Shown: positions 1 to 64,000 of the stretch, piece by piece | Layout: each line of letters starts with the position of its first letter | How positions within the stretch are numbered: the first letter of the stretch is position 1 | NCBI GenBank assembly: GCA_900323505.1 | Contig: OOIN01000006.1 | Coordinates: 1,426,001-1,490,000, forward strand | Reading direction: 5' to 3' | From: Ustilago trichophora | Lineage: Eukaryota; Basidiomycota; Ustilaginomycetes; Ustilaginales; Ustilaginaceae | Length of the DNA: 64,000 nucleotides | Program-made: the position numbers and the translations under genes | Notes under the pieces: generated by a model | The model's input: the letters and a program-made list of their open reading frames with translations, nothing else | Databases searched by the model: none | Told to the model about the DNA's origin: nothing

Positions 1-442
1 AACTTTAGTCTCTCTCTCTCTCTTTGTGCTCTGCGCTGACCACCCTCCGAGCCGTTCAGACTCAACCGCTGCCCTTGCTTTCACAACCATGTTGTACAAA
101 GTTACCTTGATCTGTGCTCCTTGTGGACGTGACAGTGGTACCGAGCTGGGAGGTATCGTCATTGTACTGCGCCTTGGCATCCGAAGCTGCTCTCTACCAA
201 GCCGAAAATTGCATACCCGAAACAGAACCATGCCAAAGTACCATGTACTGTACGATCTGACATCCCAAAAGTAAAATTGAGCGTGGGCGAGGATGCTTGG
301 CTTCGCAAGTTTGCTTTGGCACTACGCCAAACACGCAGTGCCCGCGCTGTAATCTTCAACTAGTATCGATTGCCAACATAACAGTACACAAAGAATCAAG
401 ATAACGATATGCATACTCAAAGCCGAATAAAGATCAGACGCA
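1..442. other. Left-edge non-coding stretch
   Basis: I see no convincing gene here. A short (TC)n run lies at about 11-26 and one copy of the TACTGTA heptamer at 246-252. The stretch is downstream of the minus-strand gene at 443-1822, so it probably holds that gene's 3' UTR. Whatever lies to the left is cut off by the window edge. Confidence 0.5.
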
Positions 443-1822
443 TCAACGCCCTCGACCTCGACCTCGACCTCGACCTCGCCATCCACCTCTAGCTCTCGAG
501 GCAAAGAATCGACTGCGTCCCCGACTTGCGGTGCTGCTGCTGCTGCTGCTTGATTTCGTCTTGGTGGTTCGAGCCCCTTTGCGATTCGCGATCGCGGACA
601 CCAACGCCTTTCGCCCACGAGTCGAGGTTGATGCTGCGCCTCTCTGAGCACTCATGCTGCTGCTGCTACTGGATGCGCCATTCATCCTGCTCGTCGATCC
701 TACTGTGCTTTCACTGATTTCTACCTGGTCTTCCACATCCTGCCATGTTGTCTGCCAAGTCTTGCCGCGCGTGCCACGCACTGTAGTCCCAACATTGGTC
801 GGAGTGGACGATGACGAGCCGCCTAGCGCGAGACGACGGTAGATCTCTTGCCTTTCTGGCGGCATGTCTGAGATCAGCATGATATGCGGTACTTCTTGTG
901 AAGGCGGAGAGCACGACATGTTGAGCATGCCCAGAGCAGCGCGCTCATCGACCTCTTTTTGTGGTACTCTAGTCGCTTTTGTGTTGGACATCGTGCTGGT
1001 GATGCTGGTGATGGGTCGAAGCGCCTGACGCGCTGTCGCTGGACTCTGTTGTATGGATGTATGCTCGTTGGTGCTGGGACTTGAGCTGTGCGGAGATGGG
1101 CTGCTACAGATCACGTCGAGCTGGTCGAGCAAACTAGAGCGGCCTCGTTTGGGTGTGGTAGCTTTCGACGAGGTACTGGACTGTGCACGAGCCGCCCAAG
1201 CCGATGTCAATGATGAGGCCACATTGCTGCCATTGGTAATCGTTGGCGGTGGAGGATGTGTATGTTTGGACTGGTGAGCGCCTTGGTGTGGGAGATAATC
1301 TTCGACCAAGTCGTTTGGTTGCTTCTGGCCGGCCGAGATGAGCCACTCGTCTCGAAGAAATTGTGTAGCTTTGAGATCGTTCTGACTCCAAGGCTCGGTA
1401 GCTGCTGCTGCGGCTTGAAAGTCGAAAGAAGAAGAGGGAGGATGAGGATGAGGATGAGGATGAGGAGGCTGCGACCGGCCTGTGGAGCTGGTTGGAAAGA
1501 GCTCGAGCTCAAGACGATTCTGGTGCATGGAAGATTGGGCGGTGGTTTGCGGTACGACGATGGGATTGGAAGCCGTATTGTGTTGCCGCATCGGGTGCGG
1601 TGAAGATGGTGGCAAGGCTAAAGCCAAATCTTGTGGGAGTGGAGGCGTGACGATATCGACAAACGAGTCGTCATGCTGGTCGAGATCATCCCAGAGAGAG
1701 GCATCGCTCGACGCCTCTCTTGGACGTCGCTTGTCTACGCCGAGGGCCATGCGAGAATGAATATGGTTCACGAAAGCATTTTCGACTTTGTCGCAGCTGT
1801 TGCCTGGAAGTGATTGCAGCAC
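443..1822 (-). CDS. Unrecognised Ser/Pro-rich protein with C-terminal Gly-Arg repeats
   Basis: An intact 459-codon frame that I cannot assign to a family. Most of it is low-complexity: an acidic patch near residue 43 (SLWDDLDQHDD), a His-Pro alternation near 122-129, several poly-Ser runs, and a C-terminal tail (about 437-459) of GR/RG dipeptides. The tail is encoded by a perfect hexanucleotide repeat at 451-478. The most protein-like block is around residues 300-370, including PPERQEIYRRLALGG and GKTWQTTWQDVEDQ. GR/RGG tails usually bind RNA or are arginine-methylated, so a nuclear or RNA-linked role is possible, but this is inference only. Met25 (MALGVDKRR) is an equally possible start. It shares a divergent 442-bp upstream region with the WD40 gene at 2265. 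Confidence 0.6.
   Translation of the reverse strand: MLQSLPGNSCDKVENAFVNHIHSRMALGVDKRRPREASSDASLWDDLDQHDDSFVDIVTPPLPQDLALALPPSSPHPMRQHNTASNPIVVPQTTAQSSMHQNRLELELFPTSSTGRSQPPHPHPHPHPPSSSFDFQAAAAATEPWSQNDLKATQFLRDEWLISAGQKQPNDLVEDYLPHQGAHQSKHTHPPPPTITNGSNVASSLTSAWAARAQSSTSSKATTPKRGRSSLLDQLDVICSSPSPHSSSPSTNEHTSIQQSPATARQALRPITSITSTMSNTKATRVPQKEVDERAALGMLNMSCSPPSQEVPHIMLISDMPPERQEIYRRLALGGSSSSTPTNVGTTVRGTRGKTWQTTWQDVEDQVEISESTVGSTSRMNGASSSSSSMSAQRGAASTSTRGRKALVSAIANRKGARTTKTKSSSSSSSTASRGRSRFFASRARGGWRGRGRGRGRGR
451..478. repeat. Hexanucleotide CTCGAC repeat
   Basis: Nearly five perfect copies of a 6-bp unit, read on the minus strand as alternating Gly-Arg codons at the C-terminus of the 443-1822 gene. 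Slippage here would change the number of Gly-Arg dipeptides in steps of one without breaking the frame. Confidence 0.85.
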
Positions 1823-2264
1823 GATACTGCTCTGTCACTGGCCAAGGAGTGTCGATGAAGAGGTGGCGAAGCAAGTAGCTGTAACTGTACTGTAATTTAG
1901 CGCCAAAGAGTGTTGGACTCAGTTTTTGGCGTTGACTGACGCGTTGAGTACTCTTTCAACTTTTCAACAATCACATCCGTGCGGGAGTGGAGGTGCAGCT
2001 GAGCCTTTACAGTATGCACGGCTTGCATGCTGAGCGTTCAGGGTCCTCTCTTTTTGGCTTGACACTTGACACGGTCCGTTGACGACGTTCTTATCCCACA
2101 CCTCCCCACCAGCACAAATCCTCTTGCCAACCACCATCTAAAGGTAAAAACGACCACGCCACCAGCTCCGATTCTCGCAACACGCGAACTCGACCCCAAC
2201 GAATCCGCTATCAATGCCTTAACTCGCTACCAGCTTGGCTCGGTAGCCACCTAGCCTTTCCTCC
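1823..2264. promoter_or_regulatory. Divergent intergenic region
   Basis: A 442-bp region between two divergently transcribed genes, so it should hold both promoters. It contains TACTGTA at 1888-1894 and TACAGTA at 2008-2014. I see no clear TATA box. Confidence 0.5.
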
Positions 2265-4661
2265 ATGGCTTTCCTCCACTCGGCCAACTTCGATCCTTCT
2301 CCGAGGCGCACCATCTCCTCATCTAGGAGCCATCACCGCCAATGCCAACTCGATGATTACCTCATCGATCGACTTGACAACACCGAAGTGTTGGGTGGCG
2401 AGGACAGCTCGGGTCTGCACATCGGCCATATCGGTTGCGTCAATGCTCTCAGTTGGTCTCCCTCGGGACAACTCCTTGCGAGTGGCAGCGACGATCGCAA
2501 CGTCATCCTGTGGAAACTAGGCTCCCCTCATACCCATCCTCTTACACATCCATCACAGCCCATCCGCAGTCGAACCTCGGCCTCTTCTCGATACGCCATT
2601 GGAGCCTCTCGCCGCGCGCGCGAGCAGCCCACTCAGACAAGCACATCACACGACACAGACTCTCTTCCATCTGAATCAGCACATGGCCTCGAACATCAAG
2701 ACGACGACATCGTACAGCCATGGCCGCAACGCTCTTTTCCAAAGATGGAGCTCGGCATGCTTGGCAACATTGAGACGGGTCATCGCGCCAACATCTTCTC
2801 TGTCAAGTGGGCGCCCAACGCCTCAGAGCGTCGCCTCTTCACCTGTGCAGGTGACTCGCATGTCCGCGTTTTCGACATCAATTACATGTCCTCTAGTACG
2901 GGCGAGGGTGCAGACGGACAAGTGCATCGCAGTCATTCAGGCAGCGAGTGGCACAATTGGTCAGAGCACAGTGGTGCCTGCATTCGCCTCTTTCGCTGCC
3001 ACCGTGGCAGAGCAAAGCGCATCTCAACCGAAGTCTCGCCCGATGTCTTCCTTACTTGTGGCGAGGACGGCGATGTTCGCCAGATGGATCTTCGTGTACC
3101 CCACACTTGCCGCACTCGCACCGGTGGCTCGTGTCCACCGCCCCTTGCTCACTACCCATCCGTCCTCTACTCGCTTTCTGTGAGCAAGCTCGAACCTTGG
3201 CTCTTTGCCGTAGCCGGAGAATCTTCTCTGGCTTACCTGCACGACCGAAGGATGATCCCACGTCTCATCAAGCGCGAATGGGGCATGTCCACAGATGCCC
3301 AACATGACGCTCTTACCATGTGCGTGCGCAGTTTTGGCGTGCCTCCTGGAGGCTTTGATGCGCCTTGGGCAGACAACGACGGACGCACCGCTCTACGCAG
3401 TGAAGAATCACCGTCTTCGCGCCGTCGTCTTTTCATGGGTAACCGCAACAGCATCACAGCATGCAAACTCAGCGAACACAACGGCAGAGACTTGCTTGTG
3501 TCGTACTCCTCTGGCCACATTTACCGCTTCGACATCTATGATGAGCCAGGTGTCCTGCACGCCAATCTCGACAATGTTCGGTTCTCTTTGGATACAGACC
3601 AACGCTCTCAGTCACCAGAAGGAGAAGCAGCTGCTACAGAAGCCGTTGACAAACCCAAGGCACGTGACAATAACGATATCGAGATGGGTGATGGCAAGAG
3701 TCGCGGAGGACGGGAAGGAAACGAGGATGAAAACGTCGTCATCTCTGGCTCTGACGCTGATGACGCAGGCACAGCTGGCGAGAATGACGATGGACGGAAT
3801 GTCGATGTTGAAGACAGTGAGCATGAAGGAAGCAGTGACTATGAAAATGAGGAAGAAGAAGACGAAGAGCAAGAGCAAGAGCATTTGGACGAGGATGAAG
3901 ATGAAAATGATAATGAAAACGAAGATGAAGATGAAAATGATAATGAAAACGAAGATGAAGATGAAGATGAAGATGAGGACGCGAGCGACGACGATCGCGA
4001 CGACGATGATGCTGGCGACATGTCAGAAGAAGATTTGATGCACCTTCTCCAGCAAGAAGCGGGTTTGCGATCCACCTCCCCAGCAGAGCCCGTCGTACCC
4101 ACCGTCTACCCCCGCTCAGCATACAAGGGTCACTGCAACAAGGAGACCGTCAAGGATGTCGCATTCGCAGGCGGTGATGACGAGTATGTCATTTCTGGCT
4201 CTGATGACGGCAACTGGTTCATGTGGGACAAGCTCACCTCCGAAATCAAAGGCATCTGGCACGGAGACTCGAGTGTCGTCAACGTCATGGCCATGCATCC
4301 TGACTTGCCCGTCTTTGCCATCTCGGGCATCGACGACACCATCAAGATCTTTGCACCTATCTCCATCACCCCTTTCCCACCGCCAGCAGCAGACCAAGAT
4401 GAGGGCGCGGAAGCTAGTTCGACAGAAAGTCGGAGGAGGAGACCACGCTTAGGCAGAGACGACGCCATCCGTGCGCACAAGCTCACCGATCGTCTACCAG
4501 ACAAGGACGACATTTGTCAACGAAACGAACGTCAGCTTCAAAGAGATTCTCTCGTCACGCCAGCAGCGAGCATCCTCTGGCGTCTTCATCCACGCTTGCT
4601 TGGCATTGATGTGGACGATGATCCCGACCGTCAGGCCGAAGGTGATTGTATTGTCATGTAA
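2265..4661 (+). CDS. DCAF6/DCAF8-like WD40 protein (CUL4-DDB1 substrate receptor)
   Basis: An intact 798-residue WD40 protein. N-terminal repeats are clear: GCVNALSWSPSGQLLASGSD near residues 57-80, then GHRANIFSVKWAPN, CHRGRAKRISTEVSPD and LTCGEDGDVRQMDLR. A long insert follows, including a strongly acidic stretch (about 526-595) of Asp/Glu/Asn runs. WD repeats resume near 620 with YKGHCNKETVKDVAF, YVISGSDDGNWFMWD and AISGIDDTIKIFAP. The order of an N-terminal propeller half, an acidic insert and a C-terminal half is what I know from the DCAF6/DCAF8 (WDR42/NRIP) families, which link substrates to CUL4-DDB1 ubiquitin ligase. The WDR call is firm. The DCAF assignment rests on the repeat wording and layout. 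Other WD40 scaffolds are possible. Confidence 0.75.
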   Translation: MAFLHSANFDPSPRRTISSSRSHHRQCQLDDYLIDRLDNTEVLGGEDSSGLHIGHIGCVNALSWSPSGQLLASGSDDRNVILWKLGSPHTHPLTHPSQPIRSRTSASSRYAIGASRRAREQPTQTSTSHDTDSLPSESAHGLEHQDDDIVQPWPQRSFPKMELGMLGNIETGHRANIFSVKWAPNASERRLFTCAGDSHVRVFDINYMSSSTGEGADGQVHRSHSGSEWHNWSEHSGACIRLFRCHRGRAKRISTEVSPDVFLTCGEDGDVRQMDLRVPHTCRTRTGGSCPPPLAHYPSVLYSLSVSKLEPWLFAVAGESSLAYLHDRRMIPRLIKREWGMSTDAQHDALTMCVRSFGVPPGGFDAPWADNDGRTALRSEESPSSRRRLFMGNRNSITACKLSEHNGRDLLVSYSSGHIYRFDIYDEPGVLHANLDNVRFSLDTDQRSQSPEGEAAATEAVDKPKARDNNDIEMGDGKSRGGREGNEDENVVISGSDADDAGTAGENDDGRNVDVEDSEHEGSSDYENEEEEDEEQEQEHLDEDEDENDNENEDEDENDNENEDEDEDEDEDASDDDRDDDDAGDMSEEDLMHLLQQEAGLRSTSPAEPVVPTVYPRSAYKGHCNKETVKDVAFAGGDDEYVISGSDDGNWFMWDKLTSEIKGIWHGDSSVVNVMAMHPDLPVFAISGIDDTIKIFAPISITPFPPPAADQDEGAEASSTESRRRRPRLGRDDAIRAHKLTDRLPDKDDICQRNERQLQRDSLVTPAASILWRLHPRLLGIDVDDDPDRQAEGDCIVM

Positions 4662-4752
4662 GGTTTTTTTGTGATTGCATCAGCTTCGTGTTCTTTTGAA
4701 ATGGTATTGCACACTGTAGCTCTGCAGGTTCCTTTTGTGAAGAATTGCATCG

Positions 4753-7326
4753 TCAGTTGGCAAGGATGGAAGTGAGATTGAGCTGGTTCTCCTCGGCAAT
4801 GGACTCTTGCATGAACGAGTTCAACTTCGACCAAACCTCGTCTTCTTTTCTTCCGTCGTCGATGATGAAAGCGGGAATGTGTCCAAACGCAGCTTCCACC
4901 TGCGCCACTTGGCCCTGTGCAAAAGTCTGGTTCGTCCAGATGTGGCGGTATTTGGCACCTTGCTGTTGAGTATACTTGAGCTTCGGCAGGGTCACCGTCA
5001 CATTTTGCTGTCCCAAGTTGATTCCATCTTCCGCATCGTAGATGGGCGCCACAAACAATTTATCACCCAGGAAGAAGGTCCAGTTTCCACTTTGATCTTG
5101 AGCCCCGCTCTGCTGTGCGTCTGCATACAGTTCCGTTGGGCGGACCAGCGGCCATCCATTGGCATAGTATTCTTCCATTAGCACCTTGCGGTAAGCCGCT
5201 AGAGCGACGAACAGTCTTGTGTTATGTCGATGATATGCCCAAGTATCGTCATCCGAATAAGCCTGCTTGTTAACGCTTGGGATATTGCCCTCGTGCGTTC
5301 GGAATACTGCCGAGGTAAAAGCGCCAACTTCACCCCATCTACCCAACAACGCTTTGGAGCGAGTAATGTTGAAGTTGGTAGAAAGCGTATTGGTATATCC
5401 GCCAATGTCCGAGTGCGAGATGCCAAATCCAGAAAACCCCATGTGGATTGTGGATGGAATGACAGATCGGAGGCCATCGTGACGGGAGAAATCGATATTC
5501 TGATCGCCAACCCAGAAGAGGTTGGTGTGCGGGGCGGAGAAGGTAGATGCGGAGCGATGGAAGCCAACGATTTCCGAGGTTCGATTCAGGTCTTGGCTGA
5601 CTTCGTAGAGGAGTTGGGCCCAGGATGTTGGGTATTGGTTGTGAAAGTTGATGGGTTTGGATGCGTCGTCATCGCCGACGAGATCGAGTTCTGAGGAGGA
5701 GATGTTGCCAGATGAGGAAATGTAGACGTCGGAAGCGGTGGATAGATACTCTCCAAAGTCTTGCATTGCCCCCGAGATGTTTGCCGAGAAGATCTGTTCC
5801 TTGACCAGCTGCTTGAACCAGCTTCGAGTGGTCTCATTGGACAGATCCAACAGTCCCGCATCGATCCCTGGACCACTGGTGATCGTCCATGGCACTCTTT
5901 CCTCCCCGTTTGATTCTTCCAATACAGTCCTGTTCAGCACAAACCTGCCCCCTTCCACCGCCTCCTTGTACAGATTCCTTTTGAAGCCGGTCGGTTTGGC
6001 AGAAACATTGGCCAGGAAAGTATTGACGTAACTCAAAGTGCGTACGCCATACGAAGCGTTGAGGTGGGTCACCCAGTCTCCCCATGTCGGGTAGAGCTTC
6101 TGGTCGGGTTCCCAGTTCCACCACAGTCGCGAGAGGGGGATGTCGTACGCTCCGGGTTGCAGACGAGTACCGCACCAGTCTTGGAGCCACACAGCGGCAA
6201 GGGGAAGACGCTGGAGGGAGGTAGCGTTACGGATGATGGATTCTACTTTGGTTTGACCACCTTGGATGCCTAGGATGGATCCGGTTTGAGTCCATGTGGG
6301 AAGGCGGGGCTGGCGACCAGTGTGGTTGGTGAGGGAAGTGATGGCCGAGAGGAGGGGTGGAACGTCATTGGATTCTGTGTGGGCAAGGCCGAGGTCGAGG
6401 GTGACGGTGGGAGCGTCGTAGGTGATCGTCACAAACCCGGTCTCAGAAGAGGGGATCTTAGGAAGATCCGAAGCCGGGACAGGAGACTTGGAGGTATCGC
6501 TGAAACTGGTGCCAAAGTTGCCACTGTCCAAGTCAACAATGACAAGACGAGGTCCACGAATGACGCCCCATCGCCCCTCCGTTGTCGTCCACGAACCGAT
6601 CGCTGTATACGTCGTGAGCTCCGACCCACCGGCAAAAGTACCCGAGATGCTGCCATTCCCATTCAGATACCCCGTCACGGGTTCGTCGCCACGTCCTACA
6701 CCGCCTTCACGGGTCCAGATGGGTACTCGTGCTCCCCTTAGCCCCATGAAGCTTGGTTGCGATCCCAGGCCCCAGAACTGTTCTTTCGAGGTGGAGGCGT
6801 ATCTCAGGCTAACCGACTTGACTTTCTCTCCAGTACCTTGAGGAGAGTTGATGGTGGCAGAGAGACGCACAGCCTCTCCTGAGATGGTGGAGATGACGAG
6901 TCTCCACTCTGTCTCGCAGGCCTCGGAGCTGAGCTTGCCGCTGAGGACAGCACGAGCGTCAGAGACCTTGTCAAGGCTTTGGAGCGACTGTGTTGCGTTT
7001 ATACCACCACAGATGAAGGTGCTCGAGTCAGTAGCATTAGTAATGAGCTCAAAGTTTCCCGAAGAGTCAGAGATGACAGGAGTGCCGGTGGAGGCGATGA
7101 GGAAGGTTGGAGGGGTTCGGAGGATCGTCTCGTTGTGTTGGGTCGGGTTCGTGATAGTCAGTCCTGCGGAAGAGTTGTAGTCGATGGTGATGCCGTTGCT
7201 GAGAGTGAGTGAGGTAGGTTCTGAGCGTATGAGGGGTAGCTGAGCTGCCAAGGTTGCCGCGGCGAAGCATGCCAGGGCCAGCATAGACAGCATAGCTAGC
7301 CCTGCCGGTTTGAAGAGAGGCGACAT
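4753..7326 (-). CDS. Secreted GH31 glycosidase, predicted sulfoquinovosidase
   Basis: 857 residues from the chosen Met, which begins a good signal peptide (hydrophobic core 9-28). A longer reading frame to 7542 would bury that signal. GH31 landmarks: LQDWCG (381-386), nucleophile Asp523 in MQDFGEYL, acid/base Asp608 in WVGDQN, and HSDIGGY (638-644). The sulfonate-binding set known from Escherichia coli YihQ appears complete: Gln355 in GIQGG, Gln382 in LQDW, Arg400 and Trp403 in SRLWWNW, and Tyr644. The acid/base-to-Tyr spacing is 36 residues, as in YihQ. The predicted reaction is hydrolysis of sulfoquinovosides to sulfoquinovose outside the cell. Many N-glycosylation sequons fit secretion. 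No sulfoquinovose catabolic genes are nearby. GH31 is firm; the specificity is a strong inference from residues recalled from memory. Confidence 0.85.
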   Translation of the reverse strand: MSPLFKPAGLAMLSMLALACFAAATLAAQLPLIRSEPTSLTLSNGITIDYNSSAGLTITNPTQHNETILRTPPTFLIASTGTPVISDSSGNFELITNATDSSTFICGGINATQSLQSLDKVSDARAVLSGKLSSEACETEWRLVISTISGEAVRLSATINSPQGTGEKVKSVSLRYASTSKEQFWGLGSQPSFMGLRGARVPIWTREGGVGRGDEPVTGYLNGNGSISGTFAGGSELTTYTAIGSWTTTEGRWGVIRGPRLVIVDLDSGNFGTSFSDTSKSPVPASDLPKIPSSETGFVTITYDAPTVTLDLGLAHTESNDVPPLLSAITSLTNHTGRQPRLPTWTQTGSILGIQGGQTKVESIIRNATSLQRLPLAAVWLQDWCGTRLQPGAYDIPLSRLWWNWEPDQKLYPTWGDWVTHLNASYGVRTLSYVNTFLANVSAKPTGFKRNLYKEAVEGGRFVLNRTVLEESNGEERVPWTITSGPGIDAGLLDLSNETTRSWFKQLVKEQIFSANISGAMQDFGEYLSTASDVYISSSGNISSSELDLVGDDDASKPINFHNQYPTSWAQLLYEVSQDLNRTSEIVGFHRSASTFSAPHTNLFWVGDQNIDFSRHDGLRSVIPSTIHMGFSGFGISHSDIGGYTNTLSTNFNITRSKALLGRWGEVGAFTSAVFRTHEGNIPSVNKQAYSDDDTWAYHRHNTRLFVALAAYRKVLMEEYYANGWPLVRPTELYADAQQSGAQDQSGNWTFFLGDKLFVAPIYDAEDGINLGQQNVTVTLPKLKYTQQQGAKYRHIWTNQTFAQGQVAQVEAAFGHIPAFIIDDGRKEDEVWSKLNSFMQESIAEENQLNLTSILAN

Positions 7327-8236
7327 GTTGATTCCCGCTAGCAAATGGCAAAGTGGTTTCTTCGGAGGGTGTGAGGCATTCACCGACACAGACTCGCACA
7401 GGCGCAGGTATATATGGGTCACACAAAAGACATTTGACCCTCGGGTGAACCTGGCAAAATGGGTTCCGAAGCAGGCAGTCTCTGACGGCAAGCGAGCTTG
7501 CTCGGTTGCTTGGTTGCTGCGGAAGACCGTCTTTCCCAACATCCGTCTCCCGAAACTTGACAGAAGCGAAGGACGTCAGACCTGCACGCATGATGCGATC
7601 CCAGCATCAACGAGCGAGGACGCAATGCGGAGTTGTTTCATATCGTCCGTTACTCGACATGCGGAGTCGAACATTTCTTCCAGCTTGGACCGCATGGTTC
7701 CTCTGCACAAAGAAAATTCGCCGAGAATGCCGCAACTTGCTCTGGACGTGACGTGACACTTGCAGTACAGTAAACCTACAAAGCGAGTACAGTATTCGGT
7801 CAAAATACGGACCGGCGAGCTTCGGATATTTGAGGCTCGGCTTTTTAGCCGGTCGCAGAGACATACTCTCACTCAAAGGTTGGACAACAGGCAGGCAGAG
7901 GAGAGAGAGAGAAAGAGGAGAATGTAATTTTGATTCGATCTGGACAAATCTACCCTCGGCGCCGTCGGTAGGTGAGATGGGGCCGGGGCGTTGTCTACAG
8001 AGTCATTAGCGAGATGCGTGAAAAGTCGTGATTCGAGTACGATGAAGCGAAACAGAATGAGATAGAGCGGTACGGAACGGAATGCGATGCAGTAAAGTAG
8101 AACAGACTGTCGGTGTGCAATGCTGCAAGAGAGAGCAAGATATGAAGGCGAGAAACGTTAAAAGAAGACAGGACGTAATCGGAGGCAGGTGCGCCTCGCA
8201 TCGTTAAAGATAAAAGGAGTCGTCATGCGATCACTC
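7327..8236. promoter_or_regulatory. Upstream region of the GH31 gene
   Basis: About 900 bp between the GH31 start and the 3' end of the TRI14-like gene, both on the minus strand. A TATATAT element lies at 7409-7415, about 85 bp upstream of the GH31 ATG. Two TACAGTA copies sit 22 bp apart at 7766-7772 and 7788-7794. Purine-rich runs follow near 7900. No gene is seen. Confidence 0.5.
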
Positions 8237-9307
8237 TTAGATCAAGTTGTAGATTCTGTAAAGCGGGAATTGGGTCCTACCACCGTGAGCACCCTCTCCA
8301 AAGTAAGCACCACCGCCGTAGATCTCCTGCTGTCCGTTAAAGTTGGCCTCGGTGACGACGGTGAGCGAGTTGCTCTTAAATTCATCCCTGGTCGAGCTGG
8401 TGACAGTTGCAGAGCGCCATCTGTCGTTCGACTGGAACCTGTATGCGTTGGGTGCTTTGGTGCCAAAGAGATTGCTCTTGCCGTTAACTCGGATGGCGTG
8501 GAGCTTCTCGGTACCATCGAGACCTCCAAAGTTTGCTCCGGAGAGTCGGACGGGGATGGCGGTTGGGTTGGGGCTGTTCAGGTCGAAGGCGGTGAGTGGT
8601 CGAGGGCCGCCAAAGGCGACGAGGACGTTGTCTTCGGGGATGTAGGCTACTCCTGTGTATCCTGGGCGCTGGCTGCCGTTGGCTGCTTCCGAGAACCAAG
8701 GGGTGATGGTGCGGCCGTCAGGAGAGACTTTGGCAATGGCTGGGATGCCAAGTGCAAAGACGACATACGAGTTGTCCTGAGAATCTTGGGCAGAGGCAAC
8801 AGGTCCAAAAGGGATCCTTCCCGTCCTCTGCTGGAACTGGCTCTGGACGCCATTAAGACTCACACTCCATGCCGGGGCGCTGTTGGCATTTGCGGGAAGA
8901 TTGAAGCGATGGAACGAGTCGGGACCGTCCTGACTCTGTCCCGGACCAAATCTGAAAGCAGCAGAATTTTTGGCGACTGCAAAAAGTTTATCCCCCGCAT
9001 TGTTGATCGAGAGACCTGCCATCTGCTGCTCGCCGTTGCCATCGCTTGAAACGCCAGGAATGAGAAGGTTGAAGTGAGAATTGTCGTTGACATTCCAGAC
9101 TGAAATGCGGCCTTTCCACAGGTTGGACTGGTAAAAGAGGTTGCGGGCTTTGTCAAAGATGGTGTCCTCGGGGTAGAGGTTTTTGACGTTGATGTTGTAG
9201 ACGTCGGGGATGGGAGCTCTGGATTGGATGGGGACAGGGAGGGCACTGATGCAGGTCGAAGAGACCGCTGCCAGCGCAAGAGCCGCTGCAGTGATGCTCA
9301 GCCTCAT
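8237..9307 (-). CDS. Secreted TRI14-like protein, predicted beta-propeller
   Basis: 356 residues from the Met that starts a signal peptide (MRLSITAAALALAAVSSTC, cleavage near 21-23). The longer in-frame start at 9499 would hide it. The mature part has short repeating strand motifs such as NLYPEDTIFDKARNLFYQSN, KGRISVWNVND, IPGVSSDGNGEQQMAGLS and TGVAYIPEDNVLVAFGG. This wording matches my memory of the TRI14 family, first described in Fusarium trichothecene clusters as dispensable for toxin synthesis in culture but contributing to plant infection. Such proteins look like SMP-30-type six-bladed propellers. No other trichothecene-type genes are present, so this is not a toxin cluster. Its neighbour in the same orientation is the secreted GH31 enzyme, 910 bp away. 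The assignment is moderately sure; the activity is unknown. Confidence 0.65.
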   Translation of the reverse strand: MRLSITAAALALAAVSSTCISALPVPIQSRAPIPDVYNINVKNLYPEDTIFDKARNLFYQSNLWKGRISVWNVNDNSHFNLLIPGVSSDGNGEQQMAGLSINNAGDKLFAVAKNSAAFRFGPGQSQDGPDSFHRFNLPANANSAPAWSVSLNGVQSQFQQRTGRIPFGPVASAQDSQDNSYVVFALGIPAIAKVSPDGRTITPWFSEAANGSQRPGYTGVAYIPEDNVLVAFGGPRPLTAFDLNSPNPTAIPVRLSGANFGGLDGTEKLHAIRVNGKSNLFGTKAPNAYRFQSNDRWRSATVTSSTRDEFKSNSLTVVTEANFNGQQEIYGGGAYFGEGAHGGRTQFPLYRIYNLI

Positions 9308-10567
9308 TTTGCGCGAAGACGTGGACGCTACGAAGCACTGAAGGTGTGAAAAAGTTGCTCTCGGGCTGCAATTGAATGAGTCGGTGCTGGGTGCGAACGA
9401 GCGTGATGAGAATGAGAACAGGAGATTGGGGATGGAAGATGGAAAGGGGAGGGTAGGGAATGAGGAGGGGAGAGTTGAATTTGGCAAGAAGGGAAGCACG
9501 ACGAAACCACCAAGTACTTTTATGGAAGCCGCACACTTAGCACAGCAGCACCTGTCTTGGGGGAGTGGATTCTGTACTTCTTAGGGGGAAAGCAAAAGAC
9601 AGACGTCCCCGCTGTTCCCCAAGGGAAAAAGCGGGCCACAGTCTTGTTGCCGTGTCTGAGCTAGAATGTCAAGCGACGTCTACGGTGCGTGGCGTCGAGG
9701 GGCTCACTTCCATCTTCTGTTGTAGCCCAGAAGGTCGAGGGTGGTCAACCTTGAAGGTGTTGTTCTATTTTGACCGGCTTGGTTTCGGAGTTGACATGAA
9801 TCAAGAGCGGCAGGGACGGAATGCTGCCTGTAGGTGGAAGGCTTGCCGCCTGGCGCGTGTGCGAGGATCGACAGCCGATCAAACAAAAGTAACACCATAC
9901 ATACACGAAAGCGCACCGTACTTGCCGCAAGATATGCTTCACGAGCACACCAGAGACGTGTGAATGCAGGTGACATGTCTCGACGAACGAGAATTTAAAG
10001 GAATAAATAAATAAATAAAATAAATAAAGTGACAGCTGTCGCTCTGACCTGGCACGTCCCTCACAGCTCCAAGCTCAGCGCGATTTTGATGCCATACGAG
10101 GAGTTTGGGAAGGGCGCGGAATGCAAACACAACACCCAGCCAAGCAGTTTGATCATGGTATCGGCCTGTCTCGTCCTTCCGTTGGTGCCAAGGGATCGTC
10201 TCTTTAGTGATGTTATGGAGCCGTGATCAAACATTGCAATACAGCGGACTCCCGTTGAGTTAGAGCTACTGTAGTCACCATGAGCTTGGGCTTAGTTGTG
10301 TTCGTACTCGAACTCGCCAAAACCCGGATACAACAGAGAAGCGAGCTACGAGCTTCAATACGCCGAATCTGTCGACCCTGACAGTCAAGTGAGAAAGTCC
10401 GGTGCGACACGCCGTTGCAATCTTCATGAACCGAGATCCGGAGGAGAGCGGAAGAAGGTTCTGTTTCAACTGCAGGACATGGTATTTCCGTCCGCGTGTC
10501 AGCCCGTACGCATGGCGTAACCCCCAAATGTAAACCAGAGAAAAGCCTAGCATTACAACACATCTGT
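9308..10567. other. Intergenic stretch upstream of the TRI14-like gene
   Basis: About 1.26 kb with no supported gene. It should hold the promoter of the TRI14-like gene (pyrimidine-rich on the minus strand next to the ATG) and the 3' flank of DCC1. An AAAT-type microsatellite occupies about 10002-10030 and TACTGTA occurs at 10267-10273. Confidence 0.5.
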
Positions 10568-11899
10568 TCAGTACTTTACTCTCGCAGAATACATCACGAC
10601 ATCTCTCCAGATATTCTTGCTCTTCCCATCGGCCCCAATCACCTTTTTATCCTTGTTCCACTGCCTCTTCTCCGCATCGCTCACCTCCCAATCAAGCACC
10701 TTGGTCTTGCTGGCTCTGGTGAATTTCAACAGCAAGCTATCCTTCTTCTTGTCGTTCAATGCGAGATCCTTGATGAATGGCAAAAGGTCTGCTGCGATCC
10801 AGCTGGGCCTTGTCAGGAAGAGATCCTGGAAGCGCGCTGCTGGTTCCGTGGGCAATTCGTGGTGCGAATAGAATTGGATCTTGACCGATGCTGGGTTGGG
10901 GTAGAGTGCCACTGTGGGTGCAGGAGAGGGTGTGAGAATGTAGTAGCCGGATAAAAGGTCGAGTTGGGCCAACGTGCGGAAGTCGGGCGAGAGGCATGTG
11001 TCTAACCAGCTGCGCAGGAAGTCAGTCAAGGGGATACCAATGCGGGCGCTCGATTTCAGGGTTTGCACGCCGAGGAAGTGAACGATCGCCTTGGTGTCCA
11101 GGGACACCGATGTGGGGTCTGTAGGGACGGAGGTGCCAAAGAATTGGGTGAGAAGTGCGTTGACTACCTGTGGGCGGAGACCGTGGACGGTGTGCAGGGC
11201 GTCGACAGTCTCTTGCAAGGGCACGTTGTCCGGGATAAGCGCGTGCAAATCGAGGTGCGAGATGAGAATCTGGAGGGCGGACACGATCCACGCAGGTGAG
11301 ATGTGGCGCATGTATCCGTCCATCTCAATGATGTGGTGGTGGACGAGACCCGCTTCGAGCTCAGCTGGACTTGCTTGGACGATGCTCTTGAGCTGTTTCA
11401 TCGTGTACTTCCGTACAGGCCGTGATGTTGCGGCTGTTGACCGCCGTTCCTCTCCTTCCTCTCCTTCGTACTGCGATGCCCTCAGCAGGCCCAGAAGGCG
11501 GTCTAGGCGAGGTACTACGGGTGTCAGCTCAAGTGTGTCGGTGACATTGCTGCGCAGGTAGAGCGCGGGCTTGCTTGGCCCGGCCTCGCTAGATGACGAA
11601 GGCGCAACGTCGATGTTGCACAGCAACAGAGAATTGGACTGGGACACGGCTCTCAGCGCCAGCGTCTGGGTATCCGTGACGAGCACCGCTTGGTCATCAT
11701 ATCTTCCCTTGATGGTGAGTCGTGTAGGGTCGGTCTTGCGCTTCTTGGCTGCTGGCTCGGATCCTGCGACAGATTCGTCTTTTCGTTTGGCGGAAGGGTC
11801 GAAGAGGGGCAGAAGCTCGTTTGGAATCTCAAGCAGATGATACTGAGTCAATGGAAGTGGGACCGAGCAGAGCTCTATCGATGAGGATGATTCTGCCAT
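10568..11899 (-). CDS. DCC1: Sister chromatid cohesion protein DCC1
   Basis: 443 residues from the Met MAESSSS; an upstream in-frame Met at 11998 adds a proline/leucine-rich leader and is unlikely. Recognisable DCC1 features: YHLLEIPNELLPLFD, a basic nuclear-type patch (AAKKRK), IKGRYDDQAVLVTDTQTLAL with LLLC, KYTMKQLKSIVQASPAELE, and MDGYMRHISPAWIVSALQIL, followed by a C-terminal winged-helix-like half (FRTLAQLDLLSGYYIL, PSWIAADLLPF). In yeast and humans DCC1 joins CTF8 and CTF18 in an alternative clamp loader acting on PCNA during replication and cohesion establishment. It is slightly longer than the human protein because of Ser/Ala-rich insertions. It is transcribed away from TRM10 through a shared 337-bp region. 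Confidence 0.8.
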   Translation of the reverse strand: MAESSSSIELCSVPLPLTQYHLLEIPNELLPLFDPSAKRKDESVAGSEPAAKKRKTDPTRLTIKGRYDDQAVLVTDTQTLALRAVSQSNSLLLCNIDVAPSSSSEAGPSKPALYLRSNVTDTLELTPVVPRLDRLLGLLRASQYEGEEGEERRSTAATSRPVRKYTMKQLKSIVQASPAELEAGLVHHHIIEMDGYMRHISPAWIVSALQILISHLDLHALIPDNVPLQETVDALHTVHGLRPQVVNALLTQFFGTSVPTDPTSVSLDTKAIVHFLGVQTLKSSARIGIPLTDFLRSWLDTCLSPDFRTLAQLDLLSGYYILTPSPAPTVALYPNPASVKIQFYSHHELPTEPAARFQDLFLTRPSWIAADLLPFIKDLALNDKKKDSLLLKFTRASKTKVLDWEVSDAEKRQWNKDKKVIGADGKSKNIWRDVVMYSARVKY

Positions 11900-12236
11900 G
11901 CTTGGATGTGCTGTAGGACTGGGGTAGGGGAGGGATAAAGTGATGGGGGGATGGAGAAGGAAGAAAGGCGAGCGAGACCAACACTTTCTGTCGCACACTT
12001 CAGCTTCAGAAGCGCGAATTCACGCGTCGCGTTAAGATACAGCGTTTGGAACTCACAGACTGCAAATTTAAGCTTCTTTCTGGTGGTGGAGGTGTAGGTG
12101 TCAGTTATGCGGAACTCGGGTTTTGCTGCTTGACACTTTTCTTCTCAGACGAGCAAAATACCCTTTCACTTGGCCTTTCCTCCTCCTCATTGCAAGCACA
12201 CACCTGACATTTTCTTCCTCAGACAAGATTGTCGAC
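11900..12236. promoter_or_regulatory. Shared divergent promoter of DCC1 and TRM10
   Basis: 337 bp separate the two ATGs. No TATA box is obvious. Pyrimidine-rich leaders precede both starts, as for many genes in this window. The short distance makes a bidirectional promoter likely. Confidence 0.5.
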
Positions 12237-13583
12237 ATGGAAGACAACCCAGAAGCTTCCACATCACGCACACCGCTCCCAGTCAAACATGCTGGACCGT
12301 CCATAACAGTGCCGCCTGGCATGTCGAAGAACGCAGCGAAGAAGCTCGCGCGCAAGCAAAAGCTCGAAGAGACCAAACACGAGCGTCGTGCTGCCGAACG
12401 GCTTAAGAAGAAGCAGAACAAGCGAGCACGATTCCTTGCAGCGCATCCAAATAAAGACTCCGAGGGCTCCGCTGATGGTGCCGCGAGCAAACGCCGAGCT
12501 TCCACGGGCAGCAACGACGCGGAAGGGAGCAAGCGGCCGAAGCCAGCCGGTGAAAGCGCAGGAGGGAGACAGAAGGAGTATTTCGACGCCCGTCTAGTGA
12601 TCGATTGCGGATTCGACGAGCTTATGGCGGACAAAGAGTCAAGCAGTATGACGCAGCAATTGATGTATCTGTACTCGGCGAATCGGAATGCCAAGATGCC
12701 GTTCGGGGAGGTGATTTTGACAGGGCAGGAGAAACGGGGTGATTGTTTGAAGGATGTACATCTCGAACAGCTATCTCTGGTGCCACAAGGTGCCGCTTCG
12801 ACTGCAGAAGGAGAAGTTGGGGAGGAAAGCGCCAACGCCGGAAGCATAGAGAACAACAGAATCGGCCAGGCGATGGACGGCAAGCTCAGGGGCGTGTGGA
12901 GGCGGTGGAAGCGGGTCACTATCTACAAGAATGGTGGGATCGAATCTCTCCTTTGCCACAGCACTCATGCTGATATGGCGATGTCGACCTCGATTTCTGC
13001 ACCTGCAGCCGAGAGCAGCCTCAAAAGCCGCCACTTTGCCTCCGAAGAAGAGCGCCAAGCACGCCAACGAATTCGAATCAGCGACGCAATCTACCTGACC
13101 GCCGACACCGACGACACACTTTCCGAGCTCGAGCCGGGCAAAACCTACATAATTGGCGGCATCGTCGATAAGAATCGCTACAAGGGTTTGTGTCGGGCCA
13201 AAGCCGACCGTCTAGGGATTCGGGCTGCCAAGCTGCCGCTGTCGCAGGAGATGCTGCAGGCGGTGGAGCGAAATGTGCGGTCCCACGGCGAGTCGATTCA
13301 AGGTGACGCGGATGAGCACGAGGATGGAGAAGAGGGAGAGAAAGGATTTGTTGGAAGAAAAGTGTTGACGGTGAATCAGGTGGTTGAAATTCTGACGGCG
13401 TGGACGGAGACTAGGGACTGGGTAAAGGCGTTGGAGATGGCTTTGCCGCGGAGGAAGCTGAAACAGCGTGGGCCAGCGGCGGCGAAGGTGGCGAATGAGG
13501 CTGCGCCGGTGAACGACACCTCGCCGGCGCCGCAAGAGGAGGCAGACGAGGACGCAGAAGAGGCAGCAAGGAACGGATCATGA
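12237..13583 (+). CDS. TRM10: tRNA (guanine(9)-N1)-methyltransferase
   Basis: 448 residues from the Met MEDNPEAS; the upstream in-frame Met at 12123 would add a hydrophobic leader not expected for this family. The N-terminus has the typical Lys/Arg-rich helix (about 27-65, KNAAKKLARKQKLEE). The SPOUT methyltransferase domain starts near residue 120 with LVIDCGFDELM. It continues with QLMYLYSANR, FGEVILTG, YLTADTDDTL, the TYIIGGIVDKNRYKG segment that forms the cofactor knot, and KVLTVNQVVEIL with ALEMALPRRK near the C-terminus. In yeast, Trm10 methylates N1 of G9 in several tRNAs using S-adenosylmethionine. Ser/Ala/Glu-rich inserts interrupt the domain (about 190-220 and 370-385), as is common in smut proteins. 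The family call is firm. Confidence 0.93.
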   Translation: MEDNPEASTSRTPLPVKHAGPSITVPPGMSKNAAKKLARKQKLEETKHERRAAERLKKKQNKRARFLAAHPNKDSEGSADGAASKRRASTGSNDAEGSKRPKPAGESAGGRQKEYFDARLVIDCGFDELMADKESSSMTQQLMYLYSANRNAKMPFGEVILTGQEKRGDCLKDVHLEQLSLVPQGAASTAEGEVGEESANAGSIENNRIGQAMDGKLRGVWRRWKRVTIYKNGGIESLLCHSTHADMAMSTSISAPAAESSLKSRHFASEEERQARQRIRISDAIYLTADTDDTLSELEPGKTYIIGGIVDKNRYKGLCRAKADRLGIRAAKLPLSQEMLQAVERNVRSHGESIQGDADEHEDGEEGEKGFVGRKVLTVNQVVEILTAWTETRDWVKALEMALPRRKLKQRGPAAAKVANEAAPVNDTSPAPQEEADEDAEEAARNGS

Positions 13584-13843
13584 TTCCTCAGCACACACTA
13601 GCAGCGCAAGGTGAATGCAGAAACGTGATGCAATTGGTACCAGTCCAGCCAGTAATGAGAGAAACTGAAATGAAGGGAACAAGAATGTATGCAAATAAGA
13701 AAGCGAACGTGTGCAAGAGGAAGCTTAGGTAGAATGAAGACGAAAGCCAAGACAAGGCTGGTGAAAGTGGTCGCCACCGGTGCAGACCGACATTTCTATC
13801 GTGTCACAGAGGAAAGCAACAAGGCGTGTGTGCCTCTGTGTGA

Positions 13844-14554
13844 TTAGGGCTGGAATGCGAGAACAGCAGCAAAGAGCATGCTTGCAGAGACCAGCAAGAC
13901 GGGAAGTGATTTAGCCTTGCTCGCTGCAGAGGTCGAGTTCATCCGGGCGTTGGATCCTGCCGAGCTTCCAGAGTTTTGTGTCTGACCCGTGGATCCACCT
14001 GCGCTCTGAACGACTGCAGGTGCAGCAGGTGTCTCTACGATTGCAGCTTCTGCTGTTGTTGTGGGCAAGGCCTGGCTGGAGCTTGCCTGAGTCGTCGAGC
14101 TGCTTGTCGAGTTATGAACTTTGACAGCCACATGTTTGTGGTATCCCGTCGCGAAGGGGCGAGCGTGCTTGAAAGTGCTGGTAAAAGTACGGTGGTGCTT
14201 GGGCTGCTTATTGACGCAGGTGGCCGGAGCACCAATGTGGTCAAAGTGGCATTCGAGATGGGCACCGGACTGGTCAACAGCGGCAAAGTAGTTGTGAGAT
14301 TCGAGAAACTTTTGGTCCTCGACGATGGTGGTGTGGTGACCGTTGATGGAGGCGTATTCGTGCGCGCGAACGTTCCAGACGGTAGCGGCGGCGCCATCGG
14401 GGGCGGTGGTGGTGGCGAGAGGAGTGGGAGAGAAGCGGATGGACACGTCACCGTTGAGTTTGGTCATGGAATGGTCGAGGCTGCGGATCATTTGATTGAC
14501 GCCAGGGGCGAAGAGCTGGACCGTCGAGGTCGAAGTTGTTGTCGAAGTAGGCAT
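13844..14554 (-). CDS. Putative GPI-anchored or surface protein, 5' end uncertain
   Basis: A 236-codon frame. The C-terminus looks like a GPI-attachment signal: a Ser/Thr/Ala/Gly-rich stalk (about 150-212), small residues near SAGSNA, then a terminal hydrophobic segment (LPVLLVSASMLFAAVL). The N-terminal part (TSTVQLFAPGVNQMI, then about 100 residues with Cys near 102 and 112) resembles the ectodomain style of small fungal cell-surface proteins. No signal peptide is present at the annotated start, which is odd for such a protein. An upstream exon or another start is possible, but I could not find one. I do not recognise a named family. Confidence 0.5.
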   Translation of the reverse strand: MPTSTTTSTSTVQLFAPGVNQMIRSLDHSMTKLNGDVSIRFSPTPLATTTAPDGAAATVWNVRAHEYASINGHHTTIVEDQKFLESHNYFAAVDQSGAHLECHFDHIGAPATCVNKQPKHHRTFTSTFKHARPFATGYHKHVAVKVHNSTSSSTTQASSSQALPTTTAEAAIVETPAAPAVVQSAGGSTGQTQNSGSSAGSNARMNSTSAASKAKSLPVLLVSASMLFAAVLAFQP

Positions 14555-16630
14555 GGTCGTGAACAGTTCGGGAATGGGAGAGGATGGGTGGGGAAGGATA
14601 AGGAGGGGTTCAAGGGGAGGGGAGGGAAGGGGAGGGGAGATGGCGTAAAGTGGAGAGGGAGGTATGGAGATGGTGGTGTAAGGAAGACAGAGTGAATGGC
14701 GGTGCCGAAGGGGGTGAAAACGGAGGCAGTGGCAGGGTCGGAGTCCAATCCTCGTCTTTGAATTCTATTGGAACCACATCTGGTAGTTGCGCCTTGTCTA
14801 TGGATGTCTGTCTCACACTCCCGCATCTTCTGCGGCGGCGCTTGTTTCCAATCTCAACGCTGGTGGGCTTTACTGATCTTCAGGCACGCATGGTGAATGT
14901 AGCAAGAGGAGGAATGGTCACTCGGTTATGCTGAACGACGATCGCTAGGATTTGGCTGCTGCGCGCATACATCGGTTGCGAGTTGTACTGTACATTTCCA
15001 CCTTGAGTGGCGATCACATCCCCGGTCGCAGTAGCGGGGAAGGAGAGGGGGAGGGACGCGGATGTACCAAACATTCGAAACGAGATGCACAAAGCATGCG
15101 GTCGAGACGCGAGCACCGAGGAAGGCAAGAAGGAAGAGGAGGACGAGGAGAAGGACGAGGTGGTGTTGGTCTCGGCGACTTTGGGCTGCAAACGCGACCG
15201 TGTCTATCGAAAAGGAAGACTTTCCTTGTCGGGGCTCAAGAGAGAGAAAGCACAGCCCGAGTGGGTGGGAATTTTAGTGCATATTTCGCCGAGCTTCTCT
15301 TGCTTCCGCTGCTTCCTTGCACGAAACTTGCACTCTTGGCTAGGAAACAACATGTCGCACACAAAGCATGGTTCGTGGTTTTGTCAAGAACGCTATCTAC
15401 CACGACGGCAAGCTGTTCATTGTAGAGGGGGTGCGACGGGATGAGATCGACCGTGCGTGTGTTGTAGTGGAAGAAGGATTCTTTCAAGGCAAAGAGATGC
15501 ATGTTGGTCGGCTAGGCAGTGCAGTGAGGTTCGTTGGCAATTCTTGGCGACCTTCTTGATATTATCGCGGCTTGGTGCCTGCATTTCATGAATGACAGTC
15601 GCGCGTGCCGAGAATACTCAAGGCATCCATCATGTCCCGATTTCGTACTCCCGATGACATATGTTCCGATTTTAAAGACCCTTTTTTTTCCTTTTTTTTT
15701 GCCCGCTCAATTTCGGTTCTGCTTTGAATTTTCATTCCATGCCAAGGTTCATCATGGGCCGATGGTGGTATCGTACGATGCTACGCGCGAGGAACGTAGG
15801 CCACAAGGTACGGGGTGTTGTTTGATCGACAACGACCACTGTAATCTATCGTAGACGACGTTGGTGGGTGGCTCTGCAATATGCCATGCCGCAAAGCATG
15901 GCACGACATGTCATCACATCCACTCCTATGTGCCATACGTCATCAACACTCAGCGCATCACAGCATTGGTGTAGCCCAAGGGTTCGAAACAAAGGTAGAA
16001 AGGAAGGAGAGAAGAGAAAGAGATGCAGGAACGCCAAGGCTGGGATACAGTAGATGTGAATTCGCCGATGTGTCTATCTCATAAGATTTCCTCTACAGTA
16101 ATCTTGCCGCGGCCGAAACTTTTTTATGGAGAAGCACCTTTTGTTGGTCGGACCCGTTTTCATGCGTCCCAGAGTTTCACCGATGCCTCGTTCGATCGCG
16201 CCTAGAATCATGACACTCTCCGGCAAGCTGTCGTTTCGAGGGTGTAGCCTTCACAAAGGTTCGGATCGCCGGAAACAGCCACCAATATGTCGCGGCAGTG
16301 ATAAGCAACACGCATCACAGTAGGTGGCCGAGGCTTGACTGCAACGTGGTCGGTCCTGGCTCGGTCGGCTCTTTCGCCGTCTGCTTTCTACGCTTTTGAG
16401 CCCAATCTAGCCACTTTCTGGGACACCAAGCCTTGGATAAAGCTACCCAGTAGAAGTGAGAGGGGAGACCACGAAGGCTGATCAAGGCATGATGTCGGAT
16501 CGACAACAATTTTTTGGATGGGGGGTTGCGACAAGTGTGGGTCGAAGAGGAGAACATCGACTTCATCCTCGTCATTCTGAGAAAAGTGAATGCTGTGATT
16601 ATATACAACATTCAGGGAGTGGGTTAAACA

Positions 16631-16737
16631 GGTCGTATGGAGTAGTGGTCAACTTAGGAGATTTTGATGAACGATCAGCAAATCAGTTGAATCTATCAAA
16701 TTTTCTCTTGCCCCGGGTTCGAATCCCGGTATGACCT
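16631..16737 (+). tRNA. tRNA-Gln(UUG) with a 35-nt intron
   Basis: A full cloverleaf can be folded by hand. The acceptor stem is GGTCGTA with TATGACC. The D arm is GAGT/ACTT (16640-16643 with 16652-16655). The anticodon stem is GGAGA (16657-16661) with TCTCT (16704-16708), and the T arm is CCGGG-TTCGAAT-CCCGG (16713-16729). The anticodon TTG lies at 16664-16666. The intron runs about 16668-16702, directly after position 37, the normal place for eukaryotic nuclear tRNA introns. Its segment ATCAAA (16695-16700) can pair with the anticodon loop, as tRNA splicing endonuclease substrates commonly do. The B box GGTTCGAATCC is perfect, and T runs after 16740 can terminate RNA polymerase III. The discriminator base is T. 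Confidence 0.9.
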
Positions 16738-17356
16738 CGATTTTCTCATTTTGCCATTTTTTTGATACCCACGGCTTCAGAGTGACGAGGAGAACATCAT
16801 GAAGCTAATTTTGAGCCAGATTGATCGAGAAATGACCGAGTTATGGCGTTTTAAAAGATTTGGAAGAAGGCGGATAACTCGATGCGATCTGACATGAAAG
16901 TTGGTGGGTTGGAATGATGACGATCTGCAAATGACAAGAAGCGGCCTGAATCCTCGCGCGCCCGGGCCGGCAAAGTGCAGGCAAATGAAGCAGAGAGGTC
17001 TACTGGCATTGAGAGCATGTCCGGTCAGCCGGTCACTTTGCGGGAGGCATTTGAAAGTGACTAACGATGAGAGCTACTGGGTCAAATGAGATTTCGAGTG
17101 GGGAAAATAGCGCGGCGCGGGGGATGCGGAAAAAAAAAACAAATGCGTAGTTTAATGCGAAAAATGGAATTGTACGCGTGCTTGGTCATGTCACCTCTGG
17201 GTGGAGTGCATTTCGATTTCGCGTCAGACCGGAAAAGTGGAAGGTTGTGCTTCCGGCGATTGGCTCGTGATTGAGTGTAGAGTGGAGAGTGTTCGGTCGT
17301 CAGGTTTGGAACCTTGGAGTTGAAAAAAAACTCTTGGAAATGATTCGGTCTGGAGC

Positions 17357-17360
<4 letters not shown>

Positions 17361-17396
<36 letters not shown>
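17361..17396. repeat. Poly-T tract of 36
   Basis: An uninterrupted run of 36 T, far longer than other homopolymers in the window, inside non-coding DNA. The length may vary between isolates or be misjudged by sequencing. Alternatives are a retroposed poly-A tail on the minus strand or a nucleosome-excluding tract. Confidence 0.9.
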
Positions 17397-18400
17397 CCCC
17401 TCCCTTCCTCTGTTTCTTTGACCCTGTTGTGTAAGAACAGGCGAAACTTTTGAGTGGCCTGTCACCGGATTGAAATGCTTCAATGCTTCTCAGTCACGCT
17501 GACGGCTGGTTCCTACGGTGCTTACCATCCAATCTTTACAGTTAGCCGGGTGAATTAGGCCTCGGCAATGTCGCCTTTTCTCGTTTGTCAGTCAGACTGC
17601 ACTAGCGTCAAAGTATGGGATTTTTCAAGTGCGTACTGTGTGAGAGCCGCGTACACTTGGATCTCGCACTAAGGTTAAGATATTGATTGGTCCAACGTCG
17701 GTTCCAAACCGAAAAATCTTGCCGCCTCCAGCCAAAGAGAATACCCCACACACAATTTGTTTTTCTTGCCTTGATTTTCGCTCTAGCCCTCTGCCCCTCT
17801 GCCCCTCTGCCTCCTTTTACTCTTGTTCTTCCCCATTTCGGTCGAGTCGTCTGAGTTTTTGCCCGAGATTGGGCCCGCCTCCCTCTCGGTTTATGCTGGC
17901 TCTGCAGCGTGCGGACCGCATTTCGCCATCTGCTCCGATTCGTGATTGGCAACTCATACAGTAATAATCTCGCCGGTGAGGCACATGGAACAACACAGCC
18001 CTCGTTTGGTCATACTCGGTCTTGACATTTGATACACCTAGTGATTGTATGCATGTTTTTCTTTTATGCTGTATGCTCTGCATGGTGGGTGTAGATTGGG
18101 TTGGAGCATCAAAGTGTGATGGACAAGGACCGAATAAGCGTACGAGGGGTGGACGTGAGAGTGTGAGATACTGTAGTAGAGTGTGTGTGCATGTGTGGGT
18201 TGGACAACGTTTTTTGCTCAGCTGAGCTGAAAACCGCCAGCCAAAAAAAAATAAAATAAAAAATACTTCGCCGCCAAGCTAAGCTCGCTCTTCGCCCTTC
18301 CGCTTTTGCCCTCGCCCTTTTTTCTCCGAAATCTGGCTCCAGACCGCAGTCCCCACGTTCTTATCGATAATTTCTCCCTCGCTTCCCCCTCTCTCCCTCT

Positions 18401-18401
18401 C

Positions 18402-18442
<41 letters not shown>

Positions 18443-18443
18443 C
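18401..18443. repeat. CT-rich microsatellite in the Mig1-type leader
   Basis: A (CT)n run with one interruption in the pyrimidine-rich region upstream of the C2H2 regulator gene. Pyrimidine tracts of this kind precede several starts in this window and may be part of the core promoter or 5' UTR. Confidence 0.8.
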
Positions 18444-18891
18444 CTGCTCTCTTACCCCACTACTCATCCATCCGTCCATCTCGCTTCTCACTCTCAACAT
18501 CACCATCACCATCATTTGACATCCCATCACCACCATCATTCACCACAATATTGCAACTTTTTTTCAACAACCAACATCATTGCACTTTGCGTCCACCATT
18601 CTCCGCATTACATTCCTCGGTCATCTTTCTCTGCCTCGGCGATTTCCAACAGTCCCCACACTCCAATATCTTCATCTCATCAGCCTCACACTAGCCTCTT
18701 GACACACCGACCTTGACACACGCAGCCTTCTTCTTGACCACCACCTCAATCCCTCTCACATCAATTCAAATTCCATCTTCTGCTCCAGTCCGTCCCACCA
18801 CCCTTGCCGTTCTTCAGCGCTCCGGCAATCTCCAATCGCGCTCCTCTTCCTTCCTTTTTTCTTTTTTCTTTTTCTTTTTTTTCCCCCAACA

Positions 18892-21222
18892 ATGGCTCAG
18901 CCTACTGCCACCAACGTGGCCAACCCCACCCCCGACGCTGCTGCGCTTACAGCTAGCAACTACACCGTCGACAAGTCTCAGATCCCTCGTCCTTACAAGT
19001 GCCCGCTCTGTTCGCGTGCCTTTTACCGACTCGAACACCAGACCCGACACATTCGCACTCATACCGGCGAAAAACCCCACGTCTGCACACATCCCGGCTG
19101 CGAAAAGCGTTTCAGCCGAAGCGACGAACTCACCCGTCACGTCCGCATTCATGCAAACCCAAAGAAAGGTGGTGCTCACGCCGAGGACAAAAAGGCTACT
19201 TCTGCACGCAAGTCTGCCGCAAGCAGCTCTTCCAACCACAGCGCTGCTCCTGCCATCGCTTCCGCTTCCTCAAAACCCCCTCACGTCAACAATAGGACGC
19301 TTCGATGGCAGGTAGGCGACGATGAGGGTGATGACAGCGACTCGGATCGCGAACTCAGCCACGGCGCTCGTTCTGCTCGCAATGCTGAAATGTCGACCCT
19401 CGCTATGCTAGCCAGCGATGAGCTCCACGAGCTTCAGCGCGCAGAGCGAGAGGGTCGTCGGTCTGGTCCCCCTCACGCGTATCACCCTCACTATGCAGCG
19501 GACCACTATGCCGATCGTTACCAGAGCCAGAGCCATGGATCCAGCAGCTACGCTTACCCTCCTCCTCCCGCCTCGACCTCGTCGGAAAACACTCCTCCCG
19601 GATGCTCGCATGAGGACTGCCACCGCAAGTACAACGACCGAATCGCCTCGGCTATTTTGGCCCGTCCCTCGTCCAATCGCCATCCTGCCGAATGCGGCTA
19701 CTCACGCCCTTCGCATGGCTCTTACAACGGCAGCCATCCACCTCCCAGCCTCTACCGCTACTACCAGCAAGGTTCGCACCATGCTGCTGGTGGATGGACC
19801 TCCACCTCTTCCAGCGTGCCAAGCAGCGTCGAACACTCGCCCCGCTTCTCGCCAGACGATCACTTGCACACCGATGACTACGCCTCGGAATTCGAGCATA
19901 CCGCTTCCCTCAACGACGACTCCAAGCCTCGTCTACCTCTGGCAGCTCCTGCTCCCGCCTCGCACTCGGCGCACAGTCACTCACACTGGACACCCAGCAG
20001 CAGTCCCGTACTCGGTCCTCTCCGCAACATGAGCTTGCTCGGCGGCAACACCGTCCCCAACAGCCCCTATACTTCGCGCCCCGGCTCTCCTGTGCACCAC
20101 TCGCGTCACTCTCACCCTCACACTCACGGCCACTCGCCGCCCCACCATCACCACCACTCGCACGAGGGCCCCGCTCACCAGTCTGGTATGGGCCACCACG
20201 GCTCGCATCGACACCGATCTCATCCTTACATGGAGTCGTCGGCTCGATCCCGATCCCACCACCATCTCTCATCGCTCGGCATGGCTCCCGTCCAGCCTGC
20301 CATCCCTCCTAGCACTTCCGGTGAACGAAGCACCGCTGCCGAGCTCGACTCGCACGCCAGCGGCTCTGCATCCACCTCGGCATCTACCTCGCCAGCTCAG
20401 CCATCGCACATGCCTCCCAAGCTCTCACGAAGCCACAGCTTCGGCTCGCGCAGCAAGGGCATCCCTTCGCTCAACTCGAGCACCAGTCTCTCGGCCTATC
20501 ACTTGACTTCGGCGCATGGCCCATCTGCAGATGCCGAGCGTGGTGCCCGACGCACCAAGATTGAGGACATTCTCGATGGAGGTGTTGGAAGCCTCAAACC
20601 ACACTCGTCTCGATCGTCTTTTCCTCATCTGGTAGCCGATCCTTCCTCGAGGACGCTCCCACCTCCTTTCCCAGCAAGTGCCTCGCACAGGGACGGAAGC
20701 CACCATCCTCTGCCTGGACACCACCACTCGCATGCCTACAACTACCACCCTTACGGCGACCACAAGAAGAGCGCACGCAGCAGCTCGCGTTCTGCACCTG
20801 CTAGCAGGTCCGGTTCGCCGCATGCTTCGCCCACATTGCACCCTTTGCCCGGACTGCCTGCTGTCTCTTCCAGGTCGCACTCGCGCCAGAGCTCGATCGG
20901 CAACAGCTTTGCGACCAGCAACGGTCTTGCCAGCAGCGAGTCGAGCCCTACCAGCGTCTACTCGTCGATTCCCATGAGTGCGACCAACTCGCCCGCAGCG
21001 GGTATTGGCCCCCACTCGAGCAGTGGGTCGAGGAGCAAAAAGGGCCCTCTCTTTGGTATGACTCCCATCCACTCTGCGCAGCGGGAGCACGGCACTACTC
21101 TGCCTTCGCTGGGTCAGGCACTGTCACGCGAAGGTTCACCAATCAGCATGGTCCTCCCGCCTCCCATGAAGAGGATCCACTCGGAGGACATTGCTCCTGA
21201 AGTTGACATGTCGCCCGCTTAA
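18892..21222 (+). CDS. C2H2 zinc-finger repressor of the Mig1/CreA family
   Basis: 776 residues. Two adjacent C2H2 fingers lie at the N-terminus: Cys37, Cys40, His53, His57 and Cys65, Cys70, His83, His87, joined by the linker HTGEKPH. The helix residues RLEHQTR and RSDELTR are those of CreA/Mig1, which bind GC-rich SYGGRG-type sites and repress genes for alternative carbon sources when glucose is present. The rest is low-complexity (His-, Ser- and Pro-rich), with phospho-site-like SPxxSP patterns. Short motifs near the C-terminus ([25 protein letters not shown]) could be repression or kinase-docking segments. The start is preceded by a long pyrimidine-rich leader. Family identity is strong; target genes are unknown. 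Confidence 0.92.
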
Positions 21223-21590
21223 AGCATAGGCTCTCTATATCCTTTCTTTCTCTCAGCATCCACACACCACTTTTTCCCCTCACAGTTTCCCGTCGCAAAA
21301 GTCGCATCGCGTTGTCACCTCCTCCCATAGATTTCCCAGTTGTCCTCTCCGTGTTTTTCTCGCATGATCGATCGCTGTCGCGTTTAATCTGTTGTTCTTC
21401 TGTCTATTTTGGCTGGATTTACAAGTGTGTGATTGTGTGAGTGCGTGCGAGTTGGAGAAGTTGGTGCAGATCTTATCAGATCATGTTCAGATCGGGCGAT
21501 TGTGGGACAAAGGAGGAAATGGGAATGGATAGGGTTGATTCAATGAGATCTTTTGAGAAAAGGTACAAGAAAATTGGCGGGACGGAAAAT
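21223..21590. other. Convergent 3' flanks
   Basis: About 370 bp between the 3' ends of the Mig1-type gene (plus) and the eIF3j gene (minus). T-rich sequence is present, as expected for 3' UTRs. No gene or clear element is seen. Confidence 0.5.
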
Positions 21591-21648
21591 TTACATGAAG
21601 TCGAGGTCGTCGTCGAGAGCTTCGTCTCCGTCTATGGTATCAGGTTGT

Positions 21649-21737
<89 letters not shown>

Positions 21738-23064
21738 GGGAAGGAGATGAGTCAGTGTGCTGTCTTGATTAGAGGATGAAGGGTGTGAGATTGGGCGCTG
21801 GCAGGAACTTACATGCGCGAGTGTCGATGCTATCATTACACCAACGTCAAACAAGGAAAGGAGCAAAAAGGGTCAAAGCCAATATTCCGTCAGTATCAGT
21901 CTAAATGGTCCTCTCTCATGTCTCTACTCGTCCTCGCTTCCTCTGTATAGAACTTGACAACTTACACATTCTTGGCACTGCTAGTGCCTACGGTTTTCGG
22001 CTTGGCAGCAGCGACCTTCTTCTGTCCACCACTCTTCTTGGCCTCCTTTTCAGCCTTGACCTTCTCCTCTGCGTAGGTCTTGAGCATGGTCGAAGTTTTC
22101 CTAATGTCGACGTCGCGCAAGGTGGAAGAGATGGCCTTGAAAAAGTGAGGCACAAAGTGCTTTTCGAAGCCTGGCTTGGAGGATTGCTTCTTGATGAGCT
22201 CGGTGAAGAGGCTGTCGCTGAAGGATTCCCAGTCTTCCTTGGAGGTCGGGTTGGCGGATTTCAGCTTGGAAAGGCCGTCTGTACGTCGAGTAAAGGTTAG
22301 GGGGTTGAGGTTGAAAAATTGAGACGACGTCAGTAAAAGACAAGGTCTTGGCCGGAGAGGAACTATCGGGATGAGGGCTGGTGCAAGGTCCGGGACTTAC
22401 CATCAGATAGCTTGGCAGTACCCAAAAGGTTGGCAGCGTTTTCTACATCGGATTTGAGCTGAGCCTCGCGCTCCATACGACGCTTGGCTATCGGATCCTC
22501 GAACAAATCTCTCTCGTCATCGTCCTCATCCTGTACAGCAAGCAAGCATGCAAATCGATCAGCAGGTCTGTCAGTATCTTGAGTACTCTGTCTTTGCTCG
22601 TGGTGCTGTAGTGGTGAGAGCACTTACGTCAAGACCTTGTTCGCGGCGCAAACGCTCTTCCTCCTCCTTCTCGGCAATCTTTTGCTTGACACTTTTCTTC
22701 TTGCGCGGAGGCAAGACGGCAGCGGTCTTGGGAGCTTCTGGCTCCGAGTCTTCCTCCTCCCAGTCGTCCTACCATCGCCAAAACAGGAAAGCGAAACGGG
22801 GATAGCATCGGGTCAGTCTATAACATGCACTCTGACATCGAGGGTGTAGTTTGCGAAGGATGATGGCGTACCTTGACTTCGTCTTCGACATCCTCGTCGT
22901 CGAACTTCTTACGGCCAGCAGCCGAAAGCTTGGGGGGAGGGGCCTGCTGCGGCTCGTCGTCGTTTTCTACATCCACGTTCAAATCGATCCAGTGGTCAGC
23001 ATCTCTTCAGGCAGCATGATGGATCGCTTGTAGGAGAGGTTCGGGACTTACCCCAGTCGCTCAT
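21591..23064 (-). CDS. HCR1: Translation initiation factor eIF3 subunit j, seven exons
   Basis: Spliced by hand on the minus strand. Exons: 23064-23052, 22966-22872, 22768-22628, 22530-22401, 22278-21966, 21829-21813 and 21631-21591, giving 750 nt and 249 residues. Every junction has GT-AG ends, with donors GTAAGT or GTACGC. The protein begins MSDWENDDEP, has the acidic DDWEEEDSE and basic RKKKSVKQKIAEKEEEE blocks, then LFEDPIAKRR, and SKEDWESFSDSLF with KPGFEKHFVPHFFKAI. It ends in an acidic tail closing DLDFM, like other eIF3j proteins. eIF3j binds the 40S subunit near the decoding site and aids eIF3 function. Exon 6 is only 17 nt. Without exons 6 and 7 the frame would stop in the intron directly after KNV, losing the conserved tail. 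The last intron contains a long CT repeat as its pyrimidine tract. Confidence 0.88.
21653..21734. repeat. (GA)n/(CT)n microsatellite within the last eIF3j intron
   Basis: About 80 bp of uninterrupted GA on the plus strand. On the transcribed minus strand it is a CT tract ending about 20 nt before the final acceptor (CATAG), so it serves as an extreme polypyrimidine tract for the last exon. Confidence 0.9.
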
Positions 23065-23470
23065 AGTGTGTAAGTATATGTAGTTCGGAGAGTTGTATGA
23101 GTTGGTGATGATGAGGTTGAGTTGAGGGTAAGTTTCTTCTGGCTTCGATTCAAGATTGTGCCAGGAAGCGCAGGTTGGTGTGCGTTTGAGCTGAAATTTA
23201 ATTTACGCGATTACTGTAAAGTCACTAACACTGAAAGGAAGGATTGCGAATCATCTCTCATCGGGAGCTCGATCGGCGATATACCTTCACGTTTCTTCTC
23301 TTTCTCATCAGCACAGCATAGATGTGAGTCCAAGGTGGTCTGGTCTACATCGACTCAAAGAACAGGTACAATTGCATATTGTGGTGCGTGGTGCCTAGTG
23401 TGAGTGTGTGTTGTATATGTGTAGGGTGACTAAAGGTACACGCTCCCAGGCGAGCGGCTCTGAACAAATC
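23065..23470. promoter_or_regulatory. eIF3j upstream region and histidine kinase 3' flank
   Basis: 406 bp. The left part should carry the eIF3j promoter and the right part the 3' UTR of the histidine kinase gene, both on the minus strand. TACTGTA occurs at 23212-23218, about 150 bp upstream of the eIF3j ATG. No TATA box is clear. Confidence 0.45.
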
Positions 23471-25684
23471 CTAATCCTGCCTCTTCTCCTTGCCAATCTC
23501 TTCAAACGCCTTCTTCCAGTCGGCCAGGTCCATCTTGAGCTGTCTCATCTGAAGAGGCTTTGTAAACCAGGCATCCATCCCGCACTCCAATCCTCTCTGC
23601 TGGTGGAATCGATCGGATAACGCTGTCACTGCCACAATCCTGAACCTCGACCTGTCCCCCTCTGCTTCGCCGAGTGCGTCAGTCACATGCTTGCGCATCA
23701 GCTGGCACGCTTCGAAACCCATCATTCCGGGCATGTTGATATCCAACAAAGTCACGGCGGGCAGATGCTTCTTGAACTTCTCGACCGCCTCAACGCCATC
23801 GACGGCTTCGTGGAACTCGATCTTGCTCTGGCGAAGCATGGTGGTGAGGATGCGCATGTTGAGCGGGTTGTCTTCGCAGCAGAGAACGCTGAATTTAGGT
23901 TTCTTGTGCGATGAGGGTGGATCAAGGGGAGGCGGAGTCGAGTTGTCGGTCGAGACCGGTGGTGTGATCGACGGTGGGCTTGGAGGTGGCTGGATGCGCG
24001 GTTTCGGTCGGGGTGCACGAAGCACTTCGTCCATGGCATCGGGCGACACAACCAAGTCAGCCAGCTTATCGCCGCTCGGGAGGGAGGATCCTCGATCGCG
24101 ATTCTCCTGTTCCTGTTCGCCAACGAGCGACATTCTACGCGGGGTGAGGTCTTTGGTCTCTTCTTTTTGCGCCGCATCTTCCGAGGACTGTGCGAGCTCG
24201 GCACGCTCGGCGAGAGGTGTACCTGACCCCTCTGACAGCACCTCACCCGGCTTGTCTGGGTTGACTGGAGCCGTATAGCCCAAATGCCCGTGCTTCTGTC
24301 TCACCGTCTCGTTCGCCGTTCTTGTGTCTTCGCTGCCCTCTTGCTCAGCAAGTCGCAACAAATTCGCAAAACATCTTGGCCCAAACGGCTTCCTCGTCAC
24401 GAAAGTCGGTCTCCTGCTGCCGTTCTTGAAGGCCGCATATTCGATCCCTGCATCTTCGTGCGCCTGCAACACGCCGATCTTGACACCTGGTTTGGTTTGT
24501 GCGAGGATTGCGTCCACTCCACCCTCGACTTCGGCGCACACTTCTTCCGGAAGTAGTAAAAAGTCGGCGTCCTGAATGTGCGATGTGCAGTAGAGATTGC
24601 CAAAGGTGGCGAGTTGAGCAGAAATGACTTGGGCAAGACGCTGCAGACCGGGACCTTCAAAGCCGTAGAGATACATGAGTTGGTCGGATTTTGAAGGTGG
24701 TGCTGGGGTCACGAAGCGTTCGGGAAGGCTCTGTACGGGGATCTTGACCGTGACAATAGTGCCACGGCCTTTGTCGCTCGAGACGTGCATGGCGCCACCC
24801 ATGCGACGGACGATGGTGGAGCAGAGGGTGACCGAGAGACCGGCGCCTGCTTTGAAGTTGTCTGCTTTGACAAAAGGTTCGAATAGGCGATGGGAGAGAA
24901 AGTGCTCGGTCATGCCCTCGCCCGAGTCCTCGACGACGAGGTCGACAAAATGTTGGTCGGACTGCGTTGGCGATGCGGATGGAGGAAAAGAAACATCGTC
25001 TTCGAATGCGGGTGAAGTGGCTACTGATGGAGACAGCGAGACTTCGACGAAGCCTTCTGTAGTGAAGCGGAGTGCGTTGGAGATGAGCTTGTGCGCGAGT
25101 TTTCGAACTAGCTTTGTCGAGACGACCGTCTTCCATCCTCGCAGACTGGTATCTGTCTGCAAGATGAGCTCTGGCGGTGGTGGCAGTCTTGCATCGTCAC
25201 CATCCTCGGCTCGGATCTGGCGCACCTGTGCATTCCACGCCTCAGACGCAACTGTATCTAACAAATCACCTAGATCGACGGGCTCCTCGGGGAACACTTC
25301 ATGCTCCTCCTCGGCCTCCCTTGCATGTATCGTTTCGGCAGCAAAGTCTCGAAAGTCATCCAAGACATTTTGCAGCCTCTCGCTCAATCCGGCAAGACTC
25401 TCCATCTTGATGAGAAGCGATCTCCGAGCAGCCTTGTCCTGTATTGGTGCTGCTCGCAGCTCTGTACGCAGATCCTCGACCAGACCGAGAAGGCCGTGGA
25501 CGGGTGTACGCAGCTCATGCTGAACCTGCTGGATGAGCTGGATGTGCGCTTGGTCGACTGCGGCGCTCATAGTATGCGGAGAGACCTGTTCGCCAAGTTC
25601 GCCCTGGGAATGCTTGAGTGCGGCTTGGTTGGGATCGTTGAGACGCTGCGAGAAAGGCGCCCGTTGCGCGGCAGCCATGCTCAA
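23471..25684 (-). CDS. Hybrid histidine kinase without a visible sensor domain
   Basis: 737 residues. The kinase core starts close to the N-terminus: the H box HELRTPV with phospho-accepting His56, the N box KLISNALRFT, the G1 box EDSGEGM and the G2 region GAGLSVTLCSTIVRRMGGAM. A linker of about 250 residues leads to a receiver domain (about 602-720) with the acidic pair CCEDNPLNM, phospho-acceptor Asp648 in LLDINMPG, Thr687 in VTAL and Lys709 in FTKPL. It should pass phosphate from His56 to Asp648 and on to a histidine phosphotransfer protein such as Ypd1, in stress or development signalling. There is no transmembrane segment, PAS, GAF or HAMP-type region before the H box, so it looks cytosolic, or a 5' exon is missing. 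Met39 is an alternative start. Confidence 0.88.
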   Translation of the reverse strand: MSMAAAQRAPFSQRLNDPNQAALKHSQGELGEQVSPHTMSAAVDQAHIQLIQQVQHELRTPVHGLLGLVEDLRTELRAAPIQDKAARRSLLIKMESLAGLSERLQNVLDDFRDFAAETIHAREAEEEHEVFPEEPVDLGDLLDTVASEAWNAQVRQIRAEDGDDARLPPPPELILQTDTSLRGWKTVVSTKLVRKLAHKLISNALRFTTEGFVEVSLSPSVATSPAFEDDVSFPPSASPTQSDQHFVDLVVEDSGEGMTEHFLSHRLFEPFVKADNFKAGAGLSVTLCSTIVRRMGGAMHVSSDKGRGTIVTVKIPVQSLPERFVTPAPPSKSDQLMYLYGFEGPGLQRLAQVISAQLATFGNLYCTSHIQDADFLLLPEEVCAEVEGGVDAILAQTKPGVKIGVLQAHEDAGIEYAAFKNGSRRPTFVTRKPFGPRCFANLLRLAEQEGSEDTRTANETVRQKHGHLGYTAPVNPDKPGEVLSEGSGTPLAERAELAQSSEDAAQKEETKDLTPRRMSLVGEQEQENRDRGSSLPSGDKLADLVVSPDAMDEVLRAPRPKPRIQPPPSPPSITPPVSTDNSTPPPLDPPSSHKKPKFSVLCCEDNPLNMRILTTMLRQSKIEFHEAVDGVEAVEKFKKHLPAVTLLDINMPGMMGFEACQLMRKHVTDALGEAEGDRSRFRIVAVTALSDRFHQQRGLECGMDAWFTKPLQMRQLKMDLADWKKAFEEIGKEKRQD

Positions 25685-25973
25685 CGACGTTTCAGAGATG
25701 TTAGGACTGGTGTATCAGGTTGTGCTGTTTGGCATCATGAGTGGAAAGGGTGATGCAGGAAGGTATGCTGGCGATGTTGAGTGATGGTAAGGGAGGGCGT
25801 GGTAGGGAAAGGTAAGAGCGGGACAGTTTAGAGTGTGGATGCCTCGGGCTGGGTTGATTGTCGTTGTGGTTCGCATATCATTTGAATCGATACAGTAGAA
25901 GCGAGTCAAAGTGTTCGGCTAGGGCATGCCTCTGTGTTGTCAAACTGAGCACGACTTTATGTTGGCGTACAAG

Positions 25974-26028
<55 letters not shown>

Positions 26029-26529
26029 CAAAAATCTATCCCGATGCTGTGCAATCCCTTCAAACGCCGCAATTTCACTCTTCAGTAGTCTAGGCTGTGT
26101 GAACTTGCTTTTCATCCTTTGACGACGTCGATCTCGGGCAGATCTAGTCTCTGATAAGCCGTCCTCTGGCTTCTTGTCTAGCAGGTAGTGTCTCGTCGTA
26201 CGGTGGATCATGATCGCAGCGCTTGGTCACTTGCGAGCACAGAGTTGTGCTTGGTGCAGCATTCCATTGTGCTGGAGTACGTACCATGGTGCATATGCTG
26301 CCGTGTTGACAGCCTGAACGCCGGTAACAATGACAGATTTTAGGCGGCCGTCGGAGATGTTATACCGCCTTTATCAACAAACAATAATGCTCAGCTCAGC
26401 TTCTTTCGGCGTCTCTGTTCCGACGTTGTGGAGGAAAGCAAAGGAGAAGGGTCCGTTCACACACACCAACTCGTTCCACTGCGGCCTCTTTCATATTGCC
26501 GCATTCATCGTCTTGCAAGAGCAAGCACC
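25685..26529. promoter_or_regulatory. Divergent intergenic region with (TC)n repeat
   Basis: 845 bp between the divergent histidine kinase and F-box genes. It contains TACAGTA at 25891-25897 and a (TC)n run at 25977-26025. An upstream in-frame ATG for the F-box gene exists at 26428, but the 34 residues it adds do not look like the family. Confidence 0.5.
25977..26025. repeat. (CT)n microsatellite, 49 bp
   Basis: A perfect CT dinucleotide run about 290 bp upstream of the histidine kinase ATG. Confidence 0.92.
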
Positions 26530-29004
26530 ATGGATCAGCGCAACACTGTACCTTTAATACCTCCACATGCAGCAGTAGCAGCGGCGGAGGACGATGCTGT
26601 TGAAGGAAGCTCAGGTCCTTCCACGCCATTTGCCGGTCAGAGCGGAGCTCAGACACCGTTGGAAGCTTCCAACGGATCTCTCACACCGCAGCGCCCGCTT
26701 CTAGTCAACGACGAGCTGGAACGATTCCGTTCAGAGTGGAAGAAGGAGGTCGAATCCAGAGGTTATGCCACATACGCTCAGCCGCCGGCTGCTGCTTCCT
26801 CGGCTTTGGCCTCCACCAGCAACCCAGCTCAGGTTAAGCACACGAGGACGCCCAATGCGCATCAAGCTTTGTCATCGAAAGCAACGCAAAATACTCAGCC
26901 TGGAGTAGATGCTGCTACAAATGCAGCTGATTCGAATGGCCAAGACGACGAGCAGGCCGATGAGGACCAAGACCTGTCGCTTCATTCAGAAGATTCTTCG
27001 CTCCCCTTTCCAGAAGCAGAGATCTACGCTCCGGCCGCGTTCAAGTACTCGAAGGGCGCCCACAAGATCCCTCGTCCTGATACACAGCAGCCTCGGCACG
27101 ATCTACCTGCACCGCTCATTGCGGCAGAGTACCACCCACCACCACTTTCCTCTTCCGGACATGTCGATGGCACGCCATTATCACCGACGAGCTCGGCGGC
27201 TAATGGTGTCTCCCATGCGCTCAGGGACCGCATTCGAGCCTCGGCCGCTCCAAATAGCTCTGGCACCTCACCTTCTCGAACTTTGGCACCCAAGCAGCAG
27301 ATCCCAACCGACGCCGAAGCGTCCGGCCCATCCTCGACACCAGCGCCGTCACGCGCACCGCGCATCATGGCGACACCCAACGCTCCCGCCAATGCGAGTG
27401 AAGCAACTCAAGCCGGTATGCGCAGTGCCGTGGAAGCCTACGTGCATGCTGTAGAGATGGAGCGCAGCGGACAGCTGGACGAGGCGCTTCTCTCCTATCG
27501 CCGGGCTTTTAAGCTCAATAGCAATGCCGATCGGCTATACCACCGAGCTCACTTGCTTTTGACCGATCCAGCGCTGGCGAACACATCAACGCAGCAAAAC
27601 GACGCATTGCTATCGAGTCCAGCGATCGCAGACAAGGTCCGCAAGGCGCTCGACTTTGACGATCATCGCTATGTAGCAATCAAAGAGAGGCAGGTCAAGG
27701 AGGCCGAGGCTCGTGCCAGGGGAGAGACGTACGATGGGCCAGAGACAAAGCAAGCTACGACAGCAGGGGCTGAGGCACAGGCCGGAGAGAAGCCTATGAA
27801 GCTGACTGAATCACGTCCGGACGAGCTTGCGCGGCTATTGGACAGTCTGTCGATAGAGGGAGGTGGGGAGAGAGACTTTGGAATGGTAACGTTTCAGCCG
27901 GAAGACGAGGAGAAGGAGATGCCTATTGCCAGGCTGCCAGATGAAGTTCTGCTGCATATACTCAGGATGGTCATCGCGCCGAGAGGAAGGAGAGGTGCTA
28001 AGGTCGTCAAGCCAAAGCCTACACCGGAAGAGCAGGCGGCTATGGAGGCTGCCACCGCTGCATTGACGGGACGTGGGGCCAAGACGACTGCGGCTAAGAT
28101 TGAGGCCCAAAAGGCAAACAAGGCGGGCGCTTCGGTGAACGGTGTCAAGGCCGACGGTGCTGTCCCCCTACCTTCCACGGGCTCCAAAGAAGAGCCCGCA
28201 ACCAGTGTCGAAGCTTCAGCAAGCACAGGTAAGACCGACAGAGAGAAAGCCCCAGAAAGCAGCGTCGGCGTCCTCATGCGCAAGCAACCTCTCGGTATCG
28301 GCGTCGTTCTTGGTGGCGCCGACTGGCAGTCGCTCGAAATCCTCGGTCGCACCTGCTGGAAGTTCCGACTTCTCACCAAGTCCCCCTCCCTTTGGCGGGA
28401 GATTGTCCGCGAGACCTACTACCCGCCCATCCTCGATCCCACTCTCACCCTGTCCACTCTATATGAGCGGCATCACTCGGACTGGCGAACAGCATTTATC
28501 AACCAGCCTCGTGTCCGTCTCAACGGTTGCTACATCGCTGCGTGCCATTACGCCCGTCCCGGTCTCAGCGAAGACGCCTGGGTTCGCGTCATCCACGTCG
28601 TTGAGTTTTACCGTTCAATCCGGTTCCTCCCCGACGGGACGGCGCTTTCGCTCCTCACCACTGACCCACCTTCCGAGACTGTTCGCAAGCTCGAGCCAGC
28701 ACTCAAGGCAAAGGGGTTCTCCAGGGGAAGATGGGAACTGTTCGAAGAAGGTCTCGAGGACGACGAAGAGGAAGGAAGGCCAAGGGGCCCCAAGGTTGTG
28801 GTGGAGGATTTGAGGGACAAGAGCATGCAAAAGTACGCGTTTAGGATGGTGTTTGGGTTGCGAAGTACCACGAGGGGGCGGTGGAACAAGTTGGATTTGT
28901 TGGAGTACTACAGTGTCAACTTGACAAATGGTGAGGTGCTGCCGCTGCCTCAGAAACATTCAAGGCCGTTCCACTTTTCTAGAGTCATCGCATATGGCGT
29001 ATAG
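26530..29004 (+). CDS. F-box protein of the FBXO9/Hrt3 type
   Basis: 824 residues from MDQRNTV. After about 290 low-complexity residues there is a TPR/MIT-like helical repeat (AVEAYVHAVEMERSG, near 300-335). The F-box begins near 471 with ARLPDEVLLHILRMV and is then interrupted by about 110 Ala/Lys/Ser-rich residues. It resumes near 597 with WQSLEILGRTCWKFRLL and LWREIVRETYY. The C-terminal domain has the FBXO9 signature wording: VVEFYRSIRFLPDGTALSLL, GRWELFEEG, a run on about YAFRMVFGLRSTTRGRWNKL, and HFSRVIAYGV at the end. FBXO9/Hrt3 proteins are SCF ubiquitin-ligase receptors. It is convergent with DML1, 157 bp away. The split F-box is the odd feature; no intron is needed because the insert is in frame. 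Confidence 0.87.
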   Translation: MDQRNTVPLIPPHAAVAAAEDDAVEGSSGPSTPFAGQSGAQTPLEASNGSLTPQRPLLVNDELERFRSEWKKEVESRGYATYAQPPAAASSALASTSNPAQVKHTRTPNAHQALSSKATQNTQPGVDAATNAADSNGQDDEQADEDQDLSLHSEDSSLPFPEAEIYAPAAFKYSKGAHKIPRPDTQQPRHDLPAPLIAAEYHPPPLSSSGHVDGTPLSPTSSAANGVSHALRDRIRASAAPNSSGTSPSRTLAPKQQIPTDAEASGPSSTPAPSRAPRIMATPNAPANASEATQAGMRSAVEAYVHAVEMERSGQLDEALLSYRRAFKLNSNADRLYHRAHLLLTDPALANTSTQQNDALLSSPAIADKVRKALDFDDHRYVAIKERQVKEAEARARGETYDGPETKQATTAGAEAQAGEKPMKLTESRPDELARLLDSLSIEGGGERDFGMVTFQPEDEEKEMPIARLPDEVLLHILRMVIAPRGRRGAKVVKPKPTPEEQAAMEAATAALTGRGAKTTAAKIEAQKANKAGASVNGVKADGAVPLPSTGSKEEPATSVEASASTGKTDREKAPESSVGVLMRKQPLGIGVVLGGADWQSLEILGRTCWKFRLLTKSPSLWREIVRETYYPPILDPTLTLSTLYERHHSDWRTAFINQPRVRLNGCYIAACHYARPGLSEDAWVRVIHVVEFYRSIRFLPDGTALSLLTTDPPSETVRKLEPALKAKGFSRGRWELFEEGLEDDEEEGRPRGPKVVVEDLRDKSMQKYAFRMVFGLRSTTRGRWNKLDLLEYYSVNLTNGEVLPLPQKHSRPFHFSRVIAYGV

Positions 29005-29161
29005 CGCTTGCGATCTCACTCGTCTAATCAATACACACTTTGCCGCGATGGCGAATTCACTTCCACGCTTTGTGCATGGATCAAAAGATCGAAAAGAGAG
29101 GATGCTCTCGTCGTCATGCTGTGATTGTCGATCAGCGTGTGAATCCTAAATGCGAAACAAG

Positions 29162-31255
29162 CTACAAGTCCCAGTCCAACCCATCATCTTCTTTCTGATC
29201 CACATCGTACTCTTCATCAGTCCCCATTCCATCGCCATCCTCTTCTCCACTCGCACCATCGTTGTCCACATTGTACGCATCGATCCAGCCCTCAATCTGC
29301 TCTCTAATCTCCTTCAACCCATCCTTTGCGTCCTCCCCGTCCAGCCCGTAGGCTGCGATCGGAGCATGACCCTTCAACGCCTCGCTCACGGTCTCCCTGG
29401 CCTCTCTGAGGAGATACACGCTCGACGGTGTTGCACTGAGCGATGAGAGGATTGGCACATCTTTGGGCTTGGCCACCTTCGAATTCGTCACATTCGCCGG
29501 TGTAGCAGCCGTGATGGGTTTAGAATCGCTGTCGAGCTGAGTGAAGAAGTTGGGGAAGGATGACAGCACGTTGTACGACTGCGGGATATATAGTCCTTCG
29601 CCAAAGGGTTGACGGATGTGTGAAAGGATCGAATCGAGCATTCCAAGGCCAAGGCGGGCGTCGTCAAGGTCGGTGTTTCGGAGAACGGCGGTGTGCGAGT
29701 ATGGACGGGAGAGGTTGTAGAGGAGCTTCTTGCGTGTCTTTTCCCCACCAGTCAGAGTGCAGGGGAGTGAGAGGTCGAGCCAAGAAGCGAGGACGAGTTT
29801 CGCTCCGCGTGCAGCGAGGTCGGACTCGGATTCGAGCGGGGCCCCTCGCTGACGTTGGCGCGCGTCACGGTCGCCGTAGCCGTACGATTGAAGGACTGCG
29901 TCGACGGGGTCCATCGTAGTGTTGGCGTTCGGGTCGAACGAGTAAGATTCCAAAGGTTTAGGATACGGTAGTGGAAGGGCACCGCCGAGATGAACGAGCT
30001 TGGTATCTTTCCTCCAGTTGAGACGCGATGTGAGGGAGGAAAGTGTCTCGGAGCGCGACTTCATGCGTGTGCCCAACGTCGCTGTTTCCAGATGCGCCGA
30101 AACGAGGGCCGCAGCATGGTGCATGTCACTCAGATCGATTCGACCCAGATATGTTCGCCAGTTTGCACCCACCTGCGCATCTCCTGCCCAGCTTGGCACC
30201 CTCAGCGGAGTTACTACGGTAGAGAACTCCATGAACTGTACCAAGGACTGAACGTTATTCATCCGCCTGACCCGTGACAGCCTGTTCTCCCACTGTGCGT
30301 TCCCACCGTCATCTTCAGACACGTCCTGTGTGTTGCCCCATCCAGAGCCAAAGACCAAATGTGAGACTTTTGGGAACTCGTCCACAAGATTCTCGAGATA
30401 TTTTGAGCCAAGACCGCCGAATGCATCTGAAGTGTCGATGGAGTACTGGAAGCCCTGGAGAAGGTCGGCGTCTTCTGCGAACCAGCGGATATTGGTATCA
30501 AGCACCTCTTGCTGCCCTTCAAGTTCGTCAAAGTGCTTTGTACCTTGTGAGAAGGTTTCGAAGCGAGTGCGACCATCAGAATTTGAGGGCTGATTGGCAG
30601 AGTTGTAGGAGCCGGGCATAGGGGCGGTGAGCTCTCCGCCAATAGAAACCAGCGATTTCGAGTGGAAGAAGGTGCGCGAGTAGTCTGACCAGAATCGATG
30701 TACACGCTTTGTTCTTCGCTGCCTAGGTAAAGCTGGTAAGGGGGTGACAGACCGGTCGATTTCCATCTTGTCGATTGTATCTTGAACATCTTCGTCGTCT
30801 TCGTCGGAAGAGCCAGGGTCAAGACCTTGATCCTCTAGCTGGAGCCGGCGCTGGTACTTGCTCGTCCTCACTCTCTCTGCTGCGATGACCTCTGCTTCTG
30901 TTCCCCAGCTTTGCATGCTATCCAAAGCTACATTTCTCTCGTCGCTATCGGAGGGAAATGACTCGTACAAGGCGTTGAGCTTGCTGAGAGCCCCAAACTC
31001 TTGCTCTGTTTCAAAGATGATCGCGCGAGGGTTGTATGTGTCTTGGCCGGTCAGTGTCTGTCCTGCTTGGAAGGAGACATCGTGGTCGATGAGGGGTTCA
31101 TCTTCGCTCTGTGCGTCTCGATCGCGGGATGTAGAGCCAGAAGGGAGGTCGGACTGGTCGTAGGTGAAGTAGGATTGCTGTTGGTTCCAAAAGTGAGTGG
31201 AAACGTGATTCGAAAACGAGCCAAAGGAGAGGTAAATGATCTCCTTTTGCGACAT
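29162..31255 (-). CDS. DML1: Misato/Dml1 tubulin-like protein
   Basis: 697 residues, starting directly with the family N-terminus: KEIIYLSFGSFSNHVSTHFW near residues 4-23. Other family segments are DHDVSFQAGQTLTGQDTYNP, TKRVHRFWSDYSRTFFHSKS, DTSDAFGGLGSKYLENLVDE and the C-terminal GEGLYIPQSYNVLSSFPNFF. Dml1/Misato proteins share partial similarity with tubulins and act in mitochondrial distribution, morphology and inheritance. The C-terminus is an acidic tail (about 670-697) ending KEDDGLDWDL. It is divergent from the UBX-protein gene through 327 bp. The assignment is firm. Confidence 0.9.
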   Translation of the reverse strand: MSQKEIIYLSFGSFSNHVSTHFWNQQQSYFTYDQSDLPSGSTSRDRDAQSEDEPLIDHDVSFQAGQTLTGQDTYNPRAIIFETEQEFGALSKLNALYESFPSDSDERNVALDSMQSWGTEAEVIAAERVRTSKYQRRLQLEDQGLDPGSSDEDDEDVQDTIDKMEIDRSVTPLPALPRQRRTKRVHRFWSDYSRTFFHSKSLVSIGGELTAPMPGSYNSANQPSNSDGRTRFETFSQGTKHFDELEGQQEVLDTNIRWFAEDADLLQGFQYSIDTSDAFGGLGSKYLENLVDEFPKVSHLVFGSGWGNTQDVSEDDGGNAQWENRLSRVRRMNNVQSLVQFMEFSTVVTPLRVPSWAGDAQVGANWRTYLGRIDLSDMHHAAALVSAHLETATLGTRMKSRSETLSSLTSRLNWRKDTKLVHLGGALPLPYPKPLESYSFDPNANTTMDPVDAVLQSYGYGDRDARQRQRGAPLESESDLAARGAKLVLASWLDLSLPCTLTGGEKTRKKLLYNLSRPYSHTAVLRNTDLDDARLGLGMLDSILSHIRQPFGEGLYIPQSYNVLSSFPNFFTQLDSDSKPITAATPANVTNSKVAKPKDVPILSSLSATPSSVYLLREARETVSEALKGHAPIAAYGLDGEDAKDGLKEIREQIEGWIDAYNVDNDGASGEEDGDGMGTDEEYDVDQKEDDGLDWDL

Positions 31256-31582
31256 ATTTGCGGCTGAGCCCCACTAAGGAGAATTTGAGGATAGCGCTGG
31301 TCTTTGAAGGATGCTCACTTCGAAGGTATGAGTGCCGAGGGGAAGCGGAGTACAATGAGAAGAAGCAGAAGGTCCTCTTGCCAAATTTTGGCTCGGATCT
31401 CGGGCAACATTCAAGATAGATCTAACAACCTGCGTTTGTGTGGAGGCGGACGGACCAAGCGCCTATGTCGTGCGTGTCGTGCGCCACATGAAGTCAAGGC
31501 TGAGCCATCCTTCTTCCTTCCCTTTCGCTCCATCTTCCGTACCACACACTCTCATTCTCACACAAACAGAAAGACATACAAG
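31256..31582. promoter_or_regulatory. Shared divergent promoter of DML1 and the UBX gene
   Basis: 327 bp between two divergent ATGs. The side facing the UBX gene is C/T/A-rich, typical of the leaders here. No TATA box or heptamer motif is seen. Confidence 0.45.
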
Positions 31583-32990
31583 ATGGGAGACCGTAACATG
31601 CGTAAGTATGGTCTCCTACCTAGCATCGACGTTACAGTCTGCAACCGAGCTCCGAGCAAGCCTATCGACTAACACACTCTGCATGCTCTGCTTCGTTTCG
31701 GACACAGTCCTCGACATGGGCTTCGCTCCCGATCGAGTCGACTGGGCGCTCTATGCCACCAAGAATGCTGGTCTGCAGCCTGCACTGGACCATCTCGAGG
31801 CCAACCAAGACAACTCTGTCCCCACAGACTACAAATCCGCAGCTGCGCCCTCTGCTTCAAGCTCTGGTGCCGCTGGTCATGACGTGAGTTGACTTCGTGC
31901 TCATGCTCGGCCTTCGAGACAAGGTAGAGACTGATATGTTATGGCTGCTCACCTGAACTCTATACAGTATGACGAGGAAGATGAAGCTGCCTTAGCAGAC
32001 CTTGTCTCAAAGAAAGGTCAGCAGGCGGCCGATGACGCGATCAACAACGTTGGTGAGGCAAAGGTGAGTTTGAAGCTGAGCGGTCACTAGATGCCAGGGT
32101 TCCCTTATAGCTGACAGGCTCACATACGATCACACTGTGACTGTCTCCACCATAGTCCATCAAATGCTCCGAATGCGGAAAGATCTTCAAAGCACCCGCC
32201 TTCGCCTCGTTCCATGCCGAAAAGTCGGGCCACACCTCGTTCGAGGAAAGCACCGAAGAGGTCAAGCCGCTCACCGAGGAAGAGAAAAAGGCAAAGCTGG
32301 AAGAGCTCCGTGCCAAGCTCGCGGCCAAGCGCGCAGCACAAAGCAAGATCGATGCCGAGGAGAACAAGGCCAACGAAAAGATCCGTCGCAAAGCCGGCCA
32401 GGACCTGACCGAGGTCAAGGAGGAGATGCAGCGCAAGGAGCAGATCAAGGAGGCTGAGCGTAAGCGCAAGGAAAAGGCAGAAGATGCTGCGTTCAAGGCC
32501 AAGATCAAGGCTCAGATTGAGGCCGATAAGCGCGAGCGTGCAGCCAAGGCAGCGGCGGAGAAAGCGGCGAGGCAGGGTGGCGCGGCTCCTGTGGCTGCAG
32601 TACCTGCCGGTCCAAGTGCGGCAGCGCTTGCCGCAAGTGCGGGCCCACAGGCGAGTAAGAGTTCGGCCAATGAGGCGAGATTGAGGGTGAGAGCGCCAGG
32701 TGGCATGTGGATGGGCACGCTGTCTGCTGATGCTACCCTGGCTGAGGTCGCCGAAAAGATCAAGGCAGACGGCAAAGATGGAGGCAGCGCGCAACTCAAG
32801 GTAAGTACCCGGACCTCCTCAAATATGATGGTCATGAAGCAAGTCAGCAGCTGTTGACGCTATTTCTTGTGCTCAATCACAGTTCTCGACCACGTTCCCT
32901 AGGAAGTTCTTCGAGGCAAGCGACGCTAGCAAGACGTTGCGCGAGCTTGGTCTGGTGCCCAGCGCCGCCCTCGAAGCCGCGGCTCAGTAA
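31583..32990 (+). CDS. UBA-zinc finger-UBX protein, five exons
   Basis: Spliced by hand: exons 31583-31601, 31708-31883, 31968-32063, 32156-32800 and 32883-32990, total 1044 nt, 347 residues, all introns GT-AG. Exons 1 and 2 encode a UBA domain (LLDMGFAPDRVDWALYATK, residues about 6-45). Exon 4 opens with a C2H2-type finger (Cys101, Cys104, His117, His123), then a charged coiled coil (about 135-225) and an Ala-rich linker. Exons 4 and 5 make a C-terminal UBX domain (about 270-345), which includes the loop TTFPRKFF; the FPR turn is the usual p97/Cdc48-binding signature. It should be a Cdc48 adaptor that binds ubiquitinated clients, similar in layout to SAKS1/UBXN1. The first exon codes only six full residues. 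Confidence 0.87.
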
Positions 32991-33340
32991 GCTTACAGAT
33001 GTGAAAATGAAATTTCTTCTTGCAATCATCATTGAAAGGGTCGAATAGATGAATAGATGGTCTGTTTGCCGTCATCGTGTTGGCGTTGTTGAGTGTTGAG
33101 AAGGGTGTTCAGCCGACCGGATCGTCTGTGGTCTCTAATTAACAGGCACGACTGTGTGAGAGGAGTGAGCGCAAGGTGACTTTGCAGATTTTCAAACTCG
33201 GAAGCTTAAGAGGGCCGGAACAACCGACGCGCCGAAATGCATTCCGTTCGACTCGCTCAGACCGCCTTTTGAGAACCATCCAACCACCATCATCTTGATT
33301 CTTCTTGCGGCGGTCGTACATCCTCTCAACTTATCCCAAA
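32991..33340. other. Short intergenic stretch
   Basis: 350 bp holding the 3' flank of the UBX gene and the promoter of the dephospho-CoA kinase gene in the same orientation. Nothing distinctive was found. Confidence 0.45.
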
Positions 33341-34183
33341 ATGCTCGTCGTGGGGCTCACGGGAGGCATCGCCTCTGGCAAGTCCACAGCTTCCTATCTC
33401 ATCTCTTCGCACCCGGCCAAAATCCCCATCATCGACCTCGACCTTTTGGCAAGGGAAGTCGTCGAACCTGGTCAGCCTGCTCTCGCTGCGCTCCGCTCCA
33501 CATTTGGACCCTCGGTGATCAATCAAGCCGATGGTACACTCAATCGCGCCGAACTGGGCCGACTTGCCTTTGCCACTCCCGAAAAAACCAAATTGCTCAA
33601 CAAGATCACACACGGCGCAATTCGGCGACGTATGGTCTGGAAGCTGATCAACTACTGGGTGCGCGGCGAGAAGGTCGTGGTGGTCGACACGCCTCTGTTG
33701 GTCGAAGCAGGTTTGTGGAAATTTTGCGGCGAGCTTGTACTCGTGTATTGCAGAAAGGAAGATCAGCTCACGAGGATGCTGGCGAGGGACGGAGAGAGTA
33801 AAGGTCTCACGGAGGACGACGCCAAGCAGCGGCTGGCTGCGCAAAAGCCGCTCGATGACAAGCTCGTTTATGCGGATACGATTCTGGACAACTCTGCGAA
33901 CCTCAGCGAGAGGGTCGAAGAGGAGCATGCCCTTTCGGCGCCCGAATGGACAAAGGGCTTGGAGAAGAATACCTCGCTTGCGTTGCGGGTCCAAGTCGAT
34001 AGGATGGTCAACAGATGGGTGGACAGCTATAGTGGAGTCAAGAGTCTCAGGTGGTTGCTGCAGTGGCTGATTCCGCCTTTTGGATTGTTTGCCGGCGCGT
34101 GGAGGGCGTGGAGACGCACAAGCACCGTTCAGGCCAGGTTGAGGGCTGGGGTTAGGCCATCGTTGCCCACGAGCAAGTTGTAG
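33341..34183 (+). CDS. Dephospho-CoA kinase
   Basis: 281 residues from MLVVGL; an in-frame Met 12 codons upstream is less fitting. The P-loop GGIASGKST lies at residues 8-16, followed by the CoaE-type segments IIDLDLLAREVVEPG (about 29-43), LNRAELGRLAF, KLLNKITHGAIRRRM and VVVDTPLLVEAG. QLTRMLARDG and a lid/core segment DADTILDNS-like (YADTILDNSANL) complete the fold. It phosphorylates the 3' hydroxyl of dephospho-CoA with ATP, the last step of coenzyme A synthesis. Compared with bacterial CoaE (about 200 residues) it has a C-terminal extension of about 70 residues with a hydrophobic segment (WLLQWLIPPFGLFAGAW) that could anchor it to a membrane, as reported for other eukaryotic forms. The call is firm. 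Confidence 0.92.
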   Translation: MLVVGLTGGIASGKSTASYLISSHPAKIPIIDLDLLAREVVEPGQPALAALRSTFGPSVINQADGTLNRAELGRLAFATPEKTKLLNKITHGAIRRRMVWKLINYWVRGEKVVVVDTPLLVEAGLWKFCGELVLVYCRKEDQLTRMLARDGESKGLTEDDAKQRLAAQKPLDDKLVYADTILDNSANLSERVEEEHALSAPEWTKGLEKNTSLALRVQVDRMVNRWVDSYSGVKSLRWLLQWLIPPFGLFAGAWRAWRRTSTVQARLRAGVRPSLPTSKL

Positions 34184-34374
34184 GTCATTGCCATTGCGAG
34201 TCAATATGATACCTTTTCTTCCCAAGCAGAGAGATTCTACCTCAACAAGACAGTGAACCGAGCGCAATTCAAGAACGCACAGCGGTAGACAGGAGTGCAA
34301 AGAAGTCTATGTTTGCATATGCGAAAAAGTACAAATGGAAATGAGAGCGGATTGAATGCAGAAGATGTTCTTGT

Positions 34375-36150
34375 TTAGTAGACATGAGCGTATTTGGAAT
34401 GTCTCCTGAGCACGTGTCCGTACCTCTGCAGACCCCACAGAGGTACAATGAGCACACAAAAGATGGCGCCCAGCACGCTGCATCCAATGCCGACGCCGAG
34501 GTTCTTGAACATGCCGTGTCCGAACAGCGGGAAGGCAGCTGCGATGGTCGACCTAATCAAATCATTGGCTGCGAGCACCGACGCTGCGTACTTGGGGTAC
34601 GACATAGGAAGGTAGACAAGGAGGCTCTGGAAGAGGAGGAAGACGCCGGGCTGCAAGAATGCGGAAAAGATGATGGGAACGATCCAGTGGATGTCTTCCC
34701 TGCTCGTCCAGCCAAAGCCAAAGAGCGAGACAGGGACGAAGAACGATGCGAAGAGCGCGATGCTGAGCCTGTCTTCGGGGATGATGATTCCCCTTGCTTC
34801 CTTCTCCAGGAATCGAGGATTGAAGTAACTTTTCAGGTACCAAAGGTATCCAATCAACGTCACCACGCCCGAGACGGCGAGACCGAGGAAAGGAAGACCC
34901 GACTCGCCGAGGTTGAAATGGTGCATCTCGGTAAAGACGATGGGGAAAGACTCGAAGAAGAGATAGAAGCAGGCGTAGGCGATACCGAGGTAGAGCGAGG
35001 TGAAGAAGACGACCGGTTCAAGCGAGATGGTGAGCGGGCGCAAGAGAGCCTCCTTGGTAAGGGCAGCGACGGTGGTGGCCTGCTGGTCGAGTTCGCTCTG
35101 GGCGCGAAGGTTGGGATTGCCAGTGAGGTGACGGAGACGCTTGGCGCGCTGGAGAAGAATATAGCCTTCAAACGTCTCGGGAAGGAAGAGGGCCAAAACG
35201 ATGGTGGTGGCACCGGACAGGATGGTGAGGAGCCACATGGGCCATCTCCAGCCAAGGTTCATTGCGGAGAAGCCACCGAGAATGGGGCCAAGGACGGGAC
35301 CGCAGACCGCACCAACTGCCCAAACAGCGATGGGGAACGCCACTCCAACACCCTCATACATATCGGCGATGCTGGCTCCGCCCGTTGCCAGTGCGGGAGA
35401 CCCAAAGAAACCTGTCCAGAATCGCATGGCCATGAGCGTGTTATAGTTGGGCGCGATGGAAGCGACGACATTGAAGATGACAAAGACGACCATGCTCGGA
35501 ATGTAGGTCCAATTTCTTCCCACCGCTGGCAACTCGCTAAGCGGCGATAGTACGAGTGGGCCTACTGCATAACCTAGAATGAAGAGTGAGAGACCGAGGG
35601 TGGCTTTGGTGAGGCCGACGTTGAACTCGTCCATGACACCTGGGATAGATGGCGTGTAGATGGCCGAGCCTGAGTAGACGCCGAAGGTGAGCAAGCCAAT
35701 GAGGAACGTGACAAATGCTTTCTTTTTGGAGGACCAGTTGCGAGGGTTCTCCGGATCCGAGTCGCTATACCATTCGACGATGATGTGATTGTCTTGACTG
35801 TCCGTCGAGGACTTTTCTATGGAGAGTTGGCCGCGAGCCTGACTGACGACACGGGCGACAGTGTTTGTGCCTTGTGCTTGTGATAAAGCGAGTTCGACAT
35901 CGACGCCGTCAATGTTGTGGAGTGGAGTGTTGTCATCGAGCTTCTTCTTGAAGCCCTGGTCGCACAGTGTTGCCGTCTCCGAGTTGAAGTTGGTCTTTGC
36001 TAACGTCGATGCTGCTGAAGATGAGGGTGCGGACGACAGCTGAGCAGGGAGAACAAAATCGGACCGTTGCTCCGGGCGAGGAAAGATGCTGCCATTCGAG
36101 ATTTGGTTGAGAAGAGTGCCCACCCACGCTGATGCGATGGCGGAGGTCAT
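34375..36150 (-). CDS. MFS transporter, drug:H+ antiporter (DHA1) type
   Basis: 591 residues: an N-terminal cytosolic region of about 140 residues, then about 12 predicted membrane segments. The lead-in WYSDSDPENPRNWSSKKK is typical of fungal DHA1 pumps. The antiporter motif C appears as AVGAVCGPVLGPILGG, and LPETFEGYILLQRAKRLR ends the first half. Such proteins export drugs, fungicides, polyamines or plant defence compounds in exchange for protons at the plasma membrane. Substrate cannot be told from sequence. A canonical TATAAA lies on the minus strand at 36310-36315, about 160 bp upstream of the ATG, which suggests inducible expression. No biosynthetic cluster surrounds it. Confidence 0.93.
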   Translation of the reverse strand: MTSAIASAWVGTLLNQISNGSIFPRPEQRSDFVLPAQLSSAPSSSAASTLAKTNFNSETATLCDQGFKKKLDDNTPLHNIDGVDVELALSQAQGTNTVARVVSQARGQLSIEKSSTDSQDNHIIVEWYSDSDPENPRNWSSKKKAFVTFLIGLLTFGVYSGSAIYTPSIPGVMDEFNVGLTKATLGLSLFILGYAVGPLVLSPLSELPAVGRNWTYIPSMVVFVIFNVVASIAPNYNTLMAMRFWTGFFGSPALATGGASIADMYEGVGVAFPIAVWAVGAVCGPVLGPILGGFSAMNLGWRWPMWLLTILSGATTIVLALFLPETFEGYILLQRAKRLRHLTGNPNLRAQSELDQQATTVAALTKEALLRPLTISLEPVVFFTSLYLGIAYACFYLFFESFPIVFTEMHHFNLGESGLPFLGLAVSGVVTLIGYLWYLKSYFNPRFLEKEARGIIIPEDRLSIALFASFFVPVSLFGFGWTSREDIHWIVPIIFSAFLQPGVFLLFQSLLVYLPMSYPKYAASVLAANDLIRSTIAAAFPLFGHGMFKNLGVGIGCSVLGAIFCVLIVPLWGLQRYGHVLRRHSKYAHVY

Positions 36151-39100
36151 TGTGAGTCTGATGCGAAACTTGTCTTATTGATGAGAAGGGAGATATTCGA
36201 TTGTTTAGAAATACAGTCCGGCGTTGCAACCAGAGAGTGCTCGAGAGTGGATGAATAAGGTGGGTCGTGGGTGACGAACGAAGTTGAGATCAATGCCGGA
36301 GCTGGGGTCTTTATACGCTTCGTGACCTCTTTTGAAGCTTGTCTCTAGATATCTAGATATCGACAAAGGGGAAAGGCAGCGTGGTGAAGTGAAGAAGAGA
36401 CATTACAGCAACAGGCTTTGCAGATGTGGAAACAGAATATTTCAATTTTTACCACCGGGGACCTGCCCAGGGAACGTGATTTGCGTGCTTTGGAAATCGC
36501 CGACAGGGAAAACCAAAGTCTTCGCGACGGCTAAGTTAGTTCAGGGTCTTTGTCGTGTCCACGGAGCTATAGTAGAGCCTATCTTGCACTCTGACTCTAA
36601 AATTTGCTTGACAGGGTTCTTTATGCAGGAAGAAGGTTTTCTTGGCATCGAGTCAGGACAAGATTAAGACCCGACCAATGACGTTGCCACTTGTCCAGCT
36701 AGGTGAAGGCTTGGATCATCTGGGCGGCAAACGGAGGTAGACATGTCGTGCTCGATCGCTTTTGATGGTGCATGGAGTTGAGCACGAGAGAGAGAGAGAG
36801 AGAGACGGAAAGACGAAGAAGAGGGCCGAACATTGCACCCACATCCTTGAGTGTTGAGGGCTTGGGCATGTGGAGTTCTTGAGGTCGGTTCGACTGACAC
36901 ATTTTGCATGCGAGAACCCAACAGAAGAGAGCAAGGAGCAAGGCAAGGCGGAAAGGGGGATCTGGATAGCCGTTCGCGGTAATCCACATGTGATGGGTGT
37001 GTACCGTGATCGGCGATAAAGTTGAGGATGTCAATCGAGACGTTGCATCTTGGCCTTCGGCAATGCAGGTCGAGGAGTTAAGGTCGACAAAAATTGCGCC
37101 AATTTGTGCACAAATCGTTTTCCGCTGTGTGAACCGCTTGCCACTCACCTCTCATTGAAAGCCTGGCTCCACCGGAGGCGCTGTGCTGTACTCTGACCTC
37201 CGCGGTTTTTACACAAATTTTATCCTTTTCTCCCAAATCTGCCCCGATGGAAAAGTGGCGATACACAGAGGGTCTAACAGACATTCTCACCAGCTCCATT
37301 TTTGCTTCTCATTTTGGTGCGAAATTTTCAATCGCCATTTCGAAAGTTGGCTTTCTTTTTTTTTTCGACGATTTCCAGCTCGAGCGTTTGAGCCACACAC
37401 ATTCATCGTCCAACGTGCTCAGGTCGACTTCCATTGAAGCCGGCCGTAACATCTTGCAAGCACCAGCCAGGGTGGCATGCGGTTCAAGGCAACACTGAGC
37501 CACAGCAGAAAGGTAGTTGCCGCTGTTCCGTGGTCATGCGCCAGTCAGCAGAACGCCTTTCGGATCTTGTCTTGTCCCCAAAGCATGCCATGCGACGGGC
37601 AGGACGGCAGTCTTTGCCGAAGCCGCTGGCGTGCAGCACTGTCTGTCTGCCAGGGACCGCCAGGGATAGGTGCATTGGATGGCGGGAGAGTGCTGCAGTG
37701 AGCAAGGGAACCGCCGTCTACCCTTTGTCGCCTAACCTGGTGCTCCCTCACTCACCCATGTCAGAGCGTGGGATAGGATTGGCGCTTGTCACGGACAACT
37801 GACAAAAGAGGGCGACCCCACCTTTTGCTTCTTGTCAATCACTCAACAGAAAAGCCGCTACGAGGAGGGCCAGCCACATCAGCCAACAGAGCCTGCATAA
37901 AACAAAATAAAATAAAATAAAACAAAATTAGACAAATCGATTATTAATAAATCATGGGTTACGTGCTGTACTGTATATGTGTATTCGCCAATTTCTCTTT
38001 CCAACCTGTCCAGCTTGGCACACTGCACGCCAAACGCTCATTTCAGCACTGTTACGCCAACAGATCTGTTTGATAGTTCCATTCCCTTTGTGTACCTTTT
38101 CAATCTATGCGTTCCGGGCGACAGCCCCTTCCCCGTTGCAGCTCCTTTGGAAAAGGCTCATGCTCTCGTTCAAGTCGCCGTTCCCTTTCATCAGCGCATC
38201 TAGCAAAGTTTGATACTGCAGCCCAACTTGGTGATCTCAGTGTCTTTGTCCTGTACAGTATTTGCTCGCTATTGTTTAATTTGTACAATATTTGTTCTGC
38301 ATCGTCTGTCTCGGCTTGTGCTGAGCGTAACTCCTCGATCGAAAACCACAGTACACTACTTCTCGAGTTTGCTCCCAGTCATCAAGACAAAGGCGAGACA
38401 GCAGTATCCAGGCACAATTTCAACACCTCGCGCTGTATTGAAGTCTTGCACTCTAGCCCGAATTACGTATGGCGACGGCCTGCTATGACTCCCCGTCCAC
38501 TCGGGCTTCGTATCGCAGGCCCATCACTATCGCAGGGCTACTGTGTGCTCTTGAGGTCCGCTTCCAGCCCTTACTTTGGCTGACAGCAGGCGCATCAGCC
38601 CACCTGCTGGCCCCAGATGAAGCAATGGCAAATTATAAATGTTACTCCGGAGCCTAACTGGCGGAAATTTTGCACACATTGCCTGTCCCGCTTTTATTCT
38701 CAGCATTAATCCAAACTCGCTTTTTGCTTGAAGCACCAGAGCTGAGTCTCTGCATCACTCATGCCGTACCTCTTGCTGAGTCCGTCATGGCAATAGGGCA
38801 CTTGCAGGTCTAAGTCTCAATCTGGATACTTGCTGTAAGAGGTGACGTCTTCAAGGCTGGCCTCGACATTATCCGTCACGGTTGCGTCACAATGTCTTCT
38901 GCCGGCCCGAAACTCTCATGATCGTCGTAGGTTGCCGTCAGGGTGAGACAAGGACCGAGTTGAGCCTGGGAAAGATGCGGGAAGCCAGCTTCATGTCTCC
39001 GATTGCAAATGGTACACAAATGAAGCAAAGTCCAACACGCACCAAAACGAGCCGTCGAATAATTCCGCTGACTGTGATACCGAGAATCCTGAAATTGATC

Positions 39101-40548
39101 GTTTGGCGATCATTGCACCCAAAACAATTTTCAGGAACTCTTCCTCCTTTGTTGCATCATGCTCACCCCTGACACTTAAAGTAGTCTATCATTGAATGGA
39201 TCGCCAAAGCTCTCCTCACCGCACCAGGCAGACAAAGATTGCTTCGAGAGAAAGGAAGCCCAGACCACAGCGAGATTCTATTCTGATCAGGGCTGTTGCA
39301 AATATGCCCTTCAGGAAGGAAGCTTATGCCCCATAACTGAGTAATTCCTACGCTAGAGCTCTCCTTGAGCTTCTGGCAAGCCATGAGCATTCGGAGTGCC
39401 CCGATGCTGCCACGGACCGCAATATGCATCACGTTTGGCGTCTTGGCAAACAAATTGCGTGATCACTCTCCCCGTTGATGAGAGGCACTTCAGTTTGCTT
39501 GTTGCGTGAATGAGAGATGCAGACTCATAGCTTTGGTCTCAGTATGCTTGCGTACTGAAGTCTGAACAGGGGCACTGGAATGGCCCCCTGATCGCTGACT
39601 TTGAGAGGGCGCTTCGCGGATATGAGCGGAAGCTATTCCTCGTCCTTTTTCGAGTTGCGCTCTAAGCGGCGACCTAACCCCCTTTTTTATTTTTTATTTT
39701 TATTTTTCCCCAATTTATCCTTTTGTTTTTTTTGGAGCGGGGCGCGACATTGCATGGCCGCACAAAAGGCGTCTGTCTGCAGGCGGGGAACAGTGCACAT
39801 CATTTCCGCCTGCCCGTCAGCCCGCCCTCTTGCATGCTGTTTGCTGGTCCAGATGACCTGCTCCTGCCACATGGACATCAAGGCAGCCTCGGATCCCTTT
39901 GAGACTTCTTCCCTTTCACCAGCAAAAGCTTCGCAGCTGCGACTACCTCCATCGTTGCCGTGTCCCTCGATGCTGGAATGCAATAGATGCGCCGGAACAC
40001 CTCCCGGTCTGTCGCCATTAAGACGGGGAGACGGAGAGATGCAATTCGTTCCAGTCGCAGGTGCAACGGGGAACGGTGCTGTTCCCGACTACCTTTTTTC
40101 CGTTGCCTGCCCACGTAGCCTACCTCTGCCTCGTCTCGAGGAATTCTGAAGTAAAATCTCGAGCACATTACCGCCAAGAATGCGCTGTACCTGCCGCCCC
40201 TTTGTCGATTTGCCGGCATCCCTGAGCTTACCTAGTATGGCTGCATCGCTTTGGTGCGATTGCTCTGGAAAGGATCAGAGACCAAGCCTCGCTGTGCTCG
40301 CTTTTCGTTGCTCCATCCTCCAGCAGAGATTGTGTAGCTTCCCTATGTCCTCTCAAGTGTCATGCTACGCACTCCTCCTATACGCATCATACACCCGTCG
40401 AAATGGTTAAAAGGAGACCTCCAGAGGGCTTAGCTTTCCCTTTTTTCATCATCACTCAACTCATCCACTTCTCTCACACACACTCTTCTACACTCTCAAA
40501 CACTCTTCTTCCTCTTCGGAACACTCAAGCTCAATCTCTTCTATCAAA
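36151..40548. other. 4.4-kb gene-poor region upstream of the Gly/Asn-repeat gene
   Basis: No convincing protein gene. It holds a GA run near 36786-36804, an AAAAT-type A-rich block near 37898-37925, a T-rich block near 39683-39735, and TACTGTA/TACAGTA at 37969 and 38254. Pheromone-response-like octamers ACAAAGGG occur at 36363, 37721, 38084 and 40198 (both strands; starts of the octamer). A TATA-like TTAAAAGG lies at 40407-40414, about 140 bp before the ATG at 40549, and the leader is C/T/A-rich. The right end must contain the promoter of the secreted repeat protein. A non-coding RNA cannot be excluded. Confidence 0.5.
36310..36315 (-). promoter_or_regulatory. TATA box of the MFS gene
   Basis: TATAAA on the minus strand, about 160 bp upstream of the MFS transporter start. 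Few genes in the window have such a clear TATA element. Confidence 0.5.
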
Positions 40549-41040
40549 ATGAAGTTCTCCGCTATCCTCGTCGCTGCTACCTTCGCCGCCGCCGCCTCGG
40601 CCGCTCCCCTTGTCAGGACCTTCTCTGGTGTCGGAAACGGTAACTTCAACGGTCTTGGCAACACCGCCGACAACTCGGGCAACCACAACGGTGCCAGCAA
40701 CACTGGAAACTTCAACGGTAACTACAACGGTAACGGCAACAGCGGTATCGGTGGCTACGTCTGGGGTAACAACAACGGTAACTACAACGGTTTCGGAAAC
40801 ACTGGTGCCTACAGCGGTAACTTCAACGGAAACTCGAACTTCGGTACCGACAGCGGTAACCGCAACGGTGCTCTGAACACCGGTTACGCCAACGGTAACA
40901 ACAACGGTAACGGCAACCTCGGTTTCAGCAACGGTAACGACAACGGCCAGGCCAACTCTGGTGCCTTCAGCGGTAACAACAACGGTAACAACAACGTCGG
41001 CGTCAACACCGGAAACAGCAACGGTAGCAACAACCACTAA
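40549..41040 (+). CDS. Small secreted Gly/Asn protein of 13-residue repeats
   Basis: 163 residues. A signal peptide (MKFSAILVAATFAAAASA) is followed by APLVRTFSGV. From about residue 29 the whole mature protein is a tandem array of about ten units with consensus G-N-x-N-G-x-x-N-x-G-x-x-x. Most units are exactly 13 residues; one has 16, one carries an extra GNNN, and the last is truncated. There is no Cys and no Lys-Arg processing site, so it is not a hydrophobin or a Kex2-cleaved repellent-type precursor. Asn is always AAC in the stretches I read, a strong codon bias that fits very high expression. The Kozak context (ATCAAA before ATG) is good. Regular short Gly/Asn units suggest a beta-solenoid or an aggregating wall or surface layer. 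I know no family for it. Confidence 0.88.
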   Translation: MKFSAILVAATFAAAASAAPLVRTFSGVGNGNFNGLGNTADNSGNHNGASNTGNFNGNYNGNGNSGIGGYVWGNNNGNYNGFGNTGAYSGNFNGNSNFGTDSGNRNGALNTGYANGNNNGNGNLGFSNGNDNGQANSGAFSGNNNGNNNVGVNTGNSNGSNNH

Positions 41041-44000
41041 ATTGCATGTTCGTCACGCCTGCCAGATCCACTTGGTCTCGGCGCTTCGGGTTCTCGCAAC
41101 GGTAGCAAAGTCATGGGCTCATCTGCAACGCGCATCCTGGTCTCCTTCTCCCGGTCACAAAGTCACAGTTTTCGTCACCTACAATTGTCTCGGCCTTTTC
41201 CCCCTTTCTTCTTCTAGTTCACACATTGTTGTCCGATCGATGTGCTCAACTGCTCCGCAGCAGCCAGAGTCTCTCAGACGCATTTCTGCACGATCTTCTC
41301 GTCTTGTTTCTCACTAGCTTCTCTGTACGGCTGAGCTCGCTGACGAGTGAGCTCTCTCTCCGAAATACAAGTAGCTTCTCTCCCTCACTCCTGCTTTCTG
41401 CTTGTCTGAAATCTTGGGTGATATCACTGAGCTTAATCGACTTCTTCCTGGCTCTGATGAGCACGGACTCAATCTTGCTTGTTCTCTTTCTCTGCACTGG
41501 TCTTCTGACTGCTTCTGACTGTGAGGGGCGAACCGATCAACAATTTCTAGCTGAGCCGTGTTCGAATCTCCTTCCATCCAATCCCCCTTAGAGCTGGGCA
41601 GCATCTCTTTCTTGCAGCCAAGCAACCGCATCTTCTATCTCCGTCGCAGAACAACGTGGCCAAACTTGCTGTCAATGGATCACCTTAACACCTTCCAGCA
41701 GGCGCGCTCGCAATGCTCTCTGTGACGTCCAAGCAAATATGCAAAAGCTCAGGATGACTGGTAAGATTCAAACCTCCTTGCATGTTTGCTTGCACGTAGG
41801 CACCACTTGCTCCGTGCCATAGATTGCACTTTATCGCCGAAAGTGTCTCTAGGACTATTGGCTTCTGAGCGTGATGGTGCGGACTCGGATGAACTGAGCC
41901 GGACTCAATGCCTTGCCGCAATGCCTGACCGTTTGCATGCGCTCGCTTATCCGAAACCACACACACGTGGGCGTAGCATTTGACCGACGGTTTGTAAGCG
42001 CAACAAACGGTCGGAGCGGTGCGAGGCAAATGGTAAGGATTAGACGAACACAAAGTCGGAGCTGGCGGATGTATCTAACCGAAACCTCAAGCAAGACAGT
42101 TGTTCATACAGTATCGGCGGCCCCCCTACGATCTGTATGAGAGGAGCAATGGTCAAGTCGTAGGTGCATACAATATGGCCCCACAAATGAAGCTGTCTCG
42201 CTGAGAAGGAAAACATCGAGGCGGTCGCTCATAGCGCAGGGAAAAGAGTTGGGTGCTCTCTCTCCCTCTCTCTCTTTTATTTTATTTTTTAGATTTTTTA
42301 TATTTATTTATTTTTGGCTCACATCCAGTCGAGGCGGGACCCTGACACGCGGGGCTTGTCGGAGATTGCAACACCGACCCTTGTAGCGAAGGTCCTGGTC
42401 CCTCTCTTGTAATCCGAGTACAACGTGGCGGAAAAGACTTGATGAACGGGAGGAAAGGTGCGGTTTGCAGAGATTTGCCGTCCGACTATTTGAAGTCCTC
42501 TATTCCGCGCGTCCCCGTCTTGGCATGGGAGAGTTGTTCGCCCGATTTCTTGTGACGCTCGTGCCGAGTTCCGTGTGTCTCATCCTCGTCCTTGTCTCGC
42601 TTCGTTCGCGAAGATCTTCTCATGGTTGCTGGCATCCAGCGCTCGGATCCGAATTCCACAGTGAGCTTTGATCCATCTTGTCCAAGTCTCTGATGCAGGG
42701 TTTCCCACGGCTAGTATGGAGTCATGTTTTGCGAACCGCTCAGGAGCAGTCGACCGACCTCACTCGGTTTCAACTACAGACATGCCTTGGCTGTCATTGC
42801 TTCGATGCTTGAAAGCAACATCAGGTTCAACGAAAGCTAGTCGGACTAGATCGATACTTGGAGGCAGTGGGGCGGTAAACTGAATGGACGGGCGTCAGCT
42901 CTCGTATGGCGACACAAGATGGGCATGGAAGCCGGGAGCTGGTGGGAAATGTTGAGCCTGAATCTGAGACAATTCATCGAGCCATCTTTAAGGGCCGAGG
43001 AGAGGCAAAGAGGATGAGCACGGAGGGCTGTAGTCAGATATCAGCTGGGCAGACACAGGGCAGCGTACTGCCTTTCAGACCGAAATCGGGCGAATTGACT
43101 CGACGGAATGGATGGGTAGATTCACGAGAGGAAAGCTGAGGCGGAGGCCGAAATTTCTCTGCTGCCACGAGGGACAAGTGCACCTCCGGAGTAATGGATC
43201 TCTCATCCTCCATACATAGATGCCAACGCTTGTCCTCGGAGAGCAAGCGAGATTCGGAAGAGTCCTTGGCAGACTACACTGTTGGGTCTACCAATTGACA
43301 CGGTCTGGTCCGTATGTGCCTCTTGCACGAATGGCTGCAATCCAGGTTCCCGCGTCGTAGTGACGGTGGCGGCATGCTCTATCCCAGGAATCTACTGTTT
43401 TGCGAAGCAGCATCCACATCGTAGCGGTTGATGCACGATCTTTGAACATGTTTGGACATGTTTGTTACAAACCAGCAAGGCGTGCTTAGGCTTGGTGAGA
43501 ATGGATAATGGAGACATACAATGGGACCTAAGGGACCTAAGAAGGAATTTGCTTGACGATGAGCATGAATGGACCTCGAACGTTTTTCCGCTACAACATT
43601 CCTCGGAAGTGGCGCCTGAGTGAAGGGGATCTGCTGTCAATCACACAATTCAGAAGAAAGAAAGGTTTCAAAAGACGGGATCAACTCTGTCCCAAAACCT
43701 AGGTCGATCGGTTTCAAACAATGCTGTACTGTATTGTCCAGCACACTGGGATCGCCGCCTCAGAGTCACACACGGCATCTGATTCTTCCCGTGACCAGTC
43801 GTGAGATTCCAATTTCCGACCTAAAATGAAATGCTTCCAGGACTGCGGTCTTTTTACAGAACTTGTTTCAAATTTCAACATTTTCTTTTTCTTTTTCATT
43901 TTCGTTTCCCCCTTTATTTTCTCACTCTTGTTGGGAATTCGCCCAAAGGCCATCATTTGTACAGTTAACTTACTGCACAGTATGCATGTTCCCGCGTGCA

Positions 44001-47000
44001 TGCTTGACGAGCAAGTTCGCTTGGCTCCAGACTTGACCTTTCCAAAAGAGAGAGCGCTATTTCATCTCCGTCGACATACTTCTGTACGGCTGCCCTTGAC
44101 AAACACGCGCGCCCTTCGTAGGCGCAGCCAATACGATGACCGCGGCGCAGCGCTACGCTTGTATGAGACCCTTGCAGCCCCACGCTTCTCTCCGCCTATT
44201 CAAAGGCGTACCTAAAGTTTGCGTTCCCAAGTCTCAGAACCCCCACGGCCGCCTTACCTTTCAAATTGTGCACATCTTCCCCTCTCCTCAGCAGGCCGAG
44301 CTCGACTTCCACCACATCTGTCAAGCAAATAGCGCTCGATTCCTCCTGCGTCACAGCGTCTCAATTCCGCGGTCGACCATGGTCGGCTCCGTGCACCACA
44401 AGCACTGGACATTACGTGTTGATGATATCGCGGCGGCGAGCAATCCGGCAACCTTTCCTCGCCGCGGCCCTTGGCTTGTCACGCGAGACTTTGGAGCAGC
44501 TGAGACGCGAAAGGAGCGGGACTCGAGTCGCCGCGAGATACCTTCCAGCATCCTCTCTACTGCTTCTCAACTGAAGGCATGTGCATGCTTCTGGATATGT
44601 CGTCCAAGCTCTGTAGCAGACATCAACGCCAAGGCAGACGTCAGACGAAAGGGACATCCCGTGTCTTGCTCAGCGATATCTCAGTACCGTATGTGATCCG
44701 CGTGCTCGCTTCATCCTTCTCAGACTCACACAAGTAGCGCTGAGCTTGCAAGCCTGTCAAGAAGGGTCATTGTTGCTTGGTTTGACACTTAAACGAGCGT
44801 CTGTTTTTCGGGCCGTCATCTTGACAAGAGGGCCGCGAGATCGGATCAAGAACTGGAGACAGAAGGCAGGTAAATCCGGAACAGCATGCCACCAAGAGAC
44901 GGACATGCATTAATCCGTGACGACTGCGCACCTGCGTGCAGCCTTCTTCGCAAATTCTCAAGAGCCCATCGGAAAGCTGTGCTACATCTCTTGATCAGGC
45001 GAAGCCACCGTGCATGACATGCGGAAGCCTTCTTCGGCTCCGGGAATGACATTCTGAGTATTGCCTGCGAGTTTTTGTTGTGCGTTCTCAAAGCAAAACA
45101 AGGCTAGCTTGATATCGACAGCAATGATGCGCATATTGCTTACGTGGGGAGACTTCCTCACGATCTTACCTTTTTTGGCCTTTGTAAAGAGGCAAGGGTA
45201 AGTCCGCCAGGCATGCAGGAAAGTCATGCGCCCACGAAGAGGCAGGCGTCCACCTGCTTTGATGCATGCACACGCTGTTGTTTTGCCCATCTGATTGCTT
45301 TGTGTGCCTGAGCCTGAGCCTGGATGCATTCAGGTGAGCTACTGCTCCAAGCTCCCTTCAGCGTCTCTCTTGGCTGGTTCCTGAATCTGTCAGGTGGCTC
45401 TCGGGGCTCCGCTACTCCGCTAGACCTGATATGTGAGAATACTGCCTCCAAAGCAGGGTGGTGAAGATTGTCCGGAGCAGAGTTACTGGACTCAGCCATG
45501 CAGCAGCATAATTCCAGACTGCTTTAATCCGCGCCGACTTGCGCTCCCGGTGAGCCTCGCAGCAGCGAAATTGTGGTCACTGCCTTCATCGCATTGTTGA
45601 AAGCGGGTAGGTGTCCCAGCCAGAGTCCGTGTTACAGAGTTGGACACGGGTCGTCAAGGCTGAACAAGCCTTGCAGCGGACAGCGACGAGTTCCCGCTCT
45701 GCTTGCACTGAATCCAGCCACGGCTTACCGAGATCAGATGTCGAGCAAGATCCTAAAGGCATTCTCGCCTTGTTCGATCGCGGCTCACCCATGGTCGACT
45801 ACGTGGCATGGGGCACCACGGACAAAGAAATGGAGCGACGACCACTGTGGGCTAGGCCGTCCTCTCAGCTGCGAGAAGCTCTGACCTAGCAGATGCAAAA
45901 GGGTGCAAGCCAGGGTCTTGTAGCTTAAACCCTCTCTTTGGTGATCCATGATCAATGTGCGACATGGGATACGGATCTACACTCTACACTCTACAATCAT
46001 GCAAAATGCCACGAGCGTAAGGCCACGAGACAAGAATCACGCAGGACGGGCGATGTGTCGCCGACCCGTCCACACCTAGGCGAGGCATCCTAAGCGAGGA
46101 GGTGCTTCCATGGTACCTTCTTTGACCCTGGCTAGTCAAGCCCCACTGCAAGGCAGGAAAAAGTACTGTAACAAGAAGAACCCGGATTTTGGTTTCTGAG
46201 CGCTATTTTTATTATTATTTTATTTTTTGCGCTGTCGACGCCTTGACGCCGTCACCGCCCAACTTTGGCTCGCCTAGCCCCGCTCATGAGTAGCGGCGGT
46301 GCAGTCCCGCGCTTGACCTTCTTCGCCTCCATTCTTCTTGTCGCCCTTCTTCCCCTCATTTTTATCCTGATACCCACATCGACCTCGAGCTGCCATTTCC
46401 TGCAAGCCCGTCCATAATTCGTCCAATCGGCCCGTGGTAGCCACCGCCGTTCGTTGTGCGTCGCCCTCGTGGCCCTCTTTTCTGGGTCCTCCCTGTTCCT
46501 CTTCCTCGGAATTGATCCAAGACCTTCGTCCCGGTCTTGCTTTATTTTCCGTAGCTTTTATCCTACTGTTTGTGCAGTATCAGGACAGCCGTCTTTGCGT
46601 CGTTGAAGCCTGCTTCCATGAAATCAGTTTTCGACAATCATTGCCAATCTGCTTCGGATAGACTTTTTCCATCCCCATCTGAGCATTCCAGGCATTCTTC
46701 AAGTCCCGGTCGACCCTTTCCCCCCCCATGAATCGTGCATTCCTCATCAACTTTCAGGATACGGGCGGCTTTCCAGCTCTAATTAATCGGCGTCACTGTT
46801 CAGCAGCGTTGGAAATGACAGGCGGTCAAACAAGATCTTGCAAGGTATAGCTAACTGCAGCTGCTGTATATGCGTCTCTCATCCGAGTCTCCGTGCACAT
46901 GCGATCACACACATACTATCATTCACACCATTCCATCTCTATAAGACCAGCTGCTCAAATCAACATCTTCCCATCCCATCCCACCCGCAACGCATCAAAA

Positions 47001-47049
47001 CACCCCCACCTAAGCCAGACCCCGTCTTCCTCCGTCAAGCTTCACACCA
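41041..47049. other. 6-kb gene-poor region between repeat protein and Zn2Cys6 regulator
   Basis: No supported gene. Many short frames exist on both strands, the longest about 186 codons at 44136-44696, but none has domains, a consistent start context or protein-like composition. T/A-rich blocks lie near 42276-42316 and 46206-46230, a T-rich block near 43874-43920, and TACTGTA/TACAGTA at 42107, 43727 and 46164. A TATAAG element at 46940-46945 lies about 110 bp upstream of the Zn2Cys6 gene start. I see no transposon open frame, terminal repeat or telomere-like repeat. Long upstream control regions or non-coding transcripts are the simplest explanations. Confidence 0.5.
46940..46945 (+). promoter_or_regulatory. 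TATA-like element of the Zn2Cys6 gene
   Basis: TATAAG about 110 bp upstream of the ATG at 47050, in C/T/A-rich leader sequence. Confidence 0.45.
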
Positions 47050-48165
47050 ATGCAGTCACTCCCACCAATGCACACCCACCCCGACATGCCGTCTCTGCAC
47101 GAATACATGAGCTACTCGTCGCCTGTCTCCATGTCGCGACGAAGCCGCATTCAACGCGCATGCATCGCCTGCCGTCGAAGGTAAGTCTCTTGTCTCCACG
47201 TTCAGTTCGCCTCCCCACGTCACAGAGAGCTGACAGTCAAAGTACATCCTCTTCCTACCTTTGCTGCTGACAGAAAAATCAAGTGCAACGGCAACCTTGA
47301 TGGCTGTGCACACTGCGCCGAGAAGGAGCAGAAATGCCGCTACGAACCTGTTCCCGATGATGAGAAGCTCAAGGCACGTTCGTACAAGCGACAGCTCATT
47401 CAGCGCCGACAGCAAACCCGCGTCTACTGGGACAGGAGGCAGTTTCCTGACCCTGTGATGTACGCTGCTTCTTACGGCATGTCCCCAGCTAACGTCAAAG
47501 GCGTGATCCCCCACCCAACGGGCTTTTACAGCCCCCAGCCTGCTGTCTATCCCTCTCACGCACACACACAGCAGCTTGCCTCTCCCTTCTCTTCCCCATC
47601 CACCTCCAGTCCCATGGACCAGGATTTCGACGCCTATTTTGCCGCGGTGGCTTCGCCTGAAAGCTCCGCTCAGCTTCAAAGCATCACTGGTACCTCTGCT
47701 TTCTCGCACCCTATCCCAGCGCCGCTGATCCTCGAGTCCTTGAGCTATACACCCGCTCTGTCTTCCTCGCTCTCTTCACCCACGCTCTCTGTCTCTTCGT
47801 CTTCAGGCTCTCTCTTGACTCCAATGAGCGAGACCTTTGCCGAGCTCAACACCCCTCTCTCGTCTATCTTTCCCCAGACTACTTTCGAGCAGAACAATTG
47901 CACAACCAGCCAGATTCATTTCCATGACTTTGCTGGTGGTCTCGAGCTCTACAACGTCCCGTGCATGGCTCCCACTGCATTGGGAAACATGGCTTCGAGC
48001 CCCACATCGGAATTCTCGATGATGGTGAACCCGGCTCCTTCGGCTGAATCGTCGGCTTTCTCTTCGCCAGAACATCTTTTGCTTCCATTGCCCGCGAGCT
48101 TCAACTTTGCCTCCTCGCTCGGGTCCGCCGTAGCTCCACCTACGCTTGCTGTGGCCCTTGCATAA
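47050..48165 (+). CDS. Zn2Cys6 (zinc cluster) transcription regulator, two exons
   Basis: Exons 47050-47180 and 47274-48165 (intron 93 nt, GTAAGT...CAG), 340 residues. The spliced junction falls inside the zinc cluster: RACIACRRRKIKC then NGNLDGCAHCAEKEQKC, giving Cys spacing 2-6-6-2-6, the normal fungal Zn2Cys6 pattern, at about residues 37-63. A basic Arg/Lys/Gln linker follows. The remaining about 240 residues are Ser/Pro/Ala-rich with no fungal-specific middle homology region, so it may be a compact activator. Met7, Met13 and Met20 are alternative starts. It is isolated between a 6-kb and a 1.5-kb non-coding stretch, as is common for tightly controlled regulators. Targets are unknown; the neighbouring repeat-protein gene is 6 kb away. 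Confidence 0.87.
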
Positions 48166-49719
48166 CAAATTCCTCTTTCATAGGTTCAAGGATCTCGTAC
48201 TCATTTTCCATAAGGTTACCCGCTGTATCACGTCACCGTCTGCACTTACTGTACATTACTGTATTTGTACCACTTCAACTGCATTTTCCGGGCTGTTCAC
48301 TCTATTTTCGTTTGATGGCTGTGTAGTTTGAGCCGTACAAATAACTGGGTAGATCCTTCCGCTGTATCGAAGAAACACGCGGTACTCAGACCATACTAAG
48401 CAAACCTCGACTGGAGCGTGACAACGCGAACGCCAGACGACTACTGGACAAATCCTCATACCTTAGAGCCTGTGCTTGTGAGAGAGTGGGGCGAAATGGT
48501 CAGAGAAAGCATCACGGGCATCACTGTCACCTCAAGAAGTAGGGGATGCGGAGATTGAGCTTGGGTAAGAAGATCCTCCCCGCTGCCGAGACAATTCGCC
48601 TAGAACGACAAGGACGGGCTATGGCGGGGTTCAGGACAGAAAGATACCCTACAAAGGGACGTAGGAAACGCAGATTAAGCACCAATTCATTGAGTCCGTC
48701 TTCATCTTATTGACAGTCTCCTTTGTTTCATTGATGGTCTGTCACTGGATGAGAGGCACAACCGAATGCGGCTGTGAAAAAGCAGCTGATTGGGATTGTT
48801 GCAATTGGAGGTGGGGGCTCGCTACTTGAGTTACCCGGCAGGCTGAGGGAGGTGATGAATGCTCTCTCGAGGCTCTGCAAGGAAAGAAGAACCCAGGAAG
48901 AAAGGTGGCGCGATTGCTAGGGTGGGGCTTACAACCCTTGCACATGGTACTCTGGGCATGATTCACACCTCTCGTCGGAACCGAGATAAGACGAGTGTAG
49001 GGAGTTATCATCCAACCTGGAATAGATGGTGAGCCAGTTCTGTGCAAAGCAGTGCTATTTCTGCCCCGTGAGAGCCGCCTCTCTCGGCCCTCAGTTTCAA
49101 TAGACTCGGTACGGATTTTGCCAGGAGCAGCTACACAATTGGCCTGCAAATCTGTCGCAACATGTCAGGCTGTGCCGTGGTGGCATTTACGTGCCCATAT
49201 GGGCTAGTCCAGGCTCCTCCACCGCCCATCTTCTGGCTGTAGAAAGCTGTGTCTGCACTACAATCCAAGCAATTGCTATACTGAGTCTTCTCAAGACACG
49301 GGACATTGAGCCGAGTTCTCAAGCTCCCAAGATTCCGGTTCTGAATCATTTTCCGACGAACACACCCATGCTGCGCTCTCACAACTTTTGACCACCCATC
49401 CACGCCTCGTGATTCTTCCACCGATGGATCCACAGCATCGATGTTCGTCAAACTAGCCCGAGTGTATGGAGGTGCTGCTCGGGACGCTACCAACGCTACT
49501 TGACACCAATGCCCAAAACGGAGCTCATTCGTCGCAATTGTCGAGAAGGATTTTTCCGGCGCTCTGATTCGTTGCTAGTCCTCCGATTTGGGAAATCACG
49601 CCCGGTCTTCTTCACTGTCAACACACAGCACTCGTGTACGGAGCCAACAGGTTGGGTATGAAATGCTTTGAGCATTCGGAACTTAGATACAAATACAGGT
49701 TGTGTCGCGCAAACTGAGA
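48166..49719. other. Convergent intergenic stretch
   Basis: 1.55 kb between the 3' ends of the Zn2Cys6 gene and the CDK7 gene. Two TACTGTA copies 10 bp apart lie at 48247 and 48257, in the likely 3' UTR of the regulator. A perfect ACAAAGGGA lies at 48651-48659 but is not in a promoter. Nothing else is supported. Confidence 0.5.
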
Positions 49720-50956
49720 CTACTGGAAAGCAAGCTTCCGGGCGAGACGCTTGCGCTCTTCGATTTCTTTTGCGTCGAGAGGTCGCTTCTTGCCATTCCC
49801 CTGGGAATGTGACTGCTGTTTCTCACGTGCCTCATTCTTCTCCTTGCTATCAGAGAGCAATGGATGTGCTGCTGGGTCATCGGGGTCCAGCGCCTTGGTC
49901 GGATGCCGTGGCAACTGCTTGAACGGTGTTGGCGGTGGGCTCTGCTTGAAGTAGGGATGATGAAGTGCCTGGTTGGCGCTGAGCCGTTTGAGTGGATCAT
50001 ACAGGAGTGTCCGCTGCAGCAAATCGAGCGCTTCTGGGCTAGCTGCAAGAAAGAGATCTGCCAGATTGGATTTGGGATGTTGCTCAAAGGTTTTGTAGTC
50101 GGGAAGAGACTTGTGACTGGGCCAGTCCTTGTCTGTTGGAGTGCCTAGTGCTTTAAAGATCGTGGTAAGCTGATCGGCGTCCGATTCTCCGGGTAGGTAG
50201 GGAACGCGGAGCATAAGCTCGGCAAAGATGCAGCCAACGCTCCACATGTCAACACCCGAAGAGTAAGCGCGCGATCCAAGGAGCAGCTCCGGTGGCCGGT
50301 ACCAACTTGTAACGACTTGGTGGGTCATACGTGCACCAGGGTCGCCGTGCTCGCGTGCAAGACCGAAATCAGCAATCTTGAGCTCGCCCTCAGGAGAGAT
50401 GAGCAAATTATTTGGCTTCAGATCACGATGCAGCACCCAGTTGCGGTGGCAGTATTCCATACCTCGACACAACATCGCCATCCAGCTCTTGATGTCCGCT
50501 TGTGTGAAGATGAGCGCTTTGTCCTTGATTAGCGCTTCAAGATTGGTGTCCAGGAATTCGAGGACGAGGTTGAGCGACGGAGATGAGGAGCCGGACGAGA
50601 AGACATCCACCATCTGCGAGGCAGAGAGAGACAGAAGGTGTGTGTGGTGGTTTGCTGTTTAGTCAATTGTCTGGATGGACTGCAGTAGCACTAGGTAAAA
50701 GCGATAAGCCCAACGCATGCGTACTCACCTTGATCACATTGGGATGGTTGAGTTCCTTCAAGAACTTGACTTCTCTGATTGCTGTGACATCCATGCCATT
50801 CTGGTTTGAAACAATCTTGATCTTCTTTATAGCCACTCTTTGTCCTGACTTGATGTTGCGAGCCAAGAAGACGGATGCATATGTACCCTCGCCCACCTTT
50901 TCAACCTTTGCGTACAGGTTGCGAATCGCCAGATTCTGAGCTGCTGCGGTCTCCAT
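49720..50956 (-). CDS. Cyclin-dependent kinase CDK7/Kin28
   Basis: Exons 50956-50729 and 50613-49720, intron 115 nt (GTGAGT...CAG), 373 residues. Kinase landmarks: GEGTYASVF (22-30), Lys44 in VAIKKIK, the C-helix DVTAIREVKFL, HRDLKPNN (Asp140), ADFG (158-160) and the activation loop ARMTHQVVT with Thr173 in the CDK-activating position. VDMWSVGCIFAELMLRVPYL and the downstream LPGESDADQLTTIFKALGTP match CDK7/Kin28. This is the kinase of the TFIIH CAK module, which phosphorylates the RNA polymerase II C-terminal domain and may activate other CDKs. The P+1 segment reads TSWYRPPELL, where most CDKs have TRWYRAPEL. The intron falls just before the strand that usually carries the gatekeeper. Confidence 0.9.
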
Positions 50957-51780
50957 GGTTGTCAGCTTTTCGGTGAAGTAGAGGCAGCTCTGACTCAAAA
51001 GATGGCGGTAGTATGCGCAGTGTAGCCGCTAGGGCTCCGATTCCTACCTGTAGGAGAGTGTGGGTCTAAGCCGTGCAGCGCAGTCAAACTTGGCACGGTG
51101 TCGAGCATGTGGAGTTCAATGCACAGTCATTTCCGACTTCCGACCAAAATGAAAAATACATTCCAGGCTTAACAAATTGCGAGGAATTGGCCCAAACATG
51201 GAGTTTTTTCACTCGGTGCCCCTCCGAAAGTGATTAATTCACAGAATAGCCCTTAAAAAACAACTTCACAGACTGCCCCTCATTGCGGATCCGAGCAATT
51301 TCTCTATACCTCTGCCCTTTTTGATAGACCATTACTCCCAAATTTGGCTTCTTGACAAGCTGAGAAAGCGCACACATGCACTTTCATGTAGGCTCTGGAG
51401 ACCTATGTCAAATTCAGGCTATGAAAGAGATTTTTTGCTTCCAGAAAGATCAGTGCAAAGAGGAGCATGTTTTGACCAGCTCCGAGAAAATACTTAGAAA
51501 AAAAAAAAATCTTAAAATGTCGGATTGTCAAAAATGGCTGGGAGATGGAGGGCATTCTGTGGGATCAGACTCTGGAGGGGTAGTCTGTGAGAAACGTCGT
51601 GCATGAGGGGTATCGAGTGCAAAAACTCCCCAAATCCCCAAACATGCCAGTAATGGTGAACATAATATTATAATTGAAATCTAATTGAACATGAGAGGGA
51701 AGAACTACGGCCTCAGGATGCAGCACCTCTCGCTGCATCACAGATGGGCATGGATGAATAATAAAAGTCGAGAGTAGCTC
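50957..51780. other. CDK7 upstream region
   Basis: 824 bp with no supported gene. The part next to 50957 should be the CDK7 promoter; the part next to 51780 is the 3' flank of the choline kinase gene, with an A/T-rich patch near 51660-51685. No known element is recognised. Confidence 0.45.
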
Positions 51781-54700
51781 TCAGATGGCGTCGATACCTA
51801 CTTCCTTGAGCTTCTGGAACTCTTGGCGGAAGAGCTCAATGCGTCCCAGCGCATATCGCAAGTTGTCAAAAGTCTCGGCACATGCCGCCGAGGGAACGTT
51901 CTGAGCACTGATTTCGCTGAGTACCGTTTCTTCGACTGCCTGACCATCGGCCTCGGCCTTTGCTTTTGTGAGCACAGCTTCAAGCTCTTCCTTGGCAAAC
52001 ACGATCCCCCATAAACCCCATACGGCATGCGTGGCCGGGCTCCACAGCTGCACTTCTCGCTCAAGACGGTCGATCTCCTTCTCAATGCTGGCGTCCAACG
52101 AAGCCAGTGCCAGTGCCTGGGGAGATGCCGATCCGTCCAAGATCGGAGATATTGGTCCGAGGCAGTTCGCAGGAGTGCTGGGAGCGGACGAGTTGACAGC
52201 ACGCAGCGAGCCAGACGGCGGTGCTTGCCACGACGACGCAGAGATTGACTCATTGCTACTCTTTTTACCCAGTGTCCTATCCGCCTTGGCTTGGGTTTCG
52301 GTCGAGGAAGCTGACATTGAGTTCCCTCTGATCGTCGAGGACATTGTGGAGCCAGTCGAGCTGCTTTGAGGCAGCGACGGTCGGTTGCGTTCACCGGAGG
52401 ACTTTTCGAGCGCAGCCACTTGTGCAGCTCCTGTGCCAGGAGTCACCGGTGCGCTCGGCCTTTCTGCGGTGATAGGCCCCTTGATGGCTGTTTCCGATGA
52501 GACGTACTGAAGAGAGGCGACCGGTGGCGGCAACGAGATATCACCAGGAACATCTAGAGCGGCGGGCCCACCCTTGGACGCACGTCCACCCATGCGGAGT
52601 AGTCGGCCTTGCTCGACGTAGGCACGAAGCCACTTGCGACGTTGTTGGGCGTCCGGGTAGCTGCCGTGATGCGTCAACGACCACGATAGGGTAGGATGAT
52701 GGTAGTCGGCACGCCATTCTTGGAAGTGGTTGGCGATGTCGTAACCACGTGGATTGGGGCTGGCATACTCGAAGTCGATCACGACGATGCGGTGGTGTAG
52801 CGGAGGAGGTTTTTTGAAGTTGGCGCGGCTCCGACTCTTGGACCTGACGGAGGCTGGACTTTGCGAGTCAGCAAGAGAGGTGGTGCTGTCGCGTCTGCTG
52901 TCATGCGAGGGCAGACGGGGCATACCGGCGGGAATGGATGGAACTTCGACAGACGGAGACTTGGCATCCCGCATTCGCTGTTCGGGTTGCGCGATTAAAG
53001 CAGCAGAGGCAGCGTTGAGGTGCTTGATGGCGAGCAAGTTTCCGTACTGAGCGTCATTGTGGGCAAAGACACGTCGCGAGGGACCCTCGCGTCGCTCCCA
53101 CTTTCTGACAAAGCGCTTGAACTCTTCCACCTCGCGGTAGAGCAACACTAGGTCGATAGCACGGATGGCTCTGAGCGTGTTGCGCAGGTTGCCAGGTGTG
53201 GGACCGATGTTGGCTGTTGAGAGCGCGTTGGGATTGGCTTGGAGCTCCTGGCGAATGGAAGGATGACCAGAGAAGCACATTGCGATGGCTTTGGCACCGC
53301 TTTCGGTCTTTGCAAAGCCGTCTACTAGCTCGACCACTTTGGCAGCCTCGCGCGACCATCGCTTGAGTCTGCGCCACACGCCGGGATAAGGACCACGCGA
53401 GGACTTTTGCTTTTGAGACGCTCGTCCTTGAGGAGCCAGGGCGAGCGGACTCATGGGGCCATTCGTGACCGGAGGGAAGTATGAGTTGGGCGTATCAGTG
53501 GCTGAGGAGGAGGAAAGAGTTGGGCTGGTGAAGCCTGTCGAGGAGGGACTATCGCCAAAGAAGCTGGACTGCGAATTGTAGCTGGTGGCCAGCGAATCGA
53601 GTGAAACGGTAGAGCTGTTGCGATGCGCGAATGCGTAGCCTCCGTGAATGTCCATGGTGCCAGCTGGAGAGGGTTCGTTGGGACCCATGGGTGCTGGGCT
53701 TGCACGCATGATACCGCGACTGTCGAGGCCATAGATATGCGGCGAAGCGACATCCTTGTCTATTTGGTTCGCCGCATATCGTTGTCGGGTCTTGCGTCGA
53801 GGACGATGCGAGCTGGCCATGATGTGGTTCTCGATTCCTCTTCCGAACCCTTTTTCGCTCGGACCGCGCAAGTTGCCTTGTTCGAGGACTGTGCGCATGA
53901 CCTCGAGCGGCACGGAATGTAGTTCGTTCATACGACGTGCGACCCAGTGAGCACGACCCTCGCGGCCCTTGACAACAAGGCTGCCGCCTGGAAGCATGTA
54001 AGCCTCTCGGTCGCCAAAATCTCTCATACCTTCCTTCTTGATAGGATCACAGTCGTAGAATTCTTCGACGCGGCCGTTTGCAAAAGTACCAAGAATGTGC
54101 GGACCAATCTCGTAGAGGCTCGACAGGGTATGCAAGATGAGAAGCTCGGCACGTCGGGAGAGGAGGGCCTCTGAGCTGGCGCCATAGACGCGAAGGAGAA
54201 CCGTTGGCGGAGGAGGCAAGTTGGCGCGAGACGACTCGGGGAGCTGATAGCTAGCAAAGAAGACGGCGTTGGTGAAGGCGCCGCTGATGCGCTTGAGTTT
54301 GAGCTGATCCGGATGAAGCGGCCAGAGGGAAGCATCAACGGTCTCTTGGGTCCAACCAGCGAGTCTCAGCTGTTCGGAAAAGAGCTGGAGCACTTTTGCT
54401 CGGAAGTGCGGGGTGTCTGCCTGACGAGCATCGAGACGCCAGCCTCTTGCGGCTGGGATGCCATCTGCGTGCATGTCTTCTTCGTCGACATCAAGTGCAT
54501 CGAAACCGTCTGTCTCGGCTTCACGATCGATCCGCTCTTCCTCCGAGTCTGGTGGCGAATGGTGCTGTGTTGTGCCAAATGAAGCATCTTTGTCGGTGGA
54601 AGTGTGATGAGTTGAGGACATGGTCGAGTCTTGAAACGCCTGCCTGGGCGACTGGCTGCGGTATAGAGACGAAAAGGGCGAGAGGCCAGCACCGGTGGGA

Positions 54701-55098
54701 GAGGACGAGGAGGTGCGATTTGCCTCCATGAAACGAAGAGACGCCGAGGATTGAGAAGCTACAGGCGTTGCTGCGCCACTGGGCAAGCCAGACTGATGAG
54801 GATCGACGTCGGAGTAGGTGAGACCACGAGCCAGAGCGTATTGATCTCGAAAGGATGTGTGGGCATCTTGATTGAGACGATATTGTGGTTCTTCGATGGC
54901 TTCAAGCGAGAGAGCATTCAGATCTGGATCCTGGTCGGAGAATTCTTCGGCGCTAGAGGTGGACGAGTACGAGTAGGCCGAAAGTGCAGGGGAAGGGGAT
55001 GGCGAGGGAGACATGAATGGGTCCAGTACCGGCGACGTGAGTTCGTTGTCTTGTGATCGGAGCCGTTCCGCACCGTGGCGGTAGTCGTGCTGCTGCAT
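51781..55098 (-). CDS. Choline/ethanolamine kinase with large insertions
   Basis: 1105 residues, roughly twice the yeast enzymes. After about 260 Ser/Pro-rich residues the kinase N-lobe appears (LKRISGAFTNAVFFASYQ near 266, VLLRVYGASSEALLSRRAEL, then IGPHILGTFANGRVEEF). An insert of about 240 low-complexity residues follows the segment VARRMNELHSVPL. The catalytic part resumes with FAHNDAQYGNLL (Brenner-type motif, about 677-688; Asp is the catalytic base). A second, shorter insert leads to VVIDFEYASPNPRGYDIANHF (about 770-790), the family signature whose first Asp binds metal. The C-terminal ATHAVWGLWGIVFAKEE completes it. It transfers phosphate from ATP to choline or ethanolamine in the Kennedy pathway. 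Which substrate is preferred cannot be told. No introns are needed across the inserts. Confidence 0.88.
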   Translation of the reverse strand: MQQHDYRHGAERLRSQDNELTSPVLDPFMSPSPSPSPALSAYSYSSTSSAEEFSDQDPDLNALSLEAIEEPQYRLNQDAHTSFRDQYALARGLTYSDVDPHQSGLPSGAATPVASQSSASLRFMEANRTSSSSPTGAGLSPFSSLYRSQSPRQAFQDSTMSSTHHTSTDKDASFGTTQHHSPPDSEEERIDREAETDGFDALDVDEEDMHADGIPAARGWRLDARQADTPHFRAKVLQLFSEQLRLAGWTQETVDASLWPLHPDQLKLKRISGAFTNAVFFASYQLPESSRANLPPPPTVLLRVYGASSEALLSRRAELLILHTLSSLYEIGPHILGTFANGRVEEFYDCDPIKKEGMRDFGDREAYMLPGGSLVVKGREGRAHWVARRMNELHSVPLEVMRTVLEQGNLRGPSEKGFGRGIENHIMASSHRPRRKTRQRYAANQIDKDVASPHIYGLDSRGIMRASPAPMGPNEPSPAGTMDIHGGYAFAHRNSSTVSLDSLATSYNSQSSFFGDSPSSTGFTSPTLSSSSATDTPNSYFPPVTNGPMSPLALAPQGRASQKQKSSRGPYPGVWRRLKRWSREAAKVVELVDGFAKTESGAKAIAMCFSGHPSIRQELQANPNALSTANIGPTPGNLRNTLRAIRAIDLVLLYREVEEFKRFVRKWERREGPSRRVFAHNDAQYGNLLAIKHLNAASAALIAQPEQRMRDAKSPSVEVPSIPAGMPRLPSHDSRRDSTTSLADSQSPASVRSKSRSRANFKKPPPLHHRIVVIDFEYASPNPRGYDIANHFQEWRADYHHPTLSWSLTHHGSYPDAQQRRKWLRAYVEQGRLLRMGGRASKGGPAALDVPGDISLPPPVASLQYVSSETAIKGPITAERPSAPVTPGTGAAQVAALEKSSGERNRPSLPQSSSTGSTMSSTIRGNSMSASSTETQAKADRTLGKKSSNESISASSWQAPPSGSLRAVNSSAPSTPANCLGPISPILDGSASPQALALASLDASIEKEIDRLEREVQLWSPATHAVWGLWGIVFAKEELEAVLTKAKAEADGQAVEETVLSEISAQNVPSAACAETFDNLRYALGRIELFRQEFQKLKEVGIDAI

Positions 55099-56861
55099 GA
55101 CGACCCGATGTCAGAAGTGGTCGGTAGAGCCGAGCGTCGCCTGACCTGTTCGTTCGGACCGGCGACAAGATTGGAATCGCCGACTTGATGAGGCTGTGAT
55201 CGAATCGTTCAGATTGCGCTGACCATGCTGAGTGATAGTGTACTGATGTGACTACGCGATCCAATGCATCGAACAGCGTTGCCGGACAAGCTGCGAGGGT
55301 TGAACTCTTCGAGAAGCGGTCCAACAAGATTACTCCAACCAGGATCCAACTGCCCGAGGCTGAGTCAAGGTTAGCAAGTCTTGAGCAAAACGACTCTGTT
55401 CGAGCTCGTTGTTGAGAAGAAAATGCTAAGCTTGTTATGGTGACCTCGAGGGATAGGACAAGAGTGGTTCAAAGCGAAAGGTCAAGCAAAAGAGTAGGGA
55501 AGGAAAGCGTGTGCGCAGAGTATGAGTGTAAATGCGAGTGTGATCTGGAATCAATAAAATCGCGCTCCCATCCGACGCACAACTCCCAACTCGACCACTC
55601 GTCGTCTCTCCATATATCATCACAGACGTGTGGGTCGAGCTGGCTGGTTGTGAAAAAGCTCTCATACATCCGTCGCTCTTGCCAAGCCCCAAAAGTCAGA
55701 TTTCTCGGAATTCGCTATTTTTGCGTCTCTCTCTGAGGTGTGCCTCTCTTACCTCTCTGGACTTCGCTCTGACGCGTTTGCTTTTCAGAGGTGAAGGACC
55801 CTGCGTGTTGCCTTTGCGGCCGAAAAGCCTTTTTGTTGCTTTGATCAACCTAACAACCTGGACTCTGAACCCTGGCTCGTGGCTCGTGGCTCGTGCTCCT
55901 TCTTTTTTAAACGCGATCTTTCCTGTTGAGAATCTTCGACATGCCAAGCTGTCGTCCAGTCTTGGTATTTGACAACATCCACTCTGTAGTACTGTATGAC
56001 TACAGCAAAAATTGGGTTCGGCTGCAGCAAGCTCACAGACTCTTGTATGCTTTGGTCTGTTGCCGACTTAGCGCGAGAACCAGCTTGCATTTGATTACTG
56101 CCGTCCTTTGCCGGTTGTGGTTGCGTCGTTGCATGACCTCTCGTGTTGTGTTGCTTTTCGGGCTTTTGGGTTGAAAAATTGGAAAATAGGTGCGTGCGGC
56201 AAAGCACGACACACAAACAGCACACTGCACGGATGGATGAAAGGAGAGAAAGTGTGAGTCGCAGTCACTTATTCCGTGGTTGCGTGCATTTGGCAACGAA
56301 ACTGGGCCTTTACGCCACCGAGCGACGGCATCTACAGTACAGAAACAAGACTCGGCTGGGTCGAGTCCAGACACCCAAAGCAGAAAAGAAAAAGGAAAAT
56401 TGAGGGATCATCATGTTCGTCGCGTTGATGGTTTGCTTCGATCGGCTATCTGCTTCTCCTTTCTCCGCTATTTGTTCAACTTCTTTCATTCTATCATCAC
56501 CATCCACATCACCCTCCTATCCTACTGGGTTCAGCATCGCATCACATCGCATCGCGTTTGCTTGAGCGTCCGCCTCGTTTCGTCCCGGCTACCATCTCGC
56601 CCGCAAGACCGCAAATTGCCGACCTCTAACCGGGAAGCTGCTTCATCAACGCTAGCAGTCCTTTCAGCTCGTGTCCGTTCATCTCTTGATTCGATCCTTG
56701 TCAACCTTGATGGTTCTGACATCGCACTGAAAAAACCGGATACCCCGAACTCGCATTCGCATTCACTACTCTCACTCGCCTTTTGCAACATCTCCTGACG
56801 AGCTGATCGGCTCGCTCCGATACCCCGGCTTTCTGCTGCCGCTCAAGCAGCAACGGCAGCC
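55099..56861. promoter_or_regulatory. Divergent intergenic region, choline kinase and HIR1
   Basis: 1.76 kb between two divergent genes, thus both promoters. TACTGTA/TACAGTA occurs at 55990 and 56333. Sequence near 56500-56860 is C/T-rich and probably the HIR1 leader. No gene is supported. Confidence 0.5.
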
Positions 56862-59800
56862 ATGTCGATCATCCTCCCTGATTGGGTCACTCACCACAAC
56901 GAAGAAAAAAAGGCAAAGTCGACCATATTCAGCGTTGCCGTTCATCCCGACTCTAGCCGCCTAGCCACGGCTGGTCTCGACACCAAGATCCGCATCTGGT
57001 CTACCGCCGCTATCCTCAACGAAACGCATGAGAAAGATAGCAACGCTCATCGACTCCTATCCACACTTTCAAGACACACAGGCAGTGTCCTTGTGGTAAG
57101 ATGGGCCAACTCAGGCCGCTTCCTCGCCTCTGGTTCCGATGACACAGTGGCTCTCATCTGGGATCTCGACCCAAGCGGCATGGGCGGAGGCAGTTTCGGA
57201 TCCAGCGAAGTCAACATCGAGAGCTGGAGGCCATATCGCCGTCTAGCAGGGCACGAATCCGATGTCGTAGACTTGGCATGGGCCGAAGATGACGAATTCA
57301 TCGCCACCGTTGGCCTTGATTCCAAAGTCTTTATCTGGTCCGGTGCCACGTTTGAGCGACTACGCACCATCGACGGTCACCAGGGTTTCGTCAAAGGTGT
57401 GGTTTTCGACCCACTCGGCCAGTATCTTGCCACGGCCTCCGATGACAAGACGGTCAAAGTGTGGCGCACATCCGACTGGGGCCTCGAGCAGTCCATCACG
57501 GATCCTTTCCTCACCAGTCCCTCGACAGCCTTTTTCCGCCGTCCAAGTTGGTCCCCCGATGGCAGCTTGCTCCTCTGCGCCAATGCCATGAGCGGTCCCG
57601 TCTTTGTTGCCAGCGTCTCCAAGAGAAACGTCTGGGTCGGCGACATCTTCTTTGTCGGTCACGAAAACGCCGTCGTGGTCACCGCCTTCAGCCCCAAGAT
57701 CTTTGTTGGTTTTGACGGCGGCACACATTCCTGCGTAGTCGCCCTTGGCTCTCTCGACCAGTCAGTCTCTATTTGGGTGACTGGTCTCGAATCGCCGGTG
57801 CTCGTGGCTAGGGATGTGTTTGAACGTCAAGTCATGGATCTCTCATGGTCAGCCGATGGCTACACCCTCTACGGCTGCTCTTCGGACGGAACGGTTGCTG
57901 TCTTTCAATTGTGCCCTGAACTTATCTCGGACGCTTTGAGCGCCGACCGACTCGAGCAATCGAGAGCCAAGCATGGTGTCAAGCGCATCCGAAATGCCCT
58001 CGCAAATTCCAACGCTGCTTTGACCGTCGGCACCTCCGATCGTCCCAACGTGCTTCAGCCACGCAAGGCTGGCCAACCGCAGGCAGCACGACTGTCAGTA
58101 GCGCCTGTGCCTGTCGCCGGCAGCGTGGCTCCTGTCCGTCCCGCGGCCACCAAGACCCAACGTCTTCAGCAGACCATCACCATAACCAAGGACGGCAAGC
58201 GTCGCATTCGACCTACACTCATCGGCGACGATCTCGATCCTGCACCAGCACCCGCTGCGCATTACGCTCCCGAGCCAGCAACAACAACATCACCTTCACA
58301 CGGTTCGATGCCGACCATCCAGCACCATCAGCTTCCAGCCATGCGTGAGGCTGTCGGAGGAACCACCACGGACGGCTTTGGGGCTGGACCAAGTGTCAAT
58401 GGCATCCACGCAAATACGGCCAACGGAAGCTTCCACAGTGCTGCTGCGACTGCCCCCACCTCGATGCCTGCAGTGGCTGTGCCGGCGGGGGCTGCTGCAT
58501 CGATGATGCCCTACGTACCAGTGGGTCTACCCTTTGGCATCATGCCTGAAGGTGCCAGTCCCGAGGACATGATGCAATTCTGGACCGAGTTCCAACAACG
58601 CTTCATGCGAGGTAAGAAGCGCAAAGTCGAAGAAGTTGAGACCGACTCGGAGGATATCGAGCCCATCGGCAAGCTGCAGAAGGGAAGAACAAGGGCAGAC
58701 ATTGGTCGAACGCTGGGAGGCGAGACTCCTCGTGACCCACCAGGTCCGAAGAAGGTCCTCAGGGAGGCATTGGCAGGAGCAAGCGGCATCGTCGAGAATG
58801 GAGTGCGTAAAGGCGTTCATCTCGTCGTGCCCGAGACGTCGAGCATCTATCGTCGTGATGAAGACGGTGTTTCGATCGAAATCCGCAACTTTGACGAGTC
58901 GAGGCCGACCGAGATTGCAAGGCTGGACCCGTCTGACAAGGATCGCGTGCTCTGGATCGACTTTAGCCCGACGGCTGCCGCACTCGCCACGACTTCGTCC
59001 TTCTTTTCTGCAGTGGCACTGGAAGATTCCACCGTGCTCATCTATTCGGCAAGAGGTCGAAGGCTTGGCAACTTACTCCTCGACTCGGCGTGCTACCGAT
59101 TGGAGAGCAACGGTGTCGTCTTGATGGCCGTCACTGTCTCGGGGCTCATGTACCGATGGAACATTCGCACAGATCGTGAGATCCACCGACCAGTCTCGGT
59201 ACTCAATCTGTTGGGTGACCCTGAGAACCTCTTCTCCATGACAGTCCACGCCAATGGCGCACCTATCGTCATCCTCCACACCGAAAAGGCCTACACGTTC
59301 GATGACAACAAGCTCGGCTGGGTCTGCATCAGCGATGGGTGGTGGGCGGAGCACTCGGAAGCATGGGACGGACGCACACGTAGTCGCGGAAGCGAAGCTT
59401 CGATTCGTGACCCTGTGCGCGCGATCGAAGCCGAGATCAACACGATGTACGTCCGCCGCGTGCATGGCGATAACCAGGTGGGCGCACAGGACGAGTCGGA
59501 CGACGATGAAACGCCACCGGTCGAGATGAGCGTACCGGAAGACAAAAAGTCGGACTTTGTCATCGCCGTGACACTGCGTCACCTGGAAGCGAGGATGCTG
59601 GCTGCTACCATCCTCGATAGTGCCAACGAGTACAAAAACTACTTGATGGCCTATGCCAAGCGCATTGCGGAGGAGGGCATCAAAAATCAGGCGGAAGACC
59701 TGATCAAGTCGTTGATTGGTCCGATCTACTACAAGCCAGAGAAGGAGCAAGAGCAAGCGTGGGAGCCAATGATTCTAGGGTTCGAGAAAAGGCACTTGTG

Positions 59801-59891
59801 CGGCCAAGTGCTGCAAATTCTTGCGAGACCACGCAACCTCACGTCGTTGGTGCAGCCCTACCAAGAGATTTTGGCCAATATGAAGGCTTGA
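56862..59891 (+). CDS. HIR1: Histone chaperone HIR1/HIRA
   Basis: 1009 residues. Seven WD40 repeats fill about 1-360, starting FSVAVHPDSSRLATAGLDTK and GSVLVVRWANSGRFLASGSD, with the VDLAWAEDDEF and VKGVVFDPLGQYLATASDDK repeats. The B-domain wording TITITKDGKRRIRPTLI (near 438) is the ASF1-binding motif of HIRA/Hir1. The C-terminal half holds the Hira domain, including VLWIDFSPTAAALATTSSFF, LMYRWNIRTDREIHRP, and ending RPRNLTSLVQPYQEILANMK. HIR complexes deposit H3-H4 outside S phase and repress histone genes in yeast. Low-complexity Pro/Ala linkers separate the domains. It lies 471 bp upstream of the aspartate-semialdehyde dehydrogenase gene in the same direction. The call is firm. Confidence 0.95.
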   Translation: MSIILPDWVTHHNEEKKAKSTIFSVAVHPDSSRLATAGLDTKIRIWSTAAILNETHEKDSNAHRLLSTLSRHTGSVLVVRWANSGRFLASGSDDTVALIWDLDPSGMGGGSFGSSEVNIESWRPYRRLAGHESDVVDLAWAEDDEFIATVGLDSKVFIWSGATFERLRTIDGHQGFVKGVVFDPLGQYLATASDDKTVKVWRTSDWGLEQSITDPFLTSPSTAFFRRPSWSPDGSLLLCANAMSGPVFVASVSKRNVWVGDIFFVGHENAVVVTAFSPKIFVGFDGGTHSCVVALGSLDQSVSIWVTGLESPVLVARDVFERQVMDLSWSADGYTLYGCSSDGTVAVFQLCPELISDALSADRLEQSRAKHGVKRIRNALANSNAALTVGTSDRPNVLQPRKAGQPQAARLSVAPVPVAGSVAPVRPAATKTQRLQQTITITKDGKRRIRPTLIGDDLDPAPAPAAHYAPEPATTTSPSHGSMPTIQHHQLPAMREAVGGTTTDGFGAGPSVNGIHANTANGSFHSAAATAPTSMPAVAVPAGAAASMMPYVPVGLPFGIMPEGASPEDMMQFWTEFQQRFMRGKKRKVEEVETDSEDIEPIGKLQKGRTRADIGRTLGGETPRDPPGPKKVLREALAGASGIVENGVRKGVHLVVPETSSIYRRDEDGVSIEIRNFDESRPTEIARLDPSDKDRVLWIDFSPTAAALATTSSFFSAVALEDSTVLIYSARGRRLGNLLLDSACYRLESNGVVLMAVTVSGLMYRWNIRTDREIHRPVSVLNLLGDPENLFSMTVHANGAPIVILHTEKAYTFDDNKLGWVCISDGWWAEHSEAWDGRTRSRGSEASIRDPVRAIEAEINTMYVRRVHGDNQVGAQDESDDDETPPVEMSVPEDKKSDFVIAVTLRHLEARMLAATILDSANEYKNYLMAYAKRIAEEGIKNQAEDLIKSLIGPIYYKPEKEQEQAWEPMILGFEKRHLCGQVLQILARPRNLTSLVQPYQEILANMKA

Positions 59892-60362
59892 CAGCAACGG
59901 CGCCTACACAAAAACCGCTTGCCATGGCTGCCACTGCTTGATCAATCACACACACTCTACAGCCGACATTGTATTTGTATCGCCATTTTCGATGCGGGCG
60001 AGAATAGAGACTGTTCTGCCCTCTCTTGTACTGTACTGTACTGTACTGTACTGTACTGTTCTGCACAGTGGCATGCTTTGTGAGTTTGATCCCATCGCCT
60101 TCTATTTGCAAGAAAAATTATCCGGAGATGTTACATCTGCAACTGTTTGAGAGAGGTGACAAATTGGGGACCAAAAGTGACTCGACGCACGGATTGGAAG
60201 ATTGTGGGAGCAAGGTGCATGCGGTGAGGGAACTGTGGTATTTTATGGCGGAATTATGCACGAGACCGCTCTCCACTCTGATCTTCCTTCTCAACACCAT
60301 CATCACCCTTCATAACTTCGATTGCAGACGCACACACGCGTATCTCGCAATAACAATTCGTA
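59892..60362. promoter_or_regulatory. HIR1 3' flank and HOM2-type promoter with (GTACT)n
   Basis: 471 bp. A pentanucleotide (GTACT)n repeat at about 60028-60059 creates five overlapping TACTGTA heptamers. The rest is the upstream region of the dehydrogenase gene, whose leader is A/C-rich next to the ATG. Confidence 0.5.
60028..60059. repeat. (GTACT)n pentanucleotide microsatellite
   Basis: About six perfect copies of a 5-bp unit. Each junction spells the heptamer TACTGTA that recurs elsewhere in non-coding DNA here. Confidence 0.9.
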
Positions 60363-61463
60363 ATGTCTTCATCTTCGCAAAAGCTCAAGGTTGGCTTGCT
60401 CGGCGCCACCGGTACCGTTGGTCAGCGATTCATCCTCCAGCTGGCCGACCACCCACGATTCGAACTTGCTGCTTTGGGTGCATCGTCTTCGTCGGCGGGC
60501 AAGAAGTATGCCAAAGCAGTAGAGGGAAGATGGAAGCAGATCCGCCGAGTTCCCAGCAATGTTGCGGATATGCAGGTCTTTGAGTGCAAGCCCGAGCACT
60601 TTGCAGAGTGTCAGGTTGTCTTCTCGGGCCTCGACTCTGGACCGGCCGGCCCTGTAGAGGATGCTTTCCGTAAGGCCGAGCTGAGGGTGTTTTCGAACGC
60701 CAAAAACTACCGCACTGATCCACTCTGCCCATTGGTGGTGCCGCTGGTGAACCCGGAACACATGGAGATCTTGCCTTACCAGAAGCAGCAAGTGGGCACC
60801 AAGACGGGATTCATCGTCACCAACGCCAACTGTTCGACCACTGGTATCGTCGTCCCGCTCAAAGCGCTCGAAGAAAGATTCGGACCGTTGGACAAGATCC
60901 TGGTCAATACGATGCAGGCTATCTCGGGTGCAGGCTACCCCGGTGTGTCGTCGCTCGACATCTTGGACAACGTTGTTCCTTTCATCAGCGGCGAAGAGGA
61001 GAAGATCGAGTGGGAGACGGCCAAGATCCTTGGCGGCATCAAGTCGGACAAGACGGCCTTCGACTACCACGAGCGGGATCCGCTCAAGGTCTCGGCGCAC
61101 TGCAATCGTGTTCCCGTCATCGACGGTCACATGGAATGCGTTTCCGTCTCATTCAAGAACCGACCCGCTCCCTCGGTAGAAGAGGTCAAAAAGTGCTTTG
61201 AGGAGTTCACTACAGAAGCGCAGAAGATTGGCGTCCACTCGGCTCCTGCACAGGCCATTACATTGCACCAGGAACAGGACCGTCCACAGCCCCGTCTTGA
61301 CCGTGACTGGCAGAATGGTGCCGGTGTCAATGTCGGCAGGGTGCGAGAGTGTCCTGTATTTGACATTAAATTTGTCGTCCTCTCGAACAATGTCATGATT
61401 GGCGCTGCTACGAGTTCCGTGATGAACGCAGAGATTGCTCTTGCCAAGGGTTATCTCTCTTGA
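60363..61463 (+). CDS. HOM2: Aspartate-semialdehyde dehydrogenase
   Basis: 366 residues, normal length for the fungal enzyme. The NADP-binding loop GLLGATGTVGQRF lies at 11-23. The catalytic Cys157 is in TNANCSTTG, and His256 in VIDGHMEC is the expected acid/base or substrate-binding partner. Other family segments are FSGLDSGPAG, NTMQAISGAGYPGV and AHCNRVPV, and the C-terminus ends in the SVMNAEIALAKGYL helix. It reduces aspartyl-4-phosphate to aspartate semialdehyde, the branch point to threonine, methionine and isoleucine. The long opposite-strand open frame at 60369-61130 is a shadow. The call is firm. Confidence 0.96.
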   Translation: MSSSSQKLKVGLLGATGTVGQRFILQLADHPRFELAALGASSSSAGKKYAKAVEGRWKQIRRVPSNVADMQVFECKPEHFAECQVVFSGLDSGPAGPVEDAFRKAELRVFSNAKNYRTDPLCPLVVPLVNPEHMEILPYQKQQVGTKTGFIVTNANCSTTGIVVPLKALEERFGPLDKILVNTMQAISGAGYPGVSSLDILDNVVPFISGEEEKIEWETAKILGGIKSDKTAFDYHERDPLKVSAHCNRVPVIDGHMECVSVSFKNRPAPSVEEVKKCFEEFTTEAQKIGVHSAPAQAITLHQEQDRPQPRLDRDWQNGAGVNVGRVRECPVFDIKFVVLSNNVMIGAATSSVMNAEIALAKGYLS

Positions 61464-61757
61464 TGTCGATATAGCATTTGTCTTCTGTTTTGCGAAAAAA
61501 AAAAAAGGGGTCTTTACAGTCAGTTGATACTCGCTTCTGTGTCTGTGCAAGTGAGTCTGAGCTAGTAAAGCTACAAGAATGTCGGGATGACTCGAGCTCT
61601 GCCTTGCTTTTAGAAAGTTTGCAGCGATCCACGTTTTTGTTATGCCATGGTGTTGCAGCGCCGGTGCTCGCGCTTGACAGGCTGCACAGCTCCAACAGCA
61701 TAGAAGATAAAATAAAAGAGAAGAGGAACCCAAAAAAATAAAAAAGGAAAAGATAAC

Positions 61758-61765
61758 AAAAAAAA
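61758..61765 (-). terminator. RNA polymerase III terminator of tRNA-Met
   Basis: Eight consecutive T on the minus strand, one base after the tRNA discriminator. Confidence 0.75.
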
Positions 61766-61766
61766 G

Positions 61767-61879
61767 TAGCTTCTGTCGGTTTCGATCCGACGACCTTTGG
61801 GTTACACCACCTTGCGGTGGAAAGGTAAATTTCATATCGAGGTATGAGCCCAACGCGCTACCTACTGCGCTAAGAAGCT
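61767..61879 (-). tRNA. Elongator tRNA-Met(CAU) with a 40-nt intron
   Basis: Folds fully on the minus strand. The acceptor is AGCTTCT with AGAAGCT, discriminator A. The D arm is GCGC/GCGC with the loop AGTAGGTA. The anticodon stem is TTGGG with CCCAA, the anticodon CAT is at 61846-61844, and the T arm is GTCGG-ATCGAAA-CCGAC. The intron covers about 61842-61803, again right after position 37. The mature length is 73 nt. The acceptor and the GTCGGATCGAAACCGAC arm fit elongator, not initiator, tRNA-Met. A run of eight T on the minus strand (61765-61758) follows immediately and should terminate RNA polymerase III. Confidence 0.9.
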
Positions 61880-62340
61880 CCTTGATGAAAAGCTCAGCTA
61901 GTATTGCGTACATCACCATATTGTCATTATCTTGCTCTGGCGCGTTGTTTCGAAAGATTCGCGTCATGCACAGCCAGGATCGTAGTCAACCGAAACTGAT
62001 CAGAAGTGCGTGTGTGTGATTTACGTGCAATACTTTCAGTATAGATAGAGTACAGTACAGCAGGCTCTGATAGGTTAGCCATCATCTTGGACTCAGCAGC
62101 ATCCATGCACCTTTGCATTTCACCTTCATCTGCGCATCGTTTCCTCGTCCTTCCGGTAGTCAATAAAAAACGCACAAGACGCTCTCCATACGGAAAACTT
62201 CTACCCGGATCCCTACATCGCCGACCGGCCAAAGATCCGATCCGAATTGCACCCTTCCACGATTGTTCGTGCATCCTCGTGCAGCCATCAAACTTTTCAA
62301 TCTGCAGCGGTAAGCCAGTCGTCAAAGGGAAAGAAAAATA

Positions 62341-63687
62341 ATGTCGTCCCGACCTTCCGCAAAGGTGCTCGCCGAGTCGCCACGTTCTTCTCCTCCTCCC
62401 ATCGGCGTTTCTTCCTCCACCATCGCAGCATCGCAGAACGGCAACGCCCCTCCCCCTACCCGCAAGACTGTAACACGCCAGCGTTCCTCCTCGCTGCAAA
62501 AGGGCGCCGCTGTGCTAAGAGCACTCTCACGAGCCGAGTCCGACTTTGATCGTGAGATGCTCGAAAGGAGCTCTGTTCTCCAGACCGATCCAGCAAGCCT
62601 CACAACGCCTGTGCAAGACGCAGCAGCTGCCACCGGAATGACCGCCCAGGATTCCAGCACGGCGGACGGCAAAGGCGATGCCTCGAGTCTACGACGCCGA
62701 CCTCAAGCTGAGAAGCGCGTTTCCAGTGGCTCTGTGTCCAAATCGCGATCCAATGGTCATGTGGTACCCGCTAGCAAGAAGAGCTGGGAGATCCCACGCA
62801 AGATCTTTCACAGCTCGATCGGATTCATGGTGCTTCACCTCTACCTCTCTGGCACTGATCTCAACGTCATCGTGCGCAACCTCTCTTACTTCCTCGGTAT
62901 TGTCGTCACGGCCGATGTGATCCGCCTCAATAACGATGATTTCGAAAAGATCTACGAGAGGGTCCTAGGCTTCCTCATGCGCGAGTCGGAAAAGGACAAG
63001 GTCAACGGTGTCGTGTGGTACCTCGTAGGTGTCATTACTTCGCTCCACTTCTTCCCAGAGGACATTGCCTGTGTTTCAATCATGATCCTCTCGTGGTGCG
63101 ACACCTGCGCCTCCACTTTTGGAAGGGCCTTGGGCCCATACACTCCGCCTCTCCCGTCGCCGCCCTTTGCTCGCCGCAAGTCCACCGCCGGCTTCCTCGC
63201 AGCTATCATCAGTGGTGCACTCACCTCGTACCTCTTCTGGTGCACCTCAATTGCCTCTGCTGGCGTGCGCACCAATGGCATCTCATGGTCCGGCTCGGGC
63301 TACGCTCACCCAGCTATCTTTGGCACTGACCGCGTTGCTGGTGCTACAGGCACTGGTTGGGAGGGTCTCTCGGTTGGCTTCCGAGGCCAGAGTGGCGCTG
63401 GTCTCTTGCCTGGAGCTTCGGGTCTCTCGGCTCAATATCTGGGATCCGACAGCATCGCCAAGGGCAAGCTCGGCACTGATGCATTGTCCCTTCATAACGA
63501 TGTACCTGGCATGCCATGGTGGCTCCTCAGCCTGGGATCTGGAATCGTTGCCGGCGTTGCCGAAGGACTCGAGCTCGGAGGCGTGGACGATAACCTTTCT
63601 CTTCCCATCCTTTCGGCAACCGGTATCTGGACATTCCTCTACTCGTGGGGTCGCCTCGCTACGGCATGGCAGAGATGGTTCTCGTGA
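62341..63687 (+). CDS. CTP-dependent diacylglycerol kinase (Dgk1-like)
   Basis: 448 residues. The first about 140 are Ser-rich and cytosolic. Then the family core starts with WEIPRKIFHSSIGFMVLHLY, followed by membrane segments and VTADVIRLNNDDFEKIYERV, GFLMRESEKDKVNGVVWYLV, FFPEDIACVSIMILSWCDT, ASTFGRALG and RRKSTAGFLAAIISG. A Gly/Ser-rich insert (about 318-385) separates the last two membrane segments, and the end reads DDNLSLPILSATGIWTFLY. This is the pattern of yeast Dgk1 (about 290 residues), which uses CTP to make phosphatidate from diacylglycerol at the ER and nuclear membrane. Dolichol kinase is the closest alternative, but it is longer and has more membrane segments. It is not related to ATP-dependent diacylglycerol kinases. 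Confidence 0.87.
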   Translation: MSSRPSAKVLAESPRSSPPPIGVSSSTIAASQNGNAPPPTRKTVTRQRSSSLQKGAAVLRALSRAESDFDREMLERSSVLQTDPASLTTPVQDAAAATGMTAQDSSTADGKGDASSLRRRPQAEKRVSSGSVSKSRSNGHVVPASKKSWEIPRKIFHSSIGFMVLHLYLSGTDLNVIVRNLSYFLGIVVTADVIRLNNDDFEKIYERVLGFLMRESEKDKVNGVVWYLVGVITSLHFFPEDIACVSIMILSWCDTCASTFGRALGPYTPPLPSPPFARRKSTAGFLAAIISGALTSYLFWCTSIASAGVRTNGISWSGSGYAHPAIFGTDRVAGATGTGWEGLSVGFRGQSGAGLLPGASGLSAQYLGSDSIAKGKLGTDALSLHNDVPGMPWWLLSLGSGIVAGVAEGLELGGVDDNLSLPILSATGIWTFLYSWGRLATAWQRWFS

Positions 63688-64000
63688 TCCTGACAGCCCA
63701 GCGATGGGAATCCAAATGAAAAAGAGTGGGAAGGATGCAATTCACGTCCCAGGAGTTCATTCCGTACAACAAGAGTCAGGAACCTGGAGATCTCTGACCT
63801 CAGCCAAACAGCCCACACCACGCGCCATGTGGCAATGTAAATACGGTCTTGGCTGGTGATACCCACTCCATGTTCGCCCAATACGACAACAATAGAAAGC
63901 TTTTGGTACAATGTTTTGTGCGATTCTGTGATATGGGCATGGTATACAGACAAGCAACGAGTCATCGTGAGCTAGTCAGAATCGGAGGAATCCGAATCAA
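63688..64000. other. Right-edge non-coding stretch
   Basis: 313 bp downstream of the diacylglycerol kinase gene, running to the window edge. Nothing is supported. The end (TCATCGTGAGCTAGTC...) may be the 3' end of a minus-strand gene lying to the right, but this cannot be judged. Confidence 0.4.

Follow-up and report, generated by a model that had tools for sequence, protein, structure and literature searches.

A predicted secreted sulfoquinovosidase of family GH31 in the smut fungus Ustilago trichophora, and its relatives in eukaryotes and bacteria

Known sulfoquinovosidases and the smut gene

The closest described systems are the GH31 sulfoquinovosidases, i.e. Escherichia coli YihQ, the A. 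tumefaciens enzyme, E. rectale SftG and BmSQase, which are 27-29% identical to the smut enzyme considered here. In YihQ, residues Q262, Q288, R301, W304 and Y508 make up the sulfonate-binding set, with R301 and W304 as sulfonate contacts; sulfoquinovosides are the known natural substrate with an anionic group at C6. For three bacterial enzymes, kcat/KM values of 1.1e5 to 6.4e5 per M per s on sulfoquinovosides have been tabulated (PMC11968277), and an aziridine probe of the sulfoquinovose type has been described (PMC12312396). The E. coli alpha-xylosidase YicI and the GH31 alpha-glucosidases have the GH31 barrel and the catalytic Asp pair in common with the smut enzyme.

Sulfoquinovose production amounts to about 10 billion tons a year (PMC12890257; PMC10755693). 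According to a 2026 review, the known pathways of its degradation are all bacterial, and none has been characterised in eukaryotes or archaea (PMC12890257); a 2022 review describes degradation in plants and algae, with the eukaryotic enzymes given as unknown (PMC9594981). The sulfoquinovosidases of GH188, a family in which eukaryotic sequences have been reported, are expected to perform the same reaction, but by an oxidoreductive, NAD+-dependent mechanism, and they are not part of GH31 (PMC10755693). Searches of the open-access literature brought up no sulfoquinovosidase characterised from a fungus or an oomycete, and a search of PMC13219744 gave no match to the motif or to fungi.

The DNA analysed (the window, 64,000 nucleotides, positions 1426001-1490000 of contig C6) contains on its minus strand a frame of 857 residues, with an ATG at 7326, a stop at 4755-4753 and no internal stops. 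An earlier note on the window had described this frame as a predicted extracellular sulfoquinovosidase, and translation together with alignment to YihQ bore out the frame, the active-site residues and the sulfonate residue set on which that description was built. The features are as follows.

4753..7326, minus strand: complete coding sequence of a GH31 sulfoquinovosidase-like protein, 857 aa plus stop (translation; PF01055, E 4.8e-27; sulfoquinovosidases are the best PDB matches)
7243..7326, minus strand: residues 1-28, a signal-like N-terminus that may be cleaved after A28 (sequence, hydropathy and pLDDT; cleavage site read by eye)
6262..6264, minus strand: Q355, equivalent to YihQ Q262 (alignment)
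6181..6183, minus strand: Q382, equivalent to YihQ Q288 (alignment)
6127..6129, minus strand: R400, equivalent to YihQ R301 (alignment; Arg in 57 of 58 matches labelled eukaryotic)
6118..6120, minus strand: W403, equivalent to YihQ W304 (alignment)
5758..5760, minus strand: D523, equivalent to YihQ D405, the catalytic nucleophile (alignment)
5503..5505, minus strand: D608, equivalent to YihQ D472, the catalytic acid/base (alignment)
5395..5397, minus strand: Y644, equivalent to YihQ Y508; replaced by Phe in YicI and in all the other GH31 loci of this genome (alignment)

The smut enzyme differs from YihQ in its length (857 against 678 aa), in its signal-like N-terminus and many N-glycosylation sequons, and in belonging to a separate clade.

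Family, active site and predicted reaction

The GH31 TIM-barrel profile PF01055 scores 95.6 bits on the protein, against a curated cut-off of 23.5, and places it in the family; the profile of the GH31 C-terminal domain, PF21365, reaches 24.3 bits, just under its cut-off of 24.4. The same GH31 profile and barrel place the protein outside GH188. A phmmer search returned six distinct sulfoquinovosidase sequences (mutant constructs included) with E-values between 3.5e-76 and 2.2e-60, and the remaining eight GH31 matches came at 2.1e-13 or worse; a gap of this size means that the resemblance to sulfoquinovosidases is not due to chance. The predicted fold, too, is far closer to the solved sulfoquinovosidases than to other GH31 enzymes.

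An alignment was made of the query and its 105 homologues, the remaining GH31 loci of the U. trichophora genome, and YihQ and YicI as encoded by E. coli K-12. In this alignment, the nucleophile Asp523 and the acid/base Asp608 are in register with D405 and D472 of YihQ, and the five residues Gln355, Gln382, Arg400, Trp403 and Tyr644 all fall on their YihQ counterparts. The distance of 36 residues between Asp608 and Tyr644 recurs between D472 and Y508, as the earlier note had it, and the R-x-x-W spacing is the same in both proteins, with a 5-residue insertion ahead of R400. That ordinary GH31 enzymes are devoid of the set, another of its statements, agrees with what was found in YicI and in all eight of the other GH31 loci of the same genome.

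Among the 58 matches labelled eukaryotic, the QQRWY set is complete in 55 and interrupted by a one-column gap in two others; the single one without the Arg is P0105, a protein from a protist collection, which reads EQ-WY. The retention of the Arg in 57 of these 58 proteins, alongside the other sulfonate residues, points to a substrate that has an anionic group at C6, whichever the origin of the Arg may be.

As regards the export of the enzyme, residues 1-28 resemble a signal peptide, in line with the earlier note. The best 10-residue mean hydropathy of the N-terminal stretch is 2.38 (1.31 in YihQ), and pLDDT falls below 50 in residues 1-16 and 18-32 of the structure model, as would be the case for a cleaved signal; secretion is therefore plausible. 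The protein contains 19 N-glycosylation sequons, compared with a mean of 8.1 in shuffles of the same sequence. A crude hydropathy test found a hydrophobic N-terminus in 34 of 67 full-length proteins among P0002-P0082. When applied to the best 80 prokaryotic relatives, the same test was passed by none of the 25 loci of the YihQ clade and by 35 of the 55 others, with each bacterial frame taken to begin at the first Met that follows a stop, so that some starts may be wrong.

On these grounds, the gene is predicted to encode a secreted, probably N-glycosylated, retaining GH31 alpha-sulfoquinovosidase that frees alpha-sulfoquinovose outside the cell, a reading to which we assign a probability of roughly three in four. 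D523 would attack C1 of the alpha-sulfoquinovoside, with D608 acting as the acid/base; the C6 sulfonate would be gripped by R400 and W403, with assistance from Q355, Q382 and Y644, and ordinary glucosides would be shut out. The sugar would be freed extracellularly, most likely from sulfoquinovosyl glycerol after lipases have stripped the plant sulfolipid, and might be used further, e.g. if a TauD-type dioxygenase from another locus of the genome were to break its C-S bond. The points that count against this reading are the score below the PRK10426 cut-off, the Gln found in most bacterial relatives outside the YihQ clade, the narrow shortfall on PF21365, the lack of a recognised adjoining pathway gene, and the hydrophobic N-terminus detected in only about half of the full-length homologues. 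As a whole, the description in the earlier note stood in part: the enzyme class was well supported (sequence, fold, residue register and conservation), its limits being a position outside the YihQ clade, a score below the YihQ-equivalog cut-off and the existence of Gln-type relatives, whereas the suggestion that the fungus may feed on or modify thylakoid sulfolipid through this enzyme is a conjecture.

Place among bacterial relatives

PRK10426, the NCBIfam equivalog model of YihQ, gives the smut protein 430 bits, under its cut-off of 553. The homologue P0002 (433) and the Phytophthora protein P0013 (471) also fall short, and the cut-off is passed by P0079 (655), by P0037 (557) and by P0098 (604), a Gln-type protein of Deinococcus. 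Since a protein devoid of the Arg passes while P0002 and P0013 do not, a score above this cut-off is no sign of the Arg.

Prokaryotic genomes were scanned with patterns derived from the query alignment, and of at least 569 relatives the best 80 were retained. In these, the column of Arg301 contains Arg in 35 and Gln in 45, figures that are not a census, because only the best 80 were kept and the patterns came from the query alignment. The QQQWY relatives mostly share the residues other than the Arg with the smut enzyme. They are mainly bacterial (Chloroflexota, Spirochaetota, Rubrobacter and some Pseudomonas, together with Haloferax), and they lie on the same side as the eukaryotic clade in the three trees described below; loci L015-L052 and others form a broad bacterial and archaeal set of this kind. 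We know of no characterised member of the Gln type. If Gln-type enzymes also cut sulfoquinovosides, the Arg would be one of two solutions to sulfonate recognition; if they do not, it would mark specificity.

The first tree included 35 of the 106 query-and-homologue rows and had long branches; in it, 38 of the 45 Gln loci were on the side of the eukaryotic clade and seven were near YihQ or outside, with Gln rows L060, L065, L079, L080, L093 and L094 on the YihQ side. A more careful, mixture-model tree was calculated from 72 of 120 rows after removal of the five motif columns (the outgroup, P0105, P0106 and L051 were among the rows omitted), and a second tree was calculated from 72 rows under LG+F+G4, again without the five motif columns. 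The 16 eukaryotic rows form one clade in both (support 100/99 in the careful tree and 99.3/100 under LG+F+G4), and the 18 rows of the YihQ side stand apart from them (100/100 and 98.9/100, respectively), so that the smut enzyme falls outside the YihQ clade. The YihQ side contains Arg in 14 rows and Gln in four; the 38 rows outside both clades contain Gln in 31 and Arg in seven. The smut enzyme should work as GH31 sulfoquinovosidases do, yet it belongs neither to the YihQ clade nor to the YihQ equivalog.

The two trees differ in where the eukaryotes are attached. In the careful tree, they are nested among the 38 rows, adjoining the Arg-bearing L030, L035 and L043 (90/80), whereas under LG+F+G4 they are outside those rows, between them and the YihQ side, and the clade of the 38 rows is weak (62.8/42). 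An AU test did not reject a union of the eukaryotes with the whole YihQ side (34 rows) against the 38 (p 0.591), an arrangement better than the careful tree by 5.5 log-likelihood units. It should be noted that a previous version of this test, according to which the eukaryotes were nested in the Gln clade and the union with YihQ was rejected with p 5e-68, had held together the eukaryotes and only 14 YihQ-type rows; that value is unreliable because the four Gln rows of the YihQ side were missing from the held group, and their inclusion gave the p of 0.591. With rooting on the deep branch, Gln and Arg at the root cost 6 and 7 changes in the careful tree, and 8 and 7 in the LG+F+G4 tree. The eukaryotic Arg may have been inherited, with losses in the Gln-type bacteria, or gained separately.

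If the Arg was gained separately, the protein could be an exo-alpha-glycosidase acting on another sugar with a charged or bulky group at C6, such as a 6-sulfated or acidic alpha-glucoside, derived from a mainly bacterial Gln stock and convergent with YihQ. The prevalence of Gln in the rows outside the YihQ and eukaryotic clades, the nesting seen in the careful tree, where Gln is the more parsimonious state at the base of that side (4 changes, against 6 for Arg), and the score below the YihQ-equivalog cut-off all speak in its favour. However, the AU test does not reject a union of the eukaryotes with the whole YihQ side, under LG+F+G4 they lie outside the 38 rows and parsimony leans slightly towards an ancestral Arg, all five residues match those of YihQ, and the fold is far closer to sulfoquinovosidases than to other GH31 enzymes; in addition, we know of no other GH31 substrate with such a group at C6. 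We consider this alternative unlikely.

The gene neighbours of the bacterial loci were also considered. The full set of E. coli yih genes was found within the YihQ clade beside L087 only, and for this reason the neighbour test has little power. Outside that clade, the yih genes were represented only by a YihU-like dehydrogenase at seven loci, L029, L044, L046, L049 (a Gln-type locus of Pseudomonas nitroreducens), L079, L080 and L093, together with YihO/YihP-like permeases beside L060, L065, L079, L080 and L093. Clustering by shared neighbours was blurred by antisense frames, and Pfam revealed no common theme among ten neighbours of four loci. In Evansella vedderi (L052:10501-15425), a Gln-type GH31 gene lies upstream of genes for a BadF-type kinase, a NamZ muramidase, a SIS-domain (etherase-like) protein and a solute-binding protein, an array that resembles peptidoglycan sugar recovery.

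Spread among eukaryotes and genomic setting

The labelled relatives among the 105 homologues include proteins of Violaceomyces, Botryosphaeria, Lasiodiplodia, Phyllosticta, Cercospora, Fulvia, Penicillium, Aspergillus, Phycomyces, Umbelopsis, Quaeritorhiza, Zopfochytrium and many Phytophthora; P0002 is labelled U. trichophora, and P0003 and P0004, 67-70% identical, have no organism label. No protein of Ustilago maydis or Sporisorium, expected near the top, was present among the labelled matches, which hints at a patchy spread in smuts, the matches not being a genome survey. Several fungal and oomycete relatives are already named 'Sulfoquinovosidase' in public records, and the annotation itself is therefore not new. 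The record of P0078 (Purpureocillium lavendulum) is named 'aromatic prenyltransferase', and P0031 (Phytophthora ramorum) has ABC-transporter domains joined on the same 1289-residue model; both are probably annotation errors.

Phytophthora proteins (P0013, P0021 and others) are found inside the fungal clade beside Botryosphaeria, with P0013 joined to P0007 (100/99), and this position suggests transfer between fungi and oomycetes. In the careful tree, P0006 from Quaeritorhiza haematococci is near the smut and dothideomycete enzymes and apart from P0086, both being chytrid proteins; its placement would reflect either transfer or contamination. A wider proposal, which we put forward tentatively and regard as rather doubtful, is that fungi and oomycetes possess a deep extracellular sulfoquinovosidase lineage of their own, apart from YihQ and passed between unrelated eukaryotes that live on photosynthetic tissue, which would open sulfolipid breakdown to them, possibly with sulfur release by a TauD-type enzyme, and in which the Arg may be new in a Gln stock.

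The enzyme might also be a genuine sulfoquinovosidase that serves not to feed the fungus but to alter host thylakoid lipid or to free sulfur during colonisation, a view compatible with the enzyme class assigned above. Several of the labelled relatives are plant pathogens, and one a parasite of an alga, and the N-terminus is signal-like; however, the enzyme is also present in Penicillium, Aspergillus and Phycomyces, which are mostly saprotrophs, and we consider such a role quite improbable. Data on tomato infected with Phytophthora infestans, in which one sulfolipid ion went down and another up (PMC6320815), give no support either way. That the protein is a plain secreted GH31 alpha-glucosidase or alpha-xylosidase, as the alpha-glucosidase names of some relatives in public records and a Pfam assignment to GH31 only might suggest, is highly improbable, because alignment, fold and tree do not place it among these enzymes, both classes rank far below sulfoquinovosidases in sequence and fold, its residues are not out of register, and it has none of the YicI-like residues at the sulfonate positions, including the Phe at that of Y644.

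If the predicted sulfoquinovosidase is active, it would be the first defined entry step for fungi and oomycetes into sulfoquinovose degradation, their part in plant sulfur turnover would become testable, and it would help to explain how sulfonate recognition arises or disappears among GH31 glycosidases. In contrast to YihQ-type systems, no sulfoquinovose-pathway gene was recognised near the smut gene in a Pfam scan that covered 20 of the window's 63 listed open frames (chosen as large, likely genes; spliced genes may be missed), seven of which matched no family. An MFS protein at 34375-36150 most resembles multidrug-efflux models, all below their cut-offs. Genome-wide, the TauD family occurs in seven places, of which six seem to form three pairs and the seventh contains in-frame stops, and the luciferase family as one pair, with none of these candidates on C6 or C7; their link to the GH31 gene is a guess. 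One TauD copy matches TauD/AtsK-type structures. As the sulfoquinovose dioxygenase of bacteria depends on iron and 2-oxoglutarate (PMC12890257), a TauD-type enzyme is possible, by analogy, as a second step. One copy of the luciferase family is closer to the NtaA/DmoA subfamily than to alkanesulfonate monooxygenase. The TauD-family match with three in-frame stops (C12:39870-40697, minus strand) is either a decayed copy or an intron-bearing gene.

A second copy of the GH31 gene is present on C7 (L002), 88.8% identical to that on C6 by aligned nucleotide and 90.6% by residue. The dN/dS values between them, 0.052/0.393 (NG86) and 0.055/0.327 (YN00), indicate that both copies are kept under constraint. 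In the 38.8 Mb assembly, the gene families examined occur mostly in apparent pairs (GH31 with four pairs and two unpaired places, TauD with three pairs and one unpaired place, the luciferase family with one pair), on the paired contigs C6/C7, C28/C34, C19/C24, C3/C5, C27/C21 and C16/C15; identity was measured for two pairs only, that of the GH31 gene and that of a HIR1-like gene (94% by nucleotide on C7). As the genome of U. trichophora RK089 is given as 20.7 Mb (PMC4966473), the size of the assembly and the paired copies suggest a hybrid or a diploid that combines two diverged genomes.

Upstream of the GH31 gene, the next large frame encodes a Mala s 1-like protein (window 8237-9499, minus strand; PF22701, E 1.9e-70). 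A WD40 protein gene contains an acidic low-complexity stretch of GAT/GAA repeats (window 3840-4030), in which the C7 copy appears shorter by eye, and a histidine kinase with ATPase and response regulator domains is encoded at 23471-25684 on the minus strand.
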